Source: Ruegeria marisrubri (GTDB taxonomy: Bacteria > Pseudomonadota > Alphaproteobacteria > Rhodobacterales > Rhodobacteraceae). Taken from it: a stretch of DNA of 64,000 nt. Positions 1-64,000 of the stretch are shown piece by piece. The stretch is taken from positions 62,001 through 126,000 of the forward strand of contig NZ_LQBQ01000001.1 of the NCBI RefSeq assembly GCF_001507595.1. The letters are read 5' to 3'. A program made the position numbers and the translations under genes. The notes under the pieces are model-generated. The model did no database searches and was not told the DNA's origin. It was given only the letters and a program-made list of their open reading frames with translations. Numbering within the stretch: position 1 is the first letter of the stretch; each line of letters opens with the position of its first letter.

Positions 1-531
1 CATGTTGCCGGCAAAGTCGATGGCTTCGTGGCTGACCCCTTCCATCAGGCAGCCGTCGCCGGCGATGACATAGGTGTAGTGATCGACGAGTTCATCACCG
101 AAACGCGCGTTCATCATCCGCTCGGCCAGCGCCATGCCGACCGCATTGGTGATGCCCTGGCCCAGCGGGCCAGTCGTGGTTTCGATCCCCTTGGCATGGC
201 CGTATTCTGGGTGGCCCGCGGTGCGGGATCCGAGCTGGCGGAAATTCCGCAGCTGGTCGACGGCCATGTCATCATAGCCCAGAAGGTGATTGATCGCGTA
301 GATCAGCATCGACCCGTGGCCCGCACTCATCACGAAGCGATCGCGGTCGGGCCATTTGTCGTCTTCCGGGGCGATCTTGATGAAGCGGTTGAAAAGCACG
401 GTCGCCACATCGGCGAGCCCCATCGGGGCGCCCGGATGGCCCGAGTTCGCCGCTTGGACCGCATCCATGGCCAAAACGCGGATCGTGTCGGCCATGAGCC
501 TTTCGTCTGCCTGTTTCATCGGAGCGTTCAT
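1..531 (-). CDS. cbbT: transketolase, N-terminal part (runs off the left edge)
   Basis: Transketolase moves two-carbon ketol units between sugar phosphates in the regenerative Calvin cycle. Only the first 177 residues are in the window and the frame is open to base 1. Visible family marks are the substrate-binding SGHPGAP around residue 32, the thiamine-diphosphate GPLGQG loop at 121-126 and the GDG start of the ThDP/Mg motif at 158-160. The ATG at 531 follows a GGGAG ribosome site. It lies 11 bases after the phosphoribulokinase stop, so it is the third gene of the leftward cbbF-cbbP-cbbT operon. The cbb assignment rests on this context; the protein alone could equally be a housekeeping tkt. 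Confidence 0.93.
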
Positions 532-542
532 TGCATTCTCCC

Positions 543-1421
543 TCAGCGGCGCAGTTTGCGGGCGTTTGTCACCAGACGCTCGATCAGCGGCGTCAGGATC
601 AGTTGCATCGCCAGATCCTGCTTGTTTCCGGGAATGACGATCGAGTTGGCGCGGGTCATCCACGAACCGGCGATCATCGAGGTCAGGTAGGGGAAGTCGA
701 TCCCGCGCGGGTTCTTGAAACGGATCACGACGAGGCTTTCGTCGGGTGTGGGAATCCAGCGGGCGATAAAGGGGTTCGAGGTATCCACCACCGGCACGCG
801 CTGGAAATTGATATCGGTCTGTGTGAACTGCGGGCAGATGCAATGCACATAGGCTTGCATGCGCCGCAGGATCGTATCGGTGACGGCTTCGGTCGAATAT
901 CCGCGCGCCGCCCGGTCACGGTGAATTTTCTGGATCCACTCGAGGTTTATGACGGGAACGACGCCGATCTTCAGGTCAGCCAGCGCGGCCAAGTTCACTT
1001 CGTCGTTGACGACGGCTCCGTGCAGGCCTTCGTAGAACAGCAGGTCCGCGCCCTCTTCAAACGACGCCCAGGCGGTGAATTCGCCGGGTGGCACTCCGTG
1101 GCGTTCGGCCTCTTCCGCATCATGGACATAGTGGCGGGTGCGACCCATTCCTGTCTCGCCAAAGCTGCGAAAGACGTTTTCCAGTTCCTTCAACTCGTTC
1201 GCTTCATAGGAAAAATGCGAAAACGTGCGATCTCCGGCTGCGGCTCGACGCTCCAGCTCGGCGCGCATGTCGGCGCGGTTGTAGCGGTGGAACGCGTCGC
1301 CCTCGATCGAAACCGCCGTGAATCCTTCGCGCCGAAAGATCTGTTCGAAGGTGGCCTTGACGGTCGACGTTCCGGCCCCCGAGGACCCCACGACGGAAAT
1401 GATCGGGTATGTCTTGCTCAT
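543..1421 (-). CDS. cbbP: phosphoribulokinase
   Basis: Phosphorylates ribulose 5-phosphate with ATP to ribulose 1,5-bisphosphate, the RubisCO substrate. The 292-residue protein has the usual length of the bacterial class I enzyme. The P-loop GSSGAGTST is at residues 12-20, followed by the [12 protein letters not shown] segment typical of the family and the YEGLHG motif in mid-protein. It begins 3 bases after the cbbF stop and ends 11 bases before cbbT, so the three genes are almost certainly co-transcribed. Bacterial class I enzymes are usually NADH-activated; this is family knowledge, not visible here. Confidence 0.97.
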
Positions 1422-1424
1422 GCT

Positions 1425-2429
1425 CTATCCTCGAAACAGGCCGCGTTTGCCGAAAAGTGCCGAAGTCTCTTCTTCGGGCAGGTCGAAATAGGTCGCGACC
1501 CGGCCAACCTTGTTGGCGCTGCCAAAGACGAATGGCGTTCGCGCGTGAAGCGCATCGGCTGTCGCATCGAGGATCGGGTCGAGGCCATCAGTGGCCCGGC
1601 CGCCGGCCTGCTCGATGAGAAAGGCGATCGGCGCACATTCATAGACCATGCGCAGGCGGCCTCGTTCGTAGCCTTTCCGTGCGTCCGAAGGGTAGAGAAA
1701 GATGCCGCCACGGGTCAGGATCCTGTGCGTTTCCGCCACCAGAGAGGCGATCCAGCGCATGTTGAAATCATGGCCCAGCGGGCCTTCGGCACCGGCCACG
1801 CGGTCGTCGATATAGGCGCGGATCGGCGCCGGCCAGTGGCGGTAGTTGGAGGCATTGATGGCATATTCAGTGGACTCTTCCGGGATCGGCCCCATCGGGC
1901 CAACAAGGCGGAAGACACCGGTGTCGGGGTCCAGAACATATTTCAGGGTTCCGTCACCGACACTGAGAACGAGAACGCATTGAGGCCCGTATATCGCGTA
2001 GCCGGCGGTCAAAAGTTCGCGGCCGGGGCGCAGGACGCTTCCGACAGGCTCGTCCTTTGCCTGATAGATGCCAAAGATCGTCCCCACCGAGACATTCGTG
2101 TCGATGTTGGATGAGCCGTCAAGGGGATCGATCACGAGAGCGAGCGAGCCTGCCGGGTTCAGTTCGACCACATCTTCCACTTCTTCCGACGCGTAGTAGC
2201 GCACTGGCCCACCACGCAGTGCCGAAGCAAAGGACTCGTCCGCGATCACGTCGAGCGCCTTCTGGCTGTCGCCGTCGGTATTAGTCCCCCGCGCGGCACC
2301 CAGGTTTTCGTCGATGCCTCCGCGCCTGATCCGTTGAGCGACTTGGGCGCAGACGCTGGCCACTGTGTCGAGTGTCTGGCGGAGTTCCCCGTCCACTTGG
2401 CCTGGTATCTGGTCGATGATCATGGACAC
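1425..2429 (-). CDS. cbbF: fructose-1,6-bisphosphatase class I (Calvin-cycle copy, likely also acting on sedoheptulose bisphosphate)
   Basis: Removes the C1 phosphate from fructose 1,6-bisphosphate (and probably sedoheptulose 1,7-bisphosphate) in the Calvin cycle. The metal-binding signature [10 protein letters not shown] is at residues 101-110 and the acidic SEE metal site at 81-83. The 334-residue length fits class I enzymes. I chose the GTG at 2429 because AAAGGAG lies 8 bases upstream; an in-frame ATG two codons later is too far from it. First gene of the leftward operon, divergent from a cbbR-type regulator with a 96-base AT-rich gap between them. Confidence 0.95.
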
Positions 2430-2525
2430 GGTGACGACTCCTTTGAAGACTTGTGCGGCACTCTTGCCGGGAACCGGTTTTTGTGAAATTTAAAAATTGG
2501 TAATAGCCATTAGGATTTTTCTAAA
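2430..2525. promoter_or_regulatory. divergent cbbF / cbbR promoter region
   Basis: A 96-base gap between cbbF (leftward) and the LysR regulator (rightward). Bases 2479-2525 are strikingly AT-rich compared with their surroundings, with runs such as GAAATTTAAAAATTGG and ATTTTTCTAAA just before the regulator ATG. LysR proteins normally bind T-N11-A type sites between their own gene and the target. I infer this is the CbbR operator and both promoters; exact boxes cannot be fixed by eye. Confidence 0.6.
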
Positions 2526-3461
2526 ATGACCAGTCTTGCCGCCGTTACCCTGAAGCAATTGCGGGCGCTTGATGCCGTTGTGCGGTTCGGAACGATGACC
2601 GCAGCCGCCGAATACTTGGGTCTCACGGTTCCTGCAATACACAGTCAAATCAAGTTGTTGGAGGATCTTGTCGATGCTCCTGTCTTGCTTAGGGCGACAG
2701 GTGGCGGGAGCGCGGAGCCGACCGAAGCCGGTCGTGTGCTGTTGCGCGCCGCGCGGTTGACGGCGGGCATTCTGTCGCAGGCAGAAAACCAGTTGGATGC
2801 GCTTGGCCGGGGGAAATCCGGGCTGGTAACCCTTTCGGTCGTGTCCACCGCAAAGTATTTCGCTCCACGGCTCGTCCGGATGCTCAGAGACCGAGTCGTC
2901 GATATCGACGTGGCATTGCGTGTCGGCAACCGCGAGACCATCATAGCCGACCTGGCCGAAGCCCGCTGTGACCTGGCCATCATGGGACGCCCGCCGCGTG
3001 ATCCGCTGGTCGAGGCACTCCCGCTGGGTCCGCACCCTCACGGCGTCGTTCTACCGGCGAACCATGCGCTGGCGGGACAGGATGGTTATGACCCCGTTTT
3101 CCTGATGAAAGAGACATTTCTGTCGCGCGAAGAGGGGTCGGGCACCCGTGCCTTGATGCATCGTTTCCTGGCGCGTTTTGATGAGGGTGGGCCGCCGCGG
3201 ATCGTCGAGATGGATTCGAACGAAACCATCAAACAAGCGGTTCTGGCCGGGCTGGGGATCGCTTTCCTGTCGCTGCATACGGTGAAGGACGAACTGGATC
3301 AGGGGCGGCTGGTGGCGTTGCGCGGCCCCAATCTGCCGGTGATGCGTCATTGGTATCTGGTCTGGCCGCAGCAGGTGGCGCTGCCACCATCGGGGGAGAC
3401 GATCCTCTCCGAGATAAACCAACTCAATGGCGCATTCCTGCCGCGCGTAGCTATTTCGTGA
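2526..3461 (+). CDS. cbbR: LysR-family regulator, CbbR type (next to cbbFPT)
   Basis: A 311-residue LysR regulator, expected to activate the divergent cbbFPT operon in response to Calvin-cycle metabolites. The winged-helix domain occupies about residues 8-66 (TLKQLRALDAVVRFGTM is the typical CbbR-like start of it). The effector domain follows from about residue 95, with the VSTAKYFAP segment shared with the second CbbR-like protein at 8559-9452. Its last 11 bases overlap the convergent 3' end of cbbO. The two-regulator, two-operon layout recalls CbbRI and CbbRII of Rhodobacter capsulatus; which effector each senses is not visible. Confidence 0.9.
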   Translation: MTSLAAVTLKQLRALDAVVRFGTMTAAAEYLGLTVPAIHSQIKLLEDLVDAPVLLRATGGGSAEPTEAGRVLLRAARLTAGILSQAENQLDALGRGKSGLVTLSVVSTAKYFAPRLVRMLRDRVVDIDVALRVGNRETIIADLAEARCDLAIMGRPPRDPLVEALPLGPHPHGVVLPANHALAGQDGYDPVFLMKETFLSREEGSGTRALMHRFLARFDEGGPPRIVEMDSNETIKQAVLAGLGIAFLSLHTVKDELDQGRLVALRGPNLPVMRHWYLVWPQQVALPPSGETILSEINQLNGAFLPRVAIS

Positions 3462-5784
3462 GTGCCGCATAGAGTTGCGGCAGGCGCTCCGGCAGCCGTT
3501 CGACCCTGTCGAGCACCCGCACGTTCCTTGTGCCAAAAATCCGCTGGGCATAGGTGTCAGCAGCCGGATCAAGCGTCAGGCAGAAGGGGATGATGCCCTG
3601 CCGCCGTGCCGCTTCGACAGCGTGCCGGGTGTCGTGCCGTAGATAGAACGGGTCACGCATATCGATATCGGCCGGCTCTCCATCCGTCAGCACCAGCATC
3701 AGCTTTCGATTGGAGCGGACCTTGCCAAGGTGGGCCGTTGCATGGCGGATGGCCGCGCCCATTCGGGTTGAGAGCCGCCCTTGTGCACCCATGATGCGGG
3801 CCTTGCTCTGTGTTCCCCAGGGTTGGTCGAAATCCTTGAAACGGTTGTAGAAAACATTGTGACGCCCGTCCGAGCAGAAACCGTGGATGGCAAAGCTGTC
3901 GCCGACACTGTTGATTGCTTCGGACAGCAGAAGGCAAGCCGCTTGCGTCAGATCCAGAACGGTCTGGCCCCCCGGCGCCGGATCGTTGGTGGATTCAGAC
4001 AGATCGAGAAGGACCATCACCGCCGTGTCCCGGGTGTGGCGCAGGGCACGCATCATCACCCGTGGGTCGGGCTGGCGCTTCAGCCGAGTGTCGATCGCCG
4101 CGGCAACGGCCGCGTTTATGTCTATCTCGTCGCCATCCTCGAGCTTTCGGATGCGTTGCACGCCCTGTGGGCGCATGGCGTCCAGCAGATGCCGCAGCCG
4201 TTCGGTGGTTCGGCGATGTGTGTCAAGGATGTGATCCGCCTCGGTCGGATCCCCGAGTTTCGCCCGCGCCTCGCGCACCGTGGCCCATGCTGGCCGGACC
4301 ATCTGGATGGTGTGATCGAACTCTTCATAAAGGACCGGGGGTGCCAGGGGTTCCTTGCCTTCTCGAGCGTTGAAGGTCGTTCCGTCATCGTCGAAGAATT
4401 CACTCGACTGCACCCAGATTTCCTGAGCGTCGTCACCCGCCGTTTCCACCTCGACCTCGTTGACCATCTCGGTCACCGAGACGTGCTTGCGCACCTGCTC
4501 GGGCTGGGCGGACGCGGATTTTCCCCAGTCGATCTCTTCGTATTCCCAAAGAACCCTGTTGTCGCAGCGATAGGGGCACGAGGGGATATCACGATGCGCG
4601 GAATAGGGTTGGCCGAAAAGCCGGTTTGCCAATGCAAGCCCCAAGGTGCGGGCGTCCTCGGCGCGATCGAGGTCGATTCGGTCAAACTCGGCCCGGACCC
4701 AGGACGACAAATCGTCTTCGGCCGGCTCGTCAGGGCGGATCAGGGCGCGGGCGATGCGGTCGAACTGTCCGGCCATGCCCGTGCCGGTTTCCGAGTGAAA
4801 TCGGCCCCAGAGTGCGCGCAGATTGGGAAAGCGGGCGATTGCCCGGGCTTCGGCGCGGGCATCTTCGATCAGTCCCACGCAAGCCAGCTCCAGGGCGCTC
4901 AGCCCTTCGGCCGGAATGGGTGCGCGAAGCGCGTCGAGATGGGCGGCCAGATGCGCGGCCTGCGCGCGATAGAGGTCCAGACCGGCAATGCCGTTCCAGT
5001 CGTCCAGCGCGTCTGGCAGATGTAGTTGGAACTCGGCGACGTAGGGGCGCAGGCCCGTGCGCGATTCGAAATCACCCGCCGTCGGCACCAGCATGAAGTC
5101 GCGGCCCCAGAGCGCGCGCAAATACATGCCCAGGCGGCGCTGGACATCGACAAGCACCACTCCCTTGCGCTCGCTTTTCAGGACGGCGCGAGAGGCTTCG
5201 CTGGTCAGCGAGAAATAGGCCTCGAGCCCGACATAGTCTGTACGGTAAGCCTCGATCCCCCAGTCGGCCCAGCGTCGCAGCCCGCCAAGGGTCAGCACGC
5301 CCAGAAGTTCGCTCAGTTGGTCCAGCATTGGCCGCATCGCGCGCGGAGCGCGGGCAAGGACGTGCTCCAGAAATCGCAAGTAGCTGGCGAAGAGAGCGGC
5401 GTCTCCCAGGCGTTGGGCCGCCAGCGGAGCGGTTTCGATGATCCGTGTGATTACCGCGCCTGAGGTGCGCGAGGCAAAACCCATGCAGGCCGTGGCCATG
5501 TCGGCGATCATGTCCTTTCCAAGTTCGCGTGCAAGGCCGGGAACGGAGCCGATCCACGCGGTCACGGCCTCTTCGCCGCGTCCCATCCTGTGCAGCGCGT
5601 CCGCGCCCCTCAACCAGCTGTCCAGACCACGCGGGCTGAGCCTGCGCCTGGCTTCGGGCAGTTCGGAGAAAAGCGCCTGCCGGGCACCCTCTGCCAGCAG
5701 ATCGGGCAGGTCCGCGTGCTCTTGCGGCAACAGATCGCGGGCAGGGGCCTCGACGGTATCAGAAATAGGTGGCGACAGCGGCAT
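3451..5784 (-). CDS. cbbO: RubisCO activation protein CbbO (von Willebrand A domain)
   Basis: CbbO is the adaptor that, with the AAA+ ring CbbQ, removes inhibitory sugar phosphates from form I RubisCO. The 777-residue protein ends in a von Willebrand A domain (about 580-770) with a MIDAS metal site DLSES at about 594-598 and a late [10 protein letters not shown] loop. The larger N-terminal part is helical and family-specific. I chose the ATG at 5784: an upstream in-frame ATG at 5811 has no ribosome site. The gene overlaps the end of cbbQ by 26 bases, implying coupled translation, and its own end overlaps the convergent cbbR by 11 bases. Confidence 0.93.
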
Positions 5785-6562
5785 CGAGTGCGTCCCGCAT
5801 GTCCGGGTCATCGGTGATCGGGCGCACCAGAGCCATCGTGCAGGCCGGCACCGGTTCCACGCCCTGTGCGATCAGCTTGCCCGCATGGATAAGCATCCGC
5901 GTCGAGATGCCTTCGTCCAAACCGTGCCCCTTGAGGTTGCGCGCCCGGGTTCCGATCTCGACCAGCTTTTTGGCGGTCTCGGGATCGACACCGGATTCAT
6001 GGGCGATGATTTCGGTTTCGATCTCCTCCTCGGGCCAGTCGAAATCCAGCGCGCCGAAGCGCTGCTTGGTGGACTGTTTCAAGTCTTTCATCAACGACTG
6101 GTAGCCGGGGTTGTAGCTGATCACGAGGAAGAAATCAGGATGCGCCTTCAGCAGCTCTCCCTTTTTCTCCAGCGGCAGGACGCGGCGGTTGTCGGTCAAC
6201 GGGTGGATCACCACGGTGGTGTCCTGCCGTGCCTCGACAACTTCGTCGAGATAACAGATGGCGCCATGCCGCGCGGCCAGCGTCAGCGGCCCGTCCTGCC
6301 AGTGCGTGCCGTCGGCATCCAGCAGGAAGCGGCCGACCAGATCCGACGCTGTCATGTCCTCGTTGCAGGCCACCGTGACCAGTGGCCGGCCCAGTTTCCA
6401 CGCCATGTGTTCGACGAAACGGGTCTTGCCGCAGCCGGTCGGCCCCTTGAGCATGACGGGCATACGAGCCGCGTAGGCCGCTTCGAAAAGCGAAAGCTCG
6501 TTGCCGGTCGGCCGATACCAGGGTTGTTCCGCGATAAGATGGTCGGAAATCATGTCCTTCAT
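5759..6562 (-). CDS. cbbQ: RubisCO activase AAA+ ATPase CbbQ
   Basis: MoxR-class AAA+ ATPase forming the motor of the CbbQO RubisCO activase. In the 267-residue protein the Walker A motif GPTGCGKT is at residues 40-47 and Walker B, ICYLDEV, ends near 106-107. I start it at the ATG at 6562, with GGAG 8 bases upstream; an earlier in-frame TTG (6580) is less likely. It follows cbbS after 60 bases that hold a stem-loop, and overlaps cbbO. Presence of CbbQ/CbbO rather than CbbX matches the green-type large subunit encoded upstream. Confidence 0.95.
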
Positions 6563-6584
6563 CGCCGATGCTCCGTGCAAGTTG

Positions 6585-6615
6585 TGGCCGGCCCCCGGGA
6601 AGGAGGAGCCGGCCA
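6585..6615 (-). other. intercistronic stem-loop between cbbS and cbbQ
   Basis: A perfect 8-base inverted repeat, TGGCCGGC (6585-6592) and GCCGGCCA (6608-6615), with a 15-base loop. In the leftward transcript the loop reads TCCTCCTTCCCGGGG, which resembles an anti-Shine-Dalgarno sequence. It could slow 3' decay of the cbbLS message or lower readthrough into cbbQO; both roles are inference. Confidence 0.6.
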
Positions 6616-6622
6616 GAAATGT

Positions 6623-6979
6623 TCAGACTGGATCGCCGCGATAGACGACCATGTTGGCGCCCTGGCTCTGGGTGAAATTGTCATAGCCTATCAGGCGGAT
6701 GTGGTTGCCCGGGTTGGCCTCGTGGCAGGCCTCGAGTTCGGCAAGGATCGCATCCACGTCGGTTTCTCCGAACATCGGCAGCTTCCACATGTACCAGTAG
6801 TAGTCGCTGGCGTGTTCGGGCTCGGTGTGTTCGATGGCCGGGTTCCAGCCGTTCTTCACGATCCATTCCACCTGTTTGCGGATTTCCTCGGGCGTCATCT
6901 CGGGGAGGTAGGAAAAGGTGCCCATCTTCCGGCTGGTCGGGTCGGAAAGGCGCGAGGGGTAGTCCTGAACGTTGCTCAT
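6623..6979 (-). CDS. cbbS: RubisCO small subunit, form I
   Basis: The small subunit caps the L8 core of form I RubisCO to give the L8S8 holoenzyme. The 118-residue protein has the conserved [12 protein letters not shown] start and the [11 protein letters not shown] segment typical of form IA small subunits, and lacks the C-terminal extension of red-type small subunits. The ATG at 6979 follows AGGAA. It starts 27 bases after the cbbL stop in the same transcript. Together with CbbQ/O this argues for a green-type (proteobacterial IA) enzyme. Confidence 0.97.
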
Positions 6980-7006
6980 TGGTCTGTTCCTTTCTGATTG
7001 CCTGGA

Positions 7007-8434
7007 TCAGCGGTGCTGAACGTCCAGCTTGTCGACGGTCTCGAACTCGAACTTGATCTCTTTCCATGTCTCCATGGCGATCTTCAGCTCGGGGCTGTGT
7101 TCAGCGGCCTTCATCAGGATGTCCTTGCCTTCCTTCTCCAATTCGCGCCCTTCGTTGCGGGCCTGCACGCAGGCCTCCAGCGCCACGCGGTTCGCGGCAG
7201 CGCCGGCTGCGTTGCCCCACGGGTGGCCCAGAGTGCCGCCGCCGAACTGCAGCACCGAGTCATTGCCGAAGATCGAGACCAGCGCCGGCATGTGCCAGAC
7301 ATGGATGCCGCCCGAGGCGACGGGGAAGACGCCGGGCATCGAACCCCAGTCCTGATCGAAGAAGATCCCGCGCGAGCGGTCCTCCTTGACGTACTTGTCG
7401 CGCATCAGGTCGATCCAGCCCAGCGTCGCGGCACGGTCGCCTTCCAGCTTGCCGACGACGGTGCCCGAATGCAGGTGGTCGCCGCCCAGCAGGCGCAAGA
7501 GCTTGGTGAGAACACGGAAGTTGATGCCGTGGTTCGGGTTGCGGTCGATCACCGCGTGCATGGCGCGGTGGACATGCAGCAGAAGGCCATTGTCACGGCA
7601 CCACTTGGACAGCGAGTTGTGTGCCGCCCAGCCGATCGTCAGATAGTCGGACATGATGATCGGGGTGCCCAGTTCCTTGGCGAACTCGGCGCGCCGATAC
7701 ATCTCTTCGACGGTGGGCGCGGTCACGTTCATGTAGTGACCCTTTTTCTCGCCAGTTTCGTCAACGGCCTTATCGATTGCCTCCTGACAGAACAGGAAGC
7801 GGTCACGCCAGCGCATGAAGGGCTGAGAGTTGACGTTCTCGTCGTCCTTGGTGAAGTCGAGCCCGCCGCGCAGGCATTCATAGACGGCACGGCCGTAGTT
7901 CTTGGCCGAAAGCCCCAGCTTGGGCTTGATCGTGCAACCCAGCAGCGGCCGTCCATACTTGTCCATCTTGTCGCGTTCGACCTGGATGCCGTGTGGCGGG
8001 CCGAAGCAGGTCTTGACGAACCAAAGCGGGAAGCGCACGTCCTCGAGCCTCAGCGCGCGCACAGCCTTGAAGCCAAAGACATTGCCGACGAGCGAGGTGA
8101 ACACGTTGACGACCGAGCCTTCCTCGAAAAGGTCGGCCGGGTAGGCGATGAAGGCATAAAAGGCGTCGTCGTCACCGGGGACGTCCTCGATCCGGTAGGC
8201 GCGGCCCTTGTAGTGATCGAGATCGGTCAGCAGGTCGGTCCAGACGGTTGTCCAGGTCCCCGTCGAGCTTTCGGCGGCCACAGCGGCGGCGGCTTCCTCG
8301 CGCGGAACGCCCGGCTGCGGGATCACCTTGAAGCAGGCAAGCACGTCGCTGTCCTTCACCGAATACTCGGGTTCCCAATAGGTAGAACGATATTCCTTTA
8401 CGCCTGCGTCGTATCTCTTGGCTTGCATGTTCAT
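7007..8434 (-). CDS. cbbL: RubisCO large subunit, form I (green type)
   Basis: Catalytic subunit fixing CO2 onto ribulose 1,5-bisphosphate. In the 475-residue protein the catalytic lysine sits in TIKPKLG (K170), the lysine carbamylated on activation is K196 in DFTKDDE, and D198 and E199 complete the Mg site. I use the ATG at 8434, preceded by GAGGAGGAG; the frame stays open 26 codons further upstream, but that extension lacks a ribosome site and is not family-like. First gene of the leftward cbbLSQO operon, with a second LysR gene divergent from it. Confidence 0.98.
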
Positions 8435-8558
8435 GCCGGTCTCCTCCTCGGGCATCCTGATGACCTTGGCCGCAAGGGCCGCCACCCGGAGGAATAGGGC
8501 ATTGCATGACAATATAAAATTGAATAATTTTTAGCGGCAGAATAGAGAAAGGTTTATA
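8435..8558. promoter_or_regulatory. divergent cbbL / cbbR promoter with AT-rich palindrome
   Basis: A 124-base gap between cbbL and the LysR gene. It holds a perfect inverted repeat AAAATT-GAAT-AATTTT at 8516-8531 in an AT-rich patch (8511-8535), within otherwise GC-rich DNA. Position and symmetry fit a CbbR operator that overlaps the regulator's own promoter. Assignment is by context. Confidence 0.6.
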
Positions 8559-9452
8559 GTGCCGGTTACCCTGCGCCAACTCGACATCTTTCGCACCGTG
8601 GCTCGAACCGGTTCTTACACGCGGGCCGCCGAAGAGTTGCACCTGACACAGCCTGCCGTCTTTGCGCAGGTGCGCCAGCTCGAGGAGCATCTGCAAACCC
8701 CACTGATCGAGAGGATCGGCAAGATGCTGCATCTGACCGTGGCAGGAGAGACGGTGCTGGCCTCGGCCAGAACAATATTGGACGAGGTGGCATCGCTGGA
8801 GATGCGGCTTGCCGATCTCAAGGGGCTGAAACGCGGGCGGCTTGCCCTGTGCATCGTGTCTACCGCGAAATACGATATTCCCGGTCGCCTGGGACCTTTC
8901 TCGCGTGCGAATCCCGGCATCGACATTGCGTTGACGGTCGGCAACCGCGAGGAACTGCTCGCCCGCTTCGCTGCCAACGAGGACGATCTGTATATCCTCG
9001 GCACGGTGCCGGAAACCCTGCAGGCGGAATGGCGACCTTACGCGGCCAACCCGCTCGTCGTGGTTGCCGCGCCCGAACATCGTCTTGCCGGACGCAAGGG
9101 CCTTGGGCCCGAAGATATCGCCAGTGAACCGTTCATCCTGCGTGAGTCCGGCTCCGGCACCCGGGCAGCGATGGAGCGTTACTTCGACGAGAACGGGATT
9201 GCGCCGCCGGTGACGATGGAATTGGGCGCAAACGAAGCGGTGAAGGAGGCAGTCAGGACAGGGCTGGGGCTATCCGTCGTCTCGCGCGGTTCGGCAGAAC
9301 TCGAACTGGAAACGGGGAGACTCGTGGCGCTCGACATCAAGGGCTTTCCCATCCTGCGCCACTGGCATGTCGCTTGGCCCAGGGGGAAACGTCTGAGCCC
9401 TGCCGCAGAGGCTTTCCTCGATATGCTCGCGCCGGAACAGGAAATTGTGTAA
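8559..9452 (+). CDS. cbbR: LysR-family regulator, CbbR type (next to cbbLSQO)
   Basis: A 297-residue LysR protein expected to control the divergent cbbLSQO operon. The helix-turn-helix is at about residues 5-62 (TLRQLDIFRTVARTGS), followed by an effector domain with the VSTAKYDIPGRL segment and HWHVAWP near the C terminus. Translation starts at a GTG with AAAGG upstream. It resembles the regulator at 2526-3461 but differs throughout, so they look like old paralogues or separately acquired genes rather than a recent duplication. It is the last intact gene before the IS-rich region; 45 bases separate it from the first IS6-type end. Confidence 0.9.
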   Translation: MPVTLRQLDIFRTVARTGSYTRAAEELHLTQPAVFAQVRQLEEHLQTPLIERIGKMLHLTVAGETVLASARTILDEVASLEMRLADLKGLKRGRLALCIVSTAKYDIPGRLGPFSRANPGIDIALTVGNREELLARFAANEDDLYILGTVPETLQAEWRPYAANPLVVVAAPEHRLAGRKGLGPEDIASEPFILRESGSGTRAAMERYFDENGIAPPVTMELGANEAVKEAVRTGLGLSVVSRGSAELELETGRLVALDIKGFPILRHWHVAWPRGKRLSPAAEAFLDMLAPEQEIV

Positions 9453-9497
9453 CGGCTGAATCAGGAGGAATCCAACTGGAAGCCTGATGGCCAGCCG

Positions 9498-10142
9498 GGC
9501 GGTGTCAAAGGAACCCGGCTTGAGCAGGGTGGGGCGTTTCCGTAACCTCACGCCATGTCCAAACGATCCCCGTTTCGCTACGTCAAAACCAGCCCTGAGA
9601 TCATTCGCCTGGCGGTGATGCTCTAAATCCGGTTCCCGCTTTTGTTGCGCAACGCAGAGGATCTGCTCCACAGAAGTGGTGTTGATGTCAGCCACGAAGC
9701 CGTGCGGTTCGGGTGGCACCGGTTTGGGCAATTGTCTGCCGTCGAAATCAGAAAACGCTGGATCGAGGAAATGCAGACAAGCCGTTGGCGCTGGCATCTT
9801 GACGAGATGTTCGCGAAGATCAACGGCGAGCGCCATTACCTTAGGCGGGCCGTCGATCACGAGGGCGAGGTTCTGGAAAGCTTCGTCACGAAGACGTGTG
9901 ACAAAAAGGTTGCGCTGAAATTTCTAAAGAAAGCAATAAGAAGGCACGGCCGCCCCGAGGTGATCGTGACCGATGGACTCAGATCCCATGGCGCCGCACT
10001 GAAGGAAATCGGCGTAGCGGATCGCCAGGAAACGGGGCGCTGGTTGAACAACCGCGCCGAGAATTCACACCTACCATTCCGACGGCGAGAACGGGCGATG
10101 CTGCGCTTTCGGCGCATGTGTAAAACACACGACTTGATCTGA
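9498..10142 (+). pseudogene. IS6-family transposase remnant, copy 1
   Basis: A DDE transposase of the IS6 family (single-gene elements known for cointegrate formation). The frame starts at the ATG at 9555 (MSKRSPFRYVK), but a TAA interrupts it after LAVML where the family normally has LYIRFP. The rest runs in frame from 9627 to 10142 and keeps the catalytic residues: D in HLDEMF, D in VIVTDG and E in NRAENSH. Homology ends after FRRM, so about 40 C-terminal residues and the right end are missing. The left end near 9498 (GGCGGTGTCAAAGGAACC) resembles that of copy 2. Inactive. Confidence 0.82.
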
Positions 10143-10355
10143 CATTTCTGCTCTTTTGGAGACTGGTTCTCATCCGTCTGACAGTTCCGCGCCGGATGAT
10201 GGTCGGCCCGGTCATTAACAAAAAAACATGGCGTTTTTTTGCCATGTGTGGCTGGGATTGACCGATTGAATCCCAAAAAGGGCCTTGCTGAGGCGCGTGT
10301 GCCGGAACATTGTCGGGGTAGACTTGTGTCCACACAAGGCAGGTAAAGCAGTATC
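10143..10355. other. intergenic junction with a poly-T-loop hairpin
   Basis: The 213 bases between the broken transposase and the AAA+ gene. They contain a perfect 7-base stem ACATGGC (10226-10232) / GCCATGT (10241-10247) enclosing GTTTTTTT, preceded by a run of A. It could be a terminator shielding the AAA+ gene or the remains of an IS end. Two similar short segments, GATCTGACATTTC and CGTCTGACAGTTC, lie near 10136-10190 and may be debris of another element. No convincing open frame. Confidence 0.45.
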
Positions 10356-12323
10356 ATGTCGATGTATCAGTTCGAGCCCGAGGGCGACTCCGCTCAATTG
10401 TTTCAGCCTCCATCCTGGTTCGAGGAGTTGAGTTCGTCTCTGGTCTATTCGGATCACCTGGTTCTGTCCGGGAACATTCACGATCTCTACCCTTCCCCCT
10501 CCGCCCAAGGCCCCGCGTTTCTCGAGTTCGAGACGACGCTGTGGGAATTGCTGCGTGCAGGTGGTTGTCAGGCGCTTCTGAAATACGATCCGGTCAGTGG
10601 GCTTCGTATCCATCAGAGCGCGGGAGGCGGCGAGGAAGATGCGCTGAAAAGGGCGGGCCTGCCTTTCGGGAAATCGACGGTCAGCCTGTCAGAACTGAGC
10701 GACGCCCAGGCTGCCGTCGCGGACTTTTCGGAATTCCCGGTCGCATTGCTTTTGGACTATGCCTCGCACTTCCATGGACCGGACAGGGCGAGTTTGGACG
10801 ACTTCCTTGTCGCCATTGACAGCACCTCCCGTGCGCGTCGTGGGGCGGCTGCAGAGGGGCGAGTCAATCCGACGGTCTGGCTTGTCGATCATCCCGCCGA
10901 CCTGCCTGACTGGTTTGTCCTCAACAACGCGTGCTTGCGGGAAATCCAGCTGGAACTGCCCAATCTCGAGGACCGGTTTCGCTTCGGCCGCTATCTGGCC
11001 AAGAACCTTGGCTGGTTGGACGAGGTTCCCTCCGCCGATCAGGAAAGGTTTCTCCAGCAGTTTGCCCTCGAGTGCGACGGAAGGCCTCTTCTTGCTATGC
11101 AATCAATCGCGAAGGTCGCCCAGGCCGAAGGCTATGGCCTGACCCATATTTCCGACGCTGTGCGGGTCTTCCGGACGGGCACCCGGCGCAACCCGTGGAC
11201 ATCGCCGGTTCTTCGGCAGCGGATGAAAAATGCAAGCGCCATACTTGAATCCCGCATCAAGGGGCAGCCGCATGCGCTGGACAAGGCCCTCGATATTCTG
11301 GCCCGCTCGATACTGGGCCTATCCGGTGCGCAGTCCGGCGCGATGCACACGCGGCCGCGGGGAGCCTTGTTCCTTGTAGGGCCCACCGGCGTCGGAAAGA
11401 CCGAGCTCGCCAAGGCGATCACCGAACTCCTGTTCGGGGACGAGACCGCCTGCCACCGCTTCGACATGTCCGAATTCATGGAGGAGAACTCGGTCGCCAG
11501 GCTGATCGGTGCGCCACCGGGCCATCTGGGGCATGAAAAGGGCGGCCAGCTGATAAATGCCGCGAACCGGCGCCCCTTCAGCGTCTTTCTGTTCGATGAG
11601 GTCGAAAAGGCGCATCCCCGGGTTCTCGACCTCTTTCTGCAGATACTGGACGAAGGGCGGCTGACCGATTCCCGTGGCTCGACGGCCTATTTTTCCGAGG
11701 CGCTGATCATCTTCACATCCAATATCGGCATGATCCATGGGTCGAGGGCCACCAACATGGGGATGAACGTCCTTCCCTCGGATTCATATTTCGAACTTTC
11801 GCTGAAAATCAGACGAGCCGTTGAAGAGCATTTCCGCAACGACCTCAAGCGCCCCGAACTGCTTAACCGTATCGGCCAGAATGTCGTGGCATTCGATTTC
11901 CTCAAGCCGGACGGAATGGGGCAGATCTTCGATGCGATCCTGGAGAAGGTCCTGAAGGCCGTGAAGGCAGAGCACGGCATCAGCGTCACGCTGGGCTCCG
12001 AGGTGCGCGACACGCTCAAGCTGCTCTGCACACAGGACGTTTTTGACGGTGGCCGTGGCATCGCCAATCGGATCGAAACCCATTTCATCAATCCGCTGGC
12101 TAGGCAGCTGTTCCTCAGGGGTGCTGTGGAAGACCTTGTCGTGTCGGGCATCGAAACGTCGGATGACAAGACCGATCTGGTGGTTCAATACGAAACGACA
12201 GCCAGTGAAACCAAGGATTCTGCCGGTGCGCCGTCTCGTGCTTCGGGTACCATCCGGCCTGAACGCCCGCGGAGCCCGCTGCCTCCGAACGATCCGTGGC
12301 GGGCGCGTTCCGAAGGGGGTTGA
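10356..12323 (+). CDS. two-module AAA+ protein: degenerate N-terminal AAA domain plus ClpB/ClpA D2-type ATPase
   Basis: A 655-residue protein that I do not recognise as a named gene. The C-terminal half is a ClpA/ClpB second-ring (AAA_2) ATPase: Walker A GPTGVGKT at about 342-349, Walker B FLFDEVEKAH near 412, arginine finger in ELLNRI, then a D2-small-like lid. The N-terminal half (about 20-260) looks like an AAA fold with a Walker-B-like VALLLDYASHF near 130 and an LPNLEDRF segment, but has no Walker A lysine. It lacks the ClpB N domain and middle coiled coil and ends in a proline-rich tail. It stands alone between two IS6 remnants. A remodelling or conflict-type ATPase is plausible; substrate and partner are unknown. 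Confidence 0.75.
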   Translation: MSMYQFEPEGDSAQLFQPPSWFEELSSSLVYSDHLVLSGNIHDLYPSPSAQGPAFLEFETTLWELLRAGGCQALLKYDPVSGLRIHQSAGGGEEDALKRAGLPFGKSTVSLSELSDAQAAVADFSEFPVALLLDYASHFHGPDRASLDDFLVAIDSTSRARRGAAAEGRVNPTVWLVDHPADLPDWFVLNNACLREIQLELPNLEDRFRFGRYLAKNLGWLDEVPSADQERFLQQFALECDGRPLLAMQSIAKVAQAEGYGLTHISDAVRVFRTGTRRNPWTSPVLRQRMKNASAILESRIKGQPHALDKALDILARSILGLSGAQSGAMHTRPRGALFLVGPTGVGKTELAKAITELLFGDETACHRFDMSEFMEENSVARLIGAPPGHLGHEKGGQLINAANRRPFSVFLFDEVEKAHPRVLDLFLQILDEGRLTDSRGSTAYFSEALIIFTSNIGMIHGSRATNMGMNVLPSDSYFELSLKIRRAVEEHFRNDLKRPELLNRIGQNVVAFDFLKPDGMGQIFDAILEKVLKAVKAEHGISVTLGSEVRDTLKLLCTQDVFDGGRGIANRIETHFINPLARQLFLRGAVEDLVVSGIETSDDKTDLVVQYETTASETKDSAGAPSRASGTIRPERPRSPLPPNDPWRARSEGG

Positions 12324-12569
12324 GCCGGTCGATCGAGGAGATTGCCTCCACGTCCTCGATATTGGCGATCAGTTGCTTCGGCGCCGAGCGGTCCAGCGTG
12401 GTGCCGGAAAACGCGCAGACGTCGTAGCTGTCGCTCGGCCAGCCCGTCACCCTGAGCGAAGCCGGAAAACTCTAAACGGCGCTGGTCCAAAGATGGGTAT
12501 CGCTTTACAAACCCCAAGGACTCTCCGCGAGTTGGCGGAAACTTGGGGTTTAGGTCAGCTGCTCTCGCC
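12324..12569. other. non-coding debris with a 43-base palindromic element
   Basis: The 246 bases between the AAA+ gene and the second IS6 remnant. They contain a perfect 10-base inverted repeat AAACCCCAAG (12509-12518) / CTTGGGGTTT (12542-12551), with a nested TCCGC/GCGGA stem inside, so the whole 43-base block can fold. A minus-strand frame at about 12340-12450 looks protein-like but is cut at both ends. I take the stretch to be remains of insertion events, possibly including the AAA+ terminator. Confidence 0.45.
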
Positions 12570-12850
12570 GGCCTTGCCAGATAAACCGGCTTGAGACGGG
12601 GAAGGCGGTTTCGTAGCGCCCAGCCATGACCAAAAGATCCCCGTTGCGCTACTACATGACCAGGCCCGAGATCACCCGTCTGGAGGTCATGCTGTACGTT
12701 CGCTTTCCGCTCGCGTTGCGCAAGGTCGAGGATCTTCTGGTGGCACAGGTTCGGCCCGAAGTTCGCCGCTGAGATCCGGAAGCGCCGGATAGAGGGCATG
12801 TGCTCTAGCAAGTGGCGCTGGTATCTCGACGAGATGTTCGTGAACTGGCC
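12570..12850 (+). pseudogene. IS6-family transposase remnant, copy 2
   Basis: A second, different IS6-type transposase in the same orientation as copy 1. It opens at the ATG at 12626 (MTKRSPLRYYMTRPEITRL) and keeps the intact LYVRFPLALRKVEDLL. About 45 bases are then missing, so the family sequence HRFGPKFAAEIRKRR resumes in another frame. It stops abruptly after WRWYLDEMFVN near 12845, before the rest of the DDE domain. The left end (GGCCTTGCCAGATAAACCGG, near 12570) aligns with that of copy 1. Non-functional. Confidence 0.78.
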
Positions 12851-12983
12851 TGTCGCCGCAACAGTTCAGAGAACGCTCCTCGGGGCAGGGGCCTGGTCTG
12901 CCTAACTGAGTTGCCCGGCGTGATTGTCGATACATGTTCAGCCTCCGGCTATTCGGGGTAAAGGTTCCCCGGGGCTGGCACCA

Positions 12984-13291
12984 GAGCCGAACCTGCTTGT
13001 TTCTGGTCACGCCGTCGCCCCCTGTTACGGCGACACTGCCCCCTTCGAGTAACAGTTTGCGCCAACGATTCAGCAGATTGGGTGCCGCGCCATTGCGGCG
13101 GGCAACGGCAGAAAGGCTTTCGCCGTCAAACAGGGTTTCTTCCACGATCCGCAGCTTCTCAGCAGCAGACCAACAACGACGGCGGCCGCCATCGGCAATG
13201 ATCTTAATCTCGGACTTGAGCACTTGTCCAAGGCTGTCCTCAAGCCTCCTAGGTCAGGCCAAGGTGTCCGATCGAAACAGGGGCCAGTTCA
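12984..13291 (-). pseudogene. IS3-family OrfA remnant (IS2-like group)
   Basis: The first about 80 codons of an IS3-family OrfA, from a GTG at 13223. RRRCWSAAEKLRIVEETL and SLSAVARRNGAAPNLLNRW form the helix-turn-helix of this group. Homology ends after RNKQVR near 12985, where unrelated sequence continues the open frame, so the rest of OrfA and all of OrfB are gone. TGAACTGGCCCC on the minus strand at about 13291-13280 looks like the element's left inverted repeat. Confidence 0.75.
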
Positions 13292-13328
13292 CCGCGGTTG
13301 CGCCCGCTCGAATTACACGTGCGGATCT

Positions 13329-14846
13329 TTAGCCGACATTCTGGCCTCCGTGGAAAAGGCCGCGAAATGTGCGCTCTGTTCTGGGGCTGTTGAACCGAGC
13401 GAATTCGTCGATCACTTGGATGCGTTCTTCCGACTGGCGGGCACGCAGAGTGATGATCAAGGCCCCGACGCATTGAGCAATTTCCAGTTTCGCTGGCCCC
13501 TTCAGATTCTTCGCGAAGGCATGCAAACTTTCCTGTTGAACCGAGCAGTCGTTGAAGTCGCCCAAGTTGCCTTGCAATTTTTTCAATGGCTTGACCACCG
13601 ACTTGATCCGCTTTTTGGGAAAGACCGGCGCAAAGAACTCCAATAGGTAGCGCAGTTTCTTGCATTGAATGCGCAGTTTGTGAATTTCCCTGTCATCGGT
13701 ATCGGGGGCGGTGGTCGAGCCGAACTTGGCAATCTTGCGGTAGCGGTTCCAGATTTCGGCCGATGCGAATTCAAGCGCCGGCAGATCCGCATTCGGCCCG
13801 CGACCGAGTTTACTTGGCCTGGAAAACAGACCCTCCAGCGCCTCGATTTCGTTCAAGTAGCTTCTACTCTTCAGATGTTTGGTCAGACGTTTCCACTCGG
13901 CTTCGCGTTCTTTGGTGAGCAGGGCGATCAATTCATTCAGCCCGTGGTGGAACATGGGTGGCAGCACATCGAAAAGTTGTTCTTTCCCAAGAAGGAAGAC
14001 GTCCAGATCTCGCAACCTGCCAGTCCGATCCATCAGGGCCGAAAACCGTTCCTTGAGCGCCTGAGCGCGTTTTTGATCGTAGACGCCCTTGAAGAGACTG
14101 AGAACCGAGCGGATCTTGCGGAGCGCGATGCGATAGTCGTGGAGGTATTCGGTGTCCAGATCCGCGACAATGCCCGCTTCATTGGCTCGGGCAACCCGGA
14201 TGTATGCCCTTATTAGATGAGTGGCTAAGTCGCGGGCGGACTCGGCTTCGCCAACCGAAACCGTCGGCTTGGCGGTGTACGGGGAGCGCTGCGGGAAGAG
14301 TTGCCCATAGATATCAGCTTGCGCCAGGGGCACCCCCCCGCCGGCGATGACGGATTTTCGGAGTTGTGAAAGCGCCTTGCCGCAGCCTTGACCCCCCTGA
14401 AGAGACACGACCAGACCACGGCCCTTGGCCGACGCCAGGAGACGCAGATTGGCCGAGGCCCGTGTTTTACCCTTGTTGTCCTGAAGGGCAAGCGAGGCAT
14501 TCTGCATTTCACAGGCACCGATCTCCAGAAGACGGCGGAAAGGAGATACAACAGAAAGAGCATTTTTCAGAGGGCCGTCCGGCAGTTCGCCGACGAAGCC
14601 GACATCGCGAACGCCAGCCAAAGTCAGGGTAGGACCGCGCGCCGAAACCAATTCTAGCCCTTGGTCGGATCCAACAAGCAAAAGCCCGGCTTCACTCAGC
14701 GACTGATCAAAACTATCCAGAACCGAGATGTTCAGAAGATTTTCGTCCGGAAATAGCCTGGGCTTCAACTTTCCAAAAGTGGCCGCGGTCAAGCTGTCAG
14801 GTGATCCGTCCGGCAGGAAAAAGCAATCAACTCTTTTTCGGCTCAT
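13329..14846 (-). CDS. CHAD-domain protein with a degenerate CYTH-like N-terminal domain
   Basis: A 505-residue protein of the CYTH-CHAD type (as in YgiF). CHAD domains are histidine-rich helical bundles that bind polyphosphate. The CHAD part (about 207-490) shows its hallmarks: LHDYRIALRKIRS, RDLDVFLL, IHKLRIQCKKLRYLLEF and LQGNLGDFND. The N-terminal about 200 residues resemble a CYTH triphosphatase (SVLDSFDQSLSEAGLLL), but the ExExK signature is not recognisable, so catalysis is doubtful. It is in the accessory zone, with an IS3 remnant at its 3' side. A small open frame overlaps its start by ATGA. Confidence 0.85.
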   Translation of the reverse strand: MSRKRVDCFFLPDGSPDSLTAATFGKLKPRLFPDENLLNISVLDSFDQSLSEAGLLLVGSDQGLELVSARGPTLTLAGVRDVGFVGELPDGPLKNALSVVSPFRRLLEIGACEMQNASLALQDNKGKTRASANLRLLASAKGRGLVVSLQGGQGCGKALSQLRKSVIAGGGVPLAQADIYGQLFPQRSPYTAKPTVSVGEAESARDLATHLIRAYIRVARANEAGIVADLDTEYLHDYRIALRKIRSVLSLFKGVYDQKRAQALKERFSALMDRTGRLRDLDVFLLGKEQLFDVLPPMFHHGLNELIALLTKEREAEWKRLTKHLKSRSYLNEIEALEGLFSRPSKLGRGPNADLPALEFASAEIWNRYRKIAKFGSTTAPDTDDREIHKLRIQCKKLRYLLEFFAPVFPKKRIKSVVKPLKKLQGNLGDFNDCSVQQESLHAFAKNLKGPAKLEIAQCVGALIITLRARQSEERIQVIDEFARFNSPRTERTFRGLFHGGQNVG

Positions 14847-14953
14847 GTCGGGCCCTTCCGGGGCTTGTTCAGGTTGCCTTCGGTCAGTCTCTCAACACTG
14901 GCTCCAATGATCGTGCAGTCCTCGGTTTCGATATTTATGAATATTCTCAACAT
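14843..14953 (-). CDS. possible small protein upstream of and overlapping the CHAD gene
   Basis: A 36-codon frame from the ATG at 14953 whose stop overlaps the CHAD start as ATGA, the usual sign of coupled translation in this genome. The frame continues upstream to a GTG at 15034 (63 codons). No clear ribosome site precedes either start, and I recognise no family. It may be a leader peptide, a real small protein or chance. Confidence 0.25.
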   Translation of the reverse strand: MLRIFINIETEDCTIIGASVERLTEGNLNKPRKGPT

Positions 14954-15269
14954 GGTGGCGAGGATACGGGAGATCCCGATCGTGAACTCAATGCGCCGGA
15001 GGCTTCTTTTTGTCCTGATCCCAATGGATACCACAATGATTGCATGACGTCAGTTGCCGTGCGACGCGAACAGGGTCGGCGTGCTGGGCGTCAGGCCTGG
15101 GCGAGCGTTGGGATTGCGGCCCCATGCCTGACGAACTGCTCCGCATATCGCTGCGATGTGGATGATGGCAATTTGCCCTCTGGCGCGGCCCCGATATCCC
15201 TTGGCGCGTCAATTGCCGCGGCTTGCTTTGGATCAAGGCCGCTCTTCGAGCGCCCCGCCGGGATCACGG
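14954..15269. other. long intergenic stretch upstream of chrR 3' end and CHAD
   Basis: About 316 bases between the possible small ORF and the end of chrR. Both flanking genes point left, so this is downstream of chrR and upstream of the CHAD gene. It includes a TGACGTCA palindrome near 15045. I see no RNA gene, no terminator with a clear U-tract and no supportable gene. Confidence 0.4.
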
Positions 15270-15911
15270 TCAGATTCTGAAGATTGGTTGCAACAAGCGG
15301 GGAACAAAGCTGTGGAACCGCAGCCGCGCGTCAGTTGCGGCCAGACAAATGCAGGGCATGCCTTCTCCGGCCATCGGCGTGTGGTCCAGATCCGCGTCTG
15401 CAACTTCCACGTCGCCCACGCCAAAGCTGCCTGTCTCGTCGTGGAAGCTGCCCTGCAGCACCAAGGTCAGTTCCAGGCCGTTGTGCCCATGGTCAGGTAC
15501 CGCGCTGCCCGGCGGAATGTAGAGCAGGCGCACCGAGCCTTCGCTGTCGCTGTCCAATATCGTTTGGCGAATGCCGCCTCCCAGCGGCCTCCAGCGAGGG
15601 GGGCGACCCTTCAGTGCCTGCATGATTGGCGCAGGATAGATGCCCGCGGCGCCATGGGTTTGCGGTTCGGCCAAGGGCGGTGTGTCGAGCGCGGCCAGAG
15701 TTCGGGCCAAGAGCTCATAATTGTCCGACGAAGCGGGTGCCAGAGTGTCCAGTACCGCACCGCCAGCGAACTCTTCGGCCTCCAAGCGAGCGCGGCATTC
15801 GTCGCACATCGAGACGTGCGCTGCGACAACCAGAGAAAAGCTCTTGGGCAGGCTTCCCGATGCGTAGGCGCGGATCAAGCGCGGAGGGATATGGTGGGTG
15901 ATGTCGTTCAT
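15270..15911 (-). CDS. chrR: anti-sigma factor ChrR (zinc-binding, cupin C-terminal domain)
   Basis: Holds sigma-E inactive in the cytoplasm until singlet oxygen triggers its removal. The 213-residue protein has the zinc anti-sigma site H6, H32, C36, C39 (H-x3-C-x2-C) and a C-terminal cupin with H141, H143, E147 and H177. As I recall, these are the same positions reported as metal ligands in Rhodobacter sphaeroides ChrR. It overlaps the sigma gene by ATGA, so the pair is translated together at matched levels. Confidence 0.95.
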   Translation of the reverse strand: MNDITHHIPPRLIRAYASGSLPKSFSLVVAAHVSMCDECRARLEAEEFAGGAVLDTLAPASSDNYELLARTLAALDTPPLAEPQTHGAAGIYPAPIMQALKGRPPRWRPLGGGIRQTILDSDSEGSVRLLYIPPGSAVPDHGHNGLELTLVLQGSFHDETGSFGVGDVEVADADLDHTPMAGEGMPCICLAATDARLRFHSFVPRLLQPIFRI

Positions 15912-16474
15912 TGGGATCTCAGATCCTTCATTTCATGTCGCAGCTTTTCAAGAGCCAGTCGTATGCGAGACTTGATCGTCCCCAAGGGTAGGCCGGTATT
16001 GTCGCTGATCTCGCTGTGGCTGAGATCGCCCATATAGGCCTGAACGATCACTTCTCGCTGATCTGCTGAGAGGCTGTCCAAAGCCTGGCGCAGCTTTTGG
16101 GCCTCTTGGTTGAGTGTAATCTGTGAAGCGGCATCGTGATCCGGGGGCTCTTCGACCTTCAATGCTTCCGGTATGGGGCGCGAAGTGCGCCGGATTACGT
16201 CAATGTGGCAGTTGCGGGCGATCCGGTAGACCCAAGCCGAAGCGGTGGCTCGCCCCGGATCGAATTGTTCCGCCTTGTGCCAGACCTTCAGCATCGCATC
16301 CTGAATTATGTCATCGGCGGCGGCTCCCGTGCAGTTGCTTCGTGCCAGCATGGATCGCAGTCGCGGCGCGTAAAACTCGAACAGACGCACGAACGAAGCG
16401 CGGTCACGCTGGTCGCGAACGGCGATCAGCCAAATCGTCTGATCAGAGAGCCGGCTCTCCGCTTCAGTGTCCAT
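15908..16474 (-). CDS. rpoE: ECF sigma factor RpoE (singlet-oxygen response, ECF11 type)
   Basis: Directs RNA polymerase to the photo-oxidative stress regulon. In the 188-residue protein region 2 spans about 25-97 (AWVYRIARNCHIDVIRR) and region 4 about 131-180 (DSLSADQREVIVQAYMGDLS). I start at the ATG at 16474, which follows GGA 9 bases away, because the sigma-E-like promoter upstream would start transcription near 16560. That rules out the in-frame ATG at 16561 and the much longer open frame. Autoregulated through that promoter and inhibited by ChrR, the next gene. Confidence 0.93.
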   Translation of the reverse strand: MDTEAESRLSDQTIWLIAVRDQRDRASFVRLFEFYAPRLRSMLARSNCTGAAADDIIQDAMLKVWHKAEQFDPGRATASAWVYRIARNCHIDVIRRTSRPIPEALKVEEPPDHDAASQITLNQEAQKLRQALDSLSADQREVIVQAYMGDLSHSEISDNTGLPLGTIKSRIRLALEKLRHEMKDLRSQ

Positions 16475-16566
16475 TTCACTCGTTCCAACTGTGGCCCGCT
16501 TTGCGGCCTTCACCGGCTTTGGGCGACGGGTACGTATCCGATTTTCTTCTGCAACCAACATAACTC

Positions 16567-16596
16567 GATATACGCTGGCGAAAAGCTTTTGGATCA
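16567..16596 (-). promoter_or_regulatory. sigma-E-type promoter for rpoE-chrR
   Basis: On the minus strand TGATCC (16596-16591), an 18-base spacer and TATATC (16572-16567). The -35 and the spacing match the sigma-E consensus described for Rhodobacter (from memory). Predicted start near 16560, 85 bases before the chosen rpoE ATG. Confidence 0.8.
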
Positions 16597-16611
16597 CCGA
16601 AGCAAAAACAT

Positions 16612-16641
16612 TGATCCGCAATGGGGGGCGAAGCGTAAAAA
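16612..16641 (+). promoter_or_regulatory. sigma-E-type promoter for the divergent FAD-oxidoreductase operon
   Basis: TGATCC (16612-16617), an 18-base spacer and TAAAAA (16636-16641). Same -35 and same spacing as the opposite-facing promoter 15 bases away. Predicted start near 16648, about 20 bases before the ATG at 16668, which has its own AGGAG. Confidence 0.8.
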
Positions 16642-16667
16642 TGAGTAGACGTTTTTCAGGAGAAACC

Positions 16668-17969
16668 ATGCCATTCGACAATGCCCATCTGCTTCGCCCC
16701 CGTATTGCAGTTATCGGAGGGGGCATCTCCGGCTTGTCCGCGGCCTGGGGACTGTCGCGTTTCAGTGACGTTACATTGTATGAATCAGAACCGCGTTTCG
16801 GGGGCCATGCACGCACGGTGACAGCGGGGCTGCGCGGGGATCAACCCGTCGATACTGGATTCATCGTATTCAACTACGCCACATATCCACTTCTGACGCG
16901 GCTCTTTGCCGATCTGGATGTGCCCGTCCAGAAGAGCGACATGAGTTTCGGTGTAACCGTCGAAAACGGTCGTCTCGAATATGCGCTGACCTCGCTTCGA
17001 GCGTTGTTTGCCCAGAAACGCAACGCGGCCGATCCACGATTTTGGTCCATGCTGCGAGACATCGGGCGTTTCAATGCTCGGGCAGAGGCCGTGGCCACGT
17101 CGGACGATATGAACATTTCGGAGCTCATCTCCCGTCTGCGGCTTGGGAGTTGGTTCGGCCGCTATTACTTGCAACCCCTCTGCGGTGCGATCTGGTCCAC
17201 GCCCGCCGAGCGCATCGGCGTTTTCCCGGCCCGAACCCTGATCCGGTTCCTGCGCAACCACGCCTTGATGGGTGTTTATGGTCAGCATCAGTGGTGGACG
17301 GTAGCCGGCGGCTCGGTCAGCTACGTCAACCGGCTGGTCAGAGCACTCGAAGACCGCCGGGTTACGCTGCGCGCCGGCACCCCGGTGGGCGCCGTGCAGC
17401 GAGAGGCGGGTCGAGTACGCATAAAAGCGGCAGGCGGCCCCGAGGAAGTATTCGATCATGTGGTTTTCGCGACCCACCCCGATCAGGCTTTGCGCATGAT
17501 TGCGACGCCTACCGAGAAAGAGCAGCGTTACCTTTCTGCGATCCAATTCCAGGATAACCATGCCTATCTGCATCGCGACCCGCGCCAGATGCCGGTGAGG
17601 CGGAGCTGCTGGTCATCGTGGGTTTACCAAAAGGATCATGGGCACGAGAACAGTGGGATCGGCGTGACCTATTGGATGAACCGCCTTCAGAACATTCCCG
17701 AAGACGACCCACTTTTCCTGACACTCAATCCCGCGAAATCGATAGCCGAAGAGGCCATCTATGATCAGACAGTGTTCAGGCACCCTGTCTTTGACCGCGA
17801 CGCATTGCGGGCGCAGCAAGAAATTGCGGCGTTGCAAGGGAACAGGAATACCTGGTTCACCGGCGCCTGGACACGGCACGGGTTTCACGAAGATGGCATC
17901 GCTTCGGCCGCGAGCGTGACGGACATGCTTGCCGAAATGCATTCGCGCGGCATCGAGGCGGCGGCATGA
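16668..17969 (+). CDS. NAD/FAD-dependent oxidoreductase (COG2907-like amine-oxidase fold)
   Basis: Flavoprotein with an N-terminal Rossmann FAD motif GGGISG at residues 17-22 and an EPRFGGHART segment typical of amine-oxidase/desaturase-like enzymes; 433 residues. The chosen ATG follows CAGGAG. In Rhodobacter, genes of this kind are sigma-E targets involved in lipid modification during singlet-oxygen stress, including furan or cyclopropane fatty acids; the reaction here is inferred from that context. First gene of a five-gene operon; its stop overlaps the next start as ATGA. Confidence 0.88.
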   Translation: MPFDNAHLLRPRIAVIGGGISGLSAAWGLSRFSDVTLYESEPRFGGHARTVTAGLRGDQPVDTGFIVFNYATYPLLTRLFADLDVPVQKSDMSFGVTVENGRLEYALTSLRALFAQKRNAADPRFWSMLRDIGRFNARAEAVATSDDMNISELISRLRLGSWFGRYYLQPLCGAIWSTPAERIGVFPARTLIRFLRNHALMGVYGQHQWWTVAGGSVSYVNRLVRALEDRRVTLRAGTPVGAVQREAGRVRIKAAGGPEEVFDHVVFATHPDQALRMIATPTEKEQRYLSAIQFQDNHAYLHRDPRQMPVRRSCWSSWVYQKDHGHENSGIGVTYWMNRLQNIPEDDPLFLTLNPAKSIAEEAIYDQTVFRHPVFDRDALRAQQEIAALQGNRNTWFTGAWTRHGFHEDGIASAASVTDMLAEMHSRGIEAAA

Positions 17970-18763
17970 GCATGCGGCCAAAGCACCTGAAAGGGCGCAC
18001 CACCCATGCTCGGCGTGGCGCGCTGACACACAGCTTCGCCTATGCCGTCGATTACGTTCTGGTCGATCCCGATGCCGACACTGGTCCATTTCTGTTCTCG
18101 CGAAACAGGTTCAACCTTGCGTCGGTATGTGACCGGGACCATGGGGGGAGGCCCGGCCGGGGCTGCGGGAGCGATTGGGCGCGGCGGGTGCTGGACGCGC
18201 ATGGTCTTGACCAAACCGGGGACAGCCGGCTTTTGCTTCTGACGCAACCTCGCTTTGCCGGTTTCGTATTCAACCCGGTCAGTTTCTGGCTGCGGTTCGA
18301 GCAAGATGTGCTGGTCGCAGTGATTGCCGAAGTGAACAACACCTTTGGCGACAGACATTCCTATCTTTGCCACCTGCCCGGGTTCGCCCCCATCCACGCG
18401 ACCGATACGATCAAGGCGCGAAAGATTTTCCACGTATCGCCCTTTCAGGACATCGCGGGGAGCTACGAGTTCAACTTCAACATATCGCCGGACAAGATTG
18501 CGATCCGCATCGGGCACATAAACGGAACGGAAGGGCTGGTCGCCACGTTGTCCGGTCGTCTGGTGTCGCTGTCCAACACGTCATTGCTCGGCGCGGCGTT
18601 GCTCCGGCCATTCGGCCCGTTGCGCACCGTCGCGCTGATCTATTGGAATGCGCTTCGCCTGAAGTTGAAGGGCGCTTTCTACAGATCCAGACCCGCTCCT
18701 CCAGCCGAAGAGATCACCCGGGCGCTGTGCGACGACTCTGAAAACGGTCAGGCACATGTCTGA
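17966..18763 (+). CDS. DUF1365-family protein
   Basis: A 265-residue DUF1365 protein: HSFAYAVDYVLVD near the start, RFAGFVFNPVSFW in the middle and KIFHVSPFQDIAGSYEF later are characteristic. Biochemical role unknown; the family travels with COG2907 oxidoreductases and cyclopropane-synthase-like methyltransferases in sigma-E regulons. It overlaps the previous gene by ATGA and the next by 8 bases. A second ATG two codons in could also be the start. Confidence 0.88.
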   Translation: MSMRPKHLKGRTTHARRGALTHSFAYAVDYVLVDPDADTGPFLFSRNRFNLASVCDRDHGGRPGRGCGSDWARRVLDAHGLDQTGDSRLLLLTQPRFAGFVFNPVSFWLRFEQDVLVAVIAEVNNTFGDRHSYLCHLPGFAPIHATDTIKARKIFHVSPFQDIAGSYEFNFNISPDKIAIRIGHINGTEGLVATLSGRLVSLSNTSLLGAALLRPFGPLRTVALIYWNALRLKLKGAFYRSRPAPPAEEITRALCDDSENGQAHV

Positions 18764-19997
18764 AGCTGGGACAATGCCGCTGACGCCGGATAGGACCGGC
18801 TTGCGGGTGGCGACGATGGCCGGATTTCTCGCCTGCGCCGGGGTGCCTCTGTACATCCATTTGCCCCGTTTCCTGGTCGAGGCGGGACTGTCCCTTTCAG
18901 CTGCCGGGGCGTTGCTTCTGGGGTTGCGGATGCTGGATTTCGTGCAGGATCCGCTGTTGGGTGTCTGGGCCGATCGGGCGGGCCCGTCTTACCGCCCGCG
19001 AATGGCTGCGCTGGCCCTGCTTGGGCTTGGGGCGGGCTTTGCCATCGTTTTTGTCTTGCAGCCTGGCGTTCTGGGCCTGTCGCTTGGGCTTGTTCTTCTA
19101 CTCTCGGCCTACAGCCTGGGCACCATCCTGTTCTATGCTCAAGGCGTTGCAGTCGCAGGCGGTGCCGGGGACGTCGGTCATTTTCGACTTGCAGGCTGGC
19201 GCGAGACCGGTGCGGTCGTCGGCATCATTTTTGCCGCGATGCTCCCTTCGCTGGTGGCGTCTGCTCACGGTTCCTCCGCAGGCTACGCGGCCCTTGGTAT
19301 CGGTATGGTGTTGGCCGCGCCGCTGGTCTGGCGGATCAGCGCGCCGATCTGGTCGGTGCCAAGTTCGGTCACCTCGGGCTTTTCGTTGCGGGCCTTTCGT
19401 AATGCCGGAGCGGCACGGCTTTTGCTGATCGGATTGTTCAATGCGATGCCTGTCGCTGTCACCTCTACCTTGTTCCTGTTCTATGTCGAGGATTGGTTGG
19501 GTGCGGCCGATTTCGCCGGAGCTTTGCTGTTGGCATTTTTCCTCGCGGCGGGTTTGGCAATACCGGCTTGGGCTGGCTTGGCTGCGCGCTACGGGGCGCG
19601 GCAGGTGTTGCTGCCTGCCATGCTGCTTGCAGTTTTCGCTTTCTCCTGGGCTGCCTTGTTGCCACAGGGGGCCGTTGTGCAATTCCTTGTCGTCACGGTG
19701 GTCTCTGGCGCAGCCCTCGGTGCCGATATGGCGATCTTGCCTGCACTTTTTGCCACAAGGTTGAAGCGCTCCGATCTGCCGTCCGCAGTGGGATTTGGCG
19801 CTTGGGCCTTCGTCTCGAAATCAGCATTGGCCTTGTCAGGCATTCTTGTTCTGCCGACGCTCGAAATTGCAGGATATGTCCCCGGCGGCGTCAACGATGC
19901 ACCTGCCCTCCGGACCCTCGCGGCGGCCTATGCGATTGTGCCGCTCTTTCTGAAACTGCCGGCGATCTGGATGGTTGCCCGCCTTGCAGACGACTGA
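18756..19997 (+). CDS. MFS transporter (COG2211-like)
   Basis: A 413-residue, mostly hydrophobic protein with about 12 membrane spans and the RMLDFVQDPLLGVWADR loop between spans 2 and 3 that marks the major facilitator superfamily. Substrate unknown; being within the sigma-E operon suggests a lipid-related or stress-related cargo. It overlaps the DUF1365 gene by 8 bases. Confidence 0.88.
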   Translation: MSEAGTMPLTPDRTGLRVATMAGFLACAGVPLYIHLPRFLVEAGLSLSAAGALLLGLRMLDFVQDPLLGVWADRAGPSYRPRMAALALLGLGAGFAIVFVLQPGVLGLSLGLVLLLSAYSLGTILFYAQGVAVAGGAGDVGHFRLAGWRETGAVVGIIFAAMLPSLVASAHGSSAGYAALGIGMVLAAPLVWRISAPIWSVPSSVTSGFSLRAFRNAGAARLLLIGLFNAMPVAVTSTLFLFYVEDWLGAADFAGALLLAFFLAAGLAIPAWAGLAARYGARQVLLPAMLLAVFAFSWAALLPQGAVVQFLVVTVVSGAALGADMAILPALFATRLKRSDLPSAVGFGAWAFVSKSALALSGILVLPTLEIAGYVPGGVNDAPALRTLAAAYAIVPLFLKLPAIWMVARLADD

Positions 19998-20001
19998 CCC
20001 C

Positions 20002-20556
20002 ATGACCTTGAAACTTCTGCTGTCACTTGCGCTTTCCGCTCTTTTTGCCCTGATGGCCCACCGTATGTTCTTGACCTTTGGTGCTCAGGTGCCCGCCGAC
20101 TACGCTGGCACTGCGCCGCCCTTTGATGCACGCCGGCACTTGTCCGGTGATCTCTTGTCGGAAGGTGTGATATTCGGACCGTCGGGACGGGTCACGTCGC
20201 GCTTTACCGCACGCATGACCGGTGTGTGGGGCAATTCCGGGGGTGTTTTGACCGAGGACTTCGTTTTTGCCTCGGGTGAGACCTTGCAGCGAGAATGGAC
20301 CATTACCCCCACGGGATCCGACCGGTTCACGGCAACAGCGCCGGATATAGAGGGGCAGGCGATTGACGAGATTTCCGGCGCGACGCTGCGAATGAAATAC
20401 AGGCTGCGCCTTGGCGAAGGGGCAGGGGGGCACGTCGTGAACGTAACCGACTGGATTTACCTGACGCAGGATGGAGTAATGATCAACCGGTCGGAAATGC
20501 GAAAGTTTGGCGTCAAGGTGGCCGAACTGGTCGCCACGATCCGGCCCGCGCGCTGA
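20002..20556 (+). CDS. DUF3833-type lipoprotein-like protein
   Basis: A 184-residue protein starting with a hydrophobic stretch (LKLLLSLALSALFALMAH) that is either a signal peptide or an anchor. The rest is a lipocalin-like beta-rich region (VWGNSGGVLTEDFVFASGE, DWIYLTQDGVMINRSEM) matching the DUF3833 family as I know it. Starts at an ATG 4 bases after the MFS stop. Probably acts in the periplasm or at the inner membrane. Function unknown; kept with the sigma-E lipid operon. Confidence 0.75.
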   Translation: MTLKLLLSLALSALFALMAHRMFLTFGAQVPADYAGTAPPFDARRHLSGDLLSEGVIFGPSGRVTSRFTARMTGVWGNSGGVLTEDFVFASGETLQREWTITPTGSDRFTATAPDIEGQAIDEISGATLRMKYRLRLGEGAGGHVVNVTDWIYLTQDGVMINRSEMRKFGVKVAELVATIRPAR

Positions 20557-20557
20557 G

Positions 20558-21286
20558 ATGTTCGCCCGGCGGACGTGGTGGATAGTTGGTGCGAGCGAAG
20601 GGCTCGGTGCGGCCTTGGCGCATTTGCTCGATGCAGAGGGCGCGCGCTTGTTGTTGTCGGCGCGAAATGAATCCAAACTTGCCGCGGTGGCGGATCGCCT
20701 GACCGATGCCCGTGCGCTGCCAATGGATGTCACCCGGGCGGACTCCGTCGCTGATGCGGCGCGCAACGTTGGGACTGTTGACGGGTTGATTTATTGCGTT
20801 GGCCTCTACGAACCGATGAGTGCCCGAGACTTTGCCCCCGAGGCCGCCGCAAATATGGCCGAGGCCAATTTTGTCGGCGCGCTACGGGTGCTGGGGCACG
20901 TATTGCCCGAAATGGTAAATCGTGGTTCGGGCCGGGTCATGCTGATCGGTTCGCTGGCGGGGTTTGTCGGTCTTCCCGGAGCAATCGGATACGGGGCCAG
21001 CAAGGCTGCTCTGATGCATCTTGCGGAAAACATGCGTGCGGACCTGAACGGTACCGGCGTCGTCGTCCAGCGCGCCAATCCAGGCTTCATCCGTACCCGC
21101 CTGACCGACAAGAACAACTTCCACATGCCGCAGATCATGTCGCCGGAAATAGCAGCTGGAAACGTGATCGCGGCGCTGAGGTCCGGCCGCTTCTCGACCA
21201 GTTTTCCAAAACCGTTTTCACTTGTTTTTGCGCTTGGGCGTCACCTGCCTTTGGCTCTGTTCCAGTGGTTGCTGCGGACAAAATAG
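20558..21286 (+). CDS. short-chain dehydrogenase/reductase
   Basis: A 242-residue SDR with cofactor motif GASEGLG at residues 11-17 and catalytic YGASK. Final gene of the sigma-E operon, starting 1 base after the previous stop. Start chosen at the ATG at 20558; an earlier frame opening lies inside the preceding gene. The substrate is unknown; a fatty-acyl or other lipid-derived carbonyl would fit its neighbours. Confidence 0.88.
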   Translation: MFARRTWWIVGASEGLGAALAHLLDAEGARLLLSARNESKLAAVADRLTDARALPMDVTRADSVADAARNVGTVDGLIYCVGLYEPMSARDFAPEAAANMAEANFVGALRVLGHVLPEMVNRGSGRVMLIGSLAGFVGLPGAIGYGASKAALMHLAENMRADLNGTGVVVQRANPGFIRTRLTDKNNFHMPQIMSPEIAAGNVIAALRSGRFSTSFPKPFSLVFALGRHLPLALFQWLLRTK

Positions 21287-21310
21287 GTTGCCGCATCCGC
21301 AGCTAGGCGA

Positions 21311-21760
21311 TCACAACACGTCCAGCGAGGTCTTGACGCGGTCCATGACAACGGAGGTCTTGAACCGGCTGATATTCGATTCATCAAAGAAATGCGCCTG
21401 AGTGAATTCCTCGTATTCCTTTATGTCCCGCACGGTCAGGATCAGCAGGAAATCTGATTCACCGGTCGTGTAGTAGCATTGCTGCACACATGGCGCGTCG
21501 CGCATCTTGCGCTTGAACGCGTCGAGATGTGCGCGGCTCTCGCGTTCGAGGAGCACTTCGACAATGATCGTCATCTCGCGGCCCAGCTTGCCCGGAGACA
21601 GAACCGCGATTTCACGCTCGATCACGCCTGTTTCCCGCAGCCTCTTCAAGCGTTTCTGCACGGCAGGAGGGGACAGGCCGACATCCTGGCTGATAGCCTC
21701 GGCCGTGAGGCGTGCGTTTGCCTGAATCAGTCGGAGGATCGCGATATCTTTTTCGTCCAT
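21311..21760 (-). CDS. Lrp/AsnC-family transcriptional regulator
   Basis: An Lrp-type regulator with an N-terminal helix-turn-helix (MDEKDIAILRLIQANARLT, then VGLSPPAVQKRLKRL) and a C-terminal RAM ligand domain containing YYTTGESDFLLIL. I start at the ATG at 21760, giving 149 residues; an in-frame ATG at 21805 is possible but neither has a clear ribosome site. Divergent from the M20-DpaL-M24-racemase operon, which it probably controls in response to an amino-acid-like substrate, much as AsnC/DoeX does in ectoine gene clusters. Confidence 0.85.
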   Translation of the reverse strand: MDEKDIAILRLIQANARLTAEAISQDVGLSPPAVQKRLKRLRETGVIEREIAVLSPGKLGREMTIIVEVLLERESRAHLDAFKRKMRDAPCVQQCYYTTGESDFLLILTVRDIKEYEEFTQAHFFDESNISRFKTSVVMDRVKTSLDVL

Positions 21761-21883
21761 GGTATGAAAATCATCCCGATCAAACTGGTTTGCAATGAAT
21801 TTCATCGTCAGCTGATGAGATTATTATGCGCCAAGTAGGAAAAAGGCCCGTAGTGTCGAACGCGAATTATCTTGGGGGAAGAG

Positions 21884-23029
21884 ATGAGCAATCTTCAGGA
21901 ACGGCTGACCGCGCTGCGCAGGGAGTTCCACCGCTTTCCCGAACTCGGATTCCAGGAAACCAGAACCAAGGCGGAGGTTGCGCGCCACTTGCGCGAACTG
22001 GGGCTCGAAGTCCACGAAGGCGTGGGCGTCGTAGGTGTCTTGCGCGCCGGTGAGGGCAATCGCGCCATCGGTCTGCGCGCAGACATGGATGCGCTTCCGA
22101 TCCGCGAAGCGTCTGAACACGACCATGCCTCGCAACATCCGGGCGTCATGCACGCCTGTGGGCACGACGGGCATATGACGATGTTGCTGGGCGCGGCCGA
22201 ACGGCTTGCCCAGGAGCAGGGTTTTGACGGCACGGTGGTCTTGCTGTTCCAGCCCAACGAAGAACACGGGCTTGGCGCGCAAGCAATGATCGACGAAGGC
22301 GTGTTGGAGCAGTTCCCGGTCGAGGAAGTCTATGCCATTCATAACCTGCCGGGCGCGCCGGTCGGTCAGATCTCCACCCGTTCCGGGGTCATCTGCAGCA
22401 GCGAGAGCCTGTTCGAGATCACCATTCAGGGCCGGGGCGGCCATTCCTCGATGCCCCAGGTGGGAGTGGATGCGATAACGGTGGGTGCGGAATTGGTTCT
22501 GGCGCTGCAAACCATCGTCTCCCGCAAGCTTGCGCCGGGGTCGGGCGCCGTGGTTTCCGTGACCGAATTCCTGACGGACGGTCAGCGGAACGTCCTGCCC
22601 GGCAGCGCCGTCATCAAGGGCGACGTACGCGCGCGGCGGCTTGAGGATCGCGCCCAGATCGAAGCCTTCATGCGCCGTATCGCGGCAGGGGTTGCCGCCT
22701 CTCATGGCGTGGAGGCCGATGTCAGCTTCAGGACAGAGTTCGTCGAGGCGATCAACGCCGTGGGGCCGACCGAGGCCGTGTACCGCGCTGCCGAAGCTGC
22801 GGGCTGCGAGGTCATCCGGGACCGCCCGCCCATGAGCTTCTCTGAGGATTTCGCTCATTTCTCGGCCGCCGTTCCCGGTTGCTTCCTGCTTCTGGGGAAT
22901 GGCAAGCAAGGCCCCCACGGCCAGCCGCTGCATTCGGCTGACTATGACTTCAACGATGCACTGCTGACCATCGGCGCCGAATTCTGGGTGCAGCTCGTGC
23001 GTGACCGGCTGCCCATTCGAAAGGACTGA
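21884..23029 (+). CDS. M20-family amidohydrolase (hippurate/N-acyl-amino-acid hydrolase type)
   Basis: A 381-residue M20D-type metallohydrolase that cleaves an N-acyl group from an amino acid. Metal-site motifs: GLRADMDALP, HACGHDGHMTM (Cys and His ligands) and PNEEHGLGA (Glu pair). The start at 21884 follows GGGGGAAGAG. It is the first of four tightly packed genes, 2 bases before a diaminopropionate ammonia-lyase; E. coli ygeX-ygeY is a precedent for pairing these two families. The acyl group and amine are not known. Confidence 0.85.
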   Translation: MSNLQERLTALRREFHRFPELGFQETRTKAEVARHLRELGLEVHEGVGVVGVLRAGEGNRAIGLRADMDALPIREASEHDHASQHPGVMHACGHDGHMTMLLGAAERLAQEQGFDGTVVLLFQPNEEHGLGAQAMIDEGVLEQFPVEEVYAIHNLPGAPVGQISTRSGVICSSESLFEITIQGRGGHSSMPQVGVDAITVGAELVLALQTIVSRKLAPGSGAVVSVTEFLTDGQRNVLPGSAVIKGDVRARRLEDRAQIEAFMRRIAAGVAASHGVEADVSFRTEFVEAINAVGPTEAVYRAAEAAGCEVIRDRPPMSFSEDFAHFSAAVPGCFLLLGNGKQGPHGQPLHSADYDFNDALLTIGAEFWVQLVRDRLPIRKD

Positions 23030-23031
23030 AA

Positions 23032-24225
23032 ATGCTGGATGTATTTACCTGCGGCGCGATCGGACACATCGCCGCAAATCCTTCCAAGGGCGAGGCCGCT
23101 TACCGGGTTCTGTCTCAGGTGGATTTCGACGACGCATGGGCGGAAATCACGTCGTGGGACGGCTATGTTCCCACTCCGCTCGTGGAATTGAGCGGGCTCG
23201 CAGCCAAGATCGGCGTGGATCGGATCGACTACAAGCACGAAGGGCCTCGTTTCGGGCTTGGCAGTTTCAAGGCGCTCGGCGGGTCCTATGCGGCGATGCG
23301 CGTTCTGCAACGGGAACTGGGCAAACGTCTGGGTTGCGACGTCCGATTGGAAGATATCCGCAACGGTGCCTATCGGGATGCCTGTGCCGGGATCACGCTG
23401 GTATCGGCGACCGATGGCAACCACGGCCGGTCGCTGGCCTGGGGCTGCCAGCGGTTTGGTGCCCCTTGCCGCATCTATATTCACGCCGAAGTCAGCGAAG
23501 GCCGCGCCGAAGCCATGCGTGCATTGGGTGCCGAGGTGGTCCGGATCGAGGGCGATTATGACGACTCGGTTCTGCTGGCCAAGCAGGAAGCCGAAAAGAA
23601 CGGCTGGTTCGTGGTCTCGGACACGTCATGGCCGGGCTATGTCGATCCGCCCCGCGATGTGATGGCGGGATACGGGGTCATGACCCGCGAAGCCTGTGAA
23701 GCGTTGGAAAGAGCGCCGACGCATGTCTTCCTGCAAGGCGGCGTCGGCGGGCTTGCGGCCTCGGTGGCTGCTGGCTTGCGACAGCACTACGGCGCGGACG
23801 CGCCGCGCGTCGTCATCGTCGAGCCCGAACTTGCAGCCTGCCTGTTCGAGAGTGCCCGCAACGGCAGGGCGACCAATGTTGCCATTGCAGAGGAAACCAT
23901 CATGGCGGGCTTGTCCTGCGGTGAGCCTTCGGGGCTGGCCTGGGACATCCTCGCCGAAGAGGCATCGGATTTCCTGACCATCCCGGACAGCATCGTCGCC
24001 CCTACGGTCCGCCTGCTGGCCAATGCTGATTACGGCGATCCGCCGGTCGAGGCCGGGGAAAGCGCCGTGGCTGGGCTTGCCGCGCTGATCGCAGCCCGTA
24101 GGAACCCTGAGCTTTCCGCGCGTCTCGGGCTGGACCACAGCTCGCGCGTATTGCTTATCGGATCCGAAGGCGTGACGGATCCCGAGATTTTTTCTGCCAT
24201 CATGAAAGGGGCCGACCGTGTCTGA
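23032..24225 (+). CDS. dpaL: diaminopropionate ammonia-lyase
   Basis: PLP enzyme that converts 2,3-diaminopropionate to pyruvate and two ammonia. In the 397-residue protein the PLP lysine is K80 in RFGLGSFKALGG, a match to the DpaL/YgeX signature rather than to threonine dehydratase. The substrate loop SATDGNHGRS and the glycine-rich phosphate loop QGGVGGLAAS follow. Translated together with both neighbours (2-base gap, then 8-base overlap). The name is based on family similarity; activity on another diamino acid cannot be excluded. Confidence 0.88.
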   Translation: MLDVFTCGAIGHIAANPSKGEAAYRVLSQVDFDDAWAEITSWDGYVPTPLVELSGLAAKIGVDRIDYKHEGPRFGLGSFKALGGSYAAMRVLQRELGKRLGCDVRLEDIRNGAYRDACAGITLVSATDGNHGRSLAWGCQRFGAPCRIYIHAEVSEGRAEAMRALGAEVVRIEGDYDDSVLLAKQEAEKNGWFVVSDTSWPGYVDPPRDVMAGYGVMTREACEALERAPTHVFLQGGVGGLAASVAAGLRQHYGADAPRVVIVEPELAACLFESARNGRATNVAIAEETIMAGLSCGEPSGLAWDILAEEASDFLTIPDSIVAPTVRLLANADYGDPPVEAGESAVAGLAALIAARRNPELSARLGLDHSSRVLLIGSEGVTDPEIFSAIMKGADRV

Positions 24226-25384
24226 GACGCCCGAGCGCGGTTTTCCCGAGGCCGAGTTCGCTGCCCGGACCCGGCGGGCTCAGTCATTGATGGCAGACCG
24301 ACAATTGTCGGGGCTGTTGCTGATGACTGAGCCGGAGGTGCGCTATTTTTCCGGTTTCCACACGCTTTTCTGGCAAAGCCCGACACGGCCTTGGTTCCTG
24401 TTCGTTCCCGCCGAGGGCAAACCCGTCGCCGTGATCCCCGAGATCGGGGCAGCCTTGATGCGGCGCACATGGATCGACGACATCCGGACCTGGAGCGCGC
24501 CGGCCCCAGCGGATGACGGTCTGTCCCTGCTGACCGAGCTTTTGTCGTCACTGGCGGCACGCGGCGACACGATCGGAGTCATGAAGGGGCATGAGACTTC
24601 GCTGCGAATGCCACTGGGCGACTACGAGCGGCTGATGGCGGGATTACCCGGGTTGAAGGTGGCGGATGCAACGGGCCTGATCCGCAGTCTGCGCATGGTC
24701 AAGTCCGAAGCTGAGATCGAAAAGCTTGCCCATATCTGCGCCATCGGTTCGCGTACATTTGCCCAAGTGCCGGCGATGGCACATGAGGGCCTGCCGCTCG
24801 AAGAGCTGTTCCGGGCCTTTCGGCGAGAAGCTTTGGCTCAGGGCGCGGATGACGTGCCCTACCTGGTCGGAGGGGCGGACCAAGGGGGCTATCACGACGT
24901 GATCTCCCCTCCCACGCGGCGGCCGTTGCAGGCGGGCGACATCCTCATGCTGGATACCGGGGCCAGCTGGGACGGCTACTTTTGCGACTTTGACCGCAAC
25001 TATGCCATTGGCCACGCCGACGACCTGTCGCGCCGCGCCTATGACGTTTTGTGGCGGGCAACCGAGGCCGGTGTTGCCGCCGCGCGGCCGGGGGCGACGT
25101 GCCGCGAGTTGTTTCAGGCGATGCGTTCAGTGATTGCCGAAATGGATGATCAAGGGGGTGATGTCGGCCGTCTGGGCCACGGGCTGGGCATGCAACTGAC
25201 CGAGTGGCCCTCGCATGCGGCGTTCGACGAAACGGTTCTCGAGCCGAACATGGTGCTGACCCTGGAGCCCTCGCTCGGCTATGGTGACGGTCGGATCATG
25301 GTGCATGAAGAAAACATCGTGGTGACCGAGAGCGGTGCCAGACTGCTTTCGACCCGTGCCGCCCCGGAACTGCCCGTGATCTGA
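24218..25384 (+). CDS. M24-family aminopeptidase-like hydrolase (Xaa-Pro peptidase / ectoine-hydrolase type)
   Basis: A 388-residue creatinase/M24-fold enzyme. Metal ligands are visible in LDTGASWDGYFCDFDRN (two Asp), HGLGMQLTEWPS (His), LEPSL (Glu) and HEENIV (Glu), so it should be catalytic. Starts with GTG after AAAGGGG and overlaps dpaL by 8 bases. Members of this fold open the ectoine ring (DoeA/EutD) or cut Xaa-Pro bonds; the operon context favours hydrolysis of a small cyclic or acylated diamino acid. Confidence 0.83.
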   Translation: MSETPERGFPEAEFAARTRRAQSLMADRQLSGLLLMTEPEVRYFSGFHTLFWQSPTRPWFLFVPAEGKPVAVIPEIGAALMRRTWIDDIRTWSAPAPADDGLSLLTELLSSLAARGDTIGVMKGHETSLRMPLGDYERLMAGLPGLKVADATGLIRSLRMVKSEAEIEKLAHICAIGSRTFAQVPAMAHEGLPLEELFRAFRREALAQGADDVPYLVGGADQGGYHDVISPPTRRPLQAGDILMLDTGASWDGYFCDFDRNYAIGHADDLSRRAYDVLWRATEAGVAAARPGATCRELFQAMRSVIAEMDDQGGDVGRLGHGLGMQLTEWPSHAAFDETVLEPNMVLTLEPSLGYGDGRIMVHEENIVVTESGARLLSTRAAPELPVI

Positions 25385-25394
25385 GGAGGGTTCG

Positions 25395-26156
25395 GTGAAA
25401 CTGGATTTCGATACGGATGAGGGGTTCGGCAAACGCGCCAGGTTGGGTGTGATCGTGCTCGAAGCCGATGAGACGCTGGAACCGGAGTTCTCGAGAATGA
25501 TGAACTTGGATGGGGTGGCTCTCCATCACAGCCGCATTCCCATGGTCCCGGAAGTGCGGGCGGATACGCTGGCCCAAATGGAAGCCGATCTGCCTGCTTC
25601 CGCTCGCTTGTTGCCGCGCTCACGCGATCTTGACGTGATCGGCTACGGATGCACTTCGGCCGCGACAGTGATCGGGTCCGAGAATGTTGCCCGCGCCATT
25701 CGGACGGTAATCCCAAGCGCCCAGGTCACCGATCCTTTGGCAGCCATCATTGCCGCAGGTCGGACCCTGAAGGCCACCCGGCTGGGCTTCATCACGCCTT
25801 ACTTGCCGGAAGTGTCGCGCAGGATGCGCCAGAGATTGGGAGATGCGGGTTTCGAAATCTCCGGGTTCGGATCCTTCGAGGAAGAAGATGACCGAGTTGT
25901 GGCGCGGATCACCGAAACTGCAATTGTCGCGGCTGCGCTTCGCATTGCCGAAGCGGCACCCTGTGATGCAATCGTCATATCCTGCACCAACCTCCGGTGC
26001 CTTGGGGTCATCCCGGAGATCGAGGAACGGGCCGGTTTGCCCGTGATCTCCAGCAATCAGGCCTTGGCTTGGCACATGCTGCGCCTGGCCGGGGTCGATG
26101 ATGTCAGGCCATCCTTCGGAACGCTGTTTCTGCATGGTCTCGAAACCCGAACCTGA
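25395..26156 (+). CDS. Asp/Glu racemase superfamily protein (maleate isomerase / EutA-like)
   Basis: A 253-residue member of the family containing aspartate racemase, arylmalonate decarboxylase and maleate isomerase. Both expected catalytic cysteines are present: C86 in GYGCTSAA and C197 in SCTNLR. EutA of hydroxyectoine breakdown belongs to the same family. Last gene of the four-gene operon, 10 bases after the M24 gene, convergent with the dehydrogenase gene that follows. Racemisation of a diamino or hydroxy acid before lyase action is my inference. Confidence 0.83.
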   Translation: MKLDFDTDEGFGKRARLGVIVLEADETLEPEFSRMMNLDGVALHHSRIPMVPEVRADTLAQMEADLPASARLLPRSRDLDVIGYGCTSAATVIGSENVARAIRTVIPSAQVTDPLAAIIAAGRTLKATRLGFITPYLPEVSRRMRQRLGDAGFEISGFGSFEEEDDRVVARITETAIVAAALRIAEAAPCDAIVISCTNLRCLGVIPEIEERAGLPVISSNQALAWHMLRLAGVDDVRPSFGTLFLHGLETRT

Positions 26157-26222
26157 CATCAGCGGCCGACAACGGGCGGAAGCCTGACGAACCGGAGTTT
26201 CCTGGGGCAAGGCCGGAGGGCA

Positions 26223-27329
26223 TCAGGAAAACCGCCGCAGTGCCATTGCCCGCCGGACCCGTTCCTCAGCCATGGCGTTTGCGGCCGCCCGGGGATCCGT
26301 TGCGGTCGAACGGGCGCGCTCCAGAACTTCCCTGGTATTGCGTCTGATCCGTTCCTCGATGACCTGGAATGCCATTTCCTGGCCGCCGCCGCGAAGTTCA
26401 ACGGCGGCGCAGATGACACCGCCGGCATTGGCAATGAAGTCAGGCACAACGAGAATGCCGCGTGCGCGCAGTATGGCCTCTGCCTCGGGAGTTGCAGGGA
26501 TATTGGCGCCTTCCAGAACCAGGCGGGCTTTGATCGCGTCTGCGTTCCCCGCATGGATCGCATCCGGCCGGGCGGCCGGGATCAGGATGTCGCATTCCGC
26601 GGTGAGAGCTGCCTCCGCCGCTTCAATCCGGGCCTTTCTCAAGGCAGTTACGCTTTGGCCATGCCGCTTGAGATTTTCCAGTTCGTCCAGAGGCAGGCCT
26701 TCGGGGTCCAGAATCGTTCCACCGGTGTCCGATACGGCTACCTGTCGCGCGCCCCTTGCGGCGAGAAATCGTGCCGCATGACGCCCGACGGCTCCGAAAC
26801 CCTGAATGGAGACGCGCGCGCCAGAAAGACTGACCCCGCTGATGTCCTGGGCGGTCTCGGCGGCCACTGTCAGACCGAAACCGGTGGCGCCAATCTCATC
26901 GAGGGGAATGCCGCCCAATAGTGCAGGCAGCCCGACCGCGCGTCCGGTTTCTTCGCGGACCCAGGCCATACAGGTTTCGTTGGTGCCCATATCTGGTCCC
27001 GGGACATAACTCTCCAACTCTTGGATTGCATTCGCAAAGGCACGAATGAGAATTTCCTTGTCAGGCTGGGCCATCGCAGGATCCCCCACGATCACCGCCT
27101 TGCCACCGCCATGCGGTAACCCCGCCGCAGCGTTTTTCAGCGTCATCGCCCGTGCTAGCCTGGCGCATTCCTCGAGCGTCACGTCGTTGGCCATGCGGAC
27201 GCCTCCGATTGACGGGCCTGCGGCGACGTTGTCGATGACTACGATGGCCTGCAGGCCAATAGCTGGGTTGCGGACATGCACGATTTTGCCTGGCCCCAGA
27301 TCGTCGGCCAGAGAAAGAAGATCCGTCAT
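26223..27329 (-). CDS. Glu/Leu/Phe/Val dehydrogenase (leucine/valine type)
   Basis: Oxidatively deaminates an amino acid with NAD(P). The 368-residue length and the early GPSIGGVRMA match leucine/valine dehydrogenases rather than the longer glutamate enzymes. Lysines of the active site are K65 (MTLKNA) and K77 (HGGGKAVI), the aspartate sits in PGPDMGT, and the Rossmann loop is IQGFGAVGRH. Its start overlaps the E2 stop as ATGA, so it supplies keto acids to the dehydrogenase complex of the same operon. Last gene of that operon. Confidence 0.88.
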   Translation of the reverse strand: MTDLLSLADDLGPGKIVHVRNPAIGLQAIVVIDNVAAGPSIGGVRMANDVTLEECARLARAMTLKNAAAGLPHGGGKAVIVGDPAMAQPDKEILIRAFANAIQELESYVPGPDMGTNETCMAWVREETGRAVGLPALLGGIPLDEIGATGFGLTVAAETAQDISGVSLSGARVSIQGFGAVGRHAARFLAARGARQVAVSDTGGTILDPEGLPLDELENLKRHGQSVTALRKARIEAAEAALTAECDILIPAARPDAIHAGNADAIKARLVLEGANIPATPEAEAILRARGILVVPDFIANAGGVICAAVELRGGGQEMAFQVIEERIRRNTREVLERARSTATDPRAAANAMAEERVRRAMALRRFS

Positions 27330-28438
27330 GAGAGACCATCCGAATTGCCAAGGGATTTCTTTGCCAAACTCGTACGCAGCGCGTCGAGAAACCGCGCGGC
27401 CTCTCCGCCGGTGACCACGCGATGATCGAAGGTCAGCGACAGCGGCAGGACGCGACAGGGGGTGATCTGTCCATCGACCACGCAGGGTTTCACGTCGATC
27501 CGCCCGGCACCGAGAATGGCGACCTGCGGGGCAGGCACGACCAGCGCGGCGTGTTCGCCCGCCATCATCCCGAAGTTGGACAGCGAGATCGTGGCCCCCT
27601 TGAGGTCTTGCGGCGGAATGCTGCGGTTCTCGACAGCGGACTTGAGGTGTTTCAGCTTTCCGGCAATGTCCGGTTCGCTGTCGGCCGCTCTGAGCACCGG
27701 TGTGAACAGACCCTCGGGCGTGTCCACTGCAATGCCCAGGTCGACATGTTCATGGCGTTGCAAACGGGTTCCATCGAACCAGGCATTCAGGGCTGGCTGG
27801 GCTTGGCACGCCGCAACGATGGCTCCGATGAGGCGCAGCGTCGGGTCCTCCTTCGGCCCCCACGCCCCGATATTGACCTGATCCATGATGGTGGCCGGAA
27901 CCACGCTGGCGTGAGAGCGCGCCATTGCCGAGGCCATCGCCCGGCGCACGCCCCGGAGTTCTTTGCCGGAGGTCTGCTGCGCGGCGGCGGTCACGTCCGA
28001 GGAAAGGATCGTGCCTTCCGGTCCGCTGCCCCGGACAGTGCCGAGGTCCACGTTGAGCTCCCGCGCCAGCCTGCGGACGGCGGGGGCCGCCTGAAGGCGA
28101 GGCGTCGTTGCCTTGGCCTTGACACGGGTGTCTGCGCGGGGGCTGTCTGCCGGTTTCCGAGGGGGGGCGATTTCACCGACAATGGCGCCGGCGTCCTCCT
28201 TTGCGCCAGTGTCGATTTCGACCAGAGGTCCATCGGTCGGCACGATGTCTCCCGGTTCCGCGATGAGGCGCCGGATGGTTCCCGAGTACGGCGCCGGGAT
28301 TTCAACCACGGCCTTGTCCGTCTCCACCGACACCAACGGTTGCTCGGCAATGACATGATCGCCCTCGGCCACATGCCAAGCGACGATTTCGGCCTCTTTC
28401 AGGCCCTCTCCTAGGTCCGGCAGTCTGAAAACGGTCAT
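27326..28438 (-). CDS. bkdB: branched-chain keto-acid dehydrogenase E2 (dihydrolipoyl acyltransferase)
   Basis: Core acyltransferase of a 2-oxo-acid dehydrogenase complex. One lipoyl domain with K42 in ETDKAVVEI, a peripheral-subunit binding domain at about 113-150 (VRRLARELNVDLGTVRGSG) and a catalytic domain ending near residue 350; 370 residues in all. The active-site motif reads DHRVVTGG (H339), with Thr where most E2 proteins have Asp (HxxxDG). Overlaps E1beta and the amino-acid dehydrogenase by 4 bases each. Branched-chain specificity is inferred from the partner dehydrogenase. Confidence 0.88.
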   Translation of the reverse strand: MTVFRLPDLGEGLKEAEIVAWHVAEGDHVIAEQPLVSVETDKAVVEIPAPYSGTIRRLIAEPGDIVPTDGPLVEIDTGAKEDAGAIVGEIAPPRKPADSPRADTRVKAKATTPRLQAAPAVRRLARELNVDLGTVRGSGPEGTILSSDVTAAAQQTSGKELRGVRRAMASAMARSHASVVPATIMDQVNIGAWGPKEDPTLRLIGAIVAACQAQPALNAWFDGTRLQRHEHVDLGIAVDTPEGLFTPVLRAADSEPDIAGKLKHLKSAVENRSIPPQDLKGATISLSNFGMMAGEHAALVVPAPQVAILGAGRIDVKPCVVDGQITPCRVLPLSLTFDHRVVTGGEAARFLDALRTSLAKKSLGNSDGLS

Positions 28439-29415
28439 TCGAACTCCAGCACGTAGTGGACCGCGTCAAGGATGCGGTCGGTCGAAGGCATGTACCGGTC
28501 TTCCAGTCGAAGGTAGGGCATGACCGTGTCATAGCCCGCCACCCGCCGAATCGGGGCGAGAAGGCTGGTCAGGCAGGTCTCGGCCAGGTCCGCCGCGACC
28601 TCGGCGCCGAAACCGCCGGTCAGGGGGGCCTCGTGCACGATCACGCAACGCCCGGTTTTTTCCACCGAGGTGCGCACGGCGGCGCGGTCGTAGGGTTTGA
28701 CCGTTCCAAGGTCGATCACCTCTGCAGAAACCTCGACCTCGGCCAGTTGTCGGGCGGCCTCGAGTGTTTCAACAACCATCGCCCCCCAGGTGACGAGGGT
28801 GACGTCCGCGCCCTCGCGCAGCACAAACGCACTGTCCAGGGGCAGGGCTTCGCCGTTGTCTGCAACCTCTTCCGAGGTGGCCCGGTACAGGCGTTTGGGT
28901 TCGAGGAAAATCACCGGATCCGGGTCGCGGACGGCCGCCAGCAGCAGGCCGTAGGCCCTGGCCGGAGAACTTGGAATGACCACCCGCAGACCGGGCACGT
29001 GCGCCAGCATGGCCTCGGTGCTTTCGGAATGATGCTCGGGGGCCTTGATGCCGCCACCAAAGGGGGCGCGCAGAACCATCGGGCAGCTCAGCCGCCCCCT
29101 CGTACGATTGCGCATGCGCGCGGCGTGGCACACGAGCTGATCGACCGCCGGATAGATGAAGCCCATGAACTGGATCTCGGCCACAGGGCGCAGCCCCTGT
29201 GCCGAAGCGCCAACCGCCAGCCCGGCGATCACTGTCTCCGACAGGGGCGTGTCTCGGACACGGGATGGGCCAAACCGTTGCACGAGGCCTTCGGTGGCTC
29301 GAAATACCCCTCCGTCGATCCCCACATCTTCGCCGAAGATGATGACATCCGGGTCTTCCTCCAGCGCGAAGGCCAGTGCTGCACGGACGGCTTCGATCAT
29401 CGTCATTTCAGCCAT
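28435..29415 (-). CDS. bkdA2: branched-chain keto-acid dehydrogenase E1 beta subunit
   Basis: Beta subunit of the thiamine-dependent E1. The 326-residue protein has the classic EDVGIDGGVFRAT and DTPLSETVIAGLAVG segments and the HHSESTEAMLAHVPGLRVV block. I start at the ATG at 29415, with GGAGG upstream, which overlaps the end of E1alpha by 8 bases; a longer frame opening upstream lies inside E1alpha. Ends in an ATGA overlap with E2. Confidence 0.9.
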   Translation of the reverse strand: MAEMTMIEAVRAALAFALEEDPDVIIFGEDVGIDGGVFRATEGLVQRFGPSRVRDTPLSETVIAGLAVGASAQGLRPVAEIQFMGFIYPAVDQLVCHAARMRNRTRGRLSCPMVLRAPFGGGIKAPEHHSESTEAMLAHVPGLRVVIPSSPARAYGLLLAAVRDPDPVIFLEPKRLYRATSEEVADNGEALPLDSAFVLREGADVTLVTWGAMVVETLEAARQLAEVEVSAEVIDLGTVKPYDRAAVRTSVEKTGRCVIVHEAPLTGGFGAEVAADLAETCLTSLLAPIRRVAGYDTVMPYLRLEDRYMPSTDRILDAVHYVLEFE

Positions 29416-30472
29416 CGCCCAATTCCTCCGCCTGTCGCGCCAGATCGCGGGGCAAGCTTTCGAACAGGTTGGCAAGCATCTCCCCCGCCGGTTCGGGAGG
29501 CGTGGCCAGATAGTTTTCGGCGGCCTGGTCCACCTCTTCACGGCATGTGCGCAAAAGCGCCTCTTCGTCCGCCTTGCTCCAGCCATGCACCTGGGTCAGG
29601 TGGCGGCGCAGGCGGACCAGTGGCTCCTTCTTCCATTGGGCGCTCACTTCGTCGTCATCGCGATAGCGGCTGGCATCATCGGCAGTCGTATGATCGCCCA
29701 GCCGGTAGGTGACGCATTCTATCAAAGTCCCGCCCTGACCGGACCTTGCCCGTTCCAGCGCCCTTTCGGTCGCTTCGCGCACCGCGATCACGTCATTGCC
29801 GTCGACCTGCTCGCCCGGCAGGCCGCAGGCAACGGCCTTTTGCGCCAATGTCTGCGCAGCCGTTTGGTCCTGACGCCGCACCGAAATGGACCATTGGTTG
29901 TTGTTGAGCACAAAGACCGCCGGCAGGTTCCACGCCCCGACCAGGTTCAAGGCCTCGTAAAAATCGCCTTTCGACGTCGCGCCGTCTCCTCCGACCGCGA
30001 CAGCGACCCCCGGCACCCCTTTGTGAACCAGGGCCAGTGCTGCCCCCGCCGCATGCGGGAAATGCGTGCCGACTGGTATGCAGACCGGAAAATCACGTTT
30101 GGGAAGCGAAAAATCATTCCCGCGTTCGTCACCGCCCCAAAAGAGAAACAGCTCTTCCAGAGTGACGCCCCGGATCAATTGCGCTCCATGCTCGCGGAAT
30201 GACGGCAGGAAAACATCCGTGGGCGCCATGGCGCTTGCCACCCCGACGCCAACAGCCTCTTGTCCCAGGCTGGAGGCATAGGTGCCCAAACGCCCGGTGC
30301 GCTGCAACGCGACCGCCTTGGAGTCGAAGGTCCGGCATCTGACCATCGCCGAATACAGGGCAACAAGAGTGTCGCGGCTTTTCGCAAAATCGGGCAACTC
30401 GCGCAGAAGGGTTCCTTCTGCATCAAGGTAGGCACCCGGATCGGTCGTCCTTGTCTGGCGGGTTCTGGCCAT
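29408..30472 (-). CDS. bkdA1: branched-chain keto-acid dehydrogenase E1 alpha subunit
   Basis: Alpha subunit of E1, decarboxylating the 2-oxo acid on thiamine diphosphate. The ThDP/Mg motif runs from GGDGATSKGDFYEALN to LNNNQWSIS; GRLGTYASSLGQEAVGVG is the family's substrate-entry segment. At 354 residues it is of the two-subunit E1 class. It follows the acyl-CoA synthetase by 3 bases. No E3 (lpd) gene accompanies the operon. Confidence 0.9.
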   Translation of the reverse strand: MARTRQTRTTDPGAYLDAEGTLLRELPDFAKSRDTLVALYSAMVRCRTFDSKAVALQRTGRLGTYASSLGQEAVGVGVASAMAPTDVFLPSFREHGAQLIRGVTLEELFLFWGGDERGNDFSLPKRDFPVCIPVGTHFPHAAGAALALVHKGVPGVAVAVGGDGATSKGDFYEALNLVGAWNLPAVFVLNNNQWSISVRRQDQTAAQTLAQKAVACGLPGEQVDGNDVIAVREATERALERARSGQGGTLIECVTYRLGDHTTADDASRYRDDDEVSAQWKKEPLVRLRRHLTQVHGWSKADEEALLRTCREEVDQAAENYLATPPEPAGEMLANLFESLPRDLARQAEELGDG

Positions 30473-30475
30473 GGT

Positions 30476-32182
30476 CTAGTGCGCCTTCTTTTTCAACTCC
30501 CTTGCCATGATTTCGCGCATGACGAATTTTTGCACTTTGCCCGTGGCGGTCAAAGGAAATTCGTCTACGAACCTGATATATCGCGGAATCTTGAAATGGG
30601 CGATCTTGCCCCGGCAGAAGTCCCGAATTGCTTCTTCGGTTACGCTGTGACCTTCACGCAGCTTGATCCAGGCGCAAACTTCTTCGCCGTATTTCTCATC
30701 CGGCGCTCCGATCACCTCGACCTGTTCGATGGCCGGATGTGTATAGAGAAAGTCTTCGATTTCACGGGGGAAGATGTTCTCGCCGCCCCGGATGAGCATG
30801 TCCTTGATGCGCCCGACGATCTGGACATAGCCTTCGTCATCCATCATGGCGATATCGCCGCTGGCGATCCAGCGCGCCTCGTCGATCGCCGTGGCGGTTT
30901 TCTCGGGGTCGTTCCAGTATCGCAGCATCACGCAGTAACCGCGGGTGAGCAATTCGCCCGCAACGCCACGCGGCGTGATGCGGCCTTCGGTGTCGACGAT
31001 CTTGATTTCGGTGTGCGGCAGAACCCGGCCAACGGTTTCGACCCTGCGGTACACCGGATCGTCGACCGAGGTCTGAGTGCTGACCGGCCCGGTTTCCGTC
31101 ATACCGTACGCAATGGTGATCTCGGTCATGTGCATCTCGTCCATGATGCGCTTCATCAATTCGACCGGGCAGGGCGCTCCGGCGATGATACCGGTGCGCA
31201 GGTGCGACAGGTCTCGGTCGGCAAAGCCCGGCGTATCCAGCGCCGCGATGAACATGGTCGGCACGCCGTGAAAGACCGTGCAACGCTCGGCTTCGGTGAC
31301 CGCCATCGCCGCTTCCGCGTCGAACCCGGCCGAGGCGAACACCATCGTTGCGCCATGCGCGACGCAGCAGAGCGTGCCCAGCACCATCCCGAAGCAATGA
31401 TACATGGGCACAGGGATGCACATGCGATCCCGGTGCGTCAGCCGCATCTGGACGCCGGTGAAATAGGCATTGTTGACGATGTTGTGGTGAGTCAGCGTCG
31501 CGGCCTTGGGCTTGCCGGTGGTCCCGCTGGTAAACTGAATGTTGATAGGATCATCGAATTGCAGAACTTCCGCGAGTTCCCGAACGGTTTGGCGCGTCCG
31601 GTCGTCGGCTCGCGCCAATACGTCCTTGTAGGTGATCGCCCCATGCAGAGCTTGGTCGGCCAGCGTGATAACCCATTTCAGGCTCGGAACCCGTTTGGCC
31701 TTCAACTGCCCGGGCGGGCTGCCTTCCGACAGTTCCGGCATCAGTTCGGTCAGCATTTCGGCGTAGTTGCTGCTTTTGAAACGCGGCAACAGAACCAGCG
31801 CTTTGGCCTCGACCTGGTTCAGGGCATATTCCAGCTCTGACAGACGATAGGCCGGGTTGATGTTGACGAGGATGAGGCCCGCTTTCGCGCTGGCGAACTG
31901 CAGCACAACCCATTCGGCCATATTCGGGGCCCAGATCCCAATCCTGTCACCCGGTTCGAGTCCCAGTGAGACCAATCCGGCAGCGGCCTCATCCACGTGA
32001 TGTCCCAACTCCGCATAGTTCCATCGCACGCCCTGATAGGGCACGACCAGTGCGTCGTTGTCGGAGAATGTTGAAACCGTACGCTCGAACACGGCGCCGA
32101 TGGTCAATCCCATCAAGGGCGTCGCCGATGCTCCGTGCGCATAGCTTGCTCTCGTTTCCTGGGGTGTGACGCTTGCAGGCAT
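30476..32182 (-). CDS. AMP-forming acyl-CoA synthetase
   Basis: Activates a carboxylic acid to its CoA thioester through an acyl-adenylate. In the 568-residue protein the ATP loop is [13 protein letters not shown], the mid-motif AYGMTETGP, the hinge [16 protein letters not shown], and the catalytic lysine lies in [14 protein letters not shown] near the end. First gene of the leftward keto-acid dehydrogenase operon, suggesting a short or branched fatty acid substrate. Promoter presumably in the 191 bases to its right, where I see no distinct operator. Confidence 0.88.
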
Positions 32183-32373
32183 TGTTTCACTCCTCCCTCA
32201 GTGAAACAAAATTCGACCGAAGCTTGGTTGTCAGGATCGGACGATATCTTTCAGCTTCGCACCGATCCGCGTGACATCGCATTGATCGGAATCAAAACAG
32301 GGTCGGTCTGGCGATGCAGGCAGCGGGGATTGGCTCTCACCGCCGGTAGCGACCTGGATCGAGGTGGCAGCCC

Positions 32374-33474
32374 TTACGCGGCGGAAATCCGCAGCGGCAT
32401 GCGGGTATTGCCCCAAGTGCCCGGCTGCGCCTCGAAAACGCCTCCGATAGGTGATCCGCAGGCTTCGCACCTTCCTTCGGGCGTCAGTGCCCAGGATGTA
32501 ATGTCATACCAGTCGCGCCCGATCACGCAGGTGTGGCATCCAGGGCAGTAGGTGCTCTGTCCGGGGCGGTCATGGACGTTTCCGGTGTAGATGAACCAAA
32601 GGCCCGCCTTGGTCGCAATGTCACGGGCCGCCGTCAGGGTCTGGCGCGGCGTGGAGGGGGTTGCTTGCATCTGGTTGTCGGGGTGGAACGCGCTGAAATG
32701 CAGCGGCACCTGTGGCCCAAGGCGCTCGGCAACCCAGTCGCTCAGGGCCGAGACTTCGTCATGGCCGTCATTTTTCCCCGGGATCAGCAATGTGGTGAGT
32801 TCCAGCCATGTCCCGGTTTCGTGCCGCACATATTCGAGCGTCTCGAGCACATCCTTCAGATGACCCGTGCAGAGCCGGTGATAGAAGTCCTCGGTGAAGG
32901 CCTTGAGGTCGATATTGGCCGCATCCATCCAGTGGAAGAATTCCTCGCGCGCCTCCCGGCCAATGTAGCCGGCCGTGACGGCGACGTTTTTCAGCCCGCG
33001 TTCCCGCGCGATCCGCGCGACATCCACGGCGTATTCCAGAAAGATCACGGGGTCGTTGTAGGTATAGGCAATCGACCGCGCCCCGGCCGCGATGGCCGCC
33101 TCGACGATCTGTTCGGGCGAGGCACGGTCCATCAGCCGGTCCATCTGCCGGGCCGTCGAAATCTCCCAGTTCTGGCAGAACTTGCAGGTCAGGTTGCAGC
33201 CCGCCGTGCCAAAGGACAGCACCGGAGTGCCGGGAAGAAAATGGTTGAGCGGTTTTTTCTCGATCGGGTCGATGCAGAAGCCGGATGAGCGGCCATAGGT
33301 GGTCAGCAGCATCCTGTCGTCCTGCCGGCCCCGCACGAAACAAAGCCCGCGCTGGCCCTCGCGCAGCTTGCAATAGCGCGGGCACAAGTCGCACTGAATG
33401 CGCCCGTCGTCCAGAAAGTGCCAGTAGCGCCCCGGCACGCCCTTCAATCTGGTATTGTCAGTCCTAGATTTCAT
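32374..33474 (-). CDS. amrS: radical SAM protein of the AmmeMemoRadiSam system
   Basis: A radical SAM enzyme related to pyruvate-formate-lyase activases. The cluster motif CNLTCKFC (C93, C97, C100) is intact. Further cysteine groups lie at the N terminus (C28, C31, C35, C45) and in the C-terminal CPGCHTC and CEACGSP pairs, probably for additional Fe-S or zinc sites. 366 residues. The reaction of the family is not established. Divergent from the Memo gene with only 30 bases between the two starts, so they share a promoter region. Confidence 0.9.
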   Translation of the reverse strand: MKSRTDNTRLKGVPGRYWHFLDDGRIQCDLCPRYCKLREGQRGLCFVRGRQDDRMLLTTYGRSSGFCIDPIEKKPLNHFLPGTPVLSFGTAGCNLTCKFCQNWEISTARQMDRLMDRASPEQIVEAAIAAGARSIAYTYNDPVIFLEYAVDVARIARERGLKNVAVTAGYIGREAREEFFHWMDAANIDLKAFTEDFYHRLCTGHLKDVLETLEYVRHETGTWLELTTLLIPGKNDGHDEVSALSDWVAERLGPQVPLHFSAFHPDNQMQATPSTPRQTLTAARDIATKAGLWFIYTGNVHDRPGQSTYCPGCHTCVIGRDWYDITSWALTPEGRCEACGSPIGGVFEAQPGTWGNTRMPLRISAA

Positions 33475-33504
33475 AATGCGTCACGCCTTCAAGGAGGCTG
33501 AGAC

Positions 33505-34326
33505 ATGGTTTCGCTTCATCACACATATAGGGTGCGAGAGCCCGCAGTTGCAGGGGTCTTCTATCCCAAAGAGCCGGGCGCGCTTGCGCGACAGGTCACA
33601 GATCTTTTGAACAACGCCATGTCCGCGCCGCGACACGGGGTACGAGGAGTGATCGCGCCTCATGCGGGATATGTGTATTCCGGCGCGATTGCGGCCGAGG
33701 CCTTCGGGTGCCTGCGCGACAGTTTGCACCGGTTCCGGCGCGCCGTAGTGATCGGTCCCTCCCACTATGTGAGGTTCACCGGGCTCGCCGCTCCGTCGCA
33801 AGGAGCGTTTGCCACGCCGATGGGGCTGGTTCCAATCGACCGCGAAGCAATTGAAGCCCTTGTCTCCGAAGGGTTGGCGGCCATCGATGACGCGCCGCAC
33901 GGGCCCGATCACGCCGTCGAGGTGGAATTGCCGTTCCTGCAAGCGGTGTTCGGGGCAATGGCGATAGTTCCCTTGCTGTTTGGAGAAACCTCTGCCGCGC
34001 ATGTTGCCAATGCGATCCGTAGGCTTTGGGACGACGACACGCTTTTGGTGGTCAGTTCCGATCTTTCGCATTACGAGCCCTATGATCTCGCGACCGCGCA
34101 TGACACCCGGACCGCGACGGCCATCGAAGGCTTTGATCAGGCGGCCATCGGACCGTTCGAGGCCTGCGGCCACATGGCAATCCGCGGAATGCTGCTCGAG
34201 GCGCAAGACCGGGGATACTCGATTGAACGGCTGGACCTGCGAAACTCGGGCGACACGTCAGGCGACCGGCAGCGCGTCGTGGGGTACGGCGCATGGGCGA
34301 TTGGCCAACTGGAACCAAGCAACTGA
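33505..34326 (+). CDS. amrB: Memo-family protein of the AmmeMemoRadiSam system
   Basis: A 273-residue Memo-like protein, structurally related to class III extradiol dioxygenases. Likely metal or active-site histidines are in APHAGYVYSG, IGPSHYV and SDLSHYEPYD, with CGHMAI late in the protein. The ATG follows AAGGAGG. Divergent from the radical SAM gene. The third usual partner, AMMECR1, is neither adjacent nor seen elsewhere in the window. Confidence 0.9.
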   Translation: MVSLHHTYRVREPAVAGVFYPKEPGALARQVTDLLNNAMSAPRHGVRGVIAPHAGYVYSGAIAAEAFGCLRDSLHRFRRAVVIGPSHYVRFTGLAAPSQGAFATPMGLVPIDREAIEALVSEGLAAIDDAPHGPDHAVEVELPFLQAVFGAMAIVPLLFGETSAAHVANAIRRLWDDDTLLVVSSDLSHYEPYDLATAHDTRTATAIEGFDQAAIGPFEACGHMAIRGMLLEAQDRGYSIERLDLRNSGDTSGDRQRVVGYGAWAIGQLEPSN

Positions 34327-34637
34327 AAGAGTTGTCGTGCGCGCGGTCCGTCCGTGCTGATTTGAGCCGTCGCCAACCTGGAGAGTTCGGTGGTTCAGTG
34401 ACCCCGTGTCCAAGAGGCCCGCGTCAGGCGACAGCCACGACCGATCGCTGTCTGCACGGTGCGGCTTCTCGGCAGCGTCCAATTCAGGCGATCCGGTTCA
34501 GACCCCAAGAAGGTTCGGCTTTTCGGGTCCGGCATAGCACTCATAAAATCAACATCTTGCGTCTGGATTGCGTGGGACTAGCTGTTAGTATCGCCTTGCG
34601 ACCACGGCGTATTGGATCCGGAAAGGTTTGATGTTTC
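34327..34637. other. non-coding stretch upstream of the MoxR operon
   Basis: 311 bases between Memo and moxR, both rightward. It must carry the MoxR operon promoter. I see no convincing -35/-10 pair, no strong hairpin and no supportable ORF or RNA gene. Confidence 0.4.
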
Positions 34638-35630
<993 letters not shown>

Positions 35631-35637
35631 GGCGATC

Positions 35638-36582
35638 ATGGCAGGCGTTGCGGATACCGGCTCTGACCCACGGATCCATGTGACCTTGGCGCGGTTGCGC
35701 GGTTTCGAACGGCATGCCCGCGCAATCAGCTTTCTGCCACGGCAGCCTGCGCGCTCGGCGCTGAATGGGCGGCACGCATCGCGGCTGAGGGGGCGGGGGC
35801 TCAACTTCGAGGAGCTGCGCCACTACCAGCACGGCGACGATGTCCGCACCATCGACTGGAAGGTGACCGCCCGCACCGGCGAGCCGCATGTCCGGGTGTT
35901 CACCGAAGAGCGCGACCGCCCTGCGCTGCTGCTGGTCGATCAGCGCATGAGCATGTTCTACGGCACGGTGCTCAACATGAAATCCGTGACCGCGGCCGAG
36001 GCGGCGGCGCTTGCGGCATGGCGGATGCGTATTCAGGGCGACCGGGTCGGAGGTCTGGTCTTTGGGGATGGCCGGGTGGCCGAACTGCCTCCGCGGGCCA
36101 GCGGGACCGCGCTGAACCGGTTCCTGTCTGTTCTGGCCGAAGCAAATCAGAGCCTGCATGTGGGGCAACCCGCCGAAGGGCCTGTGACGTTGAACGGGCA
36201 ACTCGAAGCGGCCACGCGCATCGCCAAGACCGGCTTCACCATACTGGTGTTCAGCGATTTCGCGGGCATCGACGCGCGCACCGAGAAACTGGTGCATCGC
36301 TTGTCGTTGCACAATGACGTGATCCTGTTCCCGGTGTCCGACCCGACCGGCCTAACACTGCCGGATGGTTTCCGCATCGTGGCCTCGGATGGCCAATTGC
36401 AGGTTTCTCTGGAATCCTCGGACGTGGAGGTCCGCAGAAAGCTACAGGACTTTCTGGACAAGCGATTGGAGCCGGTACTGGGCTGGAGCCGCAAATACGG
36501 CACGCCGGTCCTTCCGCTGACCACGGCCGAGGAAACGCTCCCGCAGATGTTGTCGCTGTTCGGTGCGGGGGGGCGGCGATGA
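35638..36582 (+). CDS. DUF58 family protein
   Basis: A 314-residue DUF58 protein, a relative of von Willebrand A domains normally encoded directly after MoxR. The defining block RLRGRGLNFEELRHYQHG with DVRTIDWKVTAR is present at about residues 50-80. Probably cytoplasmic and a partner of the MoxR ATPase. Starts 7 bases after moxR and overlaps the next gene by ATGA. Confidence 0.9.
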   Translation: MAGVADTGSDPRIHVTLARLRGFERHARAISFLPRQPARSALNGRHASRLRGRGLNFEELRHYQHGDDVRTIDWKVTARTGEPHVRVFTEERDRPALLLVDQRMSMFYGTVLNMKSVTAAEAAALAAWRMRIQGDRVGGLVFGDGRVAELPPRASGTALNRFLSVLAEANQSLHVGQPAEGPVTLNGQLEAATRIAKTGFTILVFSDFAGIDARTEKLVHRLSLHNDVILFPVSDPTGLTLPDGFRIVASDGQLQVSLESSDVEVRRKLQDFLDKRLEPVLGWSRKYGTPVLPLTTAEETLPQMLSLFGAGGRR

Positions 36583-37061
36583 CGGAAGAGGACTTTGCCG
36601 GCAAGAACCTGACCGAGCTGCTCGACATGCTCATTCCGCCGTCCGAGCCCGAGGCGATCTCGATGTGGCCGCAGACGCAGGGCTGGACCTGGCTGGCGAT
36701 CATCGCTGCCGCGCTGGCGATCTGGGCCGGGTTGCGCTGGCGCGCCCGTCGGCGGGCCAACGCCTATCGCCGCGCCGCGTTGCGGGAGTTGCGGCTGGCT
36801 GGCGAAGACCCCGTCGTCATAGCCGCGATTCTGCGCCGTGCAGCCCTCAGCGCCTATCCGCGTTCGGATATCGCCAGCTTGCTGGGGGACGACTGGCTTG
36901 CATTTCTCGACCAGAGTTATGGCGGCAATGGCTTTGCCGAAGGGCCGGGCCGGGTGATTGCGCAGGCCCCCTTTGTCGCTGCCGCGCCGCCCGTCCCCGG
37001 GCTTGAAACGCTGGCCGAGCAATGGGTGCGCCGCCACAAGCCGATCAAGGGGAGGTCATGA
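36579..37061 (+). CDS. DUF4381 family membrane protein
   Basis: A 160-residue protein with one membrane span at about 34-50 (WTWLAIIAAALAIWAGL), then a basic cytoplasmic region. It has the LLDMLIPPSEPEAISMWPQT N terminus of DUF4381 proteins, which sit between DUF58 and BatA genes. Overlaps both neighbours by ATGA. Exact role unknown; presumably an assembly or anchoring part of the complex. Confidence 0.85.
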   Translation: MTEEDFAGKNLTELLDMLIPPSEPEAISMWPQTQGWTWLAIIAAALAIWAGLRWRARRRANAYRRAALRELRLAGEDPVVIAAILRRAALSAYPRSDIASLLGDDWLAFLDQSYGGNGFAEGPGRVIAQAPFVAAAPPVPGLETLAEQWVRRHKPIKGRS

Positions 37062-38044
37062 CGCTTTCGCTGGCATTCCCTTGGGCACTCCTGCTGCTGC
37101 CGGCGCCCTTCTTGGCGTGGCGTTTCCTTCCGCCATACAGGACGACCAGCCGGGCCATTCGCATCCCGTTCTTCCGGGAGGTGTCCGAGGCGGCCGGGCT
37201 GACGCCCCGCGCCGGATCGGTGGTGCTGACGCGCCGCAGGATGCAGGTTGCCGCCGCCGTCCTGTGCTGGGTGCTTGTCGTGACCGGGCTTGCGCGCCCG
37301 GAGTTGCTAGGGCAGCGCGTCACCGTCGAAAAGGCCGCGCGTGACCTGGCCTTGGCGGTCGATTTATCCGGCTCGATGGATGCCCGCGACATGAAGGACG
37401 CCGCTGGCCAGCCGCAACAACGGCTTCAGGTGGTCAAGGACGTGGTCGCCGATTTCGTGGCCGAACGCGATGGCGACCGGATCAGCCTGATCGTGTTCGG
37501 GACCAAGGCCTACGTTCAGACGCCATTCACCGAGGATCTGGAAACCGTCGCCGAGATGCTGGGCGATACACGGGTCGGCATGGCCGGGCCCGATACGGCG
37601 ATCGGCGATGCCATCGGACTGGCCATTCACACCTTCAGCACCAGCGAGGTCGAACAGCGACTGTTGGTGCTGCTTTCGGACGGGGCTGACAACGCCAGCC
37701 GGATGAGTCCGGTCAACGCGGCGGAAATCGCGGCGCAGGAGGGCGTTGCTATTTACACGATCGGTGTCGGAGATCCTTCGGCCGGCGGAGATGAGCGGGT
37801 CGATCTGACAGCGCTGAAGGACATCGCCCAGCGTGCAAATGGCGAGTTCTTCTACGGCTTCGACCAAGAGGGGCTTGCGCGCATCTATGACGAGATCGAC
37901 CGCCTGAACCCGCGCGTCACCGAAACCATCACCTTTCAGCCGCGCCAGCCGCTGGGGTGGATCCCGTTCGGGCTGGCGGCGCTCATAGGGTTGGCGGCGC
38001 TGCTGTGGCTGTCTTTCTCGCAGAACCAGAGGGCCGAGCCATGA
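37058..38044 (+). CDS. batA: BatA-like von Willebrand A membrane protein
   Basis: A 328-residue vWA protein with two N-terminal spans, a central vWA domain and a C-terminal span (WIPFGLAALIGLAALLWL). The MIDAS metal site DLSGS is canonical, so it should bind Mg and a ligand. Start at 37058 is set by AAGGGGAGG and by the ATGA overlap; a longer upstream frame lies inside the previous gene. Acts at the inner membrane with MoxR and the other Bat proteins. Confidence 0.9.
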   Translation: MTLSLAFPWALLLLPAPFLAWRFLPPYRTTSRAIRIPFFREVSEAAGLTPRAGSVVLTRRRMQVAAAVLCWVLVVTGLARPELLGQRVTVEKAARDLALAVDLSGSMDARDMKDAAGQPQQRLQVVKDVVADFVAERDGDRISLIVFGTKAYVQTPFTEDLETVAEMLGDTRVGMAGPDTAIGDAIGLAIHTFSTSEVEQRLLVLLSDGADNASRMSPVNAAEIAAQEGVAIYTIGVGDPSAGGDERVDLTALKDIAQRANGEFFYGFDQEGLARIYDEIDRLNPRVTETITFQPRQPLGWIPFGLAALIGLAALLWLSFSQNQRAEP

Positions 38045-39567
38045 CGGGCTTTCTTGACGCTCTGTCTGCCCTGCATCTCTTGCGCCCGTGGGCCCTGTTG
38101 CTGGTGCCGGTGATCCTGTTGCTATGGTGGCGCGTGCGCAACCCGCGCGGGCAGGGGGCAGAGCAGCCATCGGGTATCGCGCCGCACCTGGCCGAAGCCC
38201 TGACCGTGGGCAAGGCCAGCGCTGGGCGCATCCAGCCCATAGACAGCGCGGCACTGGCGCTGGTCCTGCTGACCCTGGCTGCGGCCGGGCCGACATGGAG
38301 CCGGGTGCCCAATCCCTTCCTGTCGCAGACCGCTCCGCTGGTGGTTGCGATCGAGGTCGGCAGTTCGATGGAGAACCCGGACGTGCCGCCATCGCGGCTG
38401 GAGCGGGCGCGGTTCAAGGTCATGGATCTGGTCGAACGCCGCGCCGGGGCCAACACCGCCCTGATCGCCTATGCGGGCACCGCGCACCGTGCCGCTCCGC
38501 TGACCGACGACCCGAATATACTGAAAGCCCTGCTGGAGGGGCTGAGCCCCGAGGTCATGCCGCGCGATGGCGACGATGCCACGGCGGCGATGCGGATGGC
38601 GGATGCGGAACTGGCGCGGGTGGAAACTCCGGGGGCGATCCTTTTCGTGCTCGATGGGCTGAACAGCGTGGACCTGCCCGCGTTCAACGAACGCGGTGAA
38701 ACCGATCCGCCGGTCATGGTGTTGTTTGTAGCGCCTGAAACTGCGCCCTTGGGAGCTCTGGAAAATCTGGCGGGTGTCGAGGTCATCCGAATGACCGCAG
38801 ACGAGTCTGACCTGGACCGAATCGAGCGAGTCGCCCAATCCGCCTACCGGGCCGCGCTTCTGGGCGACGACCGGCTGGAATGGGAGGATCGGGGATGGAT
38901 GCTGGCCTGGCCGGCGGCGCTGATCCTGCTGCTGTGGTTCCGAAAAGGGTGGACGACCCGGTGGGGGCTTGCGCTGGGAATCGCCCTGGGCCTGCTTGGG
39001 CCGCAACGCGCGCGGGCCGATGTCATCGACTGGTTCTTTACCCCGGATCAGCAGGGCATGATGGCCTATCGCGACAAGCAGTTCGCGAAGGCGGGTGAAT
39101 TGTTCGCCGACCCGATGTGGCGCGCCTACTCCAAGTATCGCGCGGGGCAATACGCGGATGCGGCGGAAATCTTTGCCCGCATAGATACCGCCGAGGCTGC
39201 AATGGGCGAAGGCATGTCGCACATGAAGAACCGCGAGTACAGGGCAGGAGTGGCCGCCTTTGAGCGTGCCCTCGAAATCCGGCCGGACTATGCCGAGGCG
39301 CAGCACAACCTCGAAGTTTCGCGCTACATCGTGGACTACATCGAAAGCGCCCGTGAGCAGAGCGATACGGGAGAGGAAAGCGGCATCGGCGCTGATGACG
39401 TCGTGTTCGACAACCAGGCGCAGCGCGGGGCCGAAACGCAGCAGCAGTATCAGGAGGAAGGGCCGGATTTCCAGACAGCCGACCAGTGGATGCGCTCGGT
39501 CGATACCGACATGAGCGATTTCCTGCGGACCCGGTTTCTTGTCGAGGCCGCGGAGGGGCCGCAATGA
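38041..39567 (+). CDS. BatB/BatC-like fusion: von Willebrand A domain plus TPR
   Basis: A 508-residue fusion. Residues about 1-280 form a membrane-anchored vWA module, followed by a membrane span near 285-300 (AWPAALILLLWF) and a second hydrophobic stretch. From about 340 there are TPR-like repeats (KNREYRAGVAAFERALEIRPDYAEAQ) and an acidic tail. The MIDAS motif is broken: VVAIEVGSSM stands where DxSxS is expected, with Glu for the first Asp. Start and stop both overlap neighbours by ATGA. Elsewhere BatB and BatC are often separate genes. Confidence 0.85.
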   Translation: MTGFLDALSALHLLRPWALLLVPVILLLWWRVRNPRGQGAEQPSGIAPHLAEALTVGKASAGRIQPIDSAALALVLLTLAAAGPTWSRVPNPFLSQTAPLVVAIEVGSSMENPDVPPSRLERARFKVMDLVERRAGANTALIAYAGTAHRAAPLTDDPNILKALLEGLSPEVMPRDGDDATAAMRMADAELARVETPGAILFVLDGLNSVDLPAFNERGETDPPVMVLFVAPETAPLGALENLAGVEVIRMTADESDLDRIERVAQSAYRAALLGDDRLEWEDRGWMLAWPAALILLLWFRKGWTTRWGLALGIALGLLGPQRARADVIDWFFTPDQQGMMAYRDKQFAKAGELFADPMWRAYSKYRAGQYADAAEIFARIDTAEAAMGEGMSHMKNREYRAGVAAFERALEIRPDYAEAQHNLEVSRYIVDYIESAREQSDTGEESGIGADDVVFDNQAQRGAETQQQYQEEGPDFQTADQWMRSVDTDMSDFLRTRFLVEAAEGPQ

Positions 39568-40835
39568 GGGGGCTTCTTTCTGCACTTCTGGTGTTGTTCT
39601 GGCCGCTGGTCGGGGCGGCGCAGGACGTGCCGCCCGCGCCGCAGGTCTCCGCCGAACTCAGCGCCGAAAGCGTGGTCGTCGGGCAGCCGTTGGTTCTGCG
39701 GGTGACGGTTCTGGTGCCGACATGGATGCCGAAGCCGCCGGTATTTCCGAGCTTCGAGGCGCCGAACCTGATCGTTCGCCTGCCTTCGCGGGCGTCCGGC
39801 CCTGTCAGTCAAAGCGTCAATGGCGAGACATGGTCCGGCGTCAGCCGGGCCTATCGGCTGTATCCCATGGTCGAAGGCAGTTTCACGCTGCCTGCTCAAA
39901 CCGTCGATCTGGTCTACGCGAACCCGCCATCAACCGAGCCGGTGTCCGTCTCGGTGCCTCTTCCTCCTGTCACCTTCACCGCCACGGTGCCCGAAGCGGC
40001 CCGATCGCTGGATCCTCTGATCATCGCCGAGAACCTGACGTTGACCCAACAGATCGAAGGCGAGGCCGAAGTGCTGTCTGCCGGTGATGCCGTGACGCGC
40101 GAGGTCATGGCAAAGATCGAAGGCACTTCGCCTCTGTTCATCCCGCCCCTTATTCATGACATCCAGGCCAAGGCGGTTCAGGCCTATCCCAAAGAGCCGA
40201 GCCTGTCGGAAACGGAAAATCGCGGGGTTCTGTCCGGCGAAAGGGCCGAAAGCACCACCTATGTCGCCCGCTATGGCGGAGCGGTGGCATTGCCCGAGAT
40301 CAGCCTTCAGTGGTTCAGCACCGTCTCGGGAAAGGTGGAAACGGCAACGGTGCCCGGTCTGCAGTTCGAGGTTGATGCGCCAGCACCTCCGCGCCAACCG
40401 CTTCTGACACCGCGCCAGGTCCTGTTGCTTGCCGGTGGGGTGCTGGTGTTGGCCCTGCTCGGATGGGCGTTCAGGCGCTACGCTTGGCCATCCGTTCGGA
40501 TGGCGCTAATGCAACGGAGGGCCCGCCGTCTTGCAAGCGAGGCACATGCGGCCCGATTGCTGCGTGCGGCCATACGCGCGCAGGACCTTCGCCTGATCGC
40601 CCGGCAGCGCGCGCTGTGGGACTCGCGGTTGCCCCCCGTCGATCACCCTGCGGAAAAGGCGTTCGACGCAGAACTTCTGAAAATCGGCGAGGCGCGCTTT
40701 GGACGATACCAGCATGCCGTTGATGCATCATGGCGTAGGGTCGCCACATTGTTCGAAGCGGCCCGCAAGGCGCGTCTTGAAGCCACCCGGGCGAGCCGTC
40801 GTGACACCGCGCTGAAACCCCTCAATCCTTTCTGA
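39564..40835 (+). CDS. batD: BatD-like protein
   Basis: A 423-residue BatD-type protein. It has a signal peptide (MRGLLSALLVLFWPLVGAAQ), an Ig-like periplasmic region, and a C-terminal membrane span at about 300-320 (LLLAGGVLVLALLGWAF) followed by a basic cytoplasmic tail. Final gene of the operon, overlapping the previous one by ATGA. Convergent with mdeR, 27 bases away, with no clear terminator. Confidence 0.85.
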   Translation: MRGLLSALLVLFWPLVGAAQDVPPAPQVSAELSAESVVVGQPLVLRVTVLVPTWMPKPPVFPSFEAPNLIVRLPSRASGPVSQSVNGETWSGVSRAYRLYPMVEGSFTLPAQTVDLVYANPPSTEPVSVSVPLPPVTFTATVPEAARSLDPLIIAENLTLTQQIEGEAEVLSAGDAVTREVMAKIEGTSPLFIPPLIHDIQAKAVQAYPKEPSLSETENRGVLSGERAESTTYVARYGGAVALPEISLQWFSTVSGKVETATVPGLQFEVDAPAPPRQPLLTPRQVLLLAGGVLVLALLGWAFRRYAWPSVRMALMQRRARRLASEAHAARLLRAAIRAQDLRLIARQRALWDSRLPPVDHPAEKAFDAELLKIGEARFGRYQHAVDASWRRVATLFEAARKARLEATRASRRDTALKPLNPF

Positions 40836-40862
40836 CCCGGAGTTGCGGCGCGGAGACTTGGA

Positions 40863-41321
40863 TCAGTCCAATGAAGGGAAAACGGCTGTTTTCTTCACGG
40901 TCCCGTAAACGAAGCTGGTGTCAATCGAGGCGATCCCTCCGATCGGGTGAATGCGGTTGCGGATGAAATCCTCGTAGGCATCCAGCCCCGAGACCATCAC
41001 GCGCAACTGGTAGTCCGTCGCGCCGGTCAGCACATGGCATTCAAGCACTTCGGGGATCGCCATGATCCGTCGTTCAAAGTGCTGAACGTCGGTCTCATTG
41101 TGGCTTTGCAACCGGATGCGGACGAAGACGGTGATCGGCAAACCGTACGCCGCGCCGTCCACATCCGCGCTGTATCCCCGGATCGCGCCGGATGCCTCAA
41201 GGTTCCTGACCCGCCGCAGGCAGGGCGAGGGCGACAGGTTCACGGCCTCGGCGAGGTCTTGATTCGTCATGCGCCCGTTCTTCTGCAGGGCGCGGATGAT
41301 CTGTCGGTCTTTGGCGTCCAT
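40863..41321 (-). CDS. mdeR: Lrp-family regulator of methionine catabolism
   Basis: A 152-residue Lrp protein: HTH in RQIIRALQKNGRMTNQDLAE and NLSPSPCLRRVRNLE, RAM domain with CHVLTGATDYQLRVMV. Divergent from a methionine gamma-lyase gene and thus equivalent to MdeR of Pseudomonas putida, which activates mdeAB with methionine. Assignment rests mainly on the conserved mdeR-mdeA-mdeB layout. Confidence 0.87.
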   Translation of the reverse strand: MDAKDRQIIRALQKNGRMTNQDLAEAVNLSPSPCLRRVRNLEASGAIRGYSADVDGAAYGLPITVFVRIRLQSHNETDVQHFERRIMAIPEVLECHVLTGATDYQLRVMVSGLDAYEDFIRNRIHPIGGIASIDTSFVYGTVKKTAVFPSLD

Positions 41322-41435
41322 TTCGGGCCTCGTTGGGCAGATTATTCCAATTTATAATGCAATGGTGGCATGTTTTGCAATCAAATACCCTTGGGACAGG
41401 CGCATCATGGCTGCAACGCAGAATAGGAGACAGCC
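41322..41435. promoter_or_regulatory. mdeR / mdeA divergent regulatory region
   Basis: 114 bases with an AT-rich core ATTATTCCAATTTATAATG (about 41341-41359) in GC-rich surroundings. It is the likely Lrp-type binding site and promoter for both directions. AGGAG lies just before the mdeA ATG. Box boundaries are a guess. Confidence 0.5.
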
Positions 41436-42638
41436 ATGTCCTCGGAAAACGGATTTGCCACCCGCGCCATTCACCACGCCTATGACCCGATGGAGAACGA
41501 AGGCGCGCTGACGCCCCCGATGCACCTGACCTCGACCTTCGTGTTCGAGAATGCCGAGGCCGGGGGCGAGATGTTCGCGGGCGAACGTCAGGGCCATATC
41601 TACAGCCGCATCTCGAACCCCACATGCGATCTGCTGGAACAGCGCATCGCGACGCTCGAGGGGGCCGAGGCCGGGCTGGCGCTCAGCAGCGGCATGGGCG
41701 CGGTGACCGCCGTTCTCTGGACGCTGCTGTCGCCCGGTGACGAGGTGATCGTGGACAAGACGCTCTATGGCTGCACCTTCGCCTACATGCGGCACGGGCT
41801 GGCGAAATGGGGCGTGACCGTCACCCATGTGGACATGACCGATATCGACAACCTGCGCGATGCGGTCTCGGACAAGACCCGCGTCGTCTATTTCGAAACT
41901 CCGGCCAACCCGAACATGCGGCTGGTGGACATCGCCGGTGCCGCCGAGATCGCCCATTCCGTCGGCGCCAAGGTTGTCGTCGACAACACCTATGCCACGC
42001 CCTACCTGACCCGCCCGATCGAACTGGGGGCCGACATCGTGTTGCATTCGGCGACGAAATACCTCGGCGGGCATGGGGACGTGGTGGCCGGGCTGGTCGT
42101 CGGCACCGCCGAGCAGATCGCCGAGATCCGACTGATCGGCATGAAGGACATGACCGGCGCGGTCATGGCGCCGTTCAACGCGATGCTGATCCTGCGCGGG
42201 CTCAAGACGCTGGCCCTGCGCATGGACCGCCACTGCGCCTCGGCCAGAATCGTCGCCGACTGGCTGGCCGCGCATCCCGCCATCGGCACGGTTTACTACC
42301 CCGGTTTGGTGAGTTTCCCTCAGCACGATCTGGGCACGCGCCAGATGGCCCAGCCCGGCGGCATGATCGCCTTCGAGGTCAATGGCGGCATGGAGGCGGG
42401 TATCTCGATGATGAACCGCCTGAAGATGATCCAGCGCGCCGTCTCGCTCGGGGATGCGGAAACCCTGATCCAGCACCCGGCCTCGATGACCCACTCGACC
42501 TATTCGCCCGAAGAGCGCGCCGAACACGGCATCAGCGACGGCCTTGTCCGCCTGTCGGTCGGGCTGGAAGATGTCAAGGACATCCTCGATGATCTGGAAC
42601 AGTCCCTGCCGCCCCGGACGCGCCACGCCGCCGAGTAA
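41436..42638 (+). CDS. mdeA: methionine gamma-lyase
   Basis: PLP enzyme splitting L-methionine into methanethiol, ammonia and 2-oxobutyrate. The 400-residue protein has the PLP lysine K208 in HSATKYLGG. A cysteine, C113 in LYGCTFAY, sits at the place that separates methionine gamma-lyases from cystathionine gamma-synthases and lyases, which carry Gly or Pro there. Next to an Lrp regulator and followed after 10 bases by an E1-type dehydrogenase gene, reproducing mdeRAB. It supplies methanethiol, a sulfur volatile relevant to marine roseobacters. Confidence 0.93.
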   Translation: MSSENGFATRAIHHAYDPMENEGALTPPMHLTSTFVFENAEAGGEMFAGERQGHIYSRISNPTCDLLEQRIATLEGAEAGLALSSGMGAVTAVLWTLLSPGDEVIVDKTLYGCTFAYMRHGLAKWGVTVTHVDMTDIDNLRDAVSDKTRVVYFETPANPNMRLVDIAGAAEIAHSVGAKVVVDNTYATPYLTRPIELGADIVLHSATKYLGGHGDVVAGLVVGTAEQIAEIRLIGMKDMTGAVMAPFNAMLILRGLKTLALRMDRHCASARIVADWLAAHPAIGTVYYPGLVSFPQHDLGTRQMAQPGGMIAFEVNGGMEAGISMMNRLKMIQRAVSLGDAETLIQHPASMTHSTYSPEERAEHGISDGLVRLSVGLEDVKDILDDLEQSLPPRTRHAAE

Positions 42639-42648
42639 GGAGCCCGAC

Positions 42649-45027
42649 ATGAGCGCCGATCTGACCCATCTCAAGACCATCGAACAGCGCCTGTTGTGGC
42701 TGTCGCACTGGATGATCCACAACGCGAACCACATCCGGCCCAAGGTGGACGGGATCAAGATCGGCGGGCACCAGGCCAGCTCGGCCTCGATGGTGTCGAT
42801 CATGACGGCGCTCTATTTCTCGTCGCTCAGGCCCGAGGACCGGGTGGCGGTCAAGCCGCATGCCTCGCCGGTCTTTCATGCGATGCAATACCTGATGGGC
42901 AACCAGACCCGCGAGAAGATGGAGAACTTCCGCGGGTTCGGCGGGGTGCAGAGCTATCCCAGCCGCACCAAGGATATCGACGACGTGGATTTCTCGACCG
43001 GCTCGGTCGGGCTGGGCGTCGGCATCACCGCGCTGGCCTCGTTGGTGCAGGACTACATCGCCGCCAAGGACTGGGGAAGCGATACCCCGATGGGCCGCAT
43101 GGTCGCGCTGGTGGGGGACGCCGAACTGGACGAGGGCAACATCTACGAAGTCCTGCAGGAGGGCTGGAAGAACGATCTGCGCAATTGCTGGTGGATCATC
43201 GACTACAACCGGCAGTCGCTGGACGGGATCGTTCGCGAGGGGCTTTTCGAACGGATCGAAAAGATCTTTGACGCTTTCGGCTGGGACGTGGTCCGCGTGA
43301 AATACGGCGCCCTGCAGCGTGCGGCCTTCGAAGAACCCGGCGGCGAGCGGTTGCGCGAATGGATCGATGCCTGCCCGAACGCCGAATATTCCGCTCTGAC
43401 TTTCATGGGCGGCGCGGTCTGGCGACAGCGGCTGATGGATGACCTTGGCGATCAGGGGGATGTCTCCGCGCTGATCGAGCGGCGTTCGGACGCGGAACTG
43501 GCCGAGCTGATGGAAAACCTCGGCGGCAACTGCGTTCGGACGATGGCGGAAACCTTTGCCGAGATCGACCATGACCGGCCGACCTGTTTCCTGGCCTACA
43601 CGATCAAGGGCTGGGGCACGCCGATCGCCGGCCACAAGGACAACCACGGCGGGTTGATGACCAAGGCACAGATGGACGAGTGGCAGCGCCACATGGGCGT
43701 GCCGGACGGGCAGGAGTGGGAGCCCTTCGCCACCGTGCAGGACGTGGACGGCCTCAAGGCGTTCCTGGCGCGGGTTCCGTTCTTTTCCAAGGGAACGCGG
43801 CGCTATTCCGATGCCCGCATTTCCGTTCCGGCGATCTCGGTGAACACCGACCGCGAGATCTCGACCCAGATGGCGTTCGGCAAGATCCTCGACGACCTGT
43901 CCCGAGGCGACAGCGAGCTGGCCGCGCGGATCATGACCACCTCGCCGGACGTGACCGGAACGACGGGGCTGGGCCCCTGGGTGAACCGGCGCAAGCTGTT
44001 CGCGCGCACCGCGCAGAAGGACGCCTTTATCGAGCACCGCATCCCCTCGACCGCCAAGTGGAACTTTGCCCCCGAGGGCCAGCACCTGGAACTGGGCATC
44101 GCCGAGATGAACCTGTTCCTGCTGCTGGGTGCGGCGGGGTTGTCCCACAGCCTGTTCGGCAAGCGCCTGCTGCCCATCGGCACGGTCTATGACCCGTTCG
44201 TGTGCCGGGGGCTCGATGCGCTGAACTATGCCTGCTACCAGGACGCGCGTTTCATGATCGTGGGCACGCCCTCGGGGGTGACGCTGGCGCCCGAGGGCGG
44301 CGCGCACCAGTCCGTCGGGACACCCCTGATCGGCATGTCCCAGGATGGTCTGGCGGCGTTCGAGCCGGCCTTTGCCGACGAGCTTGCCGTCATCATGGAA
44401 TGGGCCTTCGACTACATGCAGCGGGACGGGGAGGGGGACCCGGACGAGCGCACCTGGCTGCGGGACGAGACCGGCGGGTCGGTCTATCTGCGCCTGACGA
44501 CCAAGCCGCTCGAGCAGCCGGGCAAGCGTGCGGACGATGCCTTCCGCCAAGGGGCGATTGACGGGGCCTACTGGCTGCGCAAGCCCGGCCCGAACTGCTC
44601 GGTGGTGATTGCCTATCAGGGCGCGGTGGCGGATGAGGCGATCGCGGCTGCGGGCATGATCGGAGAGGTCCGGCGAGACATTGGCGTTCTGGCCGTGACC
44701 TCGGCCGACCGTCTCAACGCCGGCTGGACCGCGGCGCAGCGCGAGCGGGCCCGCGGGAACCCCAGCGCCATGTCCCACGTCGAGCGCCTGCTGGGGGATC
44801 TCCCGCAGCACTGTTCCATCGTCACGGTGATAGACGGGCACCCGGCAACGCTCGCCTGGCTGGGCTCTGTCGCGGGGCACAGGACGATCTCGCATGGCGT
44901 CGAGCATTTCGGGCAGACCGGAACGATCGGTGACCTTGCCCGGCACTTCCGGATCGACCGTCATGCGATCGCGAGTTCTGTCAGCGCGTTGACGGCCGGG
45001 CGTTCCGCAACACTGGAGCCGATGTAG
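42649..45027 (+). CDS. mdeB: homodimeric 2-oxo-acid dehydrogenase E1 (MdeB-type, transketolase-like)
   Basis: A 792-residue protein of the AceE/transketolase class, with alpha-like and beta-like halves in one chain. The ThDP/Mg motif is GDAELDEGN near residue 160, and the C-terminal half has the FAPEGQHLELGIAEMN pyrimidine-domain segment. Its position right after mdeA (AGGAG before the ATG at 42649) matches P. putida MdeB, thought to oxidise the 2-oxobutyrate made by MdeA to propionyl-CoA. Many databases would simply label it transketolase; a matching E2/E3 is not encoded nearby. Confidence 0.87.
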   Translation: MSADLTHLKTIEQRLLWLSHWMIHNANHIRPKVDGIKIGGHQASSASMVSIMTALYFSSLRPEDRVAVKPHASPVFHAMQYLMGNQTREKMENFRGFGGVQSYPSRTKDIDDVDFSTGSVGLGVGITALASLVQDYIAAKDWGSDTPMGRMVALVGDAELDEGNIYEVLQEGWKNDLRNCWWIIDYNRQSLDGIVREGLFERIEKIFDAFGWDVVRVKYGALQRAAFEEPGGERLREWIDACPNAEYSALTFMGGAVWRQRLMDDLGDQGDVSALIERRSDAELAELMENLGGNCVRTMAETFAEIDHDRPTCFLAYTIKGWGTPIAGHKDNHGGLMTKAQMDEWQRHMGVPDGQEWEPFATVQDVDGLKAFLARVPFFSKGTRRYSDARISVPAISVNTDREISTQMAFGKILDDLSRGDSELAARIMTTSPDVTGTTGLGPWVNRRKLFARTAQKDAFIEHRIPSTAKWNFAPEGQHLELGIAEMNLFLLLGAAGLSHSLFGKRLLPIGTVYDPFVCRGLDALNYACYQDARFMIVGTPSGVTLAPEGGAHQSVGTPLIGMSQDGLAAFEPAFADELAVIMEWAFDYMQRDGEGDPDERTWLRDETGGSVYLRLTTKPLEQPGKRADDAFRQGAIDGAYWLRKPGPNCSVVIAYQGAVADEAIAAAGMIGEVRRDIGVLAVTSADRLNAGWTAAQRERARGNPSAMSHVERLLGDLPQHCSIVTVIDGHPATLAWLGSVAGHRTISHGVEHFGQTGTIGDLARHFRIDRHAIASSVSALTAGRSATLEPM

Positions 45028-45047
45028 GTCTGATTGCGCGCGCCTGT

Positions 45048-46478
45048 TCAATCCAGGCGCTGCCATAGGGCGTCGGACATCCGGCCCACGCGCGCCTCTA
45101 TCGCGGTCGCCGCATCAACCGCCAGATCTTCGCGCCATCGCCGCGCGACGATCTGCACGTTGATCGGCTGCGGCCCCCGGGGCAGAGCGGCCAACCTCGA
45201 CGGGACGCAGGCCGCAGGTAGCCCCACGAAATTCATCGCATAGGAATAGACCGCGCAGCCCAGAACTTCATGCACCCCTTCGGCGCCCTCGGTGTCGCGG
45301 TCGGGCTTGAAGAAAGGTTGCGGCAGGAACGGGGTCAGAACGAGCGGATATTCCTGGGTGAACAGCGCCCATGCGCGCGCATAGTGGCTGCGCTTGGCCA
45401 TCATTTGCACCAACTCCGCTCCGGTGAAGGGCGGAAACTCCTGGAAATAGACCGCGAAAATGTCGCGGATGGTCTGCGAACCATAGGCGTCGATGTCGTC
45501 CTTCATCAGGGTCCAGACCTCGCCCATCAGGGCGCGGTATCCGGTGCGGCCACAATCGAACACGTCGGGTGGTTCGATCTCGTCGACCTGATAGCCCGCG
45601 TCGACCAGCGCCTCCCGCGCGGTATCAAGCGCCGCTTCGACCTCGGGGTGCAGGTCATAGCCATAGGTGTTCTTGGTGAAGGCCACCTTGATCGGCCCAT
45701 CCAGAGGTTCGCCGCGCCAGGGCAGGGGCACATGGAACGGATCGCGCGGGTCCGGTTCGATCAGGCTGGGCATCGACAGGTGCAGATCCTCGGCCGTGCG
45801 GGTGATCAGCCCCTGAACCGACATGGACTGCGCCAACATTCCACGCTCGACCTTCTGGCTGGGGTTCCACGCGGGCACACGCCCCAGTCCGGGCTTGACC
45901 GTGACCGCCCCGTTCGCCGCCGCCGGAAAGCGCAGGCTGCCACCGATGTCGTTGCCATGGGCCAAGGCTCCGACCCCCGCCATCACCCCGGCGCCGGCGC
46001 CGCCCGAGGAGCCACCGGGCGAAATGTGCCGCCCCCACGGGTTATGTGTGCGCCCGTAAAGCGGGTTGTCGGTATCTGCCCGAAACGAGAACTCGGGCGT
46101 ATTGGTGCGCCCGATCACCACCGCGCCGGCCTTTTGCAGATTGGCCACCACCGGCGCATCCTCCGGCGCGATGAGATCCTTGAATGCCACTACCCCATTC
46201 GTAGTGGCATACCCTTTCTGGTCGACATTCACCTTGATGGTCACCGGCACCCCGTGCAACGGCCCGCAAGGCACCCCCGCAGCGCGGGCCTTGTCCAGTT
46301 CGCGGGCCCGTTCCAACGCATCCGCGGCGCAGCTGTCCACTACGGCGTTGAGGGTGGGGTTGATCCGTTCCATCCGGTTTATCGCTGCGGAGACTGCCTC
46401 TTCCGCAGTCAGGGCACCATCCTTGGTGCGGGCCACGATTTCGGTCGCGCTCAGTTGCCAGATATCTTTGTCGGTCAT
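45048..46478 (-). CDS. amidase (amidase-signature family)
   Basis: Hydrolyses an amide bond. The 476-residue protein carries the full Ser-cisSer-Lys triad: K82 in TIKVNVD, S157 in PGGSSGG and nucleophile S181 in DIGGSLRFPA. Start at 46478 follows AGGAG; an upstream in-frame extension is not family-like. Convergent with mdeB, 20 bases apart. Substrate unknown; it is probably a separate unit from mde. Confidence 0.9.
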   Translation of the reverse strand: MTDKDIWQLSATEIVARTKDGALTAEEAVSAAINRMERINPTLNAVVDSCAADALERARELDKARAAGVPCGPLHGVPVTIKVNVDQKGYATTNGVVAFKDLIAPEDAPVVANLQKAGAVVIGRTNTPEFSFRADTDNPLYGRTHNPWGRHISPGGSSGGAGAGVMAGVGALAHGNDIGGSLRFPAAANGAVTVKPGLGRVPAWNPSQKVERGMLAQSMSVQGLITRTAEDLHLSMPSLIEPDPRDPFHVPLPWRGEPLDGPIKVAFTKNTYGYDLHPEVEAALDTAREALVDAGYQVDEIEPPDVFDCGRTGYRALMGEVWTLMKDDIDAYGSQTIRDIFAVYFQEFPPFTGAELVQMMAKRSHYARAWALFTQEYPLVLTPFLPQPFFKPDRDTEGAEGVHEVLGCAVYSYAMNFVGLPAACVPSRLAALPRGPQPINVQIVARRWREDLAVDAATAIEARVGRMSDALWQRLD

Positions 46479-46648
46479 GCTGGGTTCTCCTGCGGCGAGG
46501 GTAGGGTGGCCGGCGGGTGGATGCCAAGAGAAAGATCGCGCGAGGGTTGAATTTTGATGCCTGAAAGCCATGCGTGAAACACACGCTGTCCCCAAACATT
46601 GGCCGTTTTGAGGTATACTGAATCCGTCTGCAACCAGGGGAGGGGTAG

Positions 46649-47458
46649 ATGAGCGAGAACGACAAGGTCTTCGAAGGAAGCATCCCCGATTATTACGACG
46701 ATTATCTGGTGCCGCTGATCTTTGAATCCTACGCTCGGGATCTGGCGCGACGTGTCGCCGCCCGGCCGGTCAGGGATGTCCTGGAAACCGCAGCAGGAAG
46801 CGGCGTCGTCACGCGCGCCCTTGCGCCATTGCTTCCGGAAGGCGCCCGATACTGTGTGACCGACCTCAACCCGCCGATGCTGGAGCGGGCGAAATCACGG
46901 CAGCCCGCCGAGCCGCCGGTGGAATGGTTGCCGGCCGATGCGCTGAACCTGCCGTTCGAGGATGACAGTTTCGATGCGGTCTGTTGCCAGTTCGGGGTGA
47001 TGTTCTTTCCGGACCGGATCAAGGGCTATGCCGAGGCAAAGCGGGTGCTGCGCCCGGGCGGTCGCTTTCTGTTCAATGTGTGGGACGCTATCGAACAGAA
47101 CGAGTTTGCCGATATCGTGACCCGCGTGGCCAAGACGCTTTTGCCCGAGGCGCATCCGAATTTCCTGGCGCGCACCCCGCACGGGCACGGCAACCCCGAG
47201 CGTATCCGCGCCGAGCTCGAGCAAGCGGGTTTCGAACATATCGAGATCGAGGCCGTCGAGGATGTCAGCACTGCGCCCGATCCGTCCCATCCGGCGATCG
47301 CCTATGTGCGGGGAACGCCCCTTTACGGTGAATTGGCACCGCATGGGGAAAAGATGGTCAACCGGATCATCGGTGCGGCGACCGAGGAGATTCGCGACCG
47401 CTATGGCGATGGAGAGGTCTCGGCGAAAATCACGGGGTTCGTGATCACCGCCAGTTAA
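46649..47458 (+). CDS. class I SAM-dependent methyltransferase
   Basis: A 269-residue Rossmann methyltransferase of the Methyltransf_11 type. SAM-binding motif I is VLETAAGSGVVTRAL, with the acidic loop VTDLNPPML and a post-II motif in DAVCCQFGVMFFPD. The ATG follows a GGGGAGGGG ribosome site. No operon partner; its transcript ends at the hairpin shared with prpE. Substrate unknown. Confidence 0.85.
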   Translation: MSENDKVFEGSIPDYYDDYLVPLIFESYARDLARRVAARPVRDVLETAAGSGVVTRALAPLLPEGARYCVTDLNPPMLERAKSRQPAEPPVEWLPADALNLPFEDDSFDAVCCQFGVMFFPDRIKGYAEAKRVLRPGGRFLFNVWDAIEQNEFADIVTRVAKTLLPEAHPNFLARTPHGHGNPERIRAELEQAGFEHIEIEAVEDVSTAPDPSHPAIAYVRGTPLYGELAPHGEKMVNRIIGAATEEIRDRYGDGEVSAKITGFVITAS

Positions 47459-47466
47459 TAGAATAA

Positions 47467-47490
47467 AGGCCCGCGCCGTGGCACGGGCCT
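47467..47490. terminator. bidirectional terminator between the methyltransferase and prpE
   Basis: Inverted repeat AGGCCCG (47467-47473) / CGGGCCT (47484-47490), loop of 10. It is followed by GATTTCATT on the plus strand and by TTTATT on the minus strand, serving two convergent genes. Confidence 0.7.
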
Positions 47491-47497
47491 GATTTCA

Positions 47498-49387
47498 TTA
47501 CTGGGCGTAGCCGATGGATTGCAGCGCCACCTTGATCTCGTCCAGGATGGCCGGATCGTCGATCGTCGCGGGCATCTTGTATTCCTTGCCATCCGCGATC
47601 GACACCATGGTGCCGCGCAGGATCTTGCCCGAGCGGGTCTTGGGCAGGCGGTCCACCACGACGGCCTTCTTGAAGGCAGCGACCGGGCCGATCTTGTCGC
47701 GCACCATCTTGACGACTTCGTCCACGACTTCGCCGTCGTTGCGGTTCGATCCGGCGTTGAGGCACAGGAAGCCAACCGGCATCTGCCCTTTGAGTTGATC
47801 CGTCACGCCGATCACCGCGCATTCGGCCACGTCGGGATGGGCGGCCAGAACCTCCTCCATCGCGCCGGTGGACAGGCGGTGGCCGGCCACGTTGATCACG
47901 TCATCGGTGCGCGCCATGATGTAGAGGTACCCGTCCTCGTCGATCATCCCGGCATCGCCGGTTTCGTAGTAACCCGGGAAGTGCTCCAGATAGGATTTCC
48001 GGAACCTTTCCTCGGCATTCCACAGGGTCGGCAGAGTGCCCGGCGGCAACGGCAGTTTCACCGCGATCGCGCCCAGCTCGCCCGGCTTCATCGGGTGGCC
48101 GCCTTCGTCAAGGATCTGTACGTCATAGCCGGGCATCGGCTTGGCCGGCGAGCCCAGCTTGGTCGGCAATTCCTCGATCCCCAGCGGGTTGCCGGCGATG
48201 GTCCAGCCGGTTTCTGTCTGCCACCAGTGGTCGATAACCGGAACCTTCAGCGCGTTCTGGGCCCAGACGATCGTGTCGGGGTCGGCGCGTTCACCGGCCA
48301 GGAACAGGGCCTTGAGGCAGGACAGGTCATATTTGGCCAGCAACTCGCCCTTGGGATCCTCGCGCTTGACCGCGCGGATCGCCGTCGGGGCGGTGAAGAA
48401 GCTCTTGACCTTGTGTTCCGAGATCACGCGCCAGAAGGTGCCTGCGTCGGGCGTGCCGACAGGCTTGCCCTCGAACACGATGGTGGTGTTGCCGTGGATA
48501 AGCGGGCCATAGCAGATATACGAATGCCCCACGACCCAGCCCACGTCCGAGGCCGCCCAGAACACGTCGCCGGGATCGACGTTGTAGATGTTTTTCATCG
48601 TCCAGTTCAGCGCAACCAGATGGCCCGCCGTCGGCCTCACGACACCCTTGGGCGCGCCCGTGGTGCCCGAGGTGTAGAGGATATAGGCCGGGTCATTGCC
48701 CGCGACCGGAACGCATTCGGCCGGTTCCACGCCATATTGGAAACCGTGCCAGTTGTAGTCGCGCCCCTCGACCAGCTTGGCCACCTCCTGCTCGCGCTGG
48801 AAGATGACGCAGAAATCCGGTTTGTGCTCGGCCATGTCGATGGCACCGTCCAGCAGCGGCTTGTAGTGCACCACCCGTCCCGGTTCCATCCCGCAGGAGG
48901 CGGCGATGATCGCCTTGGGTTTGGCATCGTCGATCCGCACCGCCAGTTCGTTGCTGGCAAACCCGCCGAACACCACCGAATGCACCGCGCCCAGGCGCGC
49001 GCAGGCCAGCATCGCCTCGAGCGCCTCGGGGATCATCGGCATGTAGATGATGACGCGGTCGCCTTTCTCGACGCCCTTGGCCCGCAGCGCCCCGGCCAGC
49101 GTGGCCACGCGGTTGCGCAATTCCATATAGGATATCTCGCGCTTGGTGTGAGTGATCGGGCTGTCATAGATGATGGCAGTCTGCTCGCCGCGGCCGTTTT
49201 CCACGTGGCGGTCAACGGCGTTCCAGCAGGTGTTCACCTTGGCATCGCAGAACCATTCATAGAGAGGGGCGTTGTCGTCGAACAGAGCCCTTGTCGGCGG
49301 CTCGACCCAGTCGATCCCCTTGGCGGCTTCCATCCAGAAGCCTTCCGGATCGTTTTTCCAGCTCTCGTAAACGTCCTGATATGTCAT
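47498..49387 (-). CDS. prpE: propionyl-CoA synthetase
   Basis: Converts propionate, CoA and ATP to propionyl-CoA. The 629-residue protein is of the ACS/PrpE class: YTSGTTGAPKGVV ATP loop, WWQTETGWTIAGNP motif and the acetylatable catalytic lysine in PKTRSGKILRGT near 592. It starts with MTYQDVYESWKNDPEGFW, typical for PrpE. Upstream DNA carries repeated TTTGCAAA-like sites suggesting control by a short-chain fatty-acyl-CoA regulator (ScfR/PccR type). Works with propionyl-CoA producers such as mdeAB and the keto-acid dehydrogenase in the window. Confidence 0.95.
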   Translation of the reverse strand: MTYQDVYESWKNDPEGFWMEAAKGIDWVEPPTRALFDDNAPLYEWFCDAKVNTCWNAVDRHVENGRGEQTAIIYDSPITHTKREISYMELRNRVATLAGALRAKGVEKGDRVIIYMPMIPEALEAMLACARLGAVHSVVFGGFASNELAVRIDDAKPKAIIAASCGMEPGRVVHYKPLLDGAIDMAEHKPDFCVIFQREQEVAKLVEGRDYNWHGFQYGVEPAECVPVAGNDPAYILYTSGTTGAPKGVVRPTAGHLVALNWTMKNIYNVDPGDVFWAASDVGWVVGHSYICYGPLIHGNTTIVFEGKPVGTPDAGTFWRVISEHKVKSFFTAPTAIRAVKREDPKGELLAKYDLSCLKALFLAGERADPDTIVWAQNALKVPVIDHWWQTETGWTIAGNPLGIEELPTKLGSPAKPMPGYDVQILDEGGHPMKPGELGAIAVKLPLPPGTLPTLWNAEERFRKSYLEHFPGYYETGDAGMIDEDGYLYIMARTDDVINVAGHRLSTGAMEEVLAAHPDVAECAVIGVTDQLKGQMPVGFLCLNAGSNRNDGEVVDEVVKMVRDKIGPVAAFKKAVVVDRLPKTRSGKILRGTMVSIADGKEYKMPATIDDPAILDEIKVALQSIGYAQ

Positions 49388-49470
49388 GGCGTCCTCCTCA
49401 CGTTCGGCTTGCAGGATGTGTTAGGCGTCTGCGCCCCACCGGGCAAGCAGCGTGAATGACGACGCGTCAG

Positions 49471-49600
49471 TTTATCGCAAAAACTTTGCATCTTGGCGAA
49501 ATTTTGACTGCAAAGTTTTGCAAATCAAGGATCAAGCGGCATGAAAGCGGAAATTTGTGACCGTTTTGCAAAACTGCAAATTCCTTTGCTGCAAACTTGG
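49471..49600. promoter_or_regulatory. cluster of TTTGCAAA-type operator half-sites upstream of prpE
   Basis: The prpE/GFA gap contains at least three paired TTGC/GCAA blocks. They are GCAAAAACTTTGC (49478-49489 region), TGCAAAGTTTTGCAAA (49509-49524) and TTTTGCAAAACTGCAAATTCCTTTGC (within 49564-49589). The last includes GCAAA-TTCC-TTTGC with a 4-base spacer. From memory, PccR of Rhodobacter sphaeroides binds TTTGCAAA-N4-TTTGCAAA; I infer a related regulator acts here. Confidence 0.65.
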
Positions 49601-49619
49601 GGCCGGCGGGAATCGGCGG

Positions 49620-50009
49620 CTACCCTGCTGTCTTCGCATAGCGCGGCAACCTGTCGTCGGTATCAAACCACTTCAGACGATCCGAATGGAACACATGGAA
49701 CCGCGGCGGCAATTCCTCGTGGGCTTCCAGCGTTGCAATGTAGAGATGAATGTTCACCCGGTCTTTGGCATTGCGATAGGCCATCTGCGTCCCGCAAATG
49801 CCGCAGAACAGGCGCTCGACGCCTTCAGATGAGTTGTAGACCTGCGGTTCGTCTCCGATCCATTTGACCGAACCATGTGGCAACCCGAAAAATGCCGTAA
49901 CAGGTGATGCGCAGATCCGGCGGCAGTCGGAGCAATGGCAATAGCAGCTCCAGGCCACCTCACCATCGCTTTCCCATCGCACCGCCCCACAGTGGCAATG
50001 CCCCTTCAT
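49620..50009 (-). CDS. GFA-family (glutathione-dependent formaldehyde-activating-like) zinc protein
   Basis: A 129-residue GFA-domain protein. Cysteine groups CHCGAV, CYCHCSDCRR and CGICGT are the two zinc sites of the family. Start at 50009 follows GGGAGG. It lies 44 bases after maeB and may share its transcript. The family ranges from formaldehyde-glutathione chemistry to unknown functions; I would not assign formaldehyde metabolism from this alone. Confidence 0.85.
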   Translation of the reverse strand: MKGHCHCGAVRWESDGEVAWSCYCHCSDCRRICASPVTAFFGLPHGSVKWIGDEPQVYNSSEGVERLFCGICGTQMAYRNAKDRVNIHLYIATLEAHEELPPRFHVFHSDRLKWFDTDDRLPRYAKTAG

Positions 50010-50053
50010 GCTGACCTCCCTGGACAGGGCGGCCAGAAATACGGCCGCCGGTT

Positions 50054-52327
50054 TCAACCGTAATGCGCGACCGGCGTTCCGGCAATGGCCGCCATGTTGA
50101 GCAGCCCGCGGGCGGTGATCGACGGCGACACGATATGGGCCTTGTTGCCCATGCCCATCAGGATCGGGCCGACCTCGATGCCGTTGGCCTTCATCTTGAG
50201 GACGTTGCGCACGCCACTGGCCGCGTCTGCATGGGCAAAGATCAGCACGTTGGCCGCCCCCTCCAGGCGCGAGTTCGGAAAGATCCGCTGCCGCAGTTCG
50301 GGGTCCAGCGCGGTGTCGAGGTTCATTTCGCCTTCATAGGTGAAATCGCGCGGCTGGCTGTCGAGTATCTCGATCGCCGCCCTCAGGCGTTTGCCCGACC
50401 CTTCGCGCTGATTGCCGAATTGTGACTGCGAGCAGAAGGCGATCTTGGGCTCCAGGCCAAAGCGGCGGACGTGGCGCGCGGCGCCAAGGGTGATCTCGGC
50501 CAGTTCCTCGGGGGTCGGCAACTGGCGGACATGGGTGTCGGCGATGAACAGCGGGCCATCTTCGAGGATCATCAGCGACAGGGCGCCATGCGCGCGCAGA
50601 TCACCGTCGGCAAGCACCTGTTCGACATAGTTCAGATGCCAGTGATACTCGCCGAACGTGCCGCAGATCAGGCTGTCTGCCTCGCCCCGATGCACCATGA
50701 TCGCGCCGATGGCGGTGGTGTTCGTGCGCATGATCGCCTTGGCCAGGTCCGGCGTCACGCCCCGACGCTGCATGATCTGGTGGTACGAGTTCCAGTAGTC
50801 GTAGTAGCGCGGATCGTTTTCCGGGTTCACGATCTGGAAGTCCCGGCCCGGCCGAACCGCAAGGCCGATCCGCTCGCAGCGGGCCTCGATCACCTCGGGG
50901 CGGCCAATCAGGATCGGCGTCTCGGTGGTCTCTTCCAGAATGGCCTGCGCCGCGCGCAGCACCCGTTCGTCCTCGCCCTCGGCAAAGACGATGCGGCGCG
51001 CCGCTGCCTTGGCGGCTTCGAAAACCGGCCGCATCAGCAGCGCCGACTTGAACACGGTCTGGTTCAGCTGTTCCTTGTAAGCCTCCAGATCCTTGATCGG
51101 CCGTCTTGCCACGCCGCTTTCCATCGCGGCTTTGGCGACCGAAGAGGAGACCACGCCCACCAGGCGCGGGTCGAAGGGTTTGGGGATCAGGTATTCAGCG
51201 CCAAAGGTCAGCTGTTCGCCCTTGTAGGCTGCCGCGGCCTCGGCGCTGGTCGTGGCGCGGGCCAGTTCCGCGATTCCGTCCACGCAGGCGATCTGCATGG
51301 CATCGTTGATCTCGGTCGCGCCCACGTCCAGCGCACCGCGGAAGATGAAGGGGAAGCACAGCACGTTGTTGACCTGGTTGGGAAAATCGCTGCGCCCGGT
51401 TGCGATGATCGCGTCGGGGGCGACTTCGCGCGCCACGTCGGGCAGGATCTCGGGCGTCGGGTTGGCAAGCGCAAAGATGATCGGGCGGTCGGCCATCTTG
51501 GCCACCATCTCGGGCTTCAGGACATTCGGCCCGGACAGACCCAGGAACAGGTCCGCCCCGTCGATCACCTGATCCAGCGTACGCAGGTCGGTCTTTTGCG
51601 CAAAGGCGGCTTTCTGAGGGTTCATGTCCTCGGTCCGGCCCTCGTAGACCAGCCCGTGAATATCGCACAGCCAGATGTTCTGGCGCTTGACACCAAGCTT
51701 CACCAACATGTTCAGGCAGGCGATTCCGGCCGCACCGCCGCCCGTCGAGACGATCTTGATGTCTTCGAACCGCTTGCCCGCCACATGCAGGGCATTCTTG
51801 GCCGCAGCCCCGACGACAATGGCCGTTCCGTGCTGGTCGTCGTGGAACACGGGAATGTTCATCCGCTCGCGGCAGATCTTTTCGACGATGAAGCAGTCGG
51901 GCGCCTTGATGTCCTCGAGGTTGATGGCGCCGAAGGTGGGTTCCAGCGCACACACGATCTCCGCCAGTTTTTCAGGGTCTTGCTCCTCCACCTCGAGGTC
52001 GAAGCAGTCGATATTGGCGAACTTCTTGAACAGGACCGCCTTGCCCTCCATCACCGGCTTCGAGGCCAGCGCGCCGATATTGCCAAGGCCCAGAACCGCC
52101 GTGCCGTTCGATACGACCGCTACAAGATTGCCCCGTGCAGTGAAACGCTCGGCATTGGCTGTGTCGTTCTTGATTTCCACGCAAGCCTCGGCAACGCCGG
52201 GTGAGTAGGCCCGCGACAGGTCGCGCCCGTTCGCCATCGGTTTGGTCGCGCGGACCTCGAGTTTTCCGGGTTTCGGATGCTCGTGATACTCAAGCGCGGC
52301 CTGGCGCAGGTTGGAGGTGTCGGACAT
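50054..52327 (-). CDS. maeB: NADP-dependent malic enzyme with C-terminal phosphotransacetylase-like domain
   Basis: Decarboxylates malate to pyruvate with NADP. The 757-residue length is that of MaeB hybrids: malic domain (about 1-425, with [12 protein letters not shown] and [12 protein letters not shown]) followed by a phosphate-acetyltransferase-like domain (about 430-757) that in known members regulates activity and is not catalytic. A perfect palindrome 22-40 bases upstream of the ATG may be an operator. Provides pyruvate and NADPH from C4 acids such as those made from propionyl-CoA. Confidence 0.94.
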
Positions 52328-52349
52328 GACGGATATTCCCTGAAATATT

Positions 52350-52367
52350 TAGTTTAGTGTTAAACTA
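52350..52367. promoter_or_regulatory. palindromic operator upstream of maeB
   Basis: TAGTTTA-GTGT-TAAACTA, a perfect 7-4-7 inverted repeat 22 bases from the maeB start, well placed to overlap the promoter. The shape suits a dimeric MarR- or GntR-type repressor; the protein is not in evidence here. Confidence 0.6.
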
Positions 52368-52633
52368 TCCTTGGCGCAGGGGGAACACCCGATTTCGGGC
52401 TACAGGGTCGCAGGCGGAGTTCCGCATCGTTGGCCCGAGGAGAATGCCATGATCCGGCCAACTTGAGGCCGGGCTATGTTCCTGAGGCACAACTGTTCAG
52501 GCAATGATCAGTCCAACGCTGGGCTGAGCGAAGTGCCGCCGGAAAATCGAGAAAAGCAGGGGCTTCAACTCCCCCGGCGGTTTCAATTAGGGTATGTGTT
52601 TCTGACCAGATGATAAAAAATTGGGGAATCGCC
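52368..52633. other. structured leader or intergenic region upstream of cdd
   Basis: 266 bases before cdd. It contains GGCC-aacttga-GGCC, and a possible long-range stem CCGCCGG (about 52533-52539) / CCGGCGG (about 52578-52584) enclosing a smaller GGGG...CCCC hairpin, 20-60 bases before the cdd start region. It may be a leader structure or a terminator-like relic; no known riboswitch core is recognised. Confidence 0.35.
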
Positions 52634-53026
52634 ATGTCTCTCAAGGACGCTGCGCTGAAAGTCCGTGAAAACGCCCATGCGCCCTATTCAAAGTTCAAGG
52701 TGGGCGCGGCTGTTCGTGCGGCCTCGGGGGCGATCTACTCGGGGTGCAACGTGGAAAACGTGTCCTACCCCGAGGGGACCTGCGCCGAGGCCGGTGCAAT
52801 CGCGGCCATGGTCGCGGCGGGCGACACCGAGTTGACTGAGGTGTTCGTCGTCGCCGACAGCCCCGAGCCCGTTACCCCCTGCGGCGGTTGTCGGCAGAAA
52901 CTGGCGGAATTCGGCAAGGGCGACGTGGTGGTTACCATGGCCAACACTGGCGGTGTGGAACGGAAAATGACCATAGCCGAACTGCTGCCGGGTGCTTTCG
53001 ACACCTCTCACATCGTGGGGCGCTGA
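52634..53026 (+). CDS. cdd: cytidine deaminase
   Basis: Deaminates cytidine and deoxycytidine to the uridines. The 130-residue homotetrameric-type enzyme has the zinc motifs TCAEAGA (Cys and catalytic Glu) and PCGGCRQ (two Cys). I start at ATG 52634 with GGGGAAT upstream; a start 8 codons earlier is possible. First of five salvage genes cdd-deoA-deoB-add-upp. Confidence 0.95.
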   Translation: MSLKDAALKVRENAHAPYSKFKVGAAVRAASGAIYSGCNVENVSYPEGTCAEAGAIAAMVAAGDTELTEVFVVADSPEPVTPCGGCRQKLAEFGKGDVVVTMANTGGVERKMTIAELLPGAFDTSHIVGR

Positions 53027-53030
53027 GCAT

Positions 53031-54338
53031 ATGGATGCACGCTCGATCATCGCGAAACTGCGCATGCGCGAAGTGCCCACGCCAGAGGAACTGACATGGT
53101 TTGCCCAAGGCCTCGCCGATGGCAGCGTAAGCGACGCTCAGGCGGGCGCCCTTGCCATGGCGGTCTGCATGGGCGGTCTTGGCCGCGAAGGGCGGACGGC
53201 CCTGACGCTGGCGATGCGCGACAGCGGCCATGTTCTGACATGGGACCTTGATGGCCCGGTCATCGACAAGCATTCGACGGGCGGGGTGGGCGATTGCGTC
53301 AGCCTTGTGCTGGCCCCGGCGCTGGCCGAATGCGGGGCCTATGTGCCGATGATCTCGGGGCGCGGGCTGGGGCATACCGGCGGCACGCTGGACAAGCTCG
53401 AATCCATTCCCGGTGTCACCACGCAGGTGGGGCAGGCCCGTCTGGAACGGATCCTTCGGGACACCGGCGCGGCGATCGTCGGGGCGACCGCGCAGATCGC
53501 GCCGGCCGACAGGCGGCTTTACGCGATCCGCGACGTGACGGCGACCGTGGAAAGCCTGGACCTGATCACCGCCTCGATCCTGTCCAAGAAACTGGCCGCG
53601 GGGCTAGAGGCGCTGGTTCTCGACGTCAAGGTCGGCAGCGGCGCCTTCATGAAAACCATCGAGGATGCCCGCGAATTGGCGACGGCGCTGACCGAAACGG
53701 CGAACGCCGCGGGGTGCAGGACTTCCGCCCTGATCACCGACATGAACCAGCCGCTTGCACCCGCCTTGGGCAATGCGCTGGAAGTGACCGAGGTGATGAA
53801 AGCGCTCACGGGCGGGCAGGAGTCCCCGCTGGTCGAAGTTTCGGCGGAACTTGGTGGGGTGTTGCTCGCCGACGCCGGGCTGGCCGAGGATGCAAAAGAG
53901 GGTCGTGCAAAGATCAGCGAGGTAATCCGCGACGGGCGCGCTGCCGAGAGATTCGGCCGGATGATGGCCGCCGTTGGCGGCCCCGTGCACTTTGTCGAGG
54001 ATTGGGCAAGGTTCTTGCCCGAGGCCAACGTGATCCAGGAGGTCACTGCACGGGAAACAGGTTATGTTACCGCGATAGACGGAGAGGCTCTGGGCCTTGC
54101 CGTCGTCGCGTTGGGCGGAGGCCGGCAGGTCGAGAGTGATATCATCGACCCCGCGGTTGGCCTGTCGGGGATCGTGCGACTTGGGCAGACGGTTTCCAAG
54201 GGCACCCCTCTGGCGGTCGTCCATGCCGCACGCGAGGATGCGGCACGCCATGCCGCTGCGGCGGTGACGCAGGCGATCACGATTGGCCCGAAACCGCTCG
54301 AGGTGCCGAGCCTCATTCACGAAAGGATCGGATCGTGA
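53031..54338 (+). CDS. deoA: thymidine phosphorylase
   Basis: Phosphorolyses thymidine/deoxyuridine to the base and deoxyribose 1-phosphate. The 435-residue protein shows the signature SGRGLGHTGGTLDKLE and the phosphate-binding KHSTGGVGD. Start at 53031, 4 bases after cdd; the frame is open further upstream inside cdd. Overlaps deoB by GTGA. Confidence 0.95.
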   Translation: MDARSIIAKLRMREVPTPEELTWFAQGLADGSVSDAQAGALAMAVCMGGLGREGRTALTLAMRDSGHVLTWDLDGPVIDKHSTGGVGDCVSLVLAPALAECGAYVPMISGRGLGHTGGTLDKLESIPGVTTQVGQARLERILRDTGAAIVGATAQIAPADRRLYAIRDVTATVESLDLITASILSKKLAAGLEALVLDVKVGSGAFMKTIEDARELATALTETANAAGCRTSALITDMNQPLAPALGNALEVTEVMKALTGGQESPLVEVSAELGGVLLADAGLAEDAKEGRAKISEVIRDGRAAERFGRMMAAVGGPVHFVEDWARFLPEANVIQEVTARETGYVTAIDGEALGLAVVALGGGRQVESDIIDPAVGLSGIVRLGQTVSKGTPLAVVHAAREDAARHAAAAVTQAITIGPKPLEVPSLIHERIGS

Positions 54339-55546
54339 CGCGCGCGTTTCTCGTGGTGATGGATTCTGTCGGTATCGGCGGGGCGCCGGATGCCGATCAA
54401 TATTTCAACGGCAGCCTGCCTGATACCGGCGCCAATACGGTCGGCCATATCGCGCAGGCCTGCGCCGAGGGGCGCGCCGAGGAAGGGCGCTCTGGCCCGC
54501 TGCACCTGCCCAATCTTGACGCGCTGGGTCTGGGCGCGGCGGTCCGGCTGGCCTCGGGCGATGCCACGCCGGGGCTGGAGACTGCGCCGACCGGGCTATG
54601 GGGCTGCGCGCGCGAGCATTCGCGCGGCAAGGACACGCCTTCGGGCCATTGGGAACTGGCAGGGCTGCCGGTGCCGTGGGAGTGGCACTATTTCCCCGAC
54701 ACGGTTCCGGCCTTTCCCGAAGACCTGACCCGCGCCGCCGCCGAGGCGGCCGGGACCAAGGGCATTCTCGGCAATTGCCATGCGCCCGGCACCGCCATCA
54801 TCGAAAGGCTGGGGGCCGAGCACATGCGCACCGGCTGGCCGATCTGCTACACCTCTGCCGACAGCGTGTTCCAGATCGCCGCGCATGAGGAAAGCTTTGG
54901 CCTCGACCGTCTGCTTGCCATGTGCAAGGCCCTTGCCCCGCGCCTGCACGCGATGAAGGTGGGGCGGGTGATCGCGCGTCCGTTCATCGGCTCGCCCGAG
55001 CAGGGGTTCACGCGCACCACCAACCGCAAGGATTTCGCCATTCTGCCGCCCGCGCCCGTGCTGACCAACTGGGTGCAGGACGCCGGTCGCCGCGTACACG
55101 GCGTCGGCAAGATCGGCGACATCTTCTCGATGCAGGGTATCGATTCCTCGGTCAAAGGCTCGGATGCCGAGTTGATGACGCATCTGTCGCGACTGGTTGA
55201 CGAGGCAGAAGAGGGCAGCCTGACCTTTGCCAATTTCGTCGAGTTCGACAGCGTCTATGGCCATCGCCGCGACATCAGCGGATATGCCCGGGCGCTGGAA
55301 TGGTTCGACCGCGAGATCGGCGTGATCGTGCAAAAGCTGCGCGAGGGCGACCTGCTGGTGCTGACCGCGGACCATGGCAACGATCCCTCCTGGAGTGGCA
55401 CCGACCACACGCGCGAACAGGTCCCCGTGTTGATCGCCGGTCGCGGCGCGGGAGAAATCGGGCAGGTAAACTTTGCCGACGTGGCCGCCAGTGTCGCCCG
55501 GCATCTCGGCGTTCCGGCGCAAGGACCGGGAAGGAGTTTTCTGTGA
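54335..55546 (+). CDS. deoB: phosphopentomutase
   Basis: Interconverts (deoxy)ribose 1- and 5-phosphates, following DeoA. A 403-residue alkaline-phosphatase-superfamily enzyme: metal motifs VVMDSVGIGGAPDA at the N terminus and LTADHGNDPSWSGTDHTRE near the C terminus, both intact. GTG start overlapping deoA (GTGA) and GTGA overlap with add. No deoC gene is in this operon. Confidence 0.95.
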   Translation: MTRAFLVVMDSVGIGGAPDADQYFNGSLPDTGANTVGHIAQACAEGRAEEGRSGPLHLPNLDALGLGAAVRLASGDATPGLETAPTGLWGCAREHSRGKDTPSGHWELAGLPVPWEWHYFPDTVPAFPEDLTRAAAEAAGTKGILGNCHAPGTAIIERLGAEHMRTGWPICYTSADSVFQIAAHEESFGLDRLLAMCKALAPRLHAMKVGRVIARPFIGSPEQGFTRTTNRKDFAILPPAPVLTNWVQDAGRRVHGVGKIGDIFSMQGIDSSVKGSDAELMTHLSRLVDEAEEGSLTFANFVEFDSVYGHRRDISGYARALEWFDREIGVIVQKLREGDLLVLTADHGNDPSWSGTDHTREQVPVLIAGRGAGEIGQVNFADVAASVARHLGVPAQGPGRSFL

Positions 55547-56529
55547 CCGTCACCGAGCTTCCCAAGATCGAACTTCACCTGCACCATGAAGGCGCGGCGC
55601 CGCCCGCGTTCATCCGGCAGCTCGCGCATGAAAAGCGGGTGGACCTGAGCGGGATCTTCAAGCCGGATGGATCCTATGATTTCAGGGGCTTCGCGCATTT
55701 TCTTGAGGTATATGAAGCCGCCTGCGAGGTGCTGAAAAGCCCCGAGGATTTCCGCCGCCTGACGCTTGCGATCCTCGAGGAAAGCGCGGCCAATGGCGTG
55801 GTCTATTCGGAAACCTTCCTCAGCCCCGATTTCTGCGGCGGAGGGGATCTGCACGCCTGGCGCGACTATCTGAACGCGATTCAGGATGCGGCAGATGAGG
55901 CCGAGCGCAAGCTTGGCATCACCCTGCGCGGTGTCGTCACCTGCGTCCGCCACTTCGGCCCCGAACAGGCCAAGGCCTCGGCCCGGTGTGCGGCGGAAAC
56001 GGCCGGCGACTGGATTACCGGCTTTGGCATGGGTGGAAACGAGGGCGTCGGGCGGCAGGGCGATTTCGCCTGGGCCTTTGACTGTGCCCGCGAGGCCGGG
56101 CTGCGTCTGACCACGCATGCCGGTGAATTCGGCGGCCCCGACAGCGTGCGCGAGGCAGTGCGCGAGTTGGGGGTGGAACGCATCGGCCACGGTGTCCGGG
56201 CGATTGAAGACCCTGATCTAGTGCACGAGCTGGCCGACCGGGGCGTCACGCTGGAAGTTTGCCCCGGCTCGAACGTCGTTCTGGGCCTGTATGATGATTT
56301 CGCCTCTCACCCGATCGCCAAGCTGCGTGATGCGGGCGTGAAAGTCTCCGTTTCCACCGACGATCCGCCGTTTTTCCATACCACCATGCGGCGGGAATAT
56401 GAGATGCTGCACAAGGCATTCGGCTGGCAGGCCGAGGATTTCGCCGCGATCAACGAAACGGCGTTGAGCGCGGCCTTCTGTGACGAGGAAACCCGGGCGC
56501 GGGTCAAGAAAAGACTGGAGAAGACATGA
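55543..56529 (+). CDS. add: adenosine deaminase
   Basis: Deaminates adenosine to inosine. The 328-residue protein has the zinc HxH in [18 protein letters not shown] (His and catalytic Glu vicinity) and STDDPPFF (Asp). GTG start at 55543 with AAGGAG upstream, inside the deoB stop (GTGA); the frame is open earlier, but only as a shadow of deoB. Overlaps upp by ATGA. Confidence 0.92.
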
Positions 56530-57158
56530 GCGAACACCTGACTGTCGTCGATCACCCGCTGGTTCAGCACAAACTCACGCTCATGAGGGAAAAGGGCACG
56601 TCGACTGCCGTGTTTCGGCAGCTGCTGCGCGAAATCACCCTGCTTCTGGCTTATGAGATCACCCGCGAGATGCCGCTGACCACGCGCCATATCGAAACCC
56701 CGCTGGAAGAGATGGACGCCCCCATCCTGGCCGGCAAGAAGCTGGCGCTGGTGTCGATCCTGCGCGCCGGTAACGGGATGCTGGACGGGGTTCTGGAACT
56801 GGTCCCGTCGGCGCGCGTGGGCTTTGTCGGCCTTTACCGCGATGAAGAGACGCTGAAGCCCGTTCAATACTATTTCAAGGTGCCCGAGGGGCTGAAGGAC
56901 CGGCTGGTTATCGTCGTGGACCCGATGCTGGCCACCGGCAACAGTTCGGCCGCGGCCATCGACCTGCTCAAGGAGGCCGGGGCCAACGATATCCGCTTCC
57001 TCTGCCTTCTGGCCGCACCCGAAGGCGTCGGCCGCATGAAAGAGGCGCATCCCGACGTGCCTATCGTGACTGCAGCCGTGGACCGTCAGCTGAACTCCAA
57101 AGGCTACATCATGCCCGGTCTGGGAGATGCGGGCGACCGGATGTTCGGCACCAAGTAA
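56526..57158 (+). CDS. upp: uracil phosphoribosyltransferase
   Basis: Makes UMP from uracil and PRPP, the last step of this salvage set. The 210-residue protein is a standard length; the PRPP loop reads [12 protein letters not shown] and the uracil-binding C terminus [13 protein letters not shown]. Fifth and last gene of the operon. Convergent with the next gene, only 15 bases apart, so there is no room for a separate terminator. Confidence 0.96.
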
Positions 57159-57173
57159 GGTGACGCCTATCAG

Positions 57174-58187
57174 CTATCCGCCGCAGATGTTCTGCAGGAT
57201 CACCCAGTCACGGTCGGGCAGGATCTGTTCCAATGCCCGGCCGGCCATCGGGTCGGCTTCGATCAGGCCCAAAACGGTTTCCCCAGTGACATCCAGCGCG
57301 TAGGCGTAGGGCGTCGAGGGCAGGGCGGTCTGGGCAAAGACCGAAAGCAGTTCCTCGTCATCGACGGCGGGGCGCGGTTCCGCCAAAATGCGCTCGCCAT
57401 ACTGATCCAGGGTCTCGGGGGTCAGTTCTCCGGTCGTCAGCAGCCGGAAAGAAGCCGCCGGCCCCGCGCGACCGAGAAGATCGGAAAGCGGCTTTTGCTT
57501 CATTGCCCGGGCGCGCTCGGCAAGGACAAAGCCGGCGGCGACGGCGGGGTCTTCGTAGTCCTCGATCAGTTCCCGGTTCAACAGAACGGTTCCACCGGGC
57601 AGGATCACGCTTTCGGTGACGCCGGAGGGTAGGATGACGATCCGGCGCACCCCCGTCCGCTGCGCGAGGCGATCCAGGATCGGCCGAGCGTCTTCGGAGG
57701 TGCAGGCCTTGCCCGACACGCGTTCGATCCGGCGCAGGATGGCGTCTCCGATCTCCTCGCTTTTGACCGGCGGCACGACCGATACGACGTGACGTTTCAA
57801 CGCGCCCGGAAGCCAGAAGACCAAAAGCGCAACAACGCCCGCCAGAACCCCGGCGGCACTGAGCCACCGCAGGCGCCCCGGGCGCGGACGCGAGCGTTCG
57901 ATGGCCTTTTGCAGCCGGTCGATGGCCTCGAGCATGATGGTTTCGGATTCCGCAAGTTCCAGCGTTTCGCCCGGATCCCCGTCGGGATGGAAGATCGCGG
58001 GAAAATCCCCGGGGTTCTGCCGCACCAGGGCGGCAAGCGACCAATGGGCCAAGGCCTGTTCCTTGAAGTCGGAAATGGTAAGCGTCGCCTCGCCAATGGA
58101 AACAACAACCTCGCGCCGCTGCTCGTCCGGCGCTGGCCGCCACAGACCTGTTGCTTCGATCCGCTCGTATTGTTTCAGGGCCGTCAT
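57174..58187 (-). CDS. single-span membrane protein with a degenerate M48-peptidase-like domain
   Basis: A 337-residue protein I cannot name. Residues 1-105 are cytoplasmic and start with a beta-rich segment (RREVVVSIGEATLTISDF). A membrane span lies at about 107-127 (WLSAAGVLAGVVALLVFW). The outer part contains ILPGGTVLLNRELIEDYEDP, close to the segment that precedes HExxH in M48 metallopeptidases. At the zinc site there is VLAERARA instead, so it is presumably not a protease. Monocistronic, divergent from a DMT exporter gene. Confidence 0.7.
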   Translation of the reverse strand: MTALKQYERIEATGLWRPAPDEQRREVVVSIGEATLTISDFKEQALAHWSLAALVRQNPGDFPAIFHPDGDPGETLELAESETIMLEAIDRLQKAIERSRPRPGRLRWLSAAGVLAGVVALLVFWLPGALKRHVVSVVPPVKSEEIGDAILRRIERVSGKACTSEDARPILDRLAQRTGVRRIVILPSGVTESVILPGGTVLLNRELIEDYEDPAVAAGFVLAERARAMKQKPLSDLLGRAGPAASFRLLTTGELTPETLDQYGERILAEPRPAVDDEELLSVFAQTALPSTPYAYALDVTGETVLGLIEADPMAGRALEQILPDRDWVILQNICGG

Positions 58188-58358
58188 GCGGGTGACTACT
58201 GCTCGTTTTTCTTTGTCTGCAACTTAACATGGTCAATTCTGACACGGCAAACGAGTAGAGAGTCGGCAGCCCCGTTTTTTTGCTAGTTGGCCGGAAACCG
58301 GCAGCCGGTGTCGCGTTGAGGTCAGGATGGCAGGGAAACCGGTGATAGAAGGCGGCTC

Positions 58359-59267
58359 ATGCAGGCAGTCCAACGAACATCGCCGATGACGGCATCGTTT
58401 CTGATGGTCGCGGCGATGGCGATCATCGGTGTCATCGACAATTTCGTGATCCGTCTGGCGGAAGACATCGGGCTCTGGCAGTTCCACTTCACGCGCTCGC
58501 TGCTGATGCTGCCGCTGGTCGGAGGCCTGTCGTTGTTGGGGTTGGGTGGCCTGAGACCGCAACGCCCGTGGGTGGTTGCCCTGCGCAGCGCCTTGATCGC
58601 GACCGCGATGCTGTTCTATTTCAGCGCCCTTGCCCTGATGCCGATCGCACAGGCGTTGGCGGGCCTGTTCACTTCGCCGATCTTCGTTCTGCTGATCTCC
58701 TCTGTCGCCTTGGGGCAGAGGATCGGCCCATGGCGCATCCTGGCGGTAATCGTCGGATTCGCCGGGATACTTTGCGTTCTTCAACCCGATCCGCAGGCCT
58801 TCGACGCCAAGGTGCTGATCCCCGTTGCTGGCGGGCTGTTCTACGCCATGGCGGCCGTCATAACCCGGACCTCCTGCGCAGGTGAAAGCACCGTGGCGCT
58901 GTTGGGCGGAATGGTTCTGGCGCTTGGCATTGCCGGGGCGGCCGGGCTGATCGGGTTTTCACTCTTCCCGGTCGAGCCTGTTCCCGGCCCCGAAGGGTTC
59001 GTCCTGCGCGGGTGGGTCTGGCCTATGGGCGGGGCCGCGCCGTGGGTCTTGTTGCAGGCGGTGGGTTCGTCCATCGCCGTTTTCATGCTGATCAAGGCCT
59101 ACCAGCTGGGCGAGCCGTCCTATGTCGCCGTTTTCGAGTATTCCGTGATGATCTTTGGCCCGCTCTTTGCATGGATCGCGCTCGGGCAGGAACTCGGAGT
59201 GCCCCAGATCGTCGGGATCGGGCTGATCGCCTTTGCTGGCGGGACAATTGCCCTGCGGTCGAACTGA
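58359..59267 (+). CDS. DMT-family (EamA) transporter
   Basis: A 302-residue membrane protein with about ten spans in two EamA repeats (about 10-140 and 150-300). The second repeat ends with EYSVMIFGPLFAWIALGQE and GIGLIAFAGGTIALRS, typical of drug/metabolite exporters. Substrate unknown. Lies 38 bases before the sulfotransferase-like gene and may be co-transcribed with it. Confidence 0.87.
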   Translation: MQAVQRTSPMTASFLMVAAMAIIGVIDNFVIRLAEDIGLWQFHFTRSLLMLPLVGGLSLLGLGGLRPQRPWVVALRSALIATAMLFYFSALALMPIAQALAGLFTSPIFVLLISSVALGQRIGPWRILAVIVGFAGILCVLQPDPQAFDAKVLIPVAGGLFYAMAAVITRTSCAGESTVALLGGMVLALGIAGAAGLIGFSLFPVEPVPGPEGFVLRGWVWPMGGAAPWVLLQAVGSSIAVFMLIKAYQLGEPSYVAVFEYSVMIFGPLFAWIALGQELGVPQIVGIGLIAFAGGTIALRSN

Positions 59268-59305
59268 GGTTTCTTCATGGTGGTCAGACGGGTTAGCGTG
59301 GCGCC

Positions 59306-59953
59306 ATGATCATCTCGCCCGGTCGCGCATATGTCTTTGTCCACATACCCAAGACGGGCGGAACGTCCCTGGCGCAGGCGCTGGAAACCCGCGCGATGAA
59401 GGACGATATCCTGATCGGCGACACGCCGAAGGCCCGGAGGCGGCGCAAGCGCCTGAGGGGTGTGCAGGCCCGGGGGCGGTTGTGGAAACACGCGACGCTG
59501 GCCGATATCGACGGTTTGGTTTCACCGGATGATCTGGCTGGCCTGTTCGCTTTTACCTTGGTGCGGAACCCTTGGGATCGCGTCGTAAGCTATTACCACT
59601 GGCTGCGAAAGCAGAGCTTTGACCACCCGGCGGTGGAGCTGGCGGGGCAGTTGGATTTCGAGGGGTTCGCGTTGCATCCGCACACGCTCGCCTCGTTGCG
59701 CCATGCCCCGGCGCGGCACTACATGCAGCGCGCGGACGGCATCGAGCAATGCGCCGCCTATATCCGTATCGAGAATTTCTGGGAGGATGCAGAACCGCTG
59801 TTCGAGCATCTGGGGTTTGCGGTCGAGCTGCCTCGTCTCAACCGGTCGGAGCGGGCAGGGGATTACCGGGTATACTATTCCCCACGTAGCGTCGAAGCCG
59901 TGGGCGATGCCTGTCAGGAAGATATCGCGCGGTTCGGTTATCGGTTCGAGTGA
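59306..59953 (+). CDS. sulfotransferase-family protein
   Basis: A 215-residue protein with the 5'-phosphosulfate loop FVHIPKTGGTSLAQAL near the N terminus and the 3'-phosphate motif LVRNPWDRVVSYYHW around residue 90, both hallmarks of PAPS-dependent sulfotransferases. Acceptor unknown; bacterial relatives sulfate surface glycans or lipids. Ends just before a strong terminator. Confidence 0.85.
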   Translation: MIISPGRAYVFVHIPKTGGTSLAQALETRAMKDDILIGDTPKARRRRKRLRGVQARGRLWKHATLADIDGLVSPDDLAGLFAFTLVRNPWDRVVSYYHWLRKQSFDHPAVELAGQLDFEGFALHPHTLASLRHAPARHYMQRADGIEQCAAYIRIENFWEDAEPLFEHLGFAVELPRLNRSERAGDYRVYYSPRSVEAVGDACQEDIARFGYRFE

Positions 59954-59967
59954 CACGCGCAAAGGAA

Positions 59968-59995
59968 AACCGGCGCATCGGGTGATGCGCCGGTT
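59968..59995. terminator. strong bidirectional hairpin terminator
   Basis: Perfect 12-base stem AACCGGCGCATC (59968-59979) / GATGCGCCGGTT (59984-59995) with a GGGT loop. It lies between the convergent sulfotransferase-like and 3-hydroxyacyl-CoA dehydrogenase genes, 14 and 11 bases from their stops. Confidence 0.85.
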
Positions 59996-60006
59996 CGATT
60001 TGCCTA

Positions 60007-62205
60007 TCAGGCCGCCTTGGCTTCGGGGTTGAAGCGGCCATAGAAGGTCTGGCCCTTCTCGGCCATCTCGCGCAGCAGCGGCGGGCAGGCGAAGCGTTCG
60101 CCATATTTCTCGGCCAACTGGTCGCACCGCTCGGCCGCATAAGGCGTTCCGATGATGTCCAGCCAGCTGAGCGGGCCGCCCGACCACGGCGCAAAGCCCC
60201 AGGCGAGGATGGCGCCGACATCGCCTTCGCGGATGTCCTCGAGCACACCTTCTTCCAGCGCGCGAACGGCCTCCAGGACCTGCGCGAACATCAGGCGTTC
60301 CTGCACTTCGATCAGGTCCGGCTGTTCTTCGGCCAGCGGATACTTCTCTTGCAGGCCCTTCCAGTAGCCGATGCGCTTGCCCTTCTCGTCGTAGTCGAAG
60401 AAGCCGGCGTTGGCCTTGCGGCCCAGTCTGCCCAGTTCCTCCATCCAGAAGATCAGATCGTCGGCGGGGCTTTCGGGATAGGCGTCGCCCATGGCCGCCT
60501 TGGTCGCCCGCGCGATCTTGGCGCCCAGATCGATCGAGGTCTCGTCGGTCAGCTGGATCGGCCCCACGGGGAAGCCCAGCTGACGCGCCGCGTTGTCGAT
60601 CAGAACCGGGCTGACGCCTTCGGTGATCATCCGAGCGCCTTCGTTGACGTAGGGAATGATGCAGCGGTTGCAGTAGAAGAACCGGGCATCGTTGACCACG
60701 ATCGGCGTCTTGCGGATCTGGCGCACATAGTCCAGAGCCTTGGCCACGGCGCGATCACCGGTTTCCTTGCCCTTGATGATCTCGACCAGCAGCATCTTCT
60801 CGACCGGCGAGAAGAAGTGGATGCCGATGAACTGATCGGGCCGCTTGCTGGCCTTGGCCAGTTCGGTGATCGGCAGGGTCGAGGTGTTCGAGGCAAAGAT
60901 GCAATCCTCGGGGATGATCTCTTCGACCTTCTTGGTCATCTCGGCCTTGACCGCCGGATCCTCGAACACGGCTTCGATGATCAGGTCACAGCCTTCCAGC
61001 TTCTGCAGGTCGGGCGTTGCGGTAATCAGGCCCAGCATGGCCTCTTTCTTTTCCGCCGTGACCTTGCCGCGCTTCATGCCCTTGTCCAGATAGGCTTCGG
61101 TATAGGCCTTGCCCTTGTCGGCGGCGGCCTGATCGCGGTCGATCAGCACGACCTCCATGCCCGCCTGCGCCGAGACCAGCGCGATGCCCGCGCCCATCAT
61201 GCCGGCGCCCAGAACACCGATCTTCTTGACCGACTGATCCGGGATGCCCTTGGGGCGCACGGCGCCTTTTTCCAACGCCTGCTTGTTGATGAAGAGCGAT
61301 CGGATCATTGCCGAAGAACTGGGGTTCATCAGGACGTTGGTGAACCAGCGTGCCTCGATCCGCAGGGCGGTGTCGAAATCGACCAGCGCGCCTTCGTAGA
61401 TCGCGCTCAGCAGCGCCTTGGGGGCCGGGAAGGCGCCCTGGGTCTTGCCGTTCACCATCGCGGCCGCGCCGACGAAAGTCATGAAGCCCGCCGGATGATA
61501 GGGCGCGCCACCGGGCATCTTGTAGCCCTTGGCATCCCACGGCTTGACCAGATCGGCATCCTTGGCGTTCAGCACCCATTCCTTGGCCGCGGCGACCGGG
61601 TCATCGGCGACCGCATCGACAAGGCTTGCGCCCTTGGCCTTGGCCGGGTCCATCATCTTGCCTTCCAGCAGAACCGGGGCCGCCGCCATCGCGCCCACCA
61701 TGCGCGAATACCGGGTGGTGCCGCCGCCGCCGGGGAAGATGCCCACCAGGATCTCGGGCAGGCCGATCTTGGCCTTGGGGTTCGAGGTCATCACGCGGTG
61801 ATGGCAGGCCAGAGCGATCTCGGTGCCGATACCGGCGCAGGTGCCGTTGATGGCGCAGGCCACCGGCTTGCCGCCCTTCTTGGTCTTGGGGTCCATGCCC
61901 GCCAGTTCCAGCTTGCGCAGGATGTGGTGGCCACCCATGACAAAGTCGAAAAGGGCCTGGGCCGGGTTGTCGCCCGCTTCCTCGCGGACAACGGCCAGCG
62001 TGTTCAGGTCCATGCCGCCGGCAAAGTCCTTCTTGGCGCTGGTGATGACGATGCCCTTGACCGCGTCGTCGGCAAGCGCCTTGTCGATCATGCCGTCCAC
62101 GAGTTCAAAGGCCTCGCGGGTCATGACGTTCATCGACTTGCCTTCGGCGTCCCAAGTGATGAAGGCGACGCCGTCCGCGTCCACGGAGTATTTGAAATCA
62201 GCCAT
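60007..62205 (-). CDS. fadJ: 3-hydroxyacyl-CoA dehydrogenase / enoyl-CoA hydratase (FadB/FadJ type)
   Basis: Bifunctional beta-oxidation enzyme. In the 732-residue protein the enoyl-CoA hydratase domain is N-terminal (about 1-200, with CAINGTCAGIGTEIAL), the NAD-binding fold has VLGAGMMGAGIALVS near 335, and the dehydrogenase C-terminal domain includes IGIHFFSPVEKM. It follows a thiolase gene by 12 bases, forming a fadA-fadB-type operon. Naming as fadB or fadJ is arbitrary from sequence alone. Confidence 0.92.
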   Translation of the reverse strand: MADFKYSVDADGVAFITWDAEGKSMNVMTREAFELVDGMIDKALADDAVKGIVITSAKKDFAGGMDLNTLAVVREEAGDNPAQALFDFVMGGHHILRKLELAGMDPKTKKGGKPVACAINGTCAGIGTEIALACHHRVMTSNPKAKIGLPEILVGIFPGGGGTTRYSRMVGAMAAAPVLLEGKMMDPAKAKGASLVDAVADDPVAAAKEWVLNAKDADLVKPWDAKGYKMPGGAPYHPAGFMTFVGAAAMVNGKTQGAFPAPKALLSAIYEGALVDFDTALRIEARWFTNVLMNPSSSAMIRSLFINKQALEKGAVRPKGIPDQSVKKIGVLGAGMMGAGIALVSAQAGMEVVLIDRDQAAADKGKAYTEAYLDKGMKRGKVTAEKKEAMLGLITATPDLQKLEGCDLIIEAVFEDPAVKAEMTKKVEEIIPEDCIFASNTSTLPITELAKASKRPDQFIGIHFFSPVEKMLLVEIIKGKETGDRAVAKALDYVRQIRKTPIVVNDARFFYCNRCIIPYVNEGARMITEGVSPVLIDNAARQLGFPVGPIQLTDETSIDLGAKIARATKAAMGDAYPESPADDLIFWMEELGRLGRKANAGFFDYDEKGKRIGYWKGLQEKYPLAEEQPDLIEVQERLMFAQVLEAVRALEEGVLEDIREGDVGAILAWGFAPWSGGPLSWLDIIGTPYAAERCDQLAEKYGERFACPPLLREMAEKGQTFYGRFNPEAKAA

Positions 62206-62217
62206 TTGTTCTTCTCC

Positions 62218-63429
62218 TTACACGCGCTCGATGATGGTTGCCGCGCCCATGCCCGAGGCAATGCACAGCGTTGCGAGGCCGGTTTCCTTGTCCTGGCGTT
62301 CCAGCTCGTCCAGCAGGGTGCCGATGATGATGGCGCCGGTTGCCCCCAGCGGGTGGCCCATGGCGATCGAGCCGCCGTTGACGTTGACGATTGCCGGATC
62401 GACGTCGAAGGCCTGCTGGAAACGCAGCACGACCGAGGCAAAGGCCTCGTTCACCTCGAACAGGTCGATATCGCCGATCTTCATGCCGTTCTCGGCAAGG
62501 ATCTTCTCGGTCACCGGAACCGGGCCGGTCAGCATGATGGTCGGGTCGGTGCCGATCTTGGCCGTGGCCTTGATCCGCGCGCGCGGCTTGAGGCCGTATT
62601 TCTCACCGAATTCCTTGTTGCCGATCAGAACGGCCGCCGCACCATCCACGATGCCCGACGAGTTGCCGGCGTGGTGGATGTGGTTGATCTTTTCCAGGTG
62701 CGGGTATTTCAGCATCGCCACCTTGTCGAAGCCGGGCATTTGTTCGCCCATCATCTGGAAGGACGGGTTCAGCGCGCCCAGCGATTGCATGTCGGTGCCG
62801 GGACGCATGTATTCGTCATGATCGAGGATCGGCAGGCCGTTCTGGTCCTTCACCGTGATGACGGATTTCGAGAAACGACCCTCGTCCCATGCCTTTTTCG
62901 CGCGGCGCTGGGATTCAACGGCCAGGGCGTCGGCCTGGTCGCGGGTAAAGCCGTATTCGGTGGCGATGATGTCGGCCGAAATGCCCTGCGGCACGAAATA
63001 GGTTTTCATCGCGATGCTCGGGTCAACGGCGATCGCCGCCCCGTCGCTGCCCATGGCCACGCGGCCCATCATCTCGACACCGCCCGCGATATAGGCGTCG
63101 CCCGCGCCACCCTTGACCTGGTTCGCGGCCAGGTTCACGGCCTCCATGCCGCTTGCGCAGAAGCGGTTGATGGCAAGGCCGGGGATGGACTCGTCGAGAT
63201 CCGAGGCCAGCACGGCCGAACGGGCAAGACAGCCGCCCTGTTCCATCACCTGGGTGACGTTGCCCCAGATCACGTCCTCGACGGCGTGACCGTCCAGATT
63301 GTTGCGCTCTTTCACCGCGTTCAGGGTCAGGGCGGACAATCGCAGCGAGGTCACCTCGTGCAGGCTGCCATCCTTGCGGCCCTTGCCGCGCGGGGTGCGC
63401 AGGGCGTCATAGATATAGGCTTCGGTCAT
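62218..63429 (-). CDS. fadA: acetyl-CoA C-acyltransferase (thiolase)
   Basis: Last step of beta-oxidation, releasing acetyl-CoA. The 403-residue thiolase has the nucleophilic cysteine in FCASGMEAVN (about C89), the NVNGGSIAMGHPLGATGA motif with the catalytic His, and the second cysteine in CIASGMGAA near the C terminus. Sits 10 bases after the glutathione-S-transferase-like gene and upstream of the FadB/J gene, so all three are probably one operon. Confidence 0.93.
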   Translation of the reverse strand: MTEAYIYDALRTPRGKGRKDGSLHEVTSLRLSALTLNAVKERNNLDGHAVEDVIWGNVTQVMEQGGCLARSAVLASDLDESIPGLAINRFCASGMEAVNLAANQVKGGAGDAYIAGGVEMMGRVAMGSDGAAIAVDPSIAMKTYFVPQGISADIIATEYGFTRDQADALAVESQRRAKKAWDEGRFSKSVITVKDQNGLPILDHDEYMRPGTDMQSLGALNPSFQMMGEQMPGFDKVAMLKYPHLEKINHIHHAGNSSGIVDGAAAVLIGNKEFGEKYGLKPRARIKATAKIGTDPTIMLTGPVPVTEKILAENGMKIGDIDLFEVNEAFASVVLRFQQAFDVDPAIVNVNGGSIAMGHPLGATGAIIIGTLLDELERQDKETGLATLCIASGMGAATIIERV

Positions 63430-63439
63430 AATGCTCTCC

Positions 63440-64000
63440 TTAAGCTCGATCCGACGGGTTGCCGGGCATCAGGTCATAGGGGGATTTCCAGCCGGGCTGC
63501 TCGCTGAGGCGGGTCAGCCAGGCGTCGATATTGGGCCACTCGGCTCGGTCAAAGCCGAAGGGCTCGGGGTAATAGAGGTAGCCGCAGCAGCTGAGGTCGG
63601 CGTTGGTCACACCGTCGCCAACGATCCAGTCGCGGCCCTCGAGATGCGCGTTCAGCACTTGGTAGGCGGCTTTCAGGCGGCCTTGGTTGAACGCGATGAC
63701 GTCGGGATTGCGGTGCTGTTCGGGCAGGAAATTCATCAGGAAACGGGTCATGCCGGCCATCGAACTGAGCTTGTGATTGTCCCACAGCACCCAGCGCAGA
63801 ATGTCGTAATTCTCTTCCCGGGTCCTGCCGCCGAACTTGCCGGATTTCTCGGTCACGTAGGCCTGGATCGCGCCTGACTGGCTGGTGCGAAAATCGCCAT
63901 CCACCAGAACCGGCGCCTCGCCCATCTCGTTGACGTTGGCGCGGTATTCAGGCGTGCGGGTTTCGCCGTTGAAGAAATCCACGAAAACCGGTTCCCATTC
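63440..64000 (-). CDS. glutathione S-transferase, N-terminus outside the window
   Basis: The last 186 residues of a GST: end of the thioredoxin-like domain (EAPVLVDGDFRTSQSGAIQA, with the GSH-contacting SQSGAI) and the all-helical C-terminal domain (VGDGVTNADLSCCGYLYY). The frame is open to base 64000. Its immediate linkage to beta-oxidation genes is common in Rhodobacteraceae as far as I recall; the substrate is unknown. Confidence 0.87.
   Translation of the reverse strand, partial: EWEPVFVDFFNGETRTPEYRANVNEMGEAPVLVDGDFRTSQSGAIQAYVTEKSGKFGGRTREENYDILRWVLWDNHKLSSMAGMTRFLMNFLPEQHRNPDVIAFNQGRLKAAYQVLNAHLEGRDWIVGDGVTNADLSCCGYLYYPEPFGFDRAEWPNIDAWLTRLSEQPGWKSPYDLMPGNPSDRA

Follow-up and report, generated by a model that had tools for sequence, protein, structure and literature searches.

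Operon organization and conservation

The window, a stretch of 64,000 nucleotides from Ruegeria marisrubri, carries five open reading frames (ORFs) at 21311-26156: an Lrp-type regulator gene and, divergent from it, a tight M20-DpaL-M24-RAC operon. The original prediction, made from the sequence alone, had named these genes, describing the last product as racemase-like, and all five are confirmed as ORFs at these positions.

21311..21805, minus strand: Lrp/AsnC-family regulator, divergent from the operon (Pfam AsnC_trans_reg and HTH_24)
21872..23029, plus strand: M20-type amidohydrolase/deacylase (TIGR01891; likely start ATG 21884)
23032..24225, plus strand: diaminopropionate ammonia-lyase-family PLP enzyme, class 1 (NF006058, 479 bits; residues; tree; 4d9g, 237 bits)
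24218..25384, plus strand: M24-fold enzyme whose metal site is intact, without the peptidase histidines (M24 and creatinase N domain)
25395..26156, plus strand: EutA-like protein RAC, of the arylmalonate decarboxylase/maleate isomerase/EutA branch (TIGR02990, 199 bits; tree; fold)

The DpaL and M24 reading frames share 8 bases. Longest ORFs were used and some translations extend past the likely start; for M20, the ATG at 21884 lies behind GGGGGA and is a likelier start than 21872.

A search of other family genomes for the same neighbourhood, proposed with the original prediction, shows that the gene set recurs. A window-type M24 (E 1e-90 or better) is present in 100 of 199 family genomes; of these 100, at least 82 have a EutA-family gene next to it. 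Among 80 RAC loci (the best 80 of 169 relatives), M24 is also present in 71, an Lrp relative (at least 40% identity) in 43, and M20, window-type DpaL and M24 all together in 21. The gene set is a conserved module, not a chance grouping. Its conserved heart consists of RAC, M24 and a DpaL-family PLP lyase, to which the window version adds the M20 deacylase and the Lrp switch.

Enzyme families and active sites

The lyase scores 479 bits against the diaminopropionate ammonia-lyase model NF006058 (cut-off 276), 237 bits against 4d9g, and 322 bits against the stricter equivalog model TIGR03528, under its cut-off of 532. In a tree of 34 of the 86 lyase ORFs, six EutB proteins group with TdcB, and the module lyases form two classes that both group with E. 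coli YgeX; both are thus DpaL-family and neither is EutB. DpaL uses its two aspartates in a two-base role. Class 1, which includes the window lyase, is marked by the motif TDGNHG, with K80 and equivalents of E. coli D120 and D189. K80, singled out in the original prediction, aligns with Lys77 of E. coli DpaL, and equivalents of K77, D120 and D189 are kept in 35 of 35 class 1 lyases. Class 2 has Ala at the D120 position in 49 of 49 members, so that one of the two DpaL aspartates is missing (residue counts cover 84 of the 86 ORFs, two short ones being left out). An excerpt of PMC4000059 names Lys77 and Asp120 of DpaL as potential catalytic residues. On model score and the Lys77, Asp120 and Asp189 equivalents, the window lyase is a predicted member of the diaminopropionate ammonia-lyase family. 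A class 2 lyase occupies the same slot in many relatives and, since it has Ala at D120, a route strictly for 2,3-diaminopropionate is not a conserved feature; 2,3-diaminopropionate as end substrate, as first proposed, is not established.

The M24 protein has all five metal ligands (D246, D257, H321, E350 and E364), as had been predicted, and these are intact in 110 of 110 aligned module M24s (110 of 113 clustered M24s, three of no more than 330 residues being left out). The same positions are altered in 15 of 15 DoeA and DoeA-like enzymes, where Glu, Pro, Tyr, Met and Thr are found. The protein scores 51 bits against the DoeA model TIGR02993 (cut-off 613). The original prediction likened it to the ring hydrolase DoeA/EutD and suggested a phylogeny; in our tree, 27 of the 113 module M24s make up one supported side of a branch, with the DoeA rows outside. 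The low score, separate clade and different active site contradict that likeness, and we reject an ectoine hydrolase assignment.

By sequence, the M24 is closest to Xaa-Pro dipeptidases and their kin (4ege, dipeptidase PepE, 114 bits). It shares with M24 peptidases such as PepP, PepQ and the Xaa-Pro dipeptidases both the fold (Z 31-40) and the five metal ligands. In contrast to these enzymes, 110 of 110 module M24s have Gly and Thr as equivalents of E. coli PepP H350 and H361, and H243 falls in an alignment gap; T328 of the window M24 sits where PepP and PepQ carry His. The PepP/PepQ-type histidines H350 and H361 are catalytic.

M20 scores 315 bits against TIGR01891 (cut-off 154). Its top-scoring named family is DoeB2 (N2-acetyl-diaminobutanoate deacetylase, NF038260), with 323 bits, under the cut-off of 550. 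Against the YgeY model NF009555 it reaches 30 bits, far under the cut-off of 321, and it shares 18% identity with E. coli YgeY. The label 'ygeXY-like' therefore does not fit, and a uric acid/ygeXY reading was dropped because M20 is not YgeY.

The best match of RAC is EutA (TIGR02990), with 199 bits, under the cut-off of 318. Both predicted cysteines, C86 and C197, are present, and all 41 aligned RAC/EutA proteins have Cys at these positions. The Asp/Glu racemase type did not hold up: the fold matches EutA, arylmalonate decarboxylase and maleate isomerase with Z 26-30, as against Z 13-17 for the Asp/Glu racemases listed. By sequence and fold, RAC belongs with the former group rather than with those racemases. 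A phylogeny against EutA, also suggested earlier, places nine canonical EutA proteins in one supported clade and the module RACs across a supported branch, outside that clade and as its sister group in this sample.

Genomic context in relatives

The 120 loci counted below comprise the 80 loci above (the best 80 of 169 relatives) and 40 regions picked non-randomly from the 100 module-bearing genomes, of which three (G021, G075 and G128) were selected in the knowledge that EutC-like genes were close by. A further 20 regions, including G031 and G193, taken knowing of nearby DoeA-like genes, stand outside these counts.

An ectoine-type neighbour lies beside the module in 19 of 120 loci, three of which (L147, L154 and L158) were fetched knowing of a nearby EutC-like gene. 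Across layouts the neighbours include DoeA/DoeB, EutB/EutC, an aminotransferase, ectABC and ectoine-type transporters. DoeA and DoeB follow RAC in L062 and lie on the far side of a transporter in L079, and L033 has Atf and part of DoeB near the module. Window-type operons are preceded by DoeA-like and ArgE-like pieces in L052 and, in L188 (M20-DpaL-M24-RAC), accompanied by DoeA and a Pot-type ABC transporter. L175 has ectABC-ask and then lyase-M24-RAC on one strand, and in L148 M24 is about 8 kb away from ectC and a partial ectB. EutB, EutC, Atf, lyase and M24 occur with DoeA-like and ArgE-like genes in L147, L154 and L158. Since the module occurs there together with EutB and EutC, it is not simply their replacement, and we rejected the idea of a plain EutABC substitute. 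The layout is largely common to L147, L154, L158 and L166. Relatives that carry DoeA, DoeB, EutB, EutC, ectABC or ectoine-type transporters alongside thus bear out the expected ectoine connection, and the operon, with its EutA-like and DpaL parts, is conserved and probably catabolic.

Linked transporters, which the original prediction had also proposed to record, were found as TRAP, Ehu-type or Pot-type genes in 23 of 120 module loci, and outside substrates are therefore indicated. Six of the 80 loci (best 80 of 169 relatives) have a TRAP binding protein; it is closest to 3fxb (224 bits), 3gyy (220) and 2vpn (208), which we take to be ectoine binders, followed by 4pfi (188) and the rest at no more than 114. 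In L067, the module is preceded by an ABC transporter whose binding protein is EhuB-type (282 bits to 2q88, presumably EhuB; next best 73) and followed by part of Atf. The transporter linked most often, in 16 of 120 loci, is a Pot-type ABC system, whose binding protein has as its nearest solved protein 8jv1, named spermidine/putrescine-binding; a literature search for the ligand of 8jv1 found none.

A guanidino substrate was considered because L079 has an agmatinase-family gene close to the module. The sequence cluster of this gene occurs in six more loci; at E 1e-60, the member that was scanned, in L154, matches no NCBIfam model.

A DoeA-like gene (E 1e-130 or better) is present in 83 of 100 module-bearing genomes, and absent at this limit from 17, compared with 49 of the 99 without the module (odds ratio 5.0, Fisher p 6e-7; 199 genomes, descent ignored). 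In 6 of the 83, it is no more than 10 kb from M24, with 0.4 expected under uniform placement (p 4e-6). With descent again ignored, no positive association with the module was seen for DoeB (10/100 vs 18/99, p 0.11), EutC at a loose limit (23/100 vs 14/99, p 0.14) or over the cut-off (3/100 vs 9/99, p 0.08), or EctC (35/100 vs 27/99, p 0.28). The lack of association with DoeB or EutC weakens the case for dependence on the classical pathway. Of the 199 genomes, 193 lack EctD at E 1e-60, the R. marisrubri genome among them.

The R. marisrubri genome carries ectABC-ask and a set of DoeA-like, ArgE-like and aminotransferase genes on contig C3, separate from the contig of the operon. EutB, EutC and DoeB of the canonical eutABCDE pathway were not found in it: there is no DoeB at E 1e-70 and no EutC at E 1e-80, and the best EutB match has 207 bits, under the cut-off of 413.

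Relation to known systems

The ectoine/5-hydroxyectoine clusters eutABCDE and doeABCDX (Ruegeria pomeroyi, Sinorhizobium meliloti, Halomonas elongata) resemble the window in combining an AsnC/Lrp regulator, a EutA relative, a fold-type II PLP lyase, an M24-fold protein and a deacylase, and resemble the module's relatives in their ectoine-type transporters and Atf aminotransferase. In contrast to these clusters, the window lyase is DpaL-family and not EutB, the M24 keeps its metal site and is not DoeA, and the operon has neither EutC nor DoeB, M20 standing in the canonical DoeB place. Putative Gram-positive ectoine clusters (eutB, eutC, eutD, atf, abgB), as described in an excerpt of PMC13188858, have the same kinds of parts, likened by description, among them an amidohydrolase (abgB) and, next to eutA and eutB, one more M24 homologue. 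However, they belong to Bacillota and are reported there as tentative, with the lyase named EutB and the M24 named EutD. The E. coli ygeWXY/reductive uric acid pathway (PMC12507026) also places a DpaL-family lyase beside an M20 enzyme, but the window M20 is of another subfamily, and no carbamoyltransferase or hydantoinase is among the genes annotated around the operon. Searches of open-licence PMC papers, on a diaminopropionate-ectoine link and on EutA, M24 and ectoine clusters, found no description of this operon.

Proposed role and alternatives

From families, residues, conservation and linkage, we infer a substrate, an order of steps and the reactions. That the module belongs to ectoine-type metabolism is likely. 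Somewhat less firmly, we favour the operon as an accessory catabolic module for ectoine-type compounds, most likely for diamino acids derived from 5-hydroxyectoine. EutA, EutB and EutC are required for 5-hydroxyectoine use, their precise activities being uncertain, according to an excerpt of PMC8739950; parts of the module resemble these proteins, and 5-hydroxyectoine-derived material is for this reason the most likely substrate, although 5-hydroxyectoine itself is a tentative choice with slightly less than even chances.

The ring of ectoine or 5-hydroxyectoine would be opened by a DoeA-like hydrolase whose gene lies outside the operon (on contig C3 in this genome), and the acetyl group removed by M20 and/or the ArgE-like enzyme of C3. 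RAC may then invert or isomerise the resulting (hydroxy)diamino acid, and M24 could act on the same intermediate in a metal-dependent, non-peptidase step. The lyase would finally remove the beta substituent, amino or hydroxyl, to give a 2-oxo acid and ammonia. Several observations count against an ectoine role: 101 of 120 loci are without an ectoine-type neighbour, the module shows no positive association with DoeB, EutC or EctC, some module-bearing genomes have no DoeA-like gene at the limit used, most genomes lack EctD, EutB and EutC occur together with the module in three loci, the window lyase retains the E. coli DpaL residues, and the commonest linked transporter is Pot-type, nearest to a protein named spermidine/putrescine-binding.

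An unlikely alternative is salvage of N-acylated or otherwise masked 2,3-diaminopropionate, in which M20 would unmask the substrate, RAC set its configuration and DpaL yield pyruvate and two ammonia, with ectoine genes adjoining only because both routes handle diamino acids. The model score of the window lyase, the three residues kept throughout class 1 and the grouping of that class with YgeX rather than EutB/TdcB are in keeping with such a route. However, M20 is not YgeY, the class 2 lyases of many relatives have Ala at D120, the DoeA, EutB, EutC and ectABC neighbours are left unexplained, and none of the genes inspected near the operon pointed to a source of 2,3-diaminopropionate.

It is improbable that the module disposes of by-products or stereoisomers arising in ectoine biosynthesis (mis-made or damaged rings, open-chain acetyl-diaminobutyrates). 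Such clean-up would suit the ect genes of L175 and L148 and the R. marisrubri genome, with ectABC on C3 but without EctD, EutC and DoeB at the limits used or EutB over the cut-off; yet EctC is absent from 65 of 100 module-bearing genomes, and the transporter genes speak against it. Equally improbable is a general unit, unrelated to ectoine, that would use dipeptides or modified amino acids by means of a prolidase-type M24; this reading fits the Xaa-Pro dipeptidase kinship, the five metal ligands and the many loci without ectoine-type neighbours, but neither the missing PepP histidines nor the EutA kinship and DoeA/EutBC/ectABC linkage.

The favoured ectoine-type role can be taken further, to a more doubtful proposal: an undescribed branch, present in about half of the sampled family genomes, in which a EutA-like isomerase, an M24 metalloenzyme with a new reaction, not a peptidase, and a DpaL-family lyase might convert 5-hydroxyectoine-derived 3-hydroxy-2,4-diaminobutyrate to a 2-oxo acid and ammonia.

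Annotation of the module M24 genes as ectoine hydrolases or peptidases calls for caution. Ectoines are nutrients for marine bacteria, and the module, found mostly in marine kin of Rhodobacter and Ruegeria, probably helps to degrade ectoine-type salt-stress compounds. The widespread pair of a EutA relative and an M24 without a peptidase-type active site, with its links to ectoine genes and a DpaL-family lyase, offers named proteins and residues for testing 5-hydroxyectoine chemistry.

The operon and its conservation

Reading the open reading frames of the window recovered all five genes of the original prediction as described there, and NCBIfam and Pfam searches assigned them as follows.

21311-21805 (-): Lrp/AsnC regulator
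21872-23029 (+): M20 amidohydrolase, probable start ATG 21884
23032-24225 (+): diaminopropionate ammonia-lyase (DpaL), 479 bits against a cut-off of 276
24218-25384 (+): M24 protein with creatinase N domain
25395-26156 (+): EutA-like protein (RAC), best family EutA at 199 bits, below the cut-off of 318

The genes are tightly spaced, with a 2-base gap before DpaL, an 8-base overlap of DpaL with M24 and 10 bases from M24 to RAC. Annotated genes upstream are of other kinds (DUF1365, MFS, DUF3833, short-chain dehydrogenase). The downstream opposite-strand genes (26223-32182, -), an ELFV (Glu/Leu-type) dehydrogenase, an E2 acyltransferase and an acyl-CoA ligase, are also of kinds other than the operon; two intervening ORFs resemble E1 subunits by eye, recalling a branched-chain keto-acid route.

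RAC, M24 and a DpaL-family lyase form a module to which the window adds M20 and Lrp. In the loci of the best 80 of 169 RAC relatives, with partners counted at set identity limits, M24 is present in 71/80, an Lrp relative in 43, M20 in 39 and a window-type lyase in 33; M20, this lyase and M24 occur jointly in 21. M24 was found at E 1e-90 or better in 100 of 199 family genomes, and in at least 82 of those 100 an EutA-family gene adjoins it. The module extends to Arthrobacter (Actinomycetota; L061), where M24-RAC is accompanied by a DpaL relative (36%), and to an Ectothiorhodospiraceae MAG (L086) with the order lyase-M20-M24-RAC. In three loci (L057, L058, L060) cobalamin-biosynthesis-type genes flank M24-RAC pairs (CobQ/CbiA-like amidotransferase and CobD/CbiB, families assigned from L058 only). 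Three Neomegalonema MAGs carry a RAC relative, lacking M24, downstream of a protein (L083:8394-9989, 531 residues there; sequence cluster shared with L084 and L087) with no Pfam match at E 1e-8.

Active sites of the module proteins

The M24 protein had been likened to the ring hydrolase DoeA/EutD, a reading contradicted by both phylogeny and metal site. In a 51-row tree in which long branches meet, a supported branch (100/99) separates 27 module M24s from DoeA, DoeA-like proteins and a second M24 protein. The five metal ligands (D246, D257, H321, E350 and E364) are kept in 110/110 aligned module M24s, whereas these positions are Glu, Pro, Tyr, Met and Thr in 15/15 DoeA and DoeA-like proteins. 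The positions of E. coli PepP H350 and H361 are Gly and Thr in 110/110 module M24s, R404 has given way to Met, Leu or Ile, and H243 aligns with a gap. Judged by these residues, the module M24 qualifies neither as a typical peptidase nor as a DoeA-type hydrolase. Fold does not identify its reaction, since the structure model (pLDDT 84.8) matches Xaa-Pro dipeptidase (Z 40.5, 2.3 Å over 368), DoeA (Z 40.2, 2.3 Å over 370) and creatinase (Z 38.0) to a similar degree. The second M24 (L053:16061-17263, L158:897-2162 and relatives), which accompanies Pot-type ABC genes at several loci, has the opposite pattern, with metal Asp replaced by Asn and Ala and the PepP H361-equivalent His kept (7/7 rows tested).

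Module lyases fall into two classes. In class 1 (TDGNHG), to which the window lyase belongs, residues equivalent to E. coli DpaL Lys77, Asp120 and Asp189 are conserved in 35/35, and 2,3-diaminopropionate is a possible substrate; class 2 (SAGNHG) keeps Lys77 and Asp189 with Ala in place of Asp120 in 49/49. In six EutB and TdcB, position 120 is Thr or Ala and position 189 lies in a gap. In a 42-row tree, class 2 is a single supported clade. Class 1 joins E. coli YgeX (87/89, unstarred), and EutB sits far off together with TdcB; YgeX and TdcB are long branches, which makes nearby details unsure. If DpaL acts by a two-base mechanism, class 2 should use one enantiomer only, which would fit a configuration-inverting partner.

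RAC had been described as an Asp/Glu-racemase-like protein with both cysteines. The cysteines stand (C86 and C197 in 41/41 tree rows), but when the model (pLDDT 85.6) is compared by fold, maleate isomerase scores Z 30.0 (2.1 Å over 231) and arylmalonate decarboxylase Z 28, against Z 18-19 for hydantoin/allantoin racemases and Z 13-17 for Asp/Glu racemases. The nine canonical EutA make up a single supported clade, which one more EutA-like row adjoins; module RACs and four relatives without M24 lie across a supported branch.

Ectoine genes near the module

Neighbours were compared with a canonical cluster (L132), whose EutA, EutC, DoeA and DoeB exceed their family cut-offs and whose EnuR, UehP, EutB, Ssd and Atf were assigned by their position and by similarity to gene orders in the literature. 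At least one ectoine-type neighbour occurs in 19/120 loci, 3 of the 19 having been fetched for a nearby EutC-like gene.

Ectoine-type genes at module loci
L062: lyase-M24-RAC-DoeA-DoeB (DoeA 756 bits, DoeB 559 bits, both over cut-off)
L079: lyase-M24-RAC, Pot-type ABC, second M24, Lrp, DoeA, DoeB, Atf
L033: window-type lyase-M24-RAC; Atf and part of DoeB opposite
L067: ABC transporter (2q88 is the top hit of its binding protein, 282 bits, next 73), lyase-M24-RAC, part of Atf
L052: DoeA-like and ArgE-like pieces upstream of window-type operon
L188: window-type M20-lyase-M24-RAC; Pot-type binding protein, DoeA, second M24
L147, L154, L158: one cluster of ArgE-like, DoeA-like, EutB, EutC, Atf, lyase and M24; RAC adjoins M24
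L175: ectABC-ask then lyase-M24-RAC, same strand
L009, L014, L017, L019, L020, L022: TRAP-type binding protein resembling the one in L014, whose nearest matches are 3fxb, 3gyy and 2vpn

An agmatinase-family gene also lies near the module (L079:3985-4983; sequence cluster also in L059, L065, L149, L154, L160 and L165), and the substrates might also include a guanidino compound.

Across 199 family genomes (100 with the module, 99 without), counted irrespective of descent, a DoeA-like gene (E 1e-130 or better) occurs in 83/100 module-bearing genomes versus 49/99 others (odds ratio 5.0, p 6e-7). M24 lies within 10 kb of it in 6 of the 83 genomes with both, where uniform placement would predict 0.4 (p 4e-6, descent again ignored). 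The corresponding counts are 10/100 versus 18/99 for DoeB over cut-off (p 0.11), 23/100 versus 14/99 for EutC at E 1e-80 (p 0.14), 3/100 versus 9/99 for EutC over cut-off (p 0.08) and 35/100 versus 27/99 for EctC (p 0.28).

Proposed pathway

According to PMC12507026, YgeX and YgeY act in uric acid breakdown; that system is not this operon. PMC7192451 reports a DoeB that shares just 22% identity with its Halomonas counterpart. Our search of open-licence PMC papers found no description of the module, save possibly the putative Gram-positive ectoine clusters of PMC13188858, which may be akin to it.

Most likely, a DoeA-like enzyme would open the ring, an ArgE-like enzyme and/or M20 would remove the acetyl group, RAC would isomerise the product, M24 would perform a metal-dependent reaction and the lyase a beta-elimination, with substrate and order inferred. 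5-Hydroxyectoine is favoured as substrate because, according to PMC8739950, its use requires EutA, EutB and EutC, whose precise activities are given there as unknown; PMC5924519 contains earlier proposals.

In the R. marisrubri genome, RAC is the sole EutA-family match; DoeB and EutC were absent at the limits used, EutB over its cut-off and EctD at E 1e-60. Contig C3 carries ask-ectC-ectB-ectA and a DoeA-like gene (583 bits, cut-off 613) flanked by an ArgE-like M20 (468 bits, cut-off 412) and an aminotransferase, incomplete at the contig end; a second DoeA-like gene (514 bits) lies on C34. The two C3 sets directly adjoin (L130), placing ectoine synthesis and, probably, breakdown side by side. 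Because some relatives carry both sets together, the pathway is probably split in this organism, with ring opening and deacetylation encoded on C3 and the module on C1.
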